Origin: Candidatus Desulfaltia bathyphila
Lineage (GTDB): Bacteria; Desulfobacterota; Desulfobacteria; Desulfobacterales; ETH-SRB1
NCBI GenBank assembly: GCA_014381545.1
Contig: JACNLL010000053.1
Location: 1-36,312 of the forward strand
DNA: 36,312 nucleotides
Direction of reading: 5' to 3'
The notes under the pieces are model-generated. The model ran no database searches, had not been told where the DNA came from, and worked only from the letters and a program-made list of their open reading frames with translations. The position numbers and the translations under genes are program-made. This document shows positions 1 through 36,312 of the stretch, one piece after another. Position 1 is the first letter of the stretch, and each line of letters begins with the position of its first letter.

Positions 1-263
1 TAAACGGTAAGGGCCAAAATAAATTTTTAAAGCGAAATATTATACCTTAAACTTCGACAACGGCACCAATCACAAACAATAAGATACTGTTTGAAACCAC
101 GTATGAGTTCAGTAAGTTATATATCCTTTGTGCCTGTCCTTGGCACAAGTTGTGGAGTGCTGGTTAAAAAAGACAGATAAATCATTTCGCTTGAAAAATT
201 GAATTTGGCTCCTTTACCGCCTTGACTTTGATAGAAATCAAGGGTGCGAAACTTGAGTAACTA
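1..263. other. Gene-free left edge with a small hairpin
   Basis: I see no supportable coding region here. The only structure is a 7-bp hairpin at 128-148 (TTGTGCC, 7-nt loop, GGCACAA). It has no T-tract on either side, so it is not a convincing intrinsic terminator. The stretch lies downstream of the minus-strand PP-loop gene, so it could hold that gene's 3' untranslated region. Confidence 0.4.
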
Positions 264-1292
264 CTATATCAAATAATGCTTGATTTCTTCCGGAGGAATC
301 CCGGACACGTTAAGAATTTGAGAGCTCTGCGGCGTTACAACCCTTACATCAACCTGAACATTGTTCGGCGCCTTGCTGTATCCGGTACATATTGACGCCG
401 CAAAAACAATAATCTCTTTACTGCCTCCGTGCGGTACTACAACAGTGGGGCCGGGAAAATTATTTACCTTGATAACAGTATCTGCGTCCGGGTTGTAATA
501 TCTTTTTATTTGTTCATTGTCGCTTTTTGTGCGCCCGACTATCATCTTTGTGTTTTTGTTTAAACGCAGATGCCGGCCGTGCTTTAAAAGATGAAGTTCC
601 TCTTCTGTAAATTCTTCCTGTTCAGCCGTCGTAGCCACTATGGCGAAGTCTGCATGATCAAATAGGTCCCTTAGACGCGCGGCATAACCTTTATCGGTTA
701 GAAGACAGCCGCCTGCTGCGGAAGGATAATCGGCAATGCCGAATTCTCCGGCAATTTTTATCTGCATCTTGCGCGATCTTCCGCTAATATCGAGAAGAAG
801 ATCTCTGTCCACAAGCCCCTTTCTTTCAGGTATGGTAATCGGAAGCTTTGCGGCGCTCAATGGGCGCAATATAAAGCCGTCAAAGCCTGATTGTTTCTCA
901 ACATAACGAAGTGACGGTTTTGTCTGGGACATTGGACGCTGGCCGACCACTTCGCCGCTGAAAAGAAAATCAAATCCCCTTTCTTTCATTATAGCGCCTG
1001 CAAGCCTGAACATTAAGGCATGACAGTCCATGCAGGGATTCATATGCTTTCCGTATCCGCATGGAGGATTTTTCAGCATTTCAAGATAGATCCGGGTAAT
1101 ATTTTTAACTGTTATCGGTATCCCTGTTATCTGCGCGGCATGCAAAGCCCTTTCAGATGAAAAAAACGGGGTTTCAAAGGTTACCCATTCAACCTCTATC
1201 CCCTGTTTGCGCAAAATCAGCGCCGATAAAATACTATCAAGGCCGCCGGAGCAAAGACCCAGCGCCCACACTTTCCTTGGATGTAAAATCAT
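264..1292 (-). CDS. PP-loop ATPase, ThiI/MnmA-like, with NFACT-R-like C-terminus
   Basis: This is probably a tRNA-thiolation-type or related ATP-pyrophosphatase. Near the N-terminus is the PP-loop SGGLDS, which binds and adenylates with ATP. It is followed by a cysteine cluster (CGYGKHMNPCMDC) typical of sulfur-handling PP-loop enzymes. The C-terminal third contains HGRHLRLNKNTKMIVGR, which resembles the RNA-binding NFACT-R (DUF814) domain. The longer reading frame begins at 1373 and would overlap nth. I chose the ATG at 1292 because it places the PP-loop at the usual distance from the start and leaves a 46-bp divergent gap to nth. The exact substrate is not evident. 4-thiouridine or 2-thiouridine synthesis in tRNA is the obvious possibility, but it is an inference. 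Confidence 0.8.
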   Translation of the reverse strand: MILHPRKVWALGLCSGGLDSILSALILRKQGIEVEWVTFETPFFSSERALHAAQITGIPITVKNITRIYLEMLKNPPCGYGKHMNPCMDCHALMFRLAGAIMKERGFDFLFSGEVVGQRPMSQTKPSLRYVEKQSGFDGFILRPLSAAKLPITIPERKGLVDRDLLLDISGRSRKMQIKIAGEFGIADYPSAAGGCLLTDKGYAARLRDLFDHADFAIVATTAEQEEFTEEELHLLKHGRHLRLNKNTKMIVGRTKSDNEQIKRYYNPDADTVIKVNNFPGPTVVVPHGGSKEIIVFAASICTGYSKAPNNVQVDVRVVTPQSSQILNVSGIPPEEIKHYLI

Positions 1293-1338
1293 GATATTGA
1301 TTGCCTGAAATAGATTTAAATTCGATAAAGGTAATATA

Positions 1339-1962
1339 ATGCGAATCAAAGCTCGTGCAAATAAAATTTGCAAAATACTAAAAACTACCTATCCGAATGT
1401 CAAGACCCAGCTAAACCACAAGAACCCATTTGAGCTTCTTGTATCGACAATATTGTCGGCCCAGTGTACAGACAGACAGGTAAACAGCGTAGCAAAAGAT
1501 TTATTCAAAAAGCTGGCTACTCCATATGATTTTGCCGTCGCACGCAATGAGACTATTGAAAAATTAATCCGTCCAACCGGCTATTATCGAAACAAAGCCA
1601 AAAATATTAAAAACTGCTCCGCACTCCTTGTAGAAAAATACAAGGGCATAGTGCCTGAAACACTTGATGAACTTGTAAAGCTGCCGGGCGTGGGGCGTAA
1701 GACCGCCAATGTGGTTCTGGGCGTTGGATTTGGAATTCCGGGCATTGCCGTTGATACCCATGTCATGAGGATTTCAAAAAAGCTCGGGCTGACAAAAAAT
1801 AATGATCCGGTAAAGATCGAATTCGATTTAATGAAGATAGTTCCAAAAAAAGAGTGGAGCGATTTTTCTCTGCGGCTTATTTGTTTTGGGAGAGCTATCT
1901 GTAAGGCAAGAAACCCTTTATGCACCTCTTGCCCCATGTATGAATTGTGCCTTTATATATAA
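1339..1962 (+). CDS. nth: Endonuclease III (DNA glycosylase/AP lyase)
   Basis: This is a base-excision repair enzyme that removes oxidised pyrimidines and nicks abasic sites. The helix-hairpin-helix motif LPGVGRKTANVV begins near residue 115 and includes the catalytic lysine K121. The catalytic aspartate is D139 in AVDTHVMR. A C-terminal [4Fe-4S] cluster is formed by C188, C195, C198 and C204 with the canonical C-x6-C-x2-C-x5-C spacing. The length (207 aa) is normal for the family. The ATG start has AAGGTAA about six bases upstream. It is transcribed divergently from the PP-loop gene and converges on the lipoprotein gene downstream. Confidence 0.97.
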   Translation: MRIKARANKICKILKTTYPNVKTQLNHKNPFELLVSTILSAQCTDRQVNSVAKDLFKKLATPYDFAVARNETIEKLIRPTGYYRNKAKNIKNCSALLVEKYKGIVPETLDELVKLPGVGRKTANVVLGVGFGIPGIAVDTHVMRISKKLGLTKNNDPVKIEFDLMKIVPKKEWSDFSLRLICFGRAICKARNPLCTSCPMYELCLYI

Positions 1963-2026
1963 ACAGAAAAGTCCAGCAAATTTGGCGACTCTCTCTTTAA
2001 AAAGGACAGAAAGCGCTCGTGATTGG

Positions 2027-2866
2027 CTAATGTCCTGCAAGAAAGTTATCCATTTTGCGGATGATTTCTATGGCTGCCAGCCTTGCGGCTATTTCCACGG
2101 GGTTTTTATTTATTTTTTCGATATAGTAATCTGCGCTCATGGACATTACAGCGCCCATAAGATTTGCCGGACCGCCCATAGCGCTTGACATCTGCAAGCT
2201 TTTGGACAGTAGAGTAAACATCGTCCAGTCAAGTTTCACCGGAGAGTTAAGAAGCTTGCCGTATTGTCTTACATCTCCCTTCCATATGATGGTTTGTTTT
2301 CGATCAACTACCATAACATCGGACAAAACAATCTCGGACTCCCAATAATTGCCGGAGGATCCCAAGCCTTCAAAAGCTCCACGCAATCCCCGGCCATATG
2401 TGTTTAATTCAATCGACGATATGGCGCCGCTGATCTTTAAGTCGGCCATTTCAGCATTCTTTTGTATTTTTGCCTCCGGAAGGTTCAGTTTATCCGAATG
2501 CTCCGGCAATACAATGACTTTCAGGCCTCTGCGAATGAATTCATCAATAAAGGCGTATCTGACTACATTTTTCAGATCACCATAAAGGGCGGCTTTCTGA
2601 TAATCAGAAAGTCCGAATATCCATGGCTGTCTGACCTGTAGAAGCCCCTCATAATGCCCTCCTGAGATGGACGTGCGACTTACGTCGAAAGGTTCAACGG
2701 TAATCTCAACACTCCTTGATTTTTCAGATAGAACTATCGGTGAAGCAGGAAGTACGGTTTGCGGATGAGAACGGGTAACTCCCATCTTGGCGGCGGCACA
2801 GCCACTGAGATATAGAATTATAAACAGGTAAAAGAAGAGTTGAGAAATTTTATTTGAATGATACAT
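2027..2866 (-). CDS. Putative outer-membrane lipoprotein of unknown function
   Basis: The N-terminus is a lipoprotein signal peptide: a short basic start, a hydrophobic stretch, and the lipobox LSGC with the lipidated cysteine near residue 23. The mature domain is about 255 aa with alternating beta-rich stretches (VEITVEPFDV, LKISGAISSIEL). It loosely recalls auxiliary lipoproteins of envelope transport or assembly systems, but I do not recognise a family. It lies 51 bp downstream of thrS on the same strand, so it may be read from the same transcript. A GAGACCTTTG repeat lies in the gap. Function is unknown. Confidence 0.75.
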   Translation of the reverse strand: MYHSNKISQLFFYLFIILYLSGCAAAKMGVTRSHPQTVLPASPIVLSEKSRSVEITVEPFDVSRTSISGGHYEGLLQVRQPWIFGLSDYQKAALYGDLKNVVRYAFIDEFIRRGLKVIVLPEHSDKLNLPEAKIQKNAEMADLKISGAISSIELNTYGRGLRGAFEGLGSSGNYWESEIVLSDVMVVDRKQTIIWKGDVRQYGKLLNSPVKLDWTMFTLLSKSLQMSSAMGGPANLMGAVMSMSADYYIEKINKNPVEIAARLAAIEIIRKMDNFLAGH

Positions 2867-2887
2867 CCCTTATAACGATACTCCGTT

Positions 2888-2904
2888 AGAGACCTTTGAA
2901 AAAC
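2888..2904 (+). repeat. GAGACCTTTGAAAA-family short repeat (copy 1)
   Basis: A 17-bp AGAGACCTTTGAAAAAC segment lies between thrS and the lipoprotein gene. The same core occurs at 15333, 20155 (variant), 25067 and 33613 in this window, twice as an inverted pair. This copy is a single arm. Confidence 0.7.
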
Positions 2905-2917
2905 ATTAAGCTTCTTT

Positions 2918-4828
2918 TTAGAATATTTGCAGATCTGATCTTCTTTCCTTAACATGTGTAAGTGCTCTGTTTAAAAACTCCTCCATGCCGACCCCATATC
3001 TGACATTGCCATCCAATGTTCTAACCGAAAGAGCGCCTGATTCCTTTTCCTTTTTCCCGATAGTCAGTATAAGGGGAATTTTATTTACCTGAGCCTCTCG
3101 AATCTTTTTGTTCAGGCTTTCCGTCCTGCTGTCTAATTCTGCGCGCAGTCCTGCTTTTGCAAGAGTTGTCATTACTTCATTTGCATAAGGGATAAGGTCA
3201 TCATTTATCGGCAGTATGATTACCTGCACCGGCGTCATCCATAATGGAAACTTCCCTGCAAAGTGTTCGATCAAAATACCGAAAAACCTCTCAATAGAAC
3301 CGTAAATTACTCTGTGGATCATAAGGGGACGCTTCTTTTCATTCTTCTTGTCAATATATGTAAGATCGAACCTTTCAGGCAGCGCCATATCCAGTTGTAT
3401 GGTTCCGCACTGCCAAGTGCGGCCAAGCGCGTCCTTAATGTGAACATCTATCTTTGGCCCGTAAAAAGCGCCGTCCCCTTCATTTATTTTATAATCCCTG
3501 CCGTAAATCTTGAGAGCAGACTTTAAGCCTTCTGTAGCAACCTCCCATTGTTTGTCCGTGCCGATAGATTTTTCAGGACGCGTTGAAAGCTCTATATGAA
3601 AACCAAGTCCGAAAGTACTGTAAATGCGTTCTACCAGTCTAAACACACCAAGGATTTCATCTTCGATCTGGGCCGGCGTCATGAAAATGTGCGCATCATC
3701 CTGATGAAGAGCCCTGACTCTAAACAGGCCTGATAAAACACCGCTCAATTCGTGCCGGTGAACAAGTCCGATTTCAGCGACACGGACCGGCAAATCTTTG
3801 TATGAACGGGGTTTTACGTCATAAAAAAGCATCCCGCCCGGGCAATTCATAGGTTTAATGACATATTCTGTTTCATCCACTATGGATGTGTACATATTTT
3901 CGCGGTAGTTTTCCCAGTGGCCGCTTTTTTCCCATAGGCTGCGGGAAAGCATGACAGGGGTCTTTATTTCAATATAACCCGCTGCTCTGTGTTCGGAGCG
4001 CCAGTAATCTATCAGAGATCTCCATATAACAAGCCCCTTTGGGTGAAAAAAAGGCATTCCAGGAGCTTCGTCATGAAAACTGAAGAGATCCATTGCCACG
4101 CCGATTTTTCGATGGTTCCTCTTTTTTGCCTCTTCCAGAAAATCCAGATATGCCTTCAGCTCTTTTTTGCTGAAAAAGGCGGTGCCGTAAATTCTCTGGA
4201 GTTGCTGCTTTGTCTGATCAGCGCGCCAGTAAGCGCCTGAAACCTTCATAAGCTTTACTGCTTTGATAAATCCTGTATGGGGAATATGGGGGCCGCGGCA
4301 TAAATCTGTAAAATCTCCCTGTTCATACAGGGATATTGTCCCATCTTTTAGCTCTGAAATCATTTCCAGTTTATACGGCTCATTTATATAAAAATCCATT
4401 GCTTCGGATTTTGATACTTCTTTCCTTTTAAATGGAATCTTTGCCTTTATGATTTTTTTCATCTCAGCTTCAATTTTCGGGAAGTCCTCTTCAGAAACCG
4501 GCTTCATGTCAATATCGTAATAAAAACCGTTTTTCACAACAGGCCCTATCGTAAGCTTTGCTTCCGGGAAAATATGTAAAATCGCCTGAGCCATGACGTG
4601 CGCAGCGCTGTGACGAATAATTTCAAGCCCCTCACTATCTTTGCCGGTTATTAACCTTACAGGCGCGTCGCGGGTAATTTTCGTGCTTAAATCAACAATG
4701 ACCGAATCCAGCTCCATGGCTACGCAATTTCGCACAAAATCTTCCGAAATGCTCATCGCCACCTCAAAACCGGTGGGTATGTTGTCAAAGCTCTTTATAT
4801 TACCATCAGGAAATGTTATGTTTATCAT
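2918..4828 (-). CDS. thrS: Threonyl-tRNA synthetase
   Basis: This class II aminoacyl-tRNA synthetase charges tRNA-Thr with threonine. The 636-aa length is typical. Domains in order are an N-terminal TGS domain (about 1-60), an editing domain with the HSAAHVMAQA signature, the catalytic core, and a C-terminal anticodon-binding domain. Visible catalytic features are the zinc-ligand region MNCPGGM, the class II motif-2 arginine region FRVRALHQDDAH, and MIHRVIYGSIERF near motif 3. In many proteobacteria thrS is followed by infC-rpmI-rplT. Here it is followed only by a lipoprotein gene. No strong ribosome-binding site is visible upstream (GAGAG about nine bases before the ATG). Confidence 0.98.
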   Translation of the reverse strand: MINITFPDGNIKSFDNIPTGFEVAMSISEDFVRNCVAMELDSVIVDLSTKITRDAPVRLITGKDSEGLEIIRHSAAHVMAQAILHIFPEAKLTIGPVVKNGFYYDIDMKPVSEEDFPKIEAEMKKIIKAKIPFKRKEVSKSEAMDFYINEPYKLEMISELKDGTISLYEQGDFTDLCRGPHIPHTGFIKAVKLMKVSGAYWRADQTKQQLQRIYGTAFFSKKELKAYLDFLEEAKKRNHRKIGVAMDLFSFHDEAPGMPFFHPKGLVIWRSLIDYWRSEHRAAGYIEIKTPVMLSRSLWEKSGHWENYRENMYTSIVDETEYVIKPMNCPGGMLFYDVKPRSYKDLPVRVAEIGLVHRHELSGVLSGLFRVRALHQDDAHIFMTPAQIEDEILGVFRLVERIYSTFGLGFHIELSTRPEKSIGTDKQWEVATEGLKSALKIYGRDYKINEGDGAFYGPKIDVHIKDALGRTWQCGTIQLDMALPERFDLTYIDKKNEKKRPLMIHRVIYGSIERFFGILIEHFAGKFPLWMTPVQVIILPINDDLIPYANEVMTTLAKAGLRAELDSRTESLNKKIREAQVNKIPLILTIGKKEKESGALSVRTLDGNVRYGVGMEEFLNRALTHVKERRSDLQIF

Positions 4829-5255
4829 AATATGCTCTCAACAATATTTTTACCGCTAACCCAAAGATAAAAAAATCCTTCGTGCTTCGTGGTAATTAAT
4901 AATAAAAGCGCCTAACTTAATGCCATTGAATAAAGGTATTAAGTTAGTCTTTTGAAACAAATCGACTTCAAACGAGCTTCAGGTATAATTAAATTTTATA
5001 CTGGAAACTGTTTAAGTGGATTAGGGATCGTTATGAAAGAACCATAAGCGATTTTATTTAAAAATGAAACATTTTATTAAAACAAAAACCTTTATTAATA
5101 GCCCCGGCAGGTTCTTTCATTACGAACCGTTATCCGCGAGTTTTTTCAGTAGAAAATTTAATTATACCTGAAGCGGTAATATTTTTAAAAATCTAAAGCA
5201 TTACGAATGAAATATAAATATTTATGAAAATCAGCCCTGCAGGTCAAGGATAAAA
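4829..5255. other. 427-bp intergenic region between thrS and rnd, filled with repeats
   Basis: This divergent gap contains a degenerate repeat at about 4851-4897, with ACCGCTAACCC and CTTCGTGCTTCGTGGT, of the CGCAAAG/CACGAAG type also seen at 7745 and 15963. Beyond it is a 199-bp inverted-repeat element (4976-5174). Promoters for thrS and rnd must lie in or beside these repeats, but I cannot point to convincing -35/-10 pairs. Confidence 0.5.
4976..5174. repeat. 199-bp MITE-like inverted-repeat element, copy 1
   Basis: The ends at 4976-4997 and 5153-5174 are perfect 22-bp inverted repeats of each other (starting GCTTCAGGTATAATT). A second, imperfect pair lies inside: GAAAGAACC near 5035-5043 against GGTTCTTTC near 5110-5118. 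A related element of exactly the same length lies at 11615-11813. No open reading frame is present, so it would be non-autonomous if mobile. The single strand could fold into a long interrupted hairpin. I see no convincing target-site duplication. Confidence 0.8.
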
Positions 5256-6404
5256 ATGAAAAATTACGACAGCTTAAATTATCAAATTATAAATACTCCA
5301 TCTAAGCTCGAAGATATCGCTCTTCTCTTGAAAAAGGAAAAAACCATTGCTGTTGATCTGGAAGCAGACTCTATGTTCCATTTTAAGGAAAAAGTATGTC
5401 TTGTTCAGATAGCGGCAAAAAGAATAAATGTAGTCATAGATACTTTGCAGATCAAAGACCTTTCTTTGCTTAAACCCTTCTTTGAAAATCGTGATATAAA
5501 AAAAATATTCCACGGGGCAGATTATGATGTTCGCTCTCTATACAGGGATTTTCGCATAAAAATAAACAATCTGTTTGATACCCAGCTTGCATGCATGTTC
5601 CTTGGCATCAAGGGAACCGGCCTTGACGCGGTTCTTCAGCAAAGGTTCAATGTAAAGCTTAATAAAAGATTTCAGAAAAAAGACTGGTCAAAAAGGCCCC
5701 TGCCCGATGAAATGGTAAGATATGCTGCCTGCGATGTAATCTATCTTCTCCCTTTAGCCTCAATACTCGAAAAAGAGCTTGCTGAAAAAGGACGTCTTTC
5801 CTGGGTATATGAAGAATGCGCAATTTTAAGCAAAGTAAGACCTCCTGCATTAAATAGCGACCCATTATATTTAAAGCTTAAAGGAGCGGGGCGGTTAAAC
5901 CGGAGATACCTTGCTGTTCTTGAACATCTTCTTCAGTCTCGCCGAAAAATTGCAAAAAAGAAAGATAAACCCCTGTTTAAGATTTTCTCTAATAACTCAA
6001 TGATAAAACTTGCTGAGGCACAACCGGTAAATTTGCAGCAATTAAAAAAATCAAATACATTAAGTGCCAGGCAAATCGACATGTATGGTAATGTCCTAGT
6101 AGAGGCAATAAATAAGGCTTTGAATATACCTGAAAACAAGCTTCCGGTTTATCCCCGCGGCAAGGCTCCTGTAAAAAAACCTGAAGTTGAGGAAAGGGCA
6201 AAAGGTCTTAAAAACTGGAGAGATAAAAAGGCTAAAATTCTTGAAATAAATCCTTCGCTGGTGTTAACCAACGCAATGATAAACACTCTTGCCATCCACA
6301 ACCCGCTCGATAAAAGCGACGTTGAAAGAATTAAGGAGCTAAAGAACTGGCAAAAAAAGGAATTCGGAGAAGATATAACCGGGGTTTTAAGAAAGATAAA
6401 ATAG
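5256..6404 (+). CDS. rnd: Ribonuclease D
   Basis: This is a 3'-5' exoribonuclease of the DEDD family that trims the 3' ends of tRNA precursors and other stable RNAs. The Exo I motif is AVDLEADSM, with D34 and E36. Exo II lies in FHGADYDVRSL, and Exo III is YAACDVIYLLPL, of the DEDDy type. An HRDC-like RNA-binding domain (LAVLEHLLQSRRKIA and onwards) follows at about 215-290, then a second C-terminal helical region. The length of 382 aa matches the family. The ATG is preceded by AAGGA. It converges on the DUF401 permease gene, with only six bases between the two stop codons. Confidence 0.96.
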   Translation: MKNYDSLNYQIINTPSKLEDIALLLKKEKTIAVDLEADSMFHFKEKVCLVQIAAKRINVVIDTLQIKDLSLLKPFFENRDIKKIFHGADYDVRSLYRDFRIKINNLFDTQLACMFLGIKGTGLDAVLQQRFNVKLNKRFQKKDWSKRPLPDEMVRYAACDVIYLLPLASILEKELAEKGRLSWVYEECAILSKVRPPALNSDPLYLKLKGAGRLNRRYLAVLEHLLQSRRKIAKKKDKPLFKIFSNNSMIKLAEAQPVNLQQLKKSNTLSARQIDMYGNVLVEAINKALNIPENKLPVYPRGKAPVKKPEVEERAKGLKNWRDKKAKILEINPSLVLTNAMINTLAIHNPLDKSDVERIKELKNWQKKEFGEDITGVLRKIK

Positions 6405-6410
6405 ACCGCC

Positions 6411-7697
6411 TCACAGCGCAAATACCGTTTTATAAACCATAAACAGAAAAACCGTCCAAACCAGAACGAATATCATGGGCTTTATAAGCAGCTTGTAGGT
6501 TCCAGCCAGGTCGGCATGAAAGTAGTCCTTGCTCACAAGGAGACACAGATGAACAGGACTCATCATCATCCCCATATAACCAAAGCCATAGGCAAGAGTA
6601 GAGTAGGCAAGCATCTCAGCGCCCTGAATCTGCCCATGAAGAAGAACAATGATAAGAGGATAGGAACTGCCGACAAATCCCAGGGCGATCCCCATAACCA
6701 GGCCGGAGATGAATGGCAGAGCAGCCACCACAAAAACAGTGGGTATGTGATAACGGATCAGCTCTTCCTGTATTTCGCCAATCATGTGAGTCTCTATCAA
6801 AATACCTTTAAACGCCATAATTCCAAATATGATCAGGGCCATGTTGACAGTGAATCGATGGAATAAGGCTTTCTTTATAAGCAGTGCCGGCAGATTATTT
6901 GTTTTTATTACCCAGCCCTGGGCCAGAATGAGACCTATCAGGAAATTAAGATATTTGGGCCAGGCAAATGGGAAGCGTATATAGTCTATTATAAAGTCAA
7001 GGCCGAACATGGTGAAGATGACCAGCCCAAAAGGGATGATCTCATAAAGAAATCTTTTGACATCTTTCCGGGACGGGGTTGTTTTTGATTTTTCCTTTGG
7101 ACAAGCCGACAAAAGAAAGATGTTGCCGCTAACCAACACGCCAAGACACAAAGGAAATTGTGCCGCAATAAGCTGCCAGGGTTCCACGTTTAAAAGGCTT
7201 ATTGCCAGAATCAGCCCGGGATATAATGGCCACCAGTACTCCCAAACGTGTCTGAACCAGTAGTTTATTGCTGTTTTAAGTTCAGCCGACAGCCCGCTTT
7301 CTGCGGCGCTTGATTCCACCATGGGCGCTGAAAAGAGGGCTCCGCCCGGCATGGGAAGAAGCCCGATTATAACCGGCAAACTGGCCAAGGTAAAACGATT
7401 GCCAAAAGATATTGCCTTGAATGTATCGACAATACGCTCCATCTGCCGGCTTTCCTTAAGAAGATGGCTTAAGACGATAATTTCCACTATAATTACGGCC
7501 AACCACAGACCTTCACCGGACAGCGACTTAACAAGAACAAGACGAACCGTTTCAACGGGTCCTCGCCCCATCCAGAGCCCTACCGCGGCAGCAGCGGAAA
7601 AGAGGCAGATATAAAGAGATATCTTGTATCTGCTGAGAACAAGAATAAAGACAAAAACCGCTATAATTTTGACAAGCGCTGGAAGTTCGAGCAGCAT
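6411..7697 (-). CDS. DUF401-family integral membrane protein (putative anion permease)
   Basis: This 428-aa polytopic membrane protein has about ten hydrophobic segments. The region around LLPMPGGALFSAPMVESS and the paired HVWEYWWPLYPGL segment are typical of the DUF401 group, which is related to ion/anion transporters. The substrate is unknown. A stretch encoded at about 7119-7155 reads, on the plus strand, like a fragment of the CGCTAAC/ACACAAAGG intergenic repeat, yet the frame stays open (protein AAQFPLCLGVLVSGN). The gene follows trpA on the same strand after a 302-bp gap occupied by a hairpin repeat. Confidence 0.8.
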   Translation of the reverse strand: MLLELPALVKIIAVFVFILVLSRYKISLYICLFSAAAAVGLWMGRGPVETVRLVLVKSLSGEGLWLAVIIVEIIVLSHLLKESRQMERIVDTFKAISFGNRFTLASLPVIIGLLPMPGGALFSAPMVESSAAESGLSAELKTAINYWFRHVWEYWWPLYPGLILAISLLNVEPWQLIAAQFPLCLGVLVSGNIFLLSACPKEKSKTTPSRKDVKRFLYEIIPFGLVIFTMFGLDFIIDYIRFPFAWPKYLNFLIGLILAQGWVIKTNNLPALLIKKALFHRFTVNMALIIFGIMAFKGILIETHMIGEIQEELIRYHIPTVFVVAALPFISGLVMGIALGFVGSSYPLIIVLLHGQIQGAEMLAYSTLAYGFGYMGMMMSPVHLCLLVSKDYFHADLAGTYKLLIKPMIFVLVWTVFLFMVYKTVFAL

Positions 7698-7999
7698 ATT
7701 AATGGGGCCTTAAATAAGAAAATCTTGTAACACCTATTTTATATTCACCGCAGAGCCGCAGAGGACGCAAAGAAGTTTATTTTTTAAATTGTCGTGAGAG
7801 GCGACAATTTAAAAGCTAAGCTGTCTGATATAAATGCAATATATCCTCGATATGACAATTTTACTAATGAGTTTCTTTTTGTTTTCCGTCCTCTCAACGG
7901 AAAACAAAAAACTTTTCATCTTTGCGTTCTTTGCGTCTCGGCGGTGAGATATATATTTTTCTTGTTTATCCTGTTATCCTGTCTGATTTTTTCAAAGAG
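7698..7999. other. 302-bp intergenic region between trpA and the permease gene
   Basis: Almost the whole gap is repetitive. It contains a two-hairpin element (7745-7960), a segment TTATCCTGTTATCCTGTCTGA resembling a common dispersed repeat, and the 5' part of a 23-bp repeat that runs into the end of trpA. There is no coding potential on either strand. Confidence 0.6.
7745..7960 (-). repeat. Two-hairpin element with complementary loops, copy A
   Basis: The element is bounded by imperfect inverted ends containing CACCGC and CGCAAAG. Hairpin 1 has AAATTGTCG (7786-7794), loop TGAGAGG (7795-7801) and CGACAATTT (7802-7810), and extends by A-T pairs. Hairpin 2 has a perfect 14-bp stem, TTTTTGTTTTCCGT (7876-7889) and its complement (7897-7910), closing loop CCTCTCA (7890-7896). 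The two 7-nt loops are exact reverse complements. An inverted copy lies at 15963-16180. I assign the minus strand because it is co-directional with trpA and the permease gene, matching the sense of copy B relative to its neighbours. Confidence 0.85.
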
Positions 8000-8011
8000 C
8001 TAAAGTGTTAC
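7989..8011. repeat. 23-bp repeat overlapping the trpA stop codon
   Basis: The segment TTTTCAAAGAGCTAAAGTGT plus three more bases is identical to 11821-11843 downstream of trpD. A degenerate relative occurs near 5182-5205, beside the 199-bp element. Here it encodes the last residues (VTL) and the stop codon of trpA. Confidence 0.75.
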
Positions 8012-8818
8012 AGAATCTTTAACTTTTGTCGCTTTTTTAAACTCATTTACCTTATTTGCAAGGATCGAAACAAGATCGGGATTATCAAGGTTATCTTCGA
8101 TAAGACGTTCAAAAGCGCTTCCGATTACTACTCCATCTGCAACGGAAGCAATGGCAGCCACATCATCAGCCGTGGAAATTCCGAAACCGACGCAGATGGG
8201 CAGCCTTGTTGCTGAGCGAAGCAATTTGATTTTATCCTTTATATCCTCTGTGTCCAGACCGTCGCTTCCTGTAACTCCGGTTTTGGAAACAAGATATATA
8301 AATCCGGATGCAGACTGCGCAATTTGAGCCATCCGCGCTAATGGAGTTGTGGGAGCAACAAGGCGGATTAAGGCCAGCTCATTCCCTGACCATTGCGAAG
8401 TCATTTCATCAGATTCCTCAGGCGGAAGATCAACCACCAGCACTCCATCGGCTCCTGCTGCCAGCGCATCTTTGTAAAAGGCTTTAGCTCCGTATGCGTA
8501 TATAGGATTGTAATAACTGAAAAGGATAATCGGCATAGATGTCTCTTCCCGCAGCCTGCCGGTTATTTCAAGAACAGCTCTAAGATTTATTCCCTCCTTT
8601 AAAGCCCTTGCCGACGATCGCTGAATAACAGGCCCGTCAGCTGTTGGATCTGAAAACGAAACTCCAAGCTCTAAAATATCCAGGCCACTTTTGCACATGG
8701 CTTTAATTATGCTAAAAGAATCTGAGATGTTTGGATCGCCTGCGGTAATAAATCCAACCAGAGCCTTTTCTTTTTTTTGTCTGAGGGTTTCAAATGTTTT
8801 ATCAATGCGATTTATCAT
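8000..8818 (-). CDS. trpA: Tryptophan synthase alpha chain
   Basis: The alpha subunit cleaves indole-3-glycerol phosphate to indole and glyceraldehyde-3-phosphate and passes indole to TrpB. The 272-aa TIM barrel shows the catalytic region [18 protein letters not shown] with the glutamate and aspartate general acid/base residues. The glycine-rich phosphate-binding regions are [12 protein letters not shown] and VGFGIST. It is the last gene of the trp operon, 26 bp after trpB. Its final codons (VTL-stop) lie in a 23-bp repeat, so the natural C-terminus may have been altered by insertion of that repeat. Confidence 0.97.
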
Positions 8819-8844
8819 TGTTTATGCTCCTGATTTATCAGGTT

Positions 8845-10068
8845 TTATAGGTATAAAGAGACAATGCCGAGATCCTTATCCCCTCTTCCAGATAGATTTA
8901 CTACAATAATTTCGTTTTGCGGCCTGCGTGCTGCTTCTACCATGGCCCAGGCAATAGCATGTGAACTTTCCAGGGCTGGAATAATTCCCTCCAGAACGCA
9001 AAGAGTCTTAAATGCTTCTAATGCCTGTTCATCATCTATGGAAACATATTGCACCCTGTTTAAATCCTTTAACAACGAATGTTCGGGCCCAACTCCGGGA
9101 TAATCAAGTCCGGCTGCGATCGAATGGGCTTCCTGAATTTGGCCGTTCTCATCCTGAAGCAGGTAAGACTTGGAACCATGCAAAACCCCTATTGAACCTT
9201 CTCCAAGGGTTGCCGCATGTTTTTTTGTTTTAATTCCCTTTCCTGCTGCTTCAACTCCAACCATTTCCAAAGGATCGTCCATAAAAGCATAAAAAAGCCC
9301 CATGGCATTGCTTCCTCCACCAACGCAGGCAATCAGCACTGCCGGGAGTCCGCCGGTTCTTCTGAGAATCTGCTCCCGTGTTTCATTCCCGATTACTCTT
9401 TGAAATTCCCTGACCATCACAGGATAGGGGTGGGGTCCTGCAACCGATCCTATTACATAAAAGGTATCCCGAACCGCCTTAACCCAGAAACGCATCGCCT
9501 CATTCATCGCATCTTTAAGGGTCATCGTTCCTGAAGTTACAGGTATAACTTCCGCTCCCAGAAGTTTCATCCGCTGGACATTTGCAGACTGTCTTTGTAT
9601 GTCTTCTGTCCCCATAAATATTCGGCACTCCATTCCAAAAAGGGCGGCTGCCGTTGCCGTAGCCACGCCGTGCTGACCTGCGCCTGTTTCGGCAATAAGC
9701 TTTTTTTTGCCCATCCGTCGAGCCAGAAGGGCCTGGCCCAACGTATTGTTGATTTTATGAGCTCCGGTATGGACAAGATCCTCCCGCTTTAGATATATAA
9801 ATGCGCCGTCAAGGTGTTCGCTCAATCGTTTAGCGTAGAAAAGCGGCGTTGGACGGCCCGCATAATTGCGAAGCAATCTTTTGAATTCGTCCTGAAAACC
9901 CGGATCCGGGACTATTTTGTTATAGGCTTCATCCAATTCTAATAAAGCCGGCATCAGGGTTTCTCCAACGTAACGTCCCCCGTAGAGGCCAAAATGGCCT
10001 CTTGAATCAGGGTATTCTCCTGCTTTGAATTGTTTACTATTTTGAATAGGTTTTTCTTTGTTGCCCAT
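8845..10068 (-). CDS. trpB: Tryptophan synthase beta chain
   Basis: This PLP enzyme condenses indole with serine to make tryptophan. The 407-aa protein carries the PLP lysine in [13 protein letters not shown] and the phosphate-binding loop GGGSNAMG. It also has the N-terminal [14 protein letters not shown] region typical of the TrpB1 type, which partners with TrpA. The start codon overlaps the trpF stop as TAATG, indicating translational coupling. Confidence 0.98.
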
Positions 10069-10760
10069 TAAAAAATTCTCCTTATATCTTTTCTGTCTAT
10101 TTTATCGAAACGCCGTGATAAAGCCTCCATAAATGATTTTACCTTGCCGGAGTCCTTTCTTCCGGGACATGACTCAACGCCTGAACTTACATCCACGGCA
10201 TCCGGGGCACTCTCAGTTACGGCGCGACAGATATTTTCGGGCGCAAGCCCTCCGGCCAGGATAAAAGGGTATTGTTCGCCGAAACCGTATGCTTTCTCCC
10301 AATCCCATTGAAGCGCATTGCCGCCAGGGAGTATGCCTTTGCCGCATTCCACAAGATATGCTGATGCCCGGTAATTTTCGGCCTCCTCAAGCGATGGTCT
10401 GCATTCGGCAAACAAGGCTTTAATCACAAGAATATTTTCTTGAACAAGCCGGCTGACCAGCTCAGGTGATTCGCTGCCGTGCAATTGAACACAATCCAGA
10501 TAACAATAATTTACTTTTTGCATTATCTTGTCAAATGTTTCATTCACAAACACACCTACTGTTTTCACCTTACCTGATACAGCCATGCATATTTTTTTTG
10601 CCTGATCTTCGGTTACATGCCTCGGGCTTTTGGGGAAAAAGACACATCCAATTGCATCAACTCCGAGCGCCGCGCATTCCAATGCTTCTTCAACACGTGT
10701 CAAGCCGCATACCTTAACCTGAGGTTTGTAGCCATTTTCTATTTTTTGTTTTAGGCTCAT
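10068..10760 (-). CDS. trpF: Phosphoribosylanthranilate isomerase
   Basis: It converts N-(5-phosphoribosyl)anthranilate to the carboxyphenylamino-deoxyribulose phosphate that TrpC uses. The 230-aa barrel has the N-terminal catalytic cysteine motif [11 protein letters not shown], the VQLHG strand, and the C-terminal phosphate-binding [12 protein letters not shown] and VDVSSGVES with the catalytic aspartate. The start overlaps the end of trpC by four bases, and the stop overlaps trpB by one. About 15 extra N-terminal residues precede the usual start of the fold. Confidence 0.96.
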
Positions 10761-11551
10761 CGTTTCCCCATAAGACTCATCAGAAAATCCCTTGGGTTTA
10801 ACGCGCGCATAAGGCTTTCCCCGATTAGAAAGTTCCAGATTCCAGCTTTCTGTATCTTTTCTATATCTTCGCGCGTCCTGATTCCGCTTGCAGCCACAGC
10901 AACCTGATCCGGTTTGAGAAGGGAAGCCATGTTAATTGTCGTATTGATATCGGTTTTAAATGTGCTCAAATCACGATTATTAATGCCGATAAGCCTGGCT
11001 CCCGCGTTAGTGGCAAGTTCAAAGTCCTCTTTTGTATTGATTTCAACAAGGGCATCCATATTTAGTTCATTACAGAGATTGAGATAATCTTTCAGCTGAT
11101 TTTGCGAAAGAATACGGGCAATAAGAAGAACTGCATCAGCGCCTATCACTGCAGATTCATAAATCTGATACGCAGAAATCAAAAAGTCTTTTCGAAGAAC
11201 CGGAATGGTTACAGCCTGCCGCGCTGTTTTAAAGTCTTTTATACTGCCTTTAAAATAAGTCCTGTCCGTAAGAACCGACAAGGCTGCCGCTCCTCCGCGC
11301 TCATATTCCGAAGCGTATATGGCAGGATTGATATCTCTGCGTATTTCCCCTTTAGAGGGAGAGGCCCGTTTGATTTCAGCGATAATATTTATTCCCGAAG
11401 GTCCGGGCTGCTCAAGTTTTTTAAAAAACATGCGCCTTTTTTGAGGCACAGCCGCTTTATCACGGAGCAGGCTTTCCGGTAAACTCCTTCTTGCCGCAGC
11501 AACTTCCTCTTTTTTATCAGCTATGATTTTCGTTAAGAAATCCTTATTCAT
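10757..11551 (-). CDS. trpC: Indole-3-glycerol phosphate synthase
   Basis: It closes the pyrrole ring to form indole-3-glycerol phosphate. The 264-aa protein has the signature IIAEIKRASPSKGEI near residue 55. LRKDFLISAYQIYES and LIGINNRDL contain the catalytic Lys/Glu/Asn residues, and the C-terminus has the phosphate-binding VAASGIRTRED. It is a separate gene, not fused to trpF as in enterobacteria. A 332-bp repeat-filled gap separates it from trpD upstream. All other junctions in the operon are overlapping or short. Confidence 0.97.
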   Translation of the reverse strand: MNKDFLTKIIADKKEEVAAARRSLPESLLRDKAAVPQKRRMFFKKLEQPGPSGINIIAEIKRASPSKGEIRRDINPAIYASEYERGGAAALSVLTDRTYFKGSIKDFKTARQAVTIPVLRKDFLISAYQIYESAVIGADAVLLIARILSQNQLKDYLNLCNELNMDALVEINTKEDFELATNAGARLIGINNRDLSTFKTDINTTINMASLLKPDQVAVAASGIRTREDIEKIQKAGIWNFLIGESLMRALNPRDFLMSLMGKR

Positions 11552-11614
11552 TTACTTTTCATTCCTGTTTAGCCGTAATGTTTTAGCCTTATGCAACAAA
11601 TTATATGCAATCGA

Positions 11615-11813
11615 GCTTCAAGTGTGATTAAATTTAAAGCAGGAAACTGTTTGAAGGAATTAGAGATCGTTAAGAAAGAACCTGACACAAAATGTTATTT
11701 TTGCCTGATTGTTTGCTTAAACCATCATTATTTTTTACAGTTATGGTGGGTTCTTTTTTTATGATCTCTTATTCGTGAGTTTTTCCTGGTTTAAATTTGA
11801 TTATACTTGAAGC
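11615..11813. repeat. 199-bp MITE-like inverted-repeat element, copy 2 (within trp operon)
   Basis: The terminal arms at 11615-11643 and 11785-11813 are inverted repeats with about four mismatches in 29 bp. The inner GAAAGAACC/GGTTCTTT pair and the GGAAACTGTTT segment are shared with copy 1 at 4976-5174, and the length is identical. No open reading frame is present. Confidence 0.8.
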
Positions 11814-11820
11814 GTATTTA

Positions 11821-11843
11821 TTTTCAAAGAGCTAAAGTGTTAC
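11821..11843. repeat. 23-bp repeat, second copy
   Basis: It is identical to 7989-8011 at the end of trpA and lies directly beside the 199-bp element. On the minus strand it again reads VTL-stop, but outside any gene. Confidence 0.7.
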
Positions 11844-11883
11844 GTTTACCCAAATATGGTTATGGTTTTTCAGACAAAAAGTT

Positions 11884-12900
11884 TCATCCATTTTCCTGAG
11901 TATATCTTGCCAGTTTTTCAAGTTTTTCCGCAGCAGCCCCGCTGTCAATGGAGGTTTCAGCAAGACTGATGCCTTCTTTAAAATCTTTGGCTTTTCCGGC
12001 AGCAACAAGAGCAGCCGAAGCATTCAGCACAACTACATCCCTTTTCGGGCCCTTTTCGCCGGCAAGGATTTTTCGAGTTATGCCGGCATTTTCTTCAGAG
12101 TCTCCGCCTGCAAGATTTTTGGGATTTGCTTTGCCTCCGAAAAAATGTTCAGGGGTTATATCATACGTGCGGATAAGATCGTCTTTAAGCTCGGAAATGC
12201 GGGTTGGCGCGCAAACCGAGATTTCATCCAGCCCATCATGACCGTGCACGATAAATGCCCTCTTTGTGCCTAACAACCGAAGGGCGTGCGCAAACATTTC
12301 AGTTAGTTCGGGGGCATACACGCCAAGTAGCTGGCAATTGGCTCCGGCGGGATTTGTTAGAGGCCCAAGCATGTTGAAAATGCTGCGTATTCCAATCTCC
12401 TTTCTTGCTTTGGCTGCATATCGCATTGCCCCGTGATAAAGGGGAGCATAAAGAAAACCAATTCCGATCTCTTCAATGGCCTCTTCCACTATTTCCGGAT
12501 TTATATCCAGTTTTACTCCCATTGCTTCAAGAAGATCGGCGCTGCCGCACTTGCTTGAAACAGAGCGGTTCCCATGCTTGGCCACAGTTACTCCGCAGCC
12601 TGCGACTATAAAAGCGGTAGTGGTTGAAATATTAAAGGTTTGAGCAGCGTCTCCGCCCGTGCCGCATGTGTCCACAACAGTCTGGGAAGATACTTGAATG
12701 CGTAAAGCCTTTCTTCGCATAGCCTTGGCTGCTCCGGCCAGCTCCTCAAATGTTTCACCCTTTGTGGCAAGAGCCGCCATAAAGGCTCCGATCTGCGCAT
12801 CGGTTATACTGCCCGAAAAAATTTCAGTAATCATTTCAGACATTTCGTTTCCGCTTAAATTTTTCCTGTGGACGATTTTATTTAGATTTTCCCGAAACAT
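11884..12900 (-). CDS. trpD: Anthranilate phosphoribosyltransferase
   Basis: It transfers phosphoribosyl from PRPP to anthranilate. The 338-aa protein shows the PRPP-binding glycine-rich loop VDTCGTGGDAAQTFNIST, the KHGNRSVSSKCGSAD segment and the RSIFNMLGPLTNPA signature. It is not fused to trpG. It overlaps the end of trpG by 23 bases, so translation is probably coupled. Confidence 0.97.
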   Translation of the reverse strand: MFRENLNKIVHRKNLSGNEMSEMITEIFSGSITDAQIGAFMAALATKGETFEELAGAAKAMRRKALRIQVSSQTVVDTCGTGGDAAQTFNISTTTAFIVAGCGVTVAKHGNRSVSSKCGSADLLEAMGVKLDINPEIVEEAIEEIGIGFLYAPLYHGAMRYAAKARKEIGIRSIFNMLGPLTNPAGANCQLLGVYAPELTEMFAHALRLLGTKRAFIVHGHDGLDEISVCAPTRISELKDDLIRTYDITPEHFFGGKANPKNLAGGDSEENAGITRKILAGEKGPKRDVVVLNASAALVAAGKAKDFKEGISLAETSIDSGAAAEKLEKLARYTQENG

Positions 12901-13477
12901 AGCACTTATTCTCCTTTTGTTGCAAAAAATTTCTTAGAATCCGCTTACCCAGTGGAGTCATGATTGATTCCGGATGAAACTGAATCCCTTCCGTGCAATG
13001 CTCGCGATGCCTTATCCCCATAATTTCGCCGTCCTCAGACTCCGAGGTGATTTCAAAACATTCAGGCAGATCATCCCTGGACACGGACAAAGAGTGATAG
13101 CGCATGGCCTTAAAAGGTTTGCTGATGCCCTGATACAGCGTTTTCCCATCAGCATGAATTAAGGAGGTTTTGCCATGCATGAGCCTCTTTGCTGAAACCA
13201 CCCTGCCTCCAAAGGCCACGGCAATGGCCTGATGCCCGAGACATACGCCAAGAATCGGGATGTGTCCAGAAAAATGCTTTATTACCGAAAGGGTTATTCC
13301 AGCCGATTCCGGCCTGCCCGGGCCAGGCGATATTATGATACCGGAAGGATTCCAGGAGACAATATCTGAAATAGAGGCTGCGTCGTTTCGCATGACCTTA
13401 ACCGGAGAACCTAACTGCTCAACATATTGAACCAGGTTGTAAGTAAATGAATCATAGTTATCAATCATCAGGATCAT
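12878..13477 (-). CDS. trpG: Anthranilate synthase glutamine amidotransferase subunit
   Basis: It supplies ammonia from glutamine to TrpE. The 199-aa class I amidotransferase begins with IDNYDSFTYNLVQYVEQLG, has the oxyanion loop ISPGPGRPESAG, the catalytic cysteine in GVCLGHQAIA, and the His-Glu pair in GIQFHPESIMT. TrpG/PabA proteins can serve both anthranilate and p-aminobenzoate synthases. The location between trpE and trpD points to tryptophan synthesis as its main role. The start overlaps trpE by four bases. Confidence 0.96.
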   Translation of the reverse strand: MILMIDNYDSFTYNLVQYVEQLGSPVKVMRNDAASISDIVSWNPSGIIISPGPGRPESAGITLSVIKHFSGHIPILGVCLGHQAIAVAFGGRVVSAKRLMHGKTSLIHADGKTLYQGISKPFKAMRYHSLSVSRDDLPECFEITSESEDGEIMGIRHREHCTEGIQFHPESIMTPLGKRILRNFLQQKENKCYVSGKSK

Positions 13478-14982
13478 CTCTTTTCTCCTTGCAAAAGCTC
13501 CAAAGCCTTCTGTATCGCCATCGCTTTATTGACGGTTTCCACCCGTTCCCGCTCAGGGTCCGAATCCGCGACTATTCCTGCTCCCGCGCGAACCGTAAGC
13601 CGTCCGTTTTCAATACAGGCGGTCCGGATAGTGATCGCCATGTCCATATTTCCATGAAACGAAATATAGCCCACAGCCCCTCCGTAAGGGCCTCTTGGTT
13701 CTTTTTCCAGTTCTGCGATAATTTCCATGGCTCTGACCTTTGGGGCACCTGACAGGGTGCCCGCAGGAAATGTAGCGGCAAGAAGATCCCACGCATCACA
13801 ATCGGATCGCAGATCACAGCATATATTGGAAACAAGATGCATTACATGAGAATATCGTTCAACAACCATTAACTCGGTTACCTGCACGGTTCCTACCTCT
13901 GCTACCCGTCCAAGATCATTTCGCCCCAGATCGACCAGCATAAGGTGTTCCGCCCGTTCCTTTTCATCGGCAAGAAGTTCGTCGGCAAGCGTTCTGTCCT
14001 CTTGTTCATTTTTTCCTCTCGGGCGTGTGCCGGCAATTGGTCGAAGAGTAGCAATGCCGTTTTCCAGCCGAACCATTGTTTCCGGCGAAGAGCCGACAAG
14101 AGCCACATCATCTATATGCATAAAATACAGATAAGGGGACGGGTTGATATATCGCTGAGCGCGATAGAGTGTCCATAGATCAGGAGGCGCATCGCAAACA
14201 AAGGGCTGAGATATAACCGCCTGAATCACATCCCCTGCCCTGATATATTCCTTTATCCTTTTTACGTAAGACCGATAGGTGTCGGGCTCCTGCTGAGGGG
14301 TCAGATTATACCTCTTTTGACATGCATTGTCATTGTTTTCGGGTAATTGTCTGTCGATTGCCCGTAACATGGATTGGATACGTATCTTCGCTGATTCAAA
14401 GACTTTTTCAACAGCCTGATCGGTTTTCTGATTGTTTTCCCGATCTTCATCCAGAAAGGTTATTACAATACAAAGCAATGTGTTTCGAATATTATCAAAA
14501 ATAAGCAGCTCATCAGGCACTATAAAATTTGCAAGCGGCTTTTCTTTTGGCCACTGATTCGGAACAGTTTCGATAAAGGAAACCATTTCATAAGCCAGGT
14601 ACCCGACCATCCCTCCCCAAAACCTTGGCAGTTCAGGCATGTCAGCCGGATTAAACCTGCTCATAAAGTCCCTTAGAACTGTTAGCGGCTCTCCATTATG
14701 AGGAATCTTATTGACGTAACCCTTGTTTTGAATTTCCACAAATTCCGAGTATATGCGGATATGAAATCGGGCGGAAGCGCTCAAAAAACTGTATCTTCCC
14801 CAACGTTCCCCTCCTTCGACACTTTCTAATAAAAAAACAGGGCCTTTATTATTATAGATTTTTTTAAGCAAAGAAACCGGAGTCTCCGTATCTGCCAGTA
14901 TTTCGGCGCAAACCGGTATCACATTATTTTTCCCGGCTAAAATACGGAATTGATCTTTGTCGGGGAATTGTTTTATAAGCAT
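13474..14982 (-). CDS. trpE: Anthranilate synthase component I
   Basis: It converts chorismate to anthranilate and is the first committed step of the pathway. The 502-aa protein has the LLES motif in FLLESVEGGERWGR, part of the tryptophan feedback site in this family. The chorismate-binding domain shows LVGSSPETMVRL, RPIAGTRPRG and GAGIVADSDPERE. The ATG is preceded by GAGGAAATATAT, a good ribosome-binding site. It is the first structural gene of the operon. Transcription reaches it only through the attenuator at 15025-15096. Confidence 0.98.
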   Translation of the reverse strand: MLIKQFPDKDQFRILAGKNNVIPVCAEILADTETPVSLLKKIYNNKGPVFLLESVEGGERWGRYSFLSASARFHIRIYSEFVEIQNKGYVNKIPHNGEPLTVLRDFMSRFNPADMPELPRFWGGMVGYLAYEMVSFIETVPNQWPKEKPLANFIVPDELLIFDNIRNTLLCIVITFLDEDRENNQKTDQAVEKVFESAKIRIQSMLRAIDRQLPENNDNACQKRYNLTPQQEPDTYRSYVKRIKEYIRAGDVIQAVISQPFVCDAPPDLWTLYRAQRYINPSPYLYFMHIDDVALVGSSPETMVRLENGIATLRPIAGTRPRGKNEQEDRTLADELLADEKERAEHLMLVDLGRNDLGRVAEVGTVQVTELMVVERYSHVMHLVSNICCDLRSDCDAWDLLAATFPAGTLSGAPKVRAMEIIAELEKEPRGPYGGAVGYISFHGNMDMAITIRTACIENGRLTVRAGAGIVADSDPERERVETVNKAMAIQKALELLQGEKR

Positions 14983-15024
14983 ATATATTTCCTCTGCCTG
15001 AAACGATTAACAGGTTAATGGAAT

Positions 15025-15053
15025 AAAAAAAGACCGTGAAAATTTCCACAGCC
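15025..15053 (-). terminator. Second hairpin plus U7 in the trp leader
   Basis: On the minus strand GGCTGTGGAAA pairs with TTTTCACGGTC (11 bp including several G-U pairs; positions 15032-15053) and is followed by seven Ts (15025-15031). It is a plausible back-up terminator directly after the main attenuator. Confidence 0.65.
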
Positions 15054-15063
15054 TTTTTAAAAC

Positions 15064-15096
15064 AAAAAGACCGCAGGCTTTGAGTTTCCTGCGGTC
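15064..15096 (-). terminator. trp attenuator (intrinsic terminator)
   Basis: On the minus strand GACCGCAGG (15088-15096) and CCTGCGGTC (15069-15077) form a perfect 9-bp stem with a 10-nt loop, followed by five Ts. The leader-peptide region contains CCTGTGG (15133-15139). It can pair over seven positions with CCGCAGG of the terminator stem, giving an alternative antiterminator. This is the expected arrangement for ribosome-mediated attenuation. Confidence 0.85.
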
Positions 15097-15116
15097 CTTA
15101 AAACTTTTAACTAAAA

Positions 15117-15218
15117 TCAGGTTGGTGAAGTTCCACAGGCAAACTCGTTGATATAAGCCCGCCACCACCAGAATATAGATAACTGATCTTTAATTTTATG
15201 ATTTTCGATTGTTTTCAT
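15117..15218 (-). CDS. trpL: trp operon leader peptide
   Basis: This is a 33-codon open frame directly upstream of the attenuator, too short for ordinary gene calling. It begins ATG-AAA-ACA-ATC and contains three consecutive tryptophan codons at residues 17-19 (15162-15170; peptide context SIFWWWRAY), ending in TGA at 15117. An AGGAAA ribosome-binding site lies about ten bases before the ATG. When tryptophan-charged tRNA is scarce, a ribosome stalled at the Trp codons would leave CCTGTGG (15133-15139) free to pair with the first arm of the terminator and allow read-through into trpE. The Trp-codon segment itself could pair with the CACCAACC segment near 15120-15127, which would restore the terminator. 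The peptide need have no other function. Confidence 0.9.
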   Translation of the reverse strand: MKTIENHKIKDQLSIFWWWRAYINEFACGTSPT

Positions 15219-15245
15219 TTGTAAAATTTCCTATAAGATTTTGAT

Positions 15246-15275
15246 TTAATAATTGTTTTGCTTTATATTTGTCAA
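15246..15275 (-). promoter_or_regulatory. Predicted sigma-70-type promoter of the trp operon
   Basis: On the minus strand a perfect -35 box TTGACA (15270-15275) is followed after 18 bases by TATTAA (15246-15251). Transcription would start roughly 20 bases before the leader-peptide ATG. A TTATTA hexamer at 17-bp spacing is an alternative -10. The promoter shares an 87-bp divergent gap with cinA. I see no clear TrpR operator palindrome. Confidence 0.6.
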
Positions 15276-15305
15276 GCTTTTTTTATTTAGGAGAAAATTT
15301 CAGAT

Positions 15306-15884
15306 ATGGCAGCAAAAACACTAAACACGGAGAGAGACCTTTGCAAAATTGAACTTTTTTCAAAGGTCTCTGGGAATAAAATCTGTTTGGACGAAAAGGC
15401 GGGAATTGAAGTCGTCAGGCAGATCGGCAAACTCCTTTGCCGGCAAAATGCCGGCATTGCGATTGCAGAAAGTTGTACAGGCGGCCTTATATCCCATATG
15501 ATTACAAATATGCCGGGAAGCTCGGACTATTTTCTTTTATCATGTGTAACCTATTCAAATGAAACCAAAATAAATTTGCTTGGAGTATCACCCGAAACAA
15601 TAAAACAATACGGAGCAGTGCATGAGGAGACCGCAAAAGAGATGGCTCAAGGGGTGCGACGGATTGCAGGCGCAACTTATGGACTTTCGACAAGCGGCAT
15701 TGCCGGGCCGGGCGGGGCAACAGATGATAAGCCTGTAGGAACCGTATGTATCGGGCTTGCCACGCCCAAATATGTAAAAGGGTATTGTTTCAACTTTGCC
15801 GGTAATGACAGACTTACGAATAAAAAAATATTTGCCATGAAAGCCCTTGATCTGTTGAGAACAGAACTTCTGGAGCAAAATTGA
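15306..15884 (+). CDS. CinA C-terminal-domain protein (nicotinamide-nucleotide amidase)
   Basis: This family deamidates NMN to nicotinate mononucleotide in pyridine-nucleotide salvage. The single PncC/CinA-C domain spans about residues 35-190, with IAIAESCTGGLISHMIT, VTYSNETKINLLGV, TSGIAGPGGATDDKPVGTV and a C-terminal helix. The N-terminal COG1058 half of full-length CinA is absent, as in PncC/YgaD-type proteins. The first 30 or so residues are encoded by an inverted GAGACCTTTG repeat (15333-15371) and do not belong to the normal fold. The start at 15306 has AGGAG 12 bases upstream, so the repeat may really be translated. The stop TGA is supplied by another repeat, GATGGCGTCGTAAAAAGT. Confidence 0.9.
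   Translation: MAAKTLNTERDLCKIELFSKVSGNKICLDEKAGIEVVRQIGKLLCRQNAGIAIAESCTGGLISHMITNMPGSSDYFLLSCVTYSNETKINLLGVSPETIKQYGAVHEETAKEMAQGVRRIAGATYGLSTSGIAGPGGATDDKPVGTVCIGLATPKYVKGYCFNFAGNDRLTNKKIFAMKALDLLRTELLEQN
15333..15371. repeat. GAGACCTTTG-family inverted pair inside the cinA 5' end
   Basis: AGAGACCTTTGCAAAA (15333-15348) faces TTTTTTCAAAGGTCTCT (15355-15371), a near-perfect inverted repeat with a 6-nt spacer. It lies within the annotated start of the cinA-type gene and would put a strong hairpin in its mRNA about 30 bases after the start codon. Confidence 0.8.
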
Positions 15885-15901
15885 TGGCGTCGTAAAAAGT
15901 C
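15883..15901. repeat. GATGGCGTCGTAAAAAGTC repeat, half copy
   Basis: This 19-bp segment also occurs at 31083-31101, where it is one end of a 127-bp inverted-repeat element. Here it supplies the TGA stop of the cinA-type gene (AATTGATGG). No matching right end is obvious downstream. Confidence 0.7.
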
Positions 15902-15962
15902 AAATTCATCAGGTGTTAAGTGTTAGTTCCTTATTAATAAATTTTGTGTTTTTTATGGCAGA

Positions 15963-16180
15963 AAAAATATATATCTCACCGCTAAGACGCAAAGAACGCA
16001 AAGGTTAAAGATTTTTTTGTTTTCCGTTGAGAGGACGGAAAACAAAAAGAAACGCATTATTAAGATTATCATTCGAAGATATATTGTATTTACTTAAACA
16101 GCTTAGTTTTTAAATTGTCGCCTCTCACGACAATTTAAAAAAAATAAACTTCTTTGCGTGCTCTGCGGCTTTGCGGTGAA
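15963..16180 (+). repeat. Two-hairpin element with complementary loops, copy B
   Basis: This is the inverted full-length copy of 7745-7960. The first hairpin has TTTTTGTTTTCCGT (16014-16027), loop TGAGAGG (16028-16034) and its complement (16035-16048). The second has TAAATTGTCG (16111-16120), loop CCTCTCA (16121-16127) and CGACAATTTA (16128-16137). Stems and loops are identical to copy A although the linker differs at many positions. The right end runs up to the start of the rlmD gene. It occupies most of the 312-bp cinA-rlmD gap. Confidence 0.85.
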
Positions 16181-16196
16181 TAAAAAAGATGAAAAT

Positions 16197-17585
16197 ATGA
16201 CAATTAAAAAAGGGCAAACGCTGGAGCTTAGAATTTCTGATATTGCCTTTGGCGGAAAGGGGCTTGCGCGGGTTGACGGCATGGCTGTTTTTGTTGACGG
16301 GGCAGCCCCTTTAGACCTGGTTGATGCCCGCATAATCAAAAAGAAAAAAAGCTATGCAGAGGCCCGAATAGTATCAATAAAGGAGCCGTCTCCCTATAGA
16401 ATAGATCCGCCATGTATGTACAGCGGCTATTGTGGCGGATGTAAATGGCAATTTTTAGCTTATGACAGGCAGCTTGAGTTCAAACAAAAGCATGTCATCG
16501 ATTCTATTGAACATATAGGACTCATACATGATCCTGTGGTGCATAAAACAATCCCTTCCAGCCGGATTTTTGAGTACAGGAACAAGATGGAGTTTACATG
16601 TTCCGACCGGAAATGGCTGCTGCCTGACGAAATGGATAAAAAGGATATTGCTGCAGGCTTTGCCATTGGTCTTCATGTGCCCGGCACATTTAACAAGGTG
16701 CTTGATACAAGGAAATGTCTGCTTCAGCCAAAATTAGGCAATAATATCCTCGAAGATGTTAGAAATTATATTAAAAACTCCAAAATCCCTGTATATGGTC
16801 TTCGCAGCCATACCGGGTTCTGGCGTTTTCTTATGCTGAGGCATTCCTCTGCCTATGACCAATGGATGGTTAACATCATAACTTCAGAAGAAGACAAAAA
16901 AATTCTGCAACCTCTTGCCGATCTCTTGATGGACAAATATCCGGAAATAGTCTCGGTTGTAAATAACATTACTGCTCGCAAGGCCGGTGTAGCCATTGGA
17001 GAATACGAGATCCTGCTTGCCGGAGCCTCCTGCATAAAAGACAAAATCGGTTCTTGTGAATTCGAGATATCTGCAAATTCGTTTTTTCAAACCAACACGC
17101 GGGGCGCGGAGCAGCTTTTTCAGACAGTCAGGGAATATGCCGGACTCAGCGGCGAAGAAATGGTTGTGGATCTATACAGCGGCACAGGGGCGATATCTAT
17201 CTTTCTTGCAGACAGTGCAAAAGAGATAATCGGCATCGAGATGATTGCATCTTCCGTGACTAATGCGCAAAATAACTGCAAAAAAAATACGATATCAAAT
17301 TGCCGGTTTATCCATGGCAACATAAAGGACCGCCTGCCTCAGGTTGCGGCAACACCTGATGTTATGATAATCGATCCTCCAAGAGTAGGTATGCACAAGG
17401 ATGTAGTAAAGCATGTTCTTGAAATGGCGCCTGAAAAAATCGTTTATGTATCCTGCAATCCCGCAACCATGGCAAGGGATCTTGGGTTGATAAAGGATAA
17501 ATATAATCTGCTGGAAGTACAGCCGGTTGATATGTTCCCTCACACATATCATATAGAATCGGTGGCAAAGCTTGTAAAAAGATGA
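16197..17585 (+). CDS. 23S rRNA (uracil-5-)-methyltransferase, RumA/RlmD family
   Basis: It makes 5-methyluridine in rRNA using S-adenosylmethionine. The order is an N-terminal TRAM domain (TLELRISDIAFGGKGLARVD), an iron-sulfur cluster region (CMYSGYCGGCKWQ plus a later KCLL cysteine), then the methyltransferase domain. That domain has the SAM loop VVDLYSGTGAISIFLA, the IDPPRVGMHKDVV motif, the catalytic cysteine in IVYVSCNPATMARDL and the terminal HIESVAKL. A longer frame starts at 16158 inside repeat copy B. I chose the ATG at 16197 because the TRAM domain begins immediately after it. Whether it targets U1939, U747 or a tRNA position cannot be told from sequence alone. Confidence 0.94.
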   Translation: MTIKKGQTLELRISDIAFGGKGLARVDGMAVFVDGAAPLDLVDARIIKKKKSYAEARIVSIKEPSPYRIDPPCMYSGYCGGCKWQFLAYDRQLEFKQKHVIDSIEHIGLIHDPVVHKTIPSSRIFEYRNKMEFTCSDRKWLLPDEMDKKDIAAGFAIGLHVPGTFNKVLDTRKCLLQPKLGNNILEDVRNYIKNSKIPVYGLRSHTGFWRFLMLRHSSAYDQWMVNIITSEEDKKILQPLADLLMDKYPEIVSVVNNITARKAGVAIGEYEILLAGASCIKDKIGSCEFEISANSFFQTNTRGAEQLFQTVREYAGLSGEEMVVDLYSGTGAISIFLADSAKEIIGIEMIASSVTNAQNNCKKNTISNCRFIHGNIKDRLPQVAATPDVMIIDPPRVGMHKDVVKHVLEMAPEKIVYVSCNPATMARDLGLIKDKYNLLEVQPVDMFPHTYHIESVAKLVKR

Positions 17586-17600
17586 GAGGATACAACTGCA

Positions 17601-17993
17601 ATGGCCATTGAAATGAGGCCGATAGGTTTTGTGCGACATGAATTTGAAAAGGTTCCCAGGCATTGGTCTGTTTCAGATGTTAAAGGGAGGCTAATCATTA
17701 ATGATGAATATCTTGAGGGACTCTGCGATATCAAGGCCGATCAGCACATTGTCGTAATTTTCCATTTACATAAAAGCCCGGCATTTATCCCGCGGTATCT
17801 CAAGCAAAACCCTCCGCATCGCAAAGAAATAATGGGGGTTTTCAGCTGCTGCTCGCCACGAAGGCCAAACCCGATCGGCATGTCGGTTCTAAAAGTACTT
17901 GAAGTAAAAGGCAACGTCATTTATGTTAAAGGTCTGGATATGTATAACAACACCCCCATTTTGGATATCAAACCACATATAATGCTCAATTGA
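17601..17993 (+). CDS. TrmO/TsaA-family tRNA methyltransferase (UPF0066)
   Basis: Members of this family N6-methylate threonylcarbamoyladenosine at tRNA position 37 using SAM. The 130-aa protein has the family start PIGFVRHEF, the central VVIFHLHKSPAF and the strong signature SPRRPNPIGMSVLKV. It lies 15 bp after the rlmD-type gene in the same direction, suggesting co-transcription of two RNA-modification genes. Some UPF0066 proteins in anaerobes have other or unknown roles, so the substrate is an inference. Confidence 0.9.
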   Translation: MAIEMRPIGFVRHEFEKVPRHWSVSDVKGRLIINDEYLEGLCDIKADQHIVVIFHLHKSPAFIPRYLKQNPPHRKEIMGVFSCCSPRRPNPIGMSVLKVLEVKGNVIYVKGLDMYNNTPILDIKPHIMLN

Positions 17994-18018
17994 TAGTTGT
18001 CAGGGGACAGGGGTCAAA

Positions 18019-19188
18019 TTGAAAAGGCAAACAGATCTTCCTTTAAAATTTAAAAAGGCCGAAGAGGCTCAGGCATCTTCCGCAGGTCTTGCTTTATTGG
18101 GTGAATTTTGCATCGGCCTTGGCGTGCTGGATTGGGTTGACGCTTATATGCCGAAATCGGGCAGGGGCACACATTTTAAGGCCAGCGAATATCTTTTCCC
18201 ATTGGTATTAATGCTAAATGGCGGGGGCCGCAGCCTGGAAGATATAAGGATTATACGGCATAATTCTATGCTGAGGGATATATTGCCGCTGAAAAGAGTT
18301 CCCTCGCCTGATGCAATCGGGGACTGGTTAAGAAGAACGGCTGATAGCGGAAGGCTGTCCGGGCTTGAGAAGACAAACAGAAAATTTTTAAAGCGAGCGC
18401 TGGAATATGATGATATAAAAAACTATACGTTAAATATAGATGCCACCGTAATAGAGGCTGAAAAAGAATCGGCAAAGCCGACATATAAAGGATTTAAAGG
18501 CTACACGCCTATTATCGGCCATCTGGCGGAAAACGGTTTGATAGTTAGCGAAGAGTTCCGTGAAGGAAATGTGGACCCTGCTTTAAAAAATCTTGAGTTT
18601 TTCAGGCATTGTATAGACCGGATGCCGGCAGGCAAAAGCATAAGGCGGCTAAGAGCCTGCCCCCCTTCTTGCCAGGTCGATATAATAGACTTTTGTAACA
18701 AAAAAGGTGTTGAGTTTGCCATAGGCGGCAATTTTGATGAGGCTATGCTGCGGGCAATCGGCTTTATCCCCGAATCTGACTGGAAACCTCACAGGGAAGG
18801 ATATATAGCGGAAACAGCCTTCTCATTTATCGGAACAAAGAAGACTTTTCGAACAATAGTATTGCAAAAGAACTATCAGAAAAAACTGTTCAATAAAGAG
18901 GATGTCAAATCGAAATATTCGGCAATAGCCACAAACATCAAGGGCTCTGCCAAAGATGTTTTTAAATGGTATAATCAGGAATGTGCAAGCAGCAATAATC
19001 GCATTAATGATCTGAAAGTTTGTTTTGGCATGGAAAGAATGCCTTGCGGCCAAGCCGGCGCAAACGCTGTTTTTTTTAGAATCGGCGTAATATCTTACAA
19101 CATCAACCGATTGTTTTTACTCAAAACTTCAGGCAAATCATCGCATAAGCGCCGGATACATTCACTGATACCTTTCAAAAAACGGTAA
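18019..19188 (+). mobile_element. IS1380-family transposase, probably catalytically dead
   Basis: The 389-aa frame follows the IS1380 pattern throughout: NIDATVIEAEKESAKPTYKG, YTPIIGHLAENGLIVSEEFR, IAETAFSFIG and the C-terminal FGMERMPCGQAGANAVFFRIG. Two of the three DDE residues appear lost. The usual RADSAAYQ motif reads RACPPSCQ (near residue 217), removing the second Asp. The usual SENRIKELK reads SNNRINDLK (near residue 331), removing the Glu. There are no stops or frameshifts. The start is a TTG within GGGGTCAAATTG. I could not define terminal inverted repeats. This looks like a fossil IS decayed by missense change, or a domesticated protein. Confidence 0.88.
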
Positions 19189-19207
19189 CGTGTTAGCTAG
19201 TTAAGGT

Positions 19208-19262
19208 ACTTACTATTATATGATGCAGGACGCCATGAGCGTCTATACGGGCTTTCCTTGGC
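19208..19262 (-). pseudogene. N-terminal fragment of an IS200-like (Y1/REP-associated) transposase
   Basis: On the minus strand this stretch encodes LPRKARIDAHGVLHHIIV, the characteristic first 18 residues of Y1-type transposases of the REP-associated group. Homology stops abruptly at 19208, where the IS1380-side sequence begins. A CAGGGGACAGGGGTCAAATT sequence of the kind often found near such transposases occurs at 18001-18020, at the start of the IS1380 gene. It is a truncated remnant. Confidence 0.7.
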
Positions 19263-19307
19263 AACAGTACAAAAACGCGACAAAGGCATGAGAAACTTAT
19301 AATCTGA

Positions 19308-19451
19308 AGAACATCCCAGAGGCTCGTTGTGGATATGCTCAACGCAAAGTATGGTTTTTCATTGACCGGTGATGATATTGCTTCTCTGGGACAACGGGTC
19401 CTTAAAATGGGAAAGGAACGTCCATGCAGGATGATTTCATCTCCGCCCTGA
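19308..19451 (+). pseudogene. C-terminal fragment of an aldehyde:ferredoxin oxidoreductase
   Basis: The frame reads VVDMLNAKYGFSLTGDDI, then ASLGQRVLKM, matching the last helical part of tungsten-dependent aldehyde ferredoxin oxidoreductases (typically MLNAKYGWNLT...LGK.VLKMEREFN). The usual EREFN continuation is replaced by unrelated residues before a TGA at 19449. Nothing upstream belongs to the enzyme, so only about 30 residues survive. The end overlaps the start of the next gene. Confidence 0.6.
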
Positions 19452-20140
19452 CCCTGGAGGTCAAAGAGGAGGTTATTCAGAATTATCTTTATGAAAGGCG
19501 GTTGGTAGAAGAACAGATTCACTATGCTGAGGAATTGGCGGATCATGCCGCCCAACTGCAGGAGATGCTCTTTGGTCGCTTTGCGCGCATGTATGATTTG
19601 CTCTTTGAGACCGGGTTTATTAACAAATTCGTGAACATTCTTGGGTTGAAGGAACCTCCTTTTAGTGATCGGATCGGCAAAGACTCAAAATACCGAAAAG
19701 ATGTCCGGCTTATCAAGGTACACGGCCTAACCGACCGGACCAGATTCAAGAAGCTAACCTTAGAGGCATACCGAAGACTGGTTACACGGAATGATAACTA
19801 TAAGGAAGCTCACGAAGATCTTAAAGAGGAATGCAAGGCTGTAAACACCAATCTGGCAAAATTTGAAAAAAACCACGATCTGCTTACCATTCTGAACTTC
19901 TTGAAGAGTATGGATGTTGGAGAGACTGTAAAAAAGCACTTTATGGGCGAAAATTTTACTCCCGAAGAACTTGGCGCAGTTGAAAAAAGCCTTCATTTTA
20001 AACCCGTCCGAATCGAGCAATTCAATCTCATCGAGCCACCGCAGCTTCCCGATCCGGATACTGTTCAGAGAGAGCTTGGCGCTCTGGCAAACTCAGTCTA
20101 TGCTAAATGCAGCAACAAGATAAAAGAGCTGATCAAATAA
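19424..20140 (+). CDS. Uncharacterised helical (coiled-coil) protein
   Basis: This is a 238-aa cytoplasmic protein with no signal peptide or membrane segment. Charged helical stretches at about 10-50 (KEEVIQNYLYERRLVEEQ) and 110-150 (EAHEDLKEECKAVNTNL) suggest coiled coils. GRFARMYDLLFETGFINKFV forms a more hydrophobic core. The ATG has a strong GGAAAGGA site. It follows the tail of an aldehyde oxidoreductase gene, so it may once have been its downstream partner. I do not recognise the family and propose no function. The good ribosome-binding site and full-length frame argue that it is a real gene. Confidence 0.6.
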   Translation: MQDDFISALTLEVKEEVIQNYLYERRLVEEQIHYAEELADHAAQLQEMLFGRFARMYDLLFETGFINKFVNILGLKEPPFSDRIGKDSKYRKDVRLIKVHGLTDRTRFKKLTLEAYRRLVTRNDNYKEAHEDLKEECKAVNTNLAKFEKNHDLLTILNFLKSMDVGETVKKHFMGENFTPEELGAVEKSLHFKPVRIEQFNLIEPPQLPDPDTVQRELGALANSVYAKCSNKIKELIK

Positions 20141-20154
20141 AACCATATCACACT

Positions 20155-20190
20155 GAGATCTTTGCATAACCGCTGTTTTGCAAAGGTCTC
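20155..20190. repeat. GAGACCTTTG-family inverted pair at the amrS 3' end
   Basis: GAGATCTTTGCA (20155-20166) faces TGCAAAGGTCTC (20179-20190), 11 of 12 positions complementary with a 12-nt loop. It lies between two converging genes and contains part of the TGA stop of the radical SAM gene. It could act as a bidirectional transcription barrier, but there is no T-tract. Confidence 0.75.
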
Positions 20191-21370
20191 ACACCCATAC
20201 GCCGGGGATAACGGTATTGCAAAACTTGCATTTATTTCCTGCAAGATTATAAATGGGAATTAAATACCCTTTTCTTTCAACCAATAATTTTCTGCAATTA
20301 TGGCAATAGGTATTATTGCCTTCATGACCGGGCACATTGCCCACATATACATAACGGATCCCCTCATGCATGGCCAATTCACGGAAGCGTGTCAAGGTAG
20401 ATATCGGAGTCGGCGACAGCCTGTCTAATTTGTATCTGGGGAAAAATCGTAAAAAATGCAACGGATAATCAGGGCCGAGATTTTTGAGTATCCATCCGCA
20501 CATCCTTTTAGCCATATCAGTATCATCGACATATCCCGGAACCACCAGGTTTGTCACCTCAAAATGAACCCCCTGTTCATGCAGAGTCTTAAATGTGTTT
20601 AAGACCGGCTCCAGCCGCCCGCCGTTTAATTTTCTGTAAACCACGTCGCTGTATGCTTTCAGGTTGACATTGGCTGCATCCAGAACCTTGCACAGCTCCA
20701 GCAGCGGTTTCCGGTTAATGTAGCCGTTTGAAATCCACAGATTATACAGCCCATTTTCACGGACCATACGGGCAATGTCGATCATGTATTCAAAAAATGT
20801 GGTTGGCTCGGAATATGTATATGCTATTGATTTGGCCCCGGCACGCTTTGCCTCAATCACAACCTCCGGCGGGAAAAGCTCAACATGGCGCACCTGCCAG
20901 GGTTTTACCTGGGAAATTTCCCAGTTTTGACAGTTCAAACAGCGGAAATTGCAACCTGTGGCAGCAAGGGAAAATGCCCTTGATTTTGGTTTAAAATGGA
21001 AAAGAGGTTTTTTCTCTATGGGATCGACATGCACGCTGCAGGGGTTACCGTAGGCCAGGCTGTATAATGTTCCATCAATATTAACTTTACTGCGGCAGAC
21101 GCTTAAATCACCCGGCGCCAGAACGCATCTATTGGGGCAAATGCCGCATGCCACCCTGTTTTCTTTTAACTTTGTATAAAAAAGACCTTCGTGAGACCAT
21201 TTCCATAGTTTTGCAGGCGCATCCCCTTTAAAAATCTTGCCGCGGATATCAAAAAATCGGGAAGCCTCGCTATCTGTTCCCGTAAGAGGCCAAAAGGGAC
21301 GAAAAGGCATGGTGGTTGAAAGAACGGCCGCACTACAATATAGAAATTGACGTCTGCTTATTTTTTTCAT
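20189..21370 (-). CDS. amrS: AmmeMemoRadiSam system radical SAM protein, with Tat signal
   Basis: The 393-aa protein belongs to the radical SAM family that accompanies MEMO and AMMECR1 proteins; the reaction is not established to my knowledge. It starts with a twin-arginine signal, KKISRRQFLYCSAAV, implying export of a folded Fe-S protein. An N-terminal cysteine group (CGICPNRCVLAPGDLSVC) precedes the SAM cluster motif CNFRCLNC (C-x3-C-x2-C), then the barrel (YTYSEPTTFFEY, LWISNGYINRKPL, NVNLKAYSD). The C-terminus has two CxxC pairs (CHNC and CKFC), perhaps for a metal. It overlaps the upstream membrane gene by 38 bases, so the two are co-translated. The symbol follows the system name. Confidence 0.9.
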   Translation of the reverse strand: MKKISRRQFLYCSAAVLSTTMPFRPFWPLTGTDSEASRFFDIRGKIFKGDAPAKLWKWSHEGLFYTKLKENRVACGICPNRCVLAPGDLSVCRSKVNIDGTLYSLAYGNPCSVHVDPIEKKPLFHFKPKSRAFSLAATGCNFRCLNCQNWEISQVKPWQVRHVELFPPEVVIEAKRAGAKSIAYTYSEPTTFFEYMIDIARMVRENGLYNLWISNGYINRKPLLELCKVLDAANVNLKAYSDVVYRKLNGGRLEPVLNTFKTLHEQGVHFEVTNLVVPGYVDDTDMAKRMCGWILKNLGPDYPLHFLRFFPRYKLDRLSPTPISTLTRFRELAMHEGIRYVYVGNVPGHEGNNTYCHNCRKLLVERKGYLIPIYNLAGNKCKFCNTVIPGVWV

Positions 21371-23465
21371 GTCCTGTCGCCATAATAGTTAAGCTTGTTA
21401 GTTTCAGGCCGATTAATCCTGCCGTGGCCCATACAATGCCAAGATATGGAATAAGCGCCACGCTGGTGAACAGGGTGCCGAAGGCCGCGCCTATCAGATC
21501 GGCGGAAAAGGCTCGTGTCACCACACTATTATCACCACCCCTTAAACGAAGAGCAACCGGAAATTGGAAACCGCATATCAAAGAAATCACAAATCCAAAC
21601 ACAAGGAAAGAGGCAACCGGCAACCGGTCTCCGCCATACTTCATGGCCAGGATAAAAAGCCCCAAAAGGCTGATCAGCAGGCTGTCTGTAATTATCAGCA
21701 TCTGTTTCCCACGGCCACGCAGTTTTTCACCAAACCAGGCGCCGGGCAACAGACCGGCTAAAAAAACGGTTATGATCAGGCCTATCTGAAAATAAATATA
21801 ACCGAAAAAAATCTGAAAAGCAAAGATAACCAGGATTTCGCTGCCCATGGTCATGCAGCCGGTTGAAAAGAGAACAAACTCTTCTGCCCTGATACGAAAC
21901 ATATATACTAAAAGCAAAATTGCCAGGCCGACGATGAATCGATTCGGAGATGTGGAGAATTTTGAAAACCACTGTGAAAACACCAATCGCATCAACTGGG
22001 GGGATTCGTCGATGTTTTTAGGGGCGGCGGGATCGAGCAGATTGTTTAATCCTGCTATTCTTCCATTTGTCATATTGCCGTAATAAAAGCCGCTGATATA
22101 AGAGGTCTGAATCCCTTTTTCGAGAAGACAAGCAGGAATATCTGTCCTGATCGGGCGGTTGCCGCACAAAAAAAAGATTCTTTGCCCCGGCAGCAGCAAA
22201 ACATGGTCAAAATGCTCTGACACGGTATTATACAGGGAAGAGATCTTCCGGCGCTGGGTTTCGGCAAGGTAGCTGTCAAACCCCTGCACTGAAAAACTTA
22301 ATATTCCTGAGGCTGTAAGATGTTGCTTTGCCAGAGCAAAAAAGCGGTCTGTAAAAAACCGGTTTATTTGAAAGGTTTCAGGTTCAGGCAGATTAACTAT
22401 TATAGCATCATAGATTTCATCAGTTTTCATCAGATATGCTCTGGCATCTTGATGAATGACGTGTAAACCCGGAATATCCTTTATCAGGCCGAACCTGAAC
22501 AAAGCAGAGCTAACCTCTGGATCAAGCTCAACGTAATCTATGCGTGCAGGCCGGTATTTTTGCAATTCTTCCAACATCCCGCCTTGAGCCGAAATTATCA
22601 GAATTTTTTGTGGATTGGTTGATTGTGACAAAGGATAATGAATCGTTTCTTCCGCCATGGTCAGGTTCTGGTTGCTAAACACAGGTGTGCCGTCCATAAA
22701 CAGAGTGAACTGCTCCTTATCTTTATAGACGGTTATGCGGCCGTATCGGGATTCGCGATAATATACTGGTTCGCCTTTGAAGGTGGCAAGTGATGCAGGC
22801 TCCATAAAAATACCGGTTAGAAGAAGTGTAAGAGCCAGCCCCGTGCCGATAAAAGCGGCAGGATGATGCCGTCGTATGGAGGTAAACAGAAAACAGGTTG
22901 CCGCCAACAGCGGCAGGTTGGCCAGAAAAACCGCTTGCAGAGGAGTTACAAGATACACCAGTATAAATGAAAACAGGGCGCCGCCCGCCACATCACCGAT
23001 ATTGTCTGTCATATATATAAGCGCCCCGGGATAATCCGGCTTTTCAAGCCTGAGCACAAAGAGGCTATACGGAAGGACAAAGCCTAACAGCAGTCCATAA
23101 GGGGCAATTGTAATAAAAGTATATGCCAGGGTGGGATAAAATCCGACTGAACTGCCGTGAATAAAAAAATAATCACGCAGCACGCGGATAGCCATGATTT
23201 GTAAAGCCGGAAGACAGGCCAGACAAAAGGAAAGCCAACCAAGCCGGTTGGCTGTAGCTTGCCAAAAGCCTTTAATTGCCAGATGAGCCAGAAGGGTGCC
23301 GATCCCGCCGATAATAAGCCAGTTGAAAAGAACCAGAGCAATGACAAACTCGTTTCCCTGGAATTGAGCCAGAAATTCGCGGATGATCAATAGTTGAGTT
23401 ACCACAGAAGAAATGCCTGTGGCGATGACAACCAGAGTTATGGCTCGTTCACTTTTTCTCTTCAA
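21333..23465 (-). CDS. Polytopic membrane protein with spermidine-synthase-like domain
   Basis: This is a 710-aa fusion. Roughly 200 N-terminal residues form about six membrane helices. The middle, about 230-460, is a Rossmann methyltransferase/aminopropyltransferase-like domain (ILIISAQGGMLEEL, IDYVELDPEVSS, YDAIIVNLPEPETFQINRFF). The remainder holds another five to seven helices resembling the transporter-like half of such fusions. The canonical GGGDG nucleotide loop is degenerate (SAQGGMLEE), so catalysis is uncertain. It overlaps the MEMO-AMMECR1 gene by 17 bases upstream and amrS by 38 downstream, which ties it to the AmmeMemoRadiSam cluster. It might bring substrate to or across the membrane for the exported enzymes; that is inference. 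Confidence 0.88.
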   Translation of the reverse strand: MKRKSERAITLVVIATGISSVVTQLLIIREFLAQFQGNEFVIALVLFNWLIIGGIGTLLAHLAIKGFWQATANRLGWLSFCLACLPALQIMAIRVLRDYFFIHGSSVGFYPTLAYTFITIAPYGLLLGFVLPYSLFVLRLEKPDYPGALIYMTDNIGDVAGGALFSFILVYLVTPLQAVFLANLPLLAATCFLFTSIRRHHPAAFIGTGLALTLLLTGIFMEPASLATFKGEPVYYRESRYGRITVYKDKEQFTLFMDGTPVFSNQNLTMAEETIHYPLSQSTNPQKILIISAQGGMLEELQKYRPARIDYVELDPEVSSALFRFGLIKDIPGLHVIHQDARAYLMKTDEIYDAIIVNLPEPETFQINRFFTDRFFALAKQHLTASGILSFSVQGFDSYLAETQRRKISSLYNTVSEHFDHVLLLPGQRIFFLCGNRPIRTDIPACLLEKGIQTSYISGFYYGNMTNGRIAGLNNLLDPAAPKNIDESPQLMRLVFSQWFSKFSTSPNRFIVGLAILLLVYMFRIRAEEFVLFSTGCMTMGSEILVIFAFQIFFGYIYFQIGLIITVFLAGLLPGAWFGEKLRGRGKQMLIITDSLLISLLGLFILAMKYGGDRLPVASFLVFGFVISLICGFQFPVALRLRGGDNSVVTRAFSADLIGAAFGTLFTSVALIPYLGIVWATAGLIGLKLTSLTIMATGHEKNKQTSISIL

Positions 23466-24942
23466 AATATTGAACCTGGTAAGTCGATATCTTCAGCCGG
23501 GTGTTTTTCCATGCATCAGCCGACAGGCCGGCCTTTACGCACAAATGGGAAAGAAAGTTTTCCGGCCGTGGAAGCTGTTCCCAGACCTGGGGTAAAAATG
23601 TGGCTCCGGCCCGCCCTTTTTTAAGAATAACTCCGTCAACATTGACCCTCAGCTTTGATATCAAATCCACGCTATCAATGTATTCGAGAGGCTGCGGATT
23701 AGTCAGGATGCTGATTTCTATGTCCACATCTTCTATTTCTTCAACAGTTACAGGAGAGAAACGAGGATCATGAAATGCAGCATTGACAGCATTGCGCTTT
23801 ACCCCGTCAACAATCGATTCTTCCGCTGCCAGGCTTCCGATGCAACCACGCAAATTACCGGCAATCTTAAGGGTTACAAAGGTGCCGCGGCGAGCCTTAA
23901 GCACTTCGTCCTTAACGGCGGCAGCCACCAAATCCGATTCTTTACCGGAAATTTTCAATCCCAGTCTTTGCATAATGGTTTGCCTGGCGAGTTTAACCAG
24001 AGCCTGTCCAAGTTGCGGATTAATTTGCTGAGAATTATGTTTTTTTTGCATAGATGACTCTCCATAAAATGCGATTGCCGCATAACCGACAACCTGTGAA
24101 TGTCCTCCGGCAGTGTCCCCGCTGTTTGAATAATGAAGAAGAACCGGTTCCCAGCCATAGCGAGTAGCCATGTTGAGCGCAATAAGAATCGGTATCTTGC
24201 CGCAAGCGCGATTATCTTTTTTTAAAAGATCCTTTGATTGAAGATTTAAAATCATACTTATGGTTTCTTTATCTCTCTCCACGGCTTCCTGATATGGAAG
24301 AAAGTGAGACAGATCAGAACTGACAACCAGCAGAGTGTTTTGGTCGAGCATTGGATCTATGGCCGCAGCAAGCTGCTTGACATCACCCCTGCCCACGACG
24401 ATCGGTATAACCTCGAATTTATTCAGATAGCGCTGAAGAAACGGCAGAACAACCTCCAATGAATGTTCAACCCTGTCAGAGGCTGGAATAGATTGAAACA
24501 GATCGGAACTTGCGCGCAATTTTACTGCATCATTATTCAGCCTGACAAGACCGAGCGGGGTTTCATAGGCCTCTGCATTGCTGATTGCCCCGTTATTAAA
24601 ACCGACCCTATGATCCGGCCCTATTAAAATAACCCTGTCAAACAGATTTTTTCTTAATACCAGAGAGGCATGAGCTGCCGTAAGCCCGGAATAAATATAC
24701 CCTGCATGAGGCAGTATCAGGGCCTTAATCTGCTTATTAGGAGGGATTTGAATAGGGGTCTGTTTTGCCTGAAAAGTCAAGCTGTCAATAGTCTGCTCCA
24801 ATTCAGACCGTGAAGCTGGATAGAAGGACCCCGCCCACACAGCCTTACGGATACCGGCAGCACAGGCGTTTTGGGCTGGCGGTATAAATACAAAATAGCC
24901 AGCCAAAAGAATTGATAATATATAACTGAAAAACTGTTTCAT
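23449..24942 (-). CDS. Secreted MEMO-AMMECR1 fusion protein (AmrB-AmrA)
   Basis: This 497-aa protein starts with a Sec signal peptide (hydrophobic residues 5-28, cleavage near NACAA). The MEMO domain (about 30-290) is related to LigB-type dioxygenases and has LILPHAGYIYSG, ILIGPDHRVGF, VVSSDLSHFLPY and SGDTAGGHSQVVGYAA. The His and Asp residues in these motifs match predicted metal ligands. The AMMECR1 domain (about 310-495) has the hallmark NLRGCIGSL, DPRFSPVTVEEI and RAGATFLPQVWEQLP. The fusion and the Tat signal on AmrS place the whole set outside the cytoplasm. The ATG lies only 4 nt from the CCA end of tRNA-Val and has no ribosome-binding site. Function of the system is unknown to me. 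Confidence 0.92.
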   Translation of the reverse strand: MKQFFSYILSILLAGYFVFIPPAQNACAAGIRKAVWAGSFYPASRSELEQTIDSLTFQAKQTPIQIPPNKQIKALILPHAGYIYSGLTAAHASLVLRKNLFDRVILIGPDHRVGFNNGAISNAEAYETPLGLVRLNNDAVKLRASSDLFQSIPASDRVEHSLEVVLPFLQRYLNKFEVIPIVVGRGDVKQLAAAIDPMLDQNTLLVVSSDLSHFLPYQEAVERDKETISMILNLQSKDLLKKDNRACGKIPILIALNMATRYGWEPVLLHYSNSGDTAGGHSQVVGYAAIAFYGESSMQKKHNSQQINPQLGQALVKLARQTIMQRLGLKISGKESDLVAAAVKDEVLKARRGTFVTLKIAGNLRGCIGSLAAEESIVDGVKRNAVNAAFHDPRFSPVTVEEIEDVDIEISILTNPQPLEYIDSVDLISKLRVNVDGVILKKGRAGATFLPQVWEQLPRPENFLSHLCVKAGLSADAWKNTRLKISTYQVQYFEEKK

Positions 24943-24946
24943 ATTA

Positions 24947-25021
24947 TGGTAGGCACGGACAGATTTGAACTGTCGACTTCTACCGTGTCAGGGTAGCGCT
25001 CTCCCCCTGAGCTACGTGCCT
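24947..25021 (-). tRNA. tRNA-Val (anticodon GAC)
   Basis: On the minus strand a 7-bp acceptor stem (AGGCACG with CGTGCCT), a D arm, anticodon stem CTACC/GGTAG closing the loop CTGACAC (anticodon GAC) and a T arm with GTTCAAAT are all visible. CCA is encoded. The 3' end lies 4 nt before the ATG of the MEMO-AMMECR1 gene on the same strand. Confidence 0.95.
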
Positions 25022-25066
25022 ATTTTAGAGGTAGCCGATATCACCTATTAATTATCCTGTCAAGGT

Positions 25067-25082
25067 GAGACCTTTGAAAAAC
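25067..25082 (+). repeat. GAGACCTTTGAAAA-family short repeat (single arm)
   Basis: GAGACCTTTGAAAAAC lies between tRNA-Val and pgsA. It is followed by a hairpin, TCCGCCA (25096-25102) with TGGCGGA (25111-25117). That hairpin lies downstream of pgsA on its strand but lacks a T-tract, so it is at best a weak terminator. Confidence 0.65.
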
Positions 25083-25140
25083 GCCCCTTTTTGCCTCCGC
25101 CAGAGTGCTTTGGCGGACAACATTTAAAATTAACAATTTG

Positions 25141-25713
25141 CTATGTATTTCTTCGACTATTTCCGGAAGCATTCTGAATGAAGTTCATGCCTATGTAAGT
25201 GTAATGAAGACCGGATAATATGGTTATCCCTGCGGTAAGCCAGTATAAAATCCATTTAATCATATCAGCTCCGGAAATTTTTGGGTCAAGCAGCAGAAAA
25301 AAAACGGTCAAAATCTGGCAAACAGTTGTGCATTTACTGGTCATCCTTGGTCTGATTTCAATACTTATATCTGCCATGGCAAAAATGGCAATGCCTAACA
25401 CTATCAAAATGTCGCGGCTTATTACAATAACGGCAAGCCATGCGGGAACGATTTTAATAACAGCCAGCACAATGAAAGCGCTGGTCAAAAGCAGCTTGTC
25501 TGCCAGCGGATCAAGATAAGCCCCCAATAGCGTCCGCTGATCTAAATACCTCGCAAAAAGTCCGTCAAGGCCGTCGCTTATTGCGGCAATAGTAAATACT
25601 AAAAGTGCAAAGTGAAACATATCTTTCAGCAGGAAAATAATAAAAAGAGGTATAAGCAATATCCTGATGATAGTTAAAATATTGGGAATGTTAATTGCAT
25701 TTTTTTGTTTCAA
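25141..25713 (-). CDS. pgsA: CDP-diacylglycerol-glycerol-3-phosphate 3-phosphatidyltransferase
   Basis: It makes phosphatidylglycerophosphate, the first step toward phosphatidylglycerol and cardiolipin, in the inner membrane. The CDP-alcohol phosphotransferase motif D-G-x2-A-R-x8-G-x3-D-x3-D is complete in DGLDGLFARYLDQRTLLGAY and the following LDPLADK. Four to five membrane helices span the 190 residues. The N-terminus NIPNILTIIRILLIPLFI is typical of PgsA. It follows the FlgT-like gene by 14 bases and is probably the last gene of a run with rimO and the polyprenyl synthase gene. Confidence 0.94.
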   Translation of the reverse strand: MKQKNAINIPNILTIIRILLIPLFIIFLLKDMFHFALLVFTIAAISDGLDGLFARYLDQRTLLGAYLDPLADKLLLTSAFIVLAVIKIVPAWLAVIVISRDILIVLGIAIFAMADISIEIRPRMTSKCTTVCQILTVFFLLLDPKISGADMIKWILYWLTAGITILSGLHYTYIGMNFIQNASGNSRRNT

Positions 25714-25727
25714 CTCAACTAATTATC

Positions 25728-26957
25728 CTATTCTGACGGTATAAGTTCAATCCTTAAACGATTTTGCGACACTTCATATATATTAATGCCAAACGAATCA
25801 AAGGCCTTAAGCATTAGAGCATCTGCAAGCTCCTTGGCATTTCCTTGAAAATCAACGGAAAGTACAGCTTCATCAAGCCTCATCTCTTTAAGCTGAACAC
25901 GATTTACGCCTGATATATCATTTAAGATTTTGCGAAACTGTACAAAGTTTGCAAAATTAGCTGTTCCCTTAACAACGAGTTCAATATTAACAAGCTTCTT
26001 TATTTCTTTCCGCCATTCCTCAAGTATTTGCGAAGAGAGGTCTTTGCCGGCAAGGGCTCCTGCATCTGAAAGCGCAGCCCTGCCGCCTGCAACCTCATCC
26101 ACATTGGTAGAGACAGCTGTTTGCAAGGCAAAGGCAATTTCTTCGCCGGTGTCTGCCCTGAATGCCCGTACCGTTACAGCCCCTTTGAATGACTTTATAT
26201 TTTTGCCCATAATATTAGGCGCTTTACTTGCAATAGCTTTGCCGACTATTACCACATCCGCATTAACTCGGACTCCGAGTTCAACAGCTTCCTGATGATC
26301 TAATTCAGGCTCTAAGCTTAAAATCTCAACAGCTTCCTGATGATCTAATTCGTCTAAAGTTTCATTTCTCAAATTTTGCGCCAGATTTTTATAATTAATT
26401 ATCAAAAAACCCTTTTTCATCATTACGCCGGCCATGCTGTTTTCCGCAACGCTTTTAACTGCAGACATACCTTCTCCCCACCAGTATTGGGGCAAACTAT
26501 CTTCAGTGCTTTGTTCTGCAATGAAAAAGAGAACCCGCGGCATAGACTTTTTGCCTATCATAATTCCTGCAATTGAAAGCTGCTGCTGAACCTTCTCAAT
26601 CGAAACAGTTGCCTGAACCATTACCCTGTAAGTATTTCCGGACAACGCTTCTGTCAGCACCTTGTATCCTTGAACAAATTCTTCGGTATTACTATATAGA
26701 ATGTTATTTATAACTTGAAAATTCTGAACCAGAGACTCAAGCGGCAGAAAATCTTTTACAACATTTTCTATCGCTGAGACCAGACTGTTGGAAATTGCCC
26801 GGTTCCGCGCAACAGCGACATTATCAGCGTATATTCTACCTGTTCCTATGACCAAAACCACGCTGTGCGTAGCATGTAACTGCTCTTCAGCCTGAACGCC
26901 CACTGACAGCGCTAATAGAAAAAGAACAAACAGCGATATTTGTTTTGCTGATCTCAT
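25728..26957 (-). CDS. Secreted FlgT-like protein of unknown function
   Basis: The 409-aa protein has a Sec signal peptide (ISLFVLFLLALSVGVQAEE). Residues 30-130 resemble the FlgT N-terminal fold found in flagellar assembly protein T and many unassigned deltaproteobacterial proteins (IGTGRIYADNVAVARNRAI). The C-terminal part has alternating helices and strands (IELVVKGTANFANFVQFRKI). Near residues 210-230 the segment LDHQEAVE occurs twice, 15 residues apart, from a 45-bp in-frame direct duplication. A periplasmic or envelope role is likely; involvement in motility is unproven, since no flagellar genes are nearby. Confidence 0.75.
   Translation of the reverse strand: MRSAKQISLFVLFLLALSVGVQAEEQLHATHSVVLVIGTGRIYADNVAVARNRAISNSLVSAIENVVKDFLPLESLVQNFQVINNILYSNTEEFVQGYKVLTEALSGNTYRVMVQATVSIEKVQQQLSIAGIMIGKKSMPRVLFFIAEQSTEDSLPQYWWGEGMSAVKSVAENSMAGVMMKKGFLIINYKNLAQNLRNETLDELDHQEAVEILSLEPELDHQEAVELGVRVNADVVIVGKAIASKAPNIMGKNIKSFKGAVTVRAFRADTGEEIAFALQTAVSTNVDEVAGGRAALSDAGALAGKDLSSQILEEWRKEIKKLVNIELVVKGTANFANFVQFRKILNDISGVNRVQLKEMRLDEAVLSVDFQGNAKELADALMLKAFDSFGINIYEVSQNRLRIELIPSE
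26281..26351. repeat. In-frame direct repeat, 26-bp identical units 45 bp apart
   Basis: The sequence beginning TCAACAGCTTCCTGATGATC is present identically at 26281-26306 and 26326-26351. It duplicates 15 codons within the FlgT-like gene without shifting the frame, consistent with a recent slippage or tandem-duplication event. Confidence 0.85.
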
Positions 26958-26959
26958 TT

Positions 26960-27955
26960 TTAATACTTCCGGGCCAGCGCGTAATCGGCAATATTTATAA
27001 GTAGTTCCCTTGTTTCTGAAGGCTTAAAAACCCCGACAAGAGCCTTCTTTGCTTTGGCAATATGTTTTGCCGCCAACTCTTCAGTATATTTAAGCCCCTT
27101 GTATTTATTTAACAGTTCTAATAAGATTTCAAACTCGTCAGCGGAAAAATCCTTATTTTTTATTATTTTCTCCATCATGGCCAGATCTTTTGAATCAGCC
27201 TTTGAATCAGCCTTCTTTAATGCATATATGAGCGGTAGAGTCAACTTTCCCTCTTTAAGGTCCGCGCCTGCCTCCTTTCCAAGAATACCGGCATTAGATG
27301 TGTAATCGAGAAGATCATCAATCATCTGGAAAGCAATCCCAAAGTTGAAACCATAATCTGATATGGCTTTTTCTTCTTTTTCCGTGGCATCTGCGATAAC
27401 GGCGCTTACCTGACACGCGCCCTTAAAAAGGATAGCTGTCTTATTCTGGATAATTTCCATATACTCTTCTTCAGATAGATCCAGCTGCCCCTTTCTCATA
27501 AGCTGGTGGATCTCCCCCTGAGACATATTTTCTGTAATTTCCGAAATAATTTTGATGACATTAAGGTGTCCTGTATCAGCCGCAATTGAAAGAGCCCGCG
27601 CAAGAAGGAAATCGCCCACAAGAACCGCTATCGAATTGCCCCATATTGAATGGGCTACAGGTTTGCCCCTGCGAAGTGTTGCCTCGTCCACAAGATCGTC
27701 ATGCAAAAGTGTAGCAGCATGAAGATATTCAAACATAATCGAAAAGGTCTTGTCGAAGTTGCTCTTATAACCGCATATTCTGGCGGAAAGTACCATAAGC
27801 AAAGGCCTTAGTCTCTTGCCGCCGGCAAACAGTATATGACTCGCTGTCTGAGAAACCACATCAAGATACGGATTTAAATTCTGCTTAAGGGCAATCTCAA
27901 TATCTTCAAGGTCGTGTTTTGCTGAAGCTAATATCCTGTTTTTGAGGTCGCTCAT
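26960..27955 (-). CDS. Trans-polyprenyl diphosphate synthase (IspB type)
   Basis: It elongates isoprenoid diphosphates for the side chain of respiratory quinones. The first aspartate-rich motif is in LLHDDLVDEATLRRG and the second in FQMIDDLLDYTSNAG; both DDxxD-type motifs are intact in a 331-aa protein. KLTLPLIYAL follows as usual. Residues near 260 contain the small repeat ADSKADSK. It overlaps rimO by four bases (ATGA), implying coupled translation. Chain length cannot be told from sequence. Confidence 0.93.
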   Translation of the reverse strand: MSDLKNRILASAKHDLEDIEIALKQNLNPYLDVVSQTASHILFAGGKRLRPLLMVLSARICGYKSNFDKTFSIMFEYLHAATLLHDDLVDEATLRRGKPVAHSIWGNSIAVLVGDFLLARALSIAADTGHLNVIKIISEITENMSQGEIHQLMRKGQLDLSEEEYMEIIQNKTAILFKGACQVSAVIADATEKEEKAISDYGFNFGIAFQMIDDLLDYTSNAGILGKEAGADLKEGKLTLPLIYALKKADSKADSKDLAMMEKIIKNKDFSADEFEILLELLNKYKGLKYTEELAAKHIAKAKKALVGVFKPSETRELLINIADYALARKY

Positions 27956-29271
27956 ACAGCTTCTCCTATAAGGTCATATTCAAGAGCATCTGTAATTTTT
28001 GCGTGAGCAAAGCAACCCGCCTGTAACCTGCCGGAATTTATATATGTAACGCCGTCTACCTCAGGAGCCTGAAAAGCGCTGCGACCCGAAAAGATGTTAT
28101 CCTTCCTCTTTTCTTCCACCAAAATCTTTACAACCTCGTTGATACGCTTACGGTTATTTCCCAAAGATATTTTTGCCTGGCTGGACATAAGCAAATCATA
28201 GCGCTCCCTTGCGGTCTTTTCGGAAACATGTCCGGAAAGCCTGTGGCACGGAAGGTCTTTGGAATCTGAATAAATAAAAGCTCCAAGATGATCAAAACCT
28301 ATTTCCTGTATGAATTTTAGAAGCTGCTGAAAGTCTTTGTCTGTTTCTCCGGGAAAACCCACAATAACAGTAGTCCTGATTGCTGCATCAGGGTCAAGTG
28401 ATCGTATTTTCGCTATAAGCCTGCACAGGTCGTCATGCGAATATTTACGACCCATCTTTTTTAGAACAGATCGGCTTGCATGCTGAATCGGGATATCAAA
28501 ATATGAGCATATATTGCTGTGCGTAGCAACCGTTTTTATAAAAGAGTCGGTTATACTTTCCGGATGCCCGTACAGGATTCTGATCCATACATTCTGCGAT
28601 ATGTTTGCGATACTCTCAATAAGCATGCTCAAATCAACGGCTGGAGTCAAATCCTTACCATAACATGTTGAATCCTGAGCAACCAGTATCAATTCCTTTA
28701 TACCCGACAGAATCAAAGAACGGGCTTCGGCAATGATATCTTCAAAAGGACGGCTTCTGTATTTCCCGCGAAGCCTGGGAATGATGCAATATGTGCAGCC
28801 CTTATCGCATCCTTCCGCAACTCTTAGATAGGCTATGTATGGAGAACTATGTATCCTCGGCATATTCTGCGGTTGAAGAGGCGCCAGGTTCGGATCCGGC
28901 AAAAGACATCTTGAAATATCGGTTAAGCCGCCGGCAGCAGCGTGTACAATCTCATCAAAAGCCCCTGTACCAAGGAAAAAATCAACTTCCGGAAGAACAG
29001 ATACTATCTCCTCTCTGAAACGTTCTGGAAGGCATCCGGTAACAATCAGTTTCTTGCAGTTATTGCTTTGTTTAAGCTTTGCCAGTTCAAGTATGGTGTC
29101 AATCGATTCATTAATTGCAGGTTCGATAAAACTGCAGGTATTGACGATTATTATATGTGCTTTTTCAGGATTCTGTGTGGTTGACCAGCCGGCCTTTGCA
29201 AGCAGGCCCAACATTACTTCGCTGTCAACAAGATTTCTTACACAGCCCAGACTCACTAAATGCAGTTTCAT
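27952..29271 (-). CDS. rimO: Ribosomal protein S12 methylthiotransferase
   Basis: This radical SAM enzyme methylthiolates an aspartate of ribosomal protein S12. The order is an N-terminal UPF0004 domain (VSLGCVRNLVDSEVMLG, VNTCSFI, TGCLPERF) with three cysteines for the second cluster, then the radical SAM motif CDKGCTYCIIP (C-x3-C-x2-C), the barrel, and a C-terminal TRAM domain. The start MKLHLVSLGC is family-like and the length of 439 aa is normal. A TATAAT hexamer lies only nine bases upstream of the ATG. Confidence 0.95.
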   Translation of the reverse strand: MKLHLVSLGCVRNLVDSEVMLGLLAKAGWSTTQNPEKAHIIIVNTCSFIEPAINESIDTILELAKLKQSNNCKKLIVTGCLPERFREEIVSVLPEVDFFLGTGAFDEIVHAAAGGLTDISRCLLPDPNLAPLQPQNMPRIHSSPYIAYLRVAEGCDKGCTYCIIPRLRGKYRSRPFEDIIAEARSLILSGIKELILVAQDSTCYGKDLTPAVDLSMLIESIANISQNVWIRILYGHPESITDSFIKTVATHSNICSYFDIPIQHASRSVLKKMGRKYSHDDLCRLIAKIRSLDPDAAIRTTVIVGFPGETDKDFQQLLKFIQEIGFDHLGAFIYSDSKDLPCHRLSGHVSEKTARERYDLLMSSQAKISLGNNRKRINEVVKILVEEKRKDNIFSGRSAFQAPEVDGVTYINSGRLQAGCFAHAKITDALEYDLIGEAV

Positions 29272-29290
29272 TATAGTATATTATAGTGCC

Positions 29291-29308
29291 TAAAGTGAGC
29301 TCACTTTA
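29291..29308. promoter_or_regulatory. Perfect 18-bp palindrome at the etfA-rimO junction
   Basis: TAAAGTGAGCTCACTTTA is a perfect dyad that includes the TGA stop of etfA. It is 20 bp upstream of the rimO start. It could be an operator or, as RNA, a 7-bp stem with a tetraloop. No T-tract follows. The function is unassigned. Confidence 0.5.
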
Positions 29309-30263
29309 ATCTCTTTATCTCATCTATAATTAAAGGCACAATCTCAAAAAGATCGCCGACGATTCCATAATCGGCCTTAGAAAATATCGGCGCATCCGGG
29401 TCCTTGTTTATCGCCACAATAACCTTGGATGACGACATGCCGGCAAAGTGCTGGATGGCTCCGGATATTCCGCAGGCTATATACAGGTTTGGAGAAACAA
29501 CCTTTCCAGTCTGCCCGACTTGATCTGAAATGGGGCGCCATCCCTCATCAACCGCTGATCGTGATGCGCCGACGGCGCCGGCAAGCAGGTCGGCAAGCTC
29601 TTCAATAACAGAAAAATCGCTGCCGCCAATGCCTCTGCCGCCTGAAACAATCACATCAGCTTCAGTAAGCTCAACCTTGCCGGTTTCCATCTTCTTTTCG
29701 ATAAAGGTAATATCGGTCTTCCCGACATCCACATCAAGTTTTTCAACTAATCCGGCCCCCGCAGCCTTTACAATACTCATAGAGTTAGGCCGAATCGCCG
29801 CTATCTGCGGATTCCCGTCAAGAGCCACATCAGCTAAGATTTTACCGCCATACATTGGACGGGTTACTACAAGATTGCCGTTTTCAACTTGAACAGCCAC
29901 ACAATCCATGGCCAGAGGCGCATTTATTCGCGCTGCAATGCGCGCCGACAGTTCCTTTCCCTGCGTTGATGCGCCTAAAATCACAACACAAGGGTTTTCT
30001 TTATCAATAATATCGGCGATTACATTGGTATAGGCATCATTTACATATTCACGAAGATCCTGGTTGTCAGCTACCAGTATTCTGTCAGCGCCATATTCCC
30101 CAAGCTCTTTTGAGATATCTTCACCAGCTCCCAAAACAACGACTGTAAGGGGGCAGCCAATGCTGTCGGCAATACGCCTGCCCTCACTTAAAACTTCGTA
30201 GGTAATTTTTCGAAAAGCAGCGTCCGACTGTTCCGCTATTGCAAGCACACATTGCTGTGACAT
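29301..30263 (-). CDS. etfA: Electron transfer flavoprotein alpha subunit
   Basis: It forms an FAD-containing heterodimer with EtfB that shuttles electrons between acyl-CoA-type dehydrogenases and membrane or ferredoxin acceptors. The C-terminal FAD-binding domain is clear: VSGGRGIGGSDFSVIEELAD, VGASRSAVDEGW, DQVGQTGKVVSPNLYIACG, ISGAIQHFAGM and VAINKDPDAPIF. The N-terminal domain is the usual alpha/beta fold. No ferredoxin domain is fused. The start has a GAGGAGAG site, 14 bp after etfB. Confidence 0.96.
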   Translation of the reverse strand: MSQQCVLAIAEQSDAAFRKITYEVLSEGRRIADSIGCPLTVVVLGAGEDISKELGEYGADRILVADNQDLREYVNDAYTNVIADIIDKENPCVVILGASTQGKELSARIAARINAPLAMDCVAVQVENGNLVVTRPMYGGKILADVALDGNPQIAAIRPNSMSIVKAAGAGLVEKLDVDVGKTDITFIEKKMETGKVELTEADVIVSGGRGIGGSDFSVIEELADLLAGAVGASRSAVDEGWRPISDQVGQTGKVVSPNLYIACGISGAIQHFAGMSSSKVIVAINKDPDAPIFSKADYGIVGDLFEIVPLIIDEIKRLK

Positions 30264-30277
30264 AATTCTCTCCTCAA

Positions 30278-31060
30278 TTATATTACTTTTGATTCTTCGT
30301 GCAAAATTTTGACAAGGGCTGCGGCCTTTGCTTGAGCTGACTCTCCCTCAATAATCGTGCCGCCCTCCCTTTCCGGAGGATATTTCATCGCCGTTATCCT
30401 TGTCATCGGCTTACCCGCCTTTTCAGCATCCAGTCCGATATCTGCAAGGGTTTTTATGTCAAGAGGCTTCTTTTTTGCTTTCATGATGCCCGGAAGAGAA
30501 GCATAGCGAGGCTCGTTAAGTCCGCGCTGCGTGGTAAAAAGGGCAGGCAACGGAGCCTCAAGCATTACGATTCCTCCTTCGACTGTACGGGAACACCTGA
30601 TTTTTCCGTTTGTGATTTCCGCTTTTATTACCATAGAAACATCTGGAATCTTTAAATATTCGGCAACTGCTACAGCAACCTGAAAATTATCATCATCAAC
30701 GGCTCTCTGGCCGGCTATGATCAGGTCAAAGGGAATGTCCTTTAGGGCTGCGGCCAAAATACGCGCTATGCCAAGGCTATCACATCCTTCTGCCGCAGAG
30801 TCCTGTATCAACACACCGCTGTCCGCTCCCATTGCCAGAGCGGTTCTTATTGACTCTATTGTTTTTTCACGTCCCACGGAAAGAATTGTGACAGAGCCTC
30901 CGTTGGCTTCCTTTAGCCGGATAGCCTCCTCCACTGCAAATTCGTCATAGGGATTGATGACCATCTTAATATCATCTGTCTTGATTGACACCCCGTCATC
31001 TGCGATCTCTATAAACGACTCTGTCGACGGTACCTGCTTCAGCAATACAATAATGTTCAC
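30278..31060 (-). CDS. etfB: Electron transfer flavoprotein beta subunit
   Basis: It is the nucleotide-binding partner of EtfA. The mature start IIVLLKQVPSTES and the motifs NPYDEFAVEEAIRLKE, LAMGADSGVLI, IIAGQRAVDDDNFQ and ALFTTQRGLNEPRYASLPGI are family hallmarks. The open frame extends to 31105. The GTG at 31060, preceded by AGGA, gives the normal N-terminus VNIIVLLKQV. The DDDNFQ loop resembles that of EtfB proteins with ordinary or bifurcating function; which type applies cannot be settled here. Confidence 0.95.
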   Translation of the reverse strand: MNIIVLLKQVPSTESFIEIADDGVSIKTDDIKMVINPYDEFAVEEAIRLKEANGGSVTILSVGREKTIESIRTALAMGADSGVLIQDSAAEGCDSLGIARILAAALKDIPFDLIIAGQRAVDDDNFQVAVAVAEYLKIPDVSMVIKAEITNGKIRCSRTVEGGIVMLEAPLPALFTTQRGLNEPRYASLPGIMKAKKKPLDIKTLADIGLDAEKAGKPMTRITAMKYPPEREGGTIIEGESAQAKAAALVKILHEESKVI

Positions 31061-31082
31061 TTTCCTATATCCTTTCTTGTTT

Positions 31083-31209
31083 GATGGCGTCGTAAAAAGT
31101 CCCATCTACTGCGTTGCAGTACTTTTTCAGACTCTTAACATACTACATGTATGCCTTCGATCCTGAAAAATCACTACGCCTTGTATATGAAACTTTTTAC
31201 TTAGCCATC
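31083..31209. repeat. 127-bp inverted-repeat element (GATGGCGTCGTAAAAAGT family)
   Basis: The ends GATGGCGTCGTAAAAAGT (31083-31100) and ACTTTTTACTTAGCCATC (31192-31209) are inverted repeats matching at 15 of 18 positions. An inner pair, TTTTTCAG near 31123-31130 against CTGAAAAAT near 31163-31171, extends the foldback. The left end recurs at 15883. It lies just upstream of etfB in the 275-bp gap to apbE and has no open frame of note. The rest of the gap (31210-31313) is AT-rich with nothing I can name. Confidence 0.7.
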
Positions 31210-31313
31210 TTGTTTGGTTATATTTTAACATTATGCAACGAACCATCTGATGCAAAAAAACCTGAAATGTCCCTTTTTTATCTGTTCTTAAAACAGAAAA
31301 AATTATAATAGCA

Positions 31314-32336
31314 TTATTTTGTTGTCAACACAAATCCCTGTGAACAATGATCAGACAATGATCCGTCTTTCTCCCGCACAACTATCAGGCATTCAACTCC
31401 ATCTATAGTATTGACGAGCTGGAGCCCTTTTTCAACACCCATAACCATAAGCGCGGTTGCAAGACCATCTGCAAATGCGCATTTGTCTGCAAGAACTGAA
31501 GCGCTTACAACGCGGTTGGAAACAGGATAGCCTGTTTTTGGATTAAATATATGTGAATAGCTTTTGTCGTATATTTCAAAAAAATTTCTGTAATCACCGC
31601 TCGTTGCAAGAGCTCTGTTATGTGAGGCCACAATCTTATGCGCCTGATCAAAAGGGGCATCTTTATCAGGCCTGTTGATTCCGACCCTCCAAAGCTTGCC
31701 ATCTTCCCTGAAGCCCGAAGCATATACCTCGCCACCGATCTCCACGATAAAGTTTTGTATCCCGCTTGTTTTAATTAGTTCCGCAATTTGATCAACAGCA
31801 TACCCTTTTGCTATGGATGCAAGATCAACAGATATTGGAACCTTTCTTTTAACAAGATATCTGTTTTCAACAATATCAATATGCTCGAAACAAATCTCAG
31901 GTAAAAGTCTGTCTATCTCTTTCTTTTTCGGAATATCTCTTTTTTTTTCCTTGTTGCCAAAGCCCCACAGATTAACAAGGGGCATTATAGTACCGTCCCA
32001 TGCGCCGTTTGACAGTTTATAAAGATTTTCAGCAACTATCATGACACTCAGAAAATCATCCGAAGCACAAAATCTTTCGCCCACACAGCTCAATCTGTTA
32101 AACCTGCTGATTTCGCTGTCCTTTATAAATGTGGACATGCTCTGGTTTATCTCTTTAAGCCGGGTGTCAATTTTTTCTTTAAGTTCTTCAGATTTTACAG
32201 AATATCCGGTTACAACCTTTACATGATAGGTTGTGCCCATTGTTTTTCCTGAAATAAGCGTTTCTTGCGTTACCCCGTAGCCGGCAGGCCACAAGAACCA
32301 GATAACCAGGAAAATTAATTGTACGGCTGTTTTCAT
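31314..32336 (-). CDS. apbE: FAD:protein FMN transferase (ApbE)
   Basis: It attaches FMN covalently to threonine residues of target proteins, such as Rnf or Nqr subunits. After a signal peptide (MKTAVQLIFLVIWFLWPAG) come ISGKTMGTTYHVKVV, FNRLS, SVDLASIAKGYAVDQIAEL, the FIVEIGGEVYASG core, ALATSGDYRNFF and SHIFNPKTGYPVSN, all typical. The frame extends to a GTG at 32381, overlapping hypE. I prefer the ATG at 32336 because the signal peptide starts there. The protein would work in the periplasm. No Rnf or Nqr genes are in the window to show its target. Confidence 0.93.
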   Translation of the reverse strand: MKTAVQLIFLVIWFLWPAGYGVTQETLISGKTMGTTYHVKVVTGYSVKSEELKEKIDTRLKEINQSMSTFIKDSEISRFNRLSCVGERFCASDDFLSVMIVAENLYKLSNGAWDGTIMPLVNLWGFGNKEKKRDIPKKKEIDRLLPEICFEHIDIVENRYLVKRKVPISVDLASIAKGYAVDQIAELIKTSGIQNFIVEIGGEVYASGFREDGKLWRVGINRPDKDAPFDQAHKIVASHNRALATSGDYRNFFEIYDKSYSHIFNPKTGYPVSNRVVSASVLADKCAFADGLATALMVMGVEKGLQLVNTIDGVECLIVVREKDGSLSDHCSQGFVLTTK

Positions 32337-32355
32337 ACTAATAGAAAAACTTCTT

Positions 32356-33366
32356 TTAACAGATTCGAGGCAACTGTTCACCCGTTAACATATCAACAAT
32401 TCTGCTGCCGCCAATACGGGTTTGCATGAATACTTTACCCGGCGAATCGGAAACCACCTCGCCGATAATACATGAATCCCTGCCGAATTCATCCTCCTTC
32501 ATAGCTGACAGTACTATTTCCGCATCATCCGGGCCCACAAAAGCAAGGAGCTTCCCTTCATTGGCTATATAAAGAGGATCAAAACCCAGAAGTTCACAAA
32601 TTCCCGCAGCCTCATCCTTAACCGGTATCTTATCTTCGTATATCCTCATACCTACCTTTGAACTCAAGGCAATTTCATTGAGGGCGGTTCCAACGCCTCC
32701 GCGGGTAGGATCACGCAGCACATGAACATTATTGCTTGCAGACAACATTAATCCAACCATATTATTTAATGGAGCAGTATCGCTTGTAAGCGAGGAGACA
32801 AAGCTCATCCCCTCTCTCTGGGTTAAAACCGTAATGCCGTGTTCCGCTATACTTCCACTCAGAATGATCTTATCCCCTGGACATGCTCTGTTGCTTGCGA
32901 TGTTAACATGTTCATTTATTATTCCGATCCCTGAAGTATTTATAAAAATCTTGTCAGCAGCTCCCTTTGGGACCACCTTGGTATCTCCGGTTACAACCTT
33001 TACATTGGCTTTTGCTGCGGCAGAGGCCATTTTTTTAAGTATTATCTTAAGATCTGCGATGGAAAAGCCCTCTTCAATTATCAGCCCGACACTAAGATAA
33101 ACAGGGGTTGCGCCACACATGGCAATGTCGTTTATTGTTCCGTTTATTGCCAGATTTCCGATATTGCCGCCAGGGAAAAAAATTGGATCGACAACGTATG
33201 TGTCCGTGGAAAATGCAAACCGCTTTCCTTCAAGATCAAATATTGCGCCGTCATCAAGTCTGGAAAGTATTGGATTGTCAAATATTGGAAGCATAAGGTC
33301 GGCAGTCAGGCTATGCGATATTTTCCCTCCGCTTCCATGATCTAAAAGAATTTTGTCTTTTTTCAT
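32356..33366 (-). CDS. hypE: NiFe-hydrogenase maturation protein HypE
   Basis: HypE dehydrates a carbamoyl group on its C-terminal cysteine to make the cyanide ligand of NiFe hydrogenases. The 336-aa protein has the N-terminal LDHGSGGKISHSL, the ATP-binding LDDGAIFD and FSTDTYVVDPIFFPGGNIG, VVTGDTKVV, LRDPTRGGVGTALNE and the required terminal PRIC. The start has AGGA nine bases upstream. Other hyp genes are not in the window; they may lie elsewhere. It implies that the organism has at least one NiFe hydrogenase. Confidence 0.96.
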   Translation of the reverse strand: MKKDKILLDHGSGGKISHSLTADLMLPIFDNPILSRLDDGAIFDLEGKRFAFSTDTYVVDPIFFPGGNIGNLAINGTINDIAMCGATPVYLSVGLIIEEGFSIADLKIILKKMASAAAKANVKVVTGDTKVVPKGAADKIFINTSGIGIINEHVNIASNRACPGDKIILSGSIAEHGITVLTQREGMSFVSSLTSDTAPLNNMVGLMLSASNNVHVLRDPTRGGVGTALNEIALSSKVGMRIYEDKIPVKDEAAGICELLGFDPLYIANEGKLLAFVGPDDAEIVLSAMKEDEFGRDSCIIGEVVSDSPGKVFMQTRIGGSRIVDMLTGEQLPRIC

Positions 33367-33499
33367 TTATCTTATCCTTTTCTTATTATTTGGTGCCAAT
33401 CCAAAAAATTATGGCAGAAAAAAAGGTGAACGTAAAGAATATATTCTATGACAATAAAACCACTTGAAATGGACAATATGGTATGATAGTTTTTTTATA

Positions 33500-33577
<78 letters not shown>

Positions 33578-33612
33578 TTTTTATGATACCTTTTCAAAAT
33601 GCTCAATTTTAG

Positions 33613-33626
33613 GAGACCTTTGAAAA
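33613..33626 (+). repeat. GAGACCTTTGAAAA-family short repeat between two tRNAs
   Basis: A single-arm copy lies in the 62-bp gap between tRNA-His and tRNA-Arg. It is flanked by CTTTTCAAAATG upstream (near 33592), which offers a partial inverted match. Confidence 0.65.
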
Positions 33627-33639
33627 GGTATATCATTTT

Positions 33640-33716
<77 letters not shown>

Positions 33717-33799
33717 GAAAAATGAGTAACTATTCAGCCACCGATCTACGCTGATCATCACTGATATTTCTATGGTTAATTTTACCCTTATACAAAAGC

Positions 33800-33878
33800 G
33801 TAACCGTTCACGGTTTACAGTTGTCGGTTCACGGTTGAAAAAACTGTGAACTGTGAACCGACAACCGTGAACGGTTAC
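33800..33878. repeat. Long imperfect palindrome built from CGGTTCACGGTT units
   Basis: GTAACCGTTCACGGT at 33800-33814 is matched by ACCGTGAACGGTTAC ending at 33878. Inner TGTCGGTTCACGGTT and GTGAACCGACA arms pair as well, around a short A-rich centre. It would fold into a 79-nt hairpin. It overlaps the stop codon (TAA at 33875-33877) of the CheR gene and may act as its transcription end, although a T-tract is absent. Confidence 0.75.
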
Positions 33879-34696
33879 ACGATAGCTTTGCGATATATTC
33901 CCATATTGGATATCCATGGTCGGAAATATGTAACTTCTTCGGGCAACGATTCGTGGATGCCGATAACCAATATCCCTCCATTAAGAAGGCTGTCGAAAAT
34001 CCTCCCTAAAACCTCTTTTTGCAGGCCAATATCAAAATAGGTAAAGGCCAGATTACGGCATAATACCATATGAAAAAGACCGTCAGGCGCTGCCAGCCTG
34101 ATATCCTGTGAAATGAAATTCACCTTTTCCCTAAATTCCGGGTAAAGGCAATACTGCTTGCCTGTCCGGTTAAATGCCTGAGAAAGCCATTTTTCAGGCA
34201 AATCCTTTACGCTGGATTGGAAATAGCATGCTCTTTCCGCACGTCCAAGCAGGTTGCTATCTATTTCAGTGCCTGTAATTTGAATATCGATGTCAGGATA
34301 ATACGGTGAAAGGACAAATTGCCAGACCAGTGCGATGGTATAAGCCTCCTCTCCTGAAGCAGATCCCGCGCTCCAGCACCTGATTGTATTATTGCCGCTG
34401 TTAACAGCCAGTTGCGCCAATGCTGGAAACACTTTGTTACCTATACAGTCAAACACGCCTTTGTCACGGTAAAACCGCGAAATAGAAATGCGGCACAGGC
34501 TATCGAGATAAATCCATTCATCCGGATGAACCTGTAAATATTCACGGTAGGCCTCCAGATCGTTGAGCCGCAACTCACTTATACGCCGGTTGATACGTTT
34601 ACAAACCTGCCTTCGCACCTTGCGGAAACCCGGCCATCTCATGCGCAGGCGTGGTAAAGCCCACTGCAGGAACTGAATGCATTTGGCATCTTTCAT
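33875..34696 (-). CDS. CheR-type protein-glutamate methyltransferase
   Basis: CheR enzymes methylate glutamates on chemoreceptors using SAM. The N-terminal helical domain (about 10-90) leads to ISRFYRDKGVF, the SAM loop CWSAGSASGEEAYTIAL, ITGTEIDSNLLGRA, CRNLAFTYFDIGLQKEVL and a final GILVIGIHESLP. It stands alone, with no cheA, cheB or receptor nearby, so the partner is unknown. A TTG at 34717 could start a slightly longer form. I chose the ATG at 34696, though its nearest GGAG is rather distant. Confidence 0.9.
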   Translation of the reverse strand: MKDAKCIQFLQWALPRLRMRWPGFRKVRRQVCKRINRRISELRLNDLEAYREYLQVHPDEWIYLDSLCRISISRFYRDKGVFDCIGNKVFPALAQLAVNSGNNTIRCWSAGSASGEEAYTIALVWQFVLSPYYPDIDIQITGTEIDSNLLGRAERACYFQSSVKDLPEKWLSQAFNRTGKQYCLYPEFREKVNFISQDIRLAAPDGLFHMVLCRNLAFTYFDIGLQKEVLGRIFDSLLNGGILVIGIHESLPEEVTYFRPWISNMGIYRKAIV

Positions 34697-34717
34697 AATT
34701 ATATTATACAGCTCCAA

Positions 34718-35032
34718 GACAATTATGTTAAATGATTTCTCATTTTTTTACGAGTTCATCAAAATTACCTAACTCTTAAAAATTTGACATCAAGACTACC
34801 ACTTGATAATATTGCAATTATTTTAAAAAACTGTTTGTTTGCTAATTTGTTGCACAACAATCATAAAATCTGTGGGAATAGTCAGAAACTATATAATAAC
34901 TGGTTACCATCGCGGTAACCTGCGGCTCGACTGGTTTGTTAGCTCCGCGTTATGCCAACCAGAAAATAACACTTGCATGTACCATAATATGTGCAATATA
35001 ATGTACAAAATACATACTTAATGAGGTGTAAT
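34718..35032. other. 315-bp intergenic region upstream of the toxin-antitoxin pair
   Basis: The left half is AT-rich with no recognisable feature. At about 34893-34972 there are nested short inverted repeats: GGTTACC...GGTAACC, and CTGGTT...AACCAG around TTGTTAGCTCCGCGTTAT. On the minus strand this reads GCTAACAAACCAGTCGAGC, which loosely recalls one arm of an integron attC site, but no complete site is visible. The right end holds the toxin-antitoxin promoter. Confidence 0.4.
34973..35002 (+). promoter_or_regulatory. Predicted promoter/operator of the toxin-antitoxin operon
   Basis: TTGCAT (34973-34978) and a perfect TATAAT (34997-35002) are separated by 18 bp. Overlapping TGTAC/GTACA and ATAATATG/ATATAAT dyads across the -10 region are good candidates for autoregulatory binding by the antitoxin, as is usual for Phd/YefM systems. 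Confidence 0.65.
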
Positions 35033-35314
35033 ATGCAAAAATTAAAAATTGATCAAGATATCAGGCCCATGTCAGAAGTCAGAAATGGCATGGCAAGCTT
35101 CATAAAGCATGTTCACGACACTAAAAGACCGGTGATAATTACAAAACGCGGGAAAGGCGTTGCAGTCCTTTTAAGTGCAAATGAATTTGAAGCCATGCAA
35201 GAGAAAATCGAGCTTCTATCAGATATTCAAACCTCTCTCAATCAACTGGGAAAAGGAGCAGGAATCAGCCATAAAGACGCAAAAAAGAAACTATTAAAAC
35301 GAGTCCCAAAATGA
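35033..35314 (+). CDS. Phd/YefM-family antitoxin
   Basis: This is a 93-aa antitoxin that should bind the adjacent RelE/ParE-type toxin and repress its own promoter. The N-terminal DNA-binding fold is IRPMSEVRNGMASFIKHVH, then VIITKRGKGVAVLLSANEFEAM, the Phd/YefM signature. The C-terminal tail is charged and likely wraps the toxin. The start at 35033 has GAGGTG six bases upstream and is preferred to an in-frame GTG at 34991 that overlaps the promoter. The stop overlaps the toxin start as ATGA. Confidence 0.93.
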   Translation: MQKLKIDQDIRPMSEVRNGMASFIKHVHDTKRPVIITKRGKGVAVLLSANEFEAMQEKIELLSDIQTSLNQLGKGAGISHKDAKKKLLKRVPK

Positions 35315-35607
35315 GAATAATCTGGTCTCCTCTTGCTGTCGATAGAGCATCGGAAATAGCCGATTATATTGCCCAGGACAAACCATCAGCGGCAGAGAAA
35401 TGGATTGATACGGTATTTTCTAAAGTTGAGTGCCTAAAATCGTCTCCTGAAATCGGCCGGATTATCCCCGAAATTAATGATAGCCAATTTAGAGAACTAA
35501 TTTACGGCAATTACCGCATCATTTATCGTATCGAAACCAAACAAATATCCATTCTCACGATTCGACATGGCAGACAAATATTACCAATAAATGAAATTAA
35601 GACATAG
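35311..35607 (+). CDS. RelE/ParE-family toxin
   Basis: This 98-aa toxin starts with IIWSPLAVDRASEIADYIAQD and continues with FRELIYGNYRIIYRIETKQISILTIRHGRQ, the standard ParE/RelE core. RelE members cleave mRNA on the ribosome and ParE members poison gyrase. The helical pair near the N-terminus and the RIIYRI strand fit ParE somewhat better, but I cannot decide. The 4-bp overlap with the antitoxin gene couples their translation. Confidence 0.92.
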   Translation: MRIIWSPLAVDRASEIADYIAQDKPSAAEKWIDTVFSKVECLKSSPEIGRIIPEINDSQFRELIYGNYRIIYRIETKQISILTIRHGRQILPINEIKT

Positions 35608-35612
35608 CTGGA

Positions 35613-35668
35613 AACTGATCTACCAACTGCAGACTTTGCCAAGAAGTATTGATTCCTGGAGATCAGTT
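35613..35668 (+). terminator. Hairpin downstream of the toxin gene
   Basis: AACTGATCT (35613-35621) pairs with AGATCAGTT (35660-35668), helped by ACCA/TGG next to it, around a long loop. It lies six bases after the toxin stop. With no T-tract, its role as a terminator is tentative. Confidence 0.35.
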
Positions 35669-35736
35669 AGTTATCTCAATCTTCCGGCACATTGTGATAT
35701 TGGCAAGATATCTGTAATGTAAAAGGTGAAGATGGT

Positions 35737-36107
35737 ATGAGTGAATATGAATTGATCAAAAACGAAGAAATTCAAAACAGAATTTATACCCTCCGCGATG
35801 TCCAGGCAATGCTGGACAGGGATTTAGCCATTTTTTATGGTGTAAAACCAATCAGACTAAGAGAGCAGGTAAAAAGAAATATCAAACGTTTTCCCTCCGA
35901 TTTCATGTTTCAACTTACGGAAGAAGAAGTCGATCTTATGGTATCGCAAAATGCGATACCATCAAGGCAGCATCTGGGTGGTTCACTTCCCTTTGTTTTT
36001 ACAGAACAGGGTATAGACGACAAAAAGGTCTTGGGAAAAAATGGTTTGCCTTCTCAAAGCTTGAGAAAGAGGCTTTCAGGCTTATGGAAAGACTGGAGAG
36101 GAAATGA
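35737..36107 (+). pseudogene. Broken ORF6N-domain (phage-type DNA-binding) gene
   Basis: The first 92 residues are a clear ORF6N domain: NRIYTLRDVQAMLDRDLAIF, YGVKPIRLREQVKRN, FPSDFMFQLTEEEV and LPFVFTEQGI. Normal members continue AMLSSVL and run 100 or more residues further. Here the frame jumps at 36015 to unrelated residues and ends at 36201. Adding one A to the AAAAA run at 36022-36026 gives KGLGKKWFAFSKLEKEAF followed by a stop at 36105. That resembles the usual C-terminus of these proteins. So the gene has lost its middle by deletion and also carries a one-base frameshift. The remaining 36108-36312 shows no gene I can support. Confidence 0.7.
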
Positions 36108-36312
36108 ATGGCGGGACATTGGGTACATCCTTGACAAATTGGACAAAACGGCTGGTGTGAATTCGAGGGAGTTATGGATCGCAACAACACAAACTCGATG
36201 AGGGAATTAGTGGCGGATTCAGTTATTTCCTTTTTATTGCCTGTGTAAAAAGCCTTAGGGGTCGGGCCATAGGAACATATTGATATTGTGAACAAATCAT
36301 TTAAATGTAGCG

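Follow-up and report, generated by a model that had tools for sequence, protein, structure and literature searches.

A probable extracytoplasmic AmmeMemoRadiSam module encoded with an MFS–SpeE membrane protein in Candidatus Desulfaltia bathyphila

We describe an operon of Candidatus Desulfaltia bathyphila whose three products, a MEMO–AMMECR1 fusion, a membrane protein joining an MFS-type part to a SpeE-fold domain (MFS–SpeE) and the radical SAM enzyme AmrS, probably form an AmmeMemoRadiSam module that works outside the cytoplasm, a localisation well supported by signal-like N-termini in the operon and its relatives. Such a module would be unusual, since radical SAM enzymes are generally taken to be confined to the cell interior; both SAM and low-potential electrons are regarded as cytosolic, to our knowledge no radical SAM enzyme works outside the cytoplasm, and we know of neither SAM nor a low-potential reductant in the periplasm. 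Our best reading, held at just short of even confidence, is that the module was moved to the periplasm and that the MFS–SpeE protein supplies it with SAM. AmrS would acquire its Fe–S clusters inside the cell and then leave in folded form via Tat, MEMO–AMMECR1 would leave via Sec, and AmrS would most likely receive SAM, or a nucleoside derived from it, through an inner-membrane MFS transporter whose outer face bears the SpeE-fold domain. Sequence or model bears out the operon, the signal-like N-termini, the predicted MFS fold and SpeE-domain placement, the replacement of aminopropyltransferase residues and the phylogenetic coupling; export itself, SAM as the ligand, the direction of transport and a membrane electron supply are inferred. 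If the module does work outside, an MFS-type SAM carrier and an electron route are implied, and the fact that it is coupled to a single transporter, with FMN/Fe–S proteins joining in relatives, offers a handle on the reaction of MEMO and AMMECR1, both of which also exist in humans.

Three overlapping open reading frames occupy the minus strand of the window (the whole stretch of DNA analysed, 36,312 nucleotides of contig JACNLL010000053.1) at exactly the span that had been singled out beforehand, 20189–24942 (Table 1). The original prediction that each product of the three overlapping genes bears an export or membrane feature was confirmed by the reading frames, family profiles and N-termini. 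All three domains of the AmmeMemoRadiSam system score above their curated cut-offs: the AMMECR1 part reaches 197.2 bits with TIGR04335 (cut-off 99), the MEMO part 234.9 bits with TIGR04336 (cut-off 26), and AmrS 332.6 bits with TIGR04337 (cut-off 220). The operon departs from that system in that MEMO and AMMECR1 are fused and carry a signal (are "signed"), AmrS carries a Tat signal, and an MFS–SpeE gene is included. Elsewhere the genome encodes one unsigned AmrS and one unsigned MEMO; the AMMECR1 domain of the fusion is the sole AMMECR1 match found in it.

Table 1. Coordinates of the operon and its features within the window.
Feature	Position	Strand	Basis
MEMO–AMMECR1 fusion, 497 aa, first of three genes	23449..24942	-	ORF, family profiles, own-genome matches
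Sec-type signal peptide, ~residues 1–29 of MEMO–AMMECR1	24856..24942	-	N-terminus (…FFSYILSILLAGYFVFIPPAQNACAA), by eye and motif
MEMO domain, residues 32–292	24067..24849	-	profile, own-genome matches, alignment
AMMECR1 domain, residues 314–493	23464..24003	-	profile
17-nt overlap, MEMO–AMMECR1 / MFS–SpeE genes	23449..23465	-	ORF coordinates
MFS-type membrane protein with inserted SpeE-fold domain, 710 aa, TTG start	21333..23465	-	ORF, profiles, structure
Seven N-terminal transmembrane helices, residues 4–225	22791..23456	-	AlphaFold2 model, K+R bias
SpeE-fold domain, residues 232–502, predicted periplasmic side	21960..22772	-	model, structure match, K+R bias
Seven C-terminal transmembrane helices, residues 508–697	21375..21944	-	model, K+R bias
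38-nt overlap, MFS–SpeE / AmrS genes	21333..21370	-	ORF coordinates
AmrS, AmmeMemoRadiSam radical SAM enzyme, 393 aa	20189..21370	-	ORF, profiles
Twin-arginine-type signal, ~residues 1–30 of AmrS, SRRQFLYC	21281..21370	-	by eye and motif
AmrS radical SAM core, CxxxCxxC (C140, C144, C147), Cys clusters at both termini	20192..21181	-	profile, alignment

Signal-like N-termini recur on the MEMO side. Every MEMO of the relatives with an uncut N-terminus (61/61) begins with a hydrophobic segment, and H79, H111, D210, H213 and C247 are invariant across the 62 exported rows aligned. In 14 genomes the operon contains no MEMO; 12 of them have, at another place in the genome, a MEMO gene whose product begins with a signal-like N-terminus. 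Against export, AMMECR1 is separate from MEMO in three loci (L195, L208 and L231), where the adjacent copy begins without a clear signal.

The AmrS of the window reads SRRQFLYC followed by a hydrophobic segment, a Tat-type arrangement, and TatC is encoded in this genome, as in 6/6 genomes checked. Among the AmrS proteins of 74 relatives, 64 carry RR, nine carry RK or KR and one carries neither. RK and KR variants, as well as the AmrS of L110, escaped a simple Tat search and were recognised on visual reading and with a broader motif. The RK motifs fall in one subclade. The radical SAM motif CxxxCxxC is present in all 149 AmrS rows, window included, in signed and unsigned proteins alike. Because RK/KR is a weaker Tat motif than RR, the nine variants lend something to the view that the segment is just a membrane tether, with AmrS at the cytosolic face using SAM and ferredoxin and only MEMO–AMMECR1 outside; so does a sister clade (L059, L060, L062 and L066), set up as a class after the tree was seen, in which AmrS has no visible signal and signal- or anchor-like N-termini are found on the MEMO of L060, L062 and L066 and the AMMECR1 of L062. 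In that clade, MEMO may therefore be exported while AmrS stays in the cytosol. For signed AmrS, such a tether is nonetheless distinctly improbable, since positive charge at the N-terminus ahead of a hydrophobic segment generally places the downstream part outside. Moreover, five AmrS proteins (L071, L098, L115, L277 and L279) carry CxxCH between the Tat signal and the core, which fits periplasmic haem attachment.

Neighbourhood counts, a genome profile and a tree bore out a conserved partnership between the SpeE-like gene and signed AmrS. Among 80 relatives, AmrS adjoins the SpeE-like gene in 74, with RR or RK/KR in 73 of those 74 proteins, and MEMO and/or AMMECR1 adjoins it in 73, the next commonest neighbour family reaching 16 loci. 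Four of the six relatives lacking an adjoining AmrS stop at a contig edge (L186, L202, L220 and L240); the other two, L185 and L213, have none next door despite 9 kb of room. Across 89 sampled genomes, the SpeE-like gene was found in 49/53 with signed AmrS versus 5/36 without (kinship ignored), the four signed exceptions (G374, G192, G392 and G041) yielding nothing SpeE-like above the threshold used. When loci were taken by AmrS match, SpeE lay within 4 kb of 13/39 signed, 0/56 unsigned and 1/4 sister-clade AmrS. As complications, when loci were chosen by SpeE search, all four unsigned AmrS (L160, L164, L165 and L167) lay no more than 4 kb from the SpeE-like gene, on the opposite strand, and the SpeE-like genes of L158, L159, L162, L166 and L174 had no AmrS within the stretch fetched. 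On the AmrS tree (149 rows, with rows cut by contig ends and AmrS matches under 280 residues left out and every sixth locus of L175–L254 taken), the signed state needs a single change versus a shuffled mean of 48.3, and the branch dividing signed from unsigned AmrS has a support of only 69. The gene-neighbourhood comparison that had been proposed to challenge the idea was run: the SpeE-like gene is conserved beside signed AmrS and the signals are kept in relatives, so that neither of the two outcomes named as refuting it was found. Because gene order and the kinds of signal recur in independent genomes, the locus reflects more than chance.

The AlphaFold2 model of the MFS–SpeE protein (pTM 0.84) shows 14 helices, the count used here in place of the 12 given by a greedy helix caller, with the SpeE-fold domain between the two halves. 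The membrane part is predicted to adopt the MFS transporter fold, matching SLC37A4 with a Z score of 31.2 and an rmsd of 3.3 over 345 residues, although this match comes from a single predicted model and a second aligner, the best MFS chain in Foldseek standing at rank 27. Between the halves, the inserted domain aligns with the SpeE structure 1uir over 265 residues (Z 26.5); METTL13 with SAH is also among the structural matches of the model. Sequence search of the PDB returned SpeE-domain relatives, METTL13 and weak chance-like matches, with none to the membrane part, and the Pfam Spermine_synth profile covers residues 272–391 only (48.9 bits). Loops on the inner side average 2.25 K+R versus 0.57 on the outer side, a bias present in 54/54 rows, and the positive-inside rule thus puts the SpeE-fold domain on the outer face. 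The same pair of domains defines NF037959 (MFS_SpdSyn, fused MFS/spermidine synthase), whose cut-off of 40 bits is passed by L245 (55.8), L171 (63) and L066 (50.4); the window protein (35.8), L173 (26.2) and L158 (39.8) fall below it. No paper on the function of this family was found in a literature search.

The SpeE fold and the VELD motif are shared with PRK03612 (NF002956) and SpeE (TIGR00417), and the best curated matches are named polyamine aminopropyltransferase, as would be expected if an ordinary spermidine synthase of the membrane just happened to share the operon. This explanation is hardly credible given scores far below the cut-offs (122.1 versus 472 bits for NF002956; 51.7 versus 249.55 for TIGR00417), the replacement of both key acids in the window protein and the coupling to signed AmrS. 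The acid of GxG(D/E)G is Q and that of the gate loop, an Asp that we take to be required of aminopropyltransferases, is N, and a QxNRF[YF] motif follows the gate. The gate Asp is replaced by N, S, C or H in 46 of the 54 A2 rows, window included; as aligned here, the two acids never occur together in a row of A1 (25 rows) or A2, and many near relatives of the window protein have E beside GG with a one-residue deletion. The ribose-binding acid E313 is invariant in A2 and nearly so in A1, and the ribose-binding VELD motif and the DGR/DAR motif are kept in most rows. Polyamine synthesis by the SpeE-like protein was accordingly rejected, and with it the idea of a polyamine-making fourth enzyme, whose membrane part is in addition predicted to be MFS-like. 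Of the earlier suggestion that it handles a polyamine-like or SAM-derived substrate, the first half falls and the second survives as the best guess, in the altered form of a transporter's cargo or ligand.

With nucleoside-binding motifs retained, the domain might instead be a SAM-dependent transferase, such as a methyltransferase, that faces the periplasm and acts on a substrate or product of MEMO, AMMECR1 or AmrS, with the transmembrane part as an anchor or as importer of its own SAM. Besides the VELD and DGR/DAR motifs and the structural match to METTL13 with SAH, a precedent is offered by NHMT, a fungal 7-TM N-terminal histidine methyltransferase found in the ER. As described in excerpts of PMC10349129, its spermidine-synthase-like domain likewise sits on a multi-TM protein without the GxG(D/E)G acid and methylates secreted LPMOs, and its 7-TM domain was found in filamentous fungi, nearly all Pezizomycotina. 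NHMT has seven helices, in contrast to the 14, MFS-like in arrangement, of the window protein. We consider a transferase unlikely, because a full two-bundle MFS fold exceeds the need of an anchor and the gate Asp is so widely lost. Less likely still is that the MFS part carries some other small molecule, such as a substrate or product of MEMO, AMMECR1 or AmrS, with the SpeE-fold domain as a nucleoside-binding sensor or gate. That the predicted MFS fold matches carriers of many types of cargo, and that aminopropyltransferase residues are not kept, would agree with it; coupling specifically to the signed form of AmrS, together with the retained nucleoside-binding motifs, points instead to a SAM-type ligand. 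A carrier of SAM or a nucleoside is a plausible if tentative role for the MFS–SpeE protein.

Electron supply to such a module may be hinted at by relatives, some of which have proteins of NosR/NapH/RnfG type, with FMN_bind and/or Fer4_5 domains, beside or fused into their AmrS modules; the window operon has none. NapH- or FMN_bind/Fer4_5-type proteins occur by 5/39 signed, 4/4 sister-clade and 0/56 unsigned AmrS, and in L066 the SpeE-like protein itself carries a module of this kind as a fusion. The three such proteins scanned (L050, L062 and L066) score below the curated cut-offs for NosR, NapH and RnfG. A fuller picture, in which periplasmic radical SAM chemistry would be served by a dedicated MFS-type SAM carrier with the outer-face SpeE domain as receiver, with transmembrane FMN/4Fe-4S electron conduits added in some relatives, so that a formerly cytosolic enzyme system would have been relocated and given supply lines for cofactor and electrons alike, is speculative and on balance doubtful.

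A literature search by title, whose reach did not extend to Burroughs et al. 2019 (JBC 294:10211), found neither a signed AmrS nor such an MFS–SpeE protein, and among the matches listed it named no extracytoplasmic radical SAM enzyme. Excerpts of PMC7159879 cite Burroughs et al. 2019 for Memo–Ammecr1 systems, and those of PMC10924467 mention a radical SAM gene just as a neighbour. A wider conserved operon was considered and set aside, no neighbour family past the three genes occurring in more than 16/80 loci. In the window a polyprenyl synthase gene lies upstream of the operon; none was seen among the 28 commonest neighbour families of the 80 relatives' loci, and a polyprenyl synthase lies near unsigned AmrS in five loci.

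The three genes of the operon overlap one another on the minus strand (see the table), and their proteins pass the cut-offs of all three AmmeMemoRadiSam models (MEMO, AMMECR1 and the radical SAM enzyme AmrS) in a profile search. The exported and membrane-bound arrangement put forward in the original prediction held up: a Sec-type signal forms the N-terminus of MEMO–AMMECR1, and AmrS begins with SRRQFLYC followed by a hydrophobic stretch, which is of the Tat type (both read from the sequence). The module is thus best described, as judged from its sequences, as a predicted exported variant of the known AmmeMemoRadiSam system. The host genome (2.07 Mb in 107 contigs) encodes TatC, a second AmrS over the cut-off (C101) and a further MEMO (C100), both of which are unsigned, that is, without an export-signal-like N-terminus; the AMMECR1 of the operon is the sole match in this genome.

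Features of the operon, its surroundings and selected loci of relatives (L numbers)
Feature	Position	Strand	Remark
MEMO–AMMECR1	window 23449–24942	minus	overlaps the gene of the 710-aa membrane protein by 17 nt
710-aa membrane protein (SpeE-like)	window 21333–23465	minus	overlaps the AmrS gene by 38 nt
AmrS	window 20189–21370	minus	last of the three overlapping genes
IS1380-family transposase	window 18019-19188		219 bits (cut-off 180); 1 kb past the AmrS end of the operon
238-aa ORF	window 19424-20140	plus	flanked by the transposase and AmrS genes; Pfam and NCBIfam searches (E 0.01) gave no match
409-aa protein	window 25728-26957		upstream of the operon; weakly resembles LipL46 of Leptospira (43.3 bits against a cut-off of 400)
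Polyprenyl synthase	window 26960-27955		profile matches
1189-aa protein joining a SpeE-like MFS part with FMN_bind and Fer4_5 domains	L066:2385-5951 (genome G386)	minus	a MEMO–AMMECR1 fusion and an AmrS without a signal are close by
SpeE-like MFS protein	L158:8298-10460		window's own order
SpeE-like MFS protein	L159:8315-10438		window's own order
AmrS with CxxCH	L071:7728-8978		between Tat signal and core
AmrS with CxxCH	L098:7491-8984		between Tat signal and core
AmrS with CxxCH	L115:5195-6526		between Tat signal and core
Second AmrS-like gene	L076:6695-7855		own TRRDFIKG-type signal; TIGR04337 just 23.2 bits

The SpeE-like membrane protein had been proposed as a fourth component, and its neighbourhood in relatives bears this out. 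A profile built from 25 SpeE-like proteins was used for scanning, and the best 80 of 517 loci were taken, all of them named, with titles mostly of Desulfobacterales, Desulfobacteraceae or Deltaproteobacteria; the closest named relatives among these 80 are Desulfobacterales (among others L189, 92% identity; L175, 91%; and L176, a Candidatus Desulfaltia, 88%). Within this set of the best 80, AmrS adjoins the SpeE-like gene in 74 loci and MEMO and/or AMMECR1 in 73, and the next commonest neighbour family occurs in 16. The first start of the AmrS frame falls inside the SpeE-like gene in three of the 74 (L206, L228, L233), and of the six loci lacking AmrS, a contig edge truncates four but not L185 and L213. 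The twin-arginine position of the 74 AmrS reads RR in 64, RK or KR in nine and neither in one (L215, a 311-aa frame), and a hydrophobic N-terminal segment is present in 61/61 MEMO proteins with an uncut N-terminus. One subclade has an operon without MEMO, and in eight such loci of the 80 AMMECR1 stands alone and has a hydrophobic N-terminus. Since a MEMO with a signal-like N-terminus is found at another site in 12 of 14 genomes with such an operon (loci L143–L156), the linkage appears to have been lost while signed MEMO was mostly retained; the other two have no MEMO match (G003) or only a distant one (G368).

Several observations run against the proposed exported module. In one subclade the argument for Tat is weakened by RK motifs, and AMMECR1 is split off without a clear signal in L195, L208 and L231 (the last with a second AMMECR1 bearing a signal-like N-terminus), its start being ambiguous in L211. 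AmrS is also unsigned throughout a sister clade (L059, L060, L062, L066), a class defined after the tree had been seen, in which MEMO carries a signal or anchor in L060, L062 and L066.

AmrS itself is nearly universal, exceeding the cut-off in 364 of the 395 genomes of the phylum sample. DNA fetched around 100 AmrS places, a non-random sample since the places came from a list restricted to top scores and the initial 20 were chosen by hand, yielded 101 AmrS genes; by motif and hydropathy, 39 were signed (L110 by eye), 56 unsigned, four unsigned within the sister clade and two cut. In these AmrS-chosen loci, 13/39 signed, 0/56 unsigned and 1/4 sister-clade AmrS have a SpeE-like gene no more than 4 kb away; in 40 loci chosen by SpeE, 27/31 signed and 4/4 unsigned AmrS do. 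In the latter four (L160, L164, L165, L167) the gene is 1.5 to 1.7 kb off on the opposite strand, and they contradict a strict rule tying signed AmrS to SpeE. Five SpeE-chosen loci (L158, L159, L162, L166, L174) show no AmrS in the DNA retrieved despite room for one; ORFs resembling EAL and CheD proteins were recognised by eye among the neighbours in L158 and L159. By eye, too, a polyprenyl-synthase-looking gene is found within 4 kb of unsigned AmrS in L043, L132, L164, L165 and L167.

At genome scale (E ≤ 1e-20), a SpeE-like match was found in 138/395 genomes. Among 89 sampled genomes, 39 had a signed AmrS at first look and 47 of the other 50 were rechecked through their AmrS matches, signed AmrS in the last three (G000, G031, G134) being known from the window and from loci L171 and L141. 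The predicted co-occurrence was seen, with a SpeE-like gene in 49 of 53 genomes with signed AmrS versus five of 36 without (Fisher p 1.6e-14, uncorrected for kinship); four genomes with signed AmrS gave no SpeE-like match at this threshold. Nine of the 69 rechecked AmrS matches had no locus of their own: one was covered by L132, six had frames of 310 to 359 codons, leaving scant space for a signal, and one was a fragment (G125). The ninth match (G035), which scored below the cut-off and has a frame of 550 codons, was left out of the signed/unsigned recheck.

On an IQ-TREE phylogeny of 149 AmrS, the distribution of 85 signed and 64 unsigned proteins is explained by one change, versus a mean of 48.3 for shuffled labels (0/500 as low as observed), with a support of 69 for the dividing branch and a root placed by midpoint only. 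Cluster cysteines are kept in 83 to 85 of the 85 signed AmrS, and three others (window numbering) are commoner in signed AmrS: C111 (75/85 signed vs 12/64 unsigned), C227 (61/85 vs 4/64) and C291 (74/85 vs 5/64), which could possibly serve as disulfides or ligands outside. A second AmrS-like gene adjoins signed AmrS in L052, L063, L065, L072, L076, L079, L092, L095 and L128.

An AlphaFold2 model of the 710-aa protein, built with 54 aligned sequences (mean pLDDT 85.6, pTM 0.84), has two sets of seven helices with a soluble domain (232–502) between them. In structure alignments of this model, the membrane part matches the MFS transporters SLC37A4 (Z 31.2, rmsd 3.3, 345 residues), NorA (Z 28.8) and NarK (Z 28.5), and the soluble domain resembles aminopropyltransferases, with 265 residues aligning to 1uir at Z 26.5. 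We infer halves of 6+1 and 1+6, so that the SpeE-fold domain would be flanked by two additional helices, an arrangement known from MFS proteins with 14 helices. Because Lys and Arg favour the inner loops (2.25 per inner loop vs 0.57 per outer loop, 54/54 rows concurring), this domain is predicted to lie outside. Spermidine synthases also require a gate-loop Asp. The D or E in their GxG(D/E)G motif is likewise required (PMC10349129). The window protein has N in the gate loop and Q in GxG(D/E)G, which leaves the polyamine-like substrate suggested earlier unsupported, and the two acids occur together, by this alignment, in none of the rows of either the 25-row or the 54-row alignment. As the VELD, D(G/A)R and NRF[YF] motifs are retained in most rows of both, the nucleoside-binding face of the SpeE fold is kept, but aminopropyl chemistry, on this evidence, is not. 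Most plausibly, the transporter-type partner has a putative role in SAM or nucleoside supply.

Candidate electron donors occur beside AmrS in some relatives. The extension of the L066 SpeE-like protein matches FMN_bind at 43.5 bits and Fer4_5 at 51.4 bits, each against a cut-off of 22; a separate protein with both domains stands immediately upstream of AmrS in L062 and L060, and mere pieces of such a protein match in L059 (77 and 220 aa). A NapH-like protein precedes signed AmrS in L039, L050, L053, L081 and L099, where no SpeE lies within 4 kb; that of L050, the one of the five run against Pfam, has Fer4_5 and other 4Fe-4S matches without FMN_bind. Protein searches with a few queries place electron-transfer proteins by 5/39 signed, 4/4 sister-clade and 0/56 unsigned AmrS (p 0.0099, signed vs unsigned); in L157, outside the 101-gene sample, one lies 1 kb from AmrS on the opposite strand. 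Flavinylated proteins convey electrons to extracytosolic reactions, as stated in an excerpt of PMC8238504 that makes no mention of AMMECR1 or radical SAM. The CxxCH between Tat signal and core in certain signed AmrS (see the table; also L277 and L279) resembles a single c-type haem site. These features hint at electrons reaching the signed enzyme outside. In the window, the operon contains no FMN_bind, Fer4_5 or NapH-type electron-transfer gene.

In the proposed mechanism, cytosolic folding of AmrS around its clusters would precede its exit by Tat, MEMO–AMMECR1 would exit by Sec and possibly bind metal outside, and the MFS–SpeE protein would supply SAM or remove its cleavage product. MEMO residues H79, H111, D210 and H213 are invariant in 62/62 rows and, in our own reading of order and spacing, match H49, H81, D189 and H192, given as metal-pocket residues of human Memo1 in PMC9477392. 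For Memo systems, Burroughs et al. reportedly suggested in 2019 a modification of nucleotide bases or isoprenoids.
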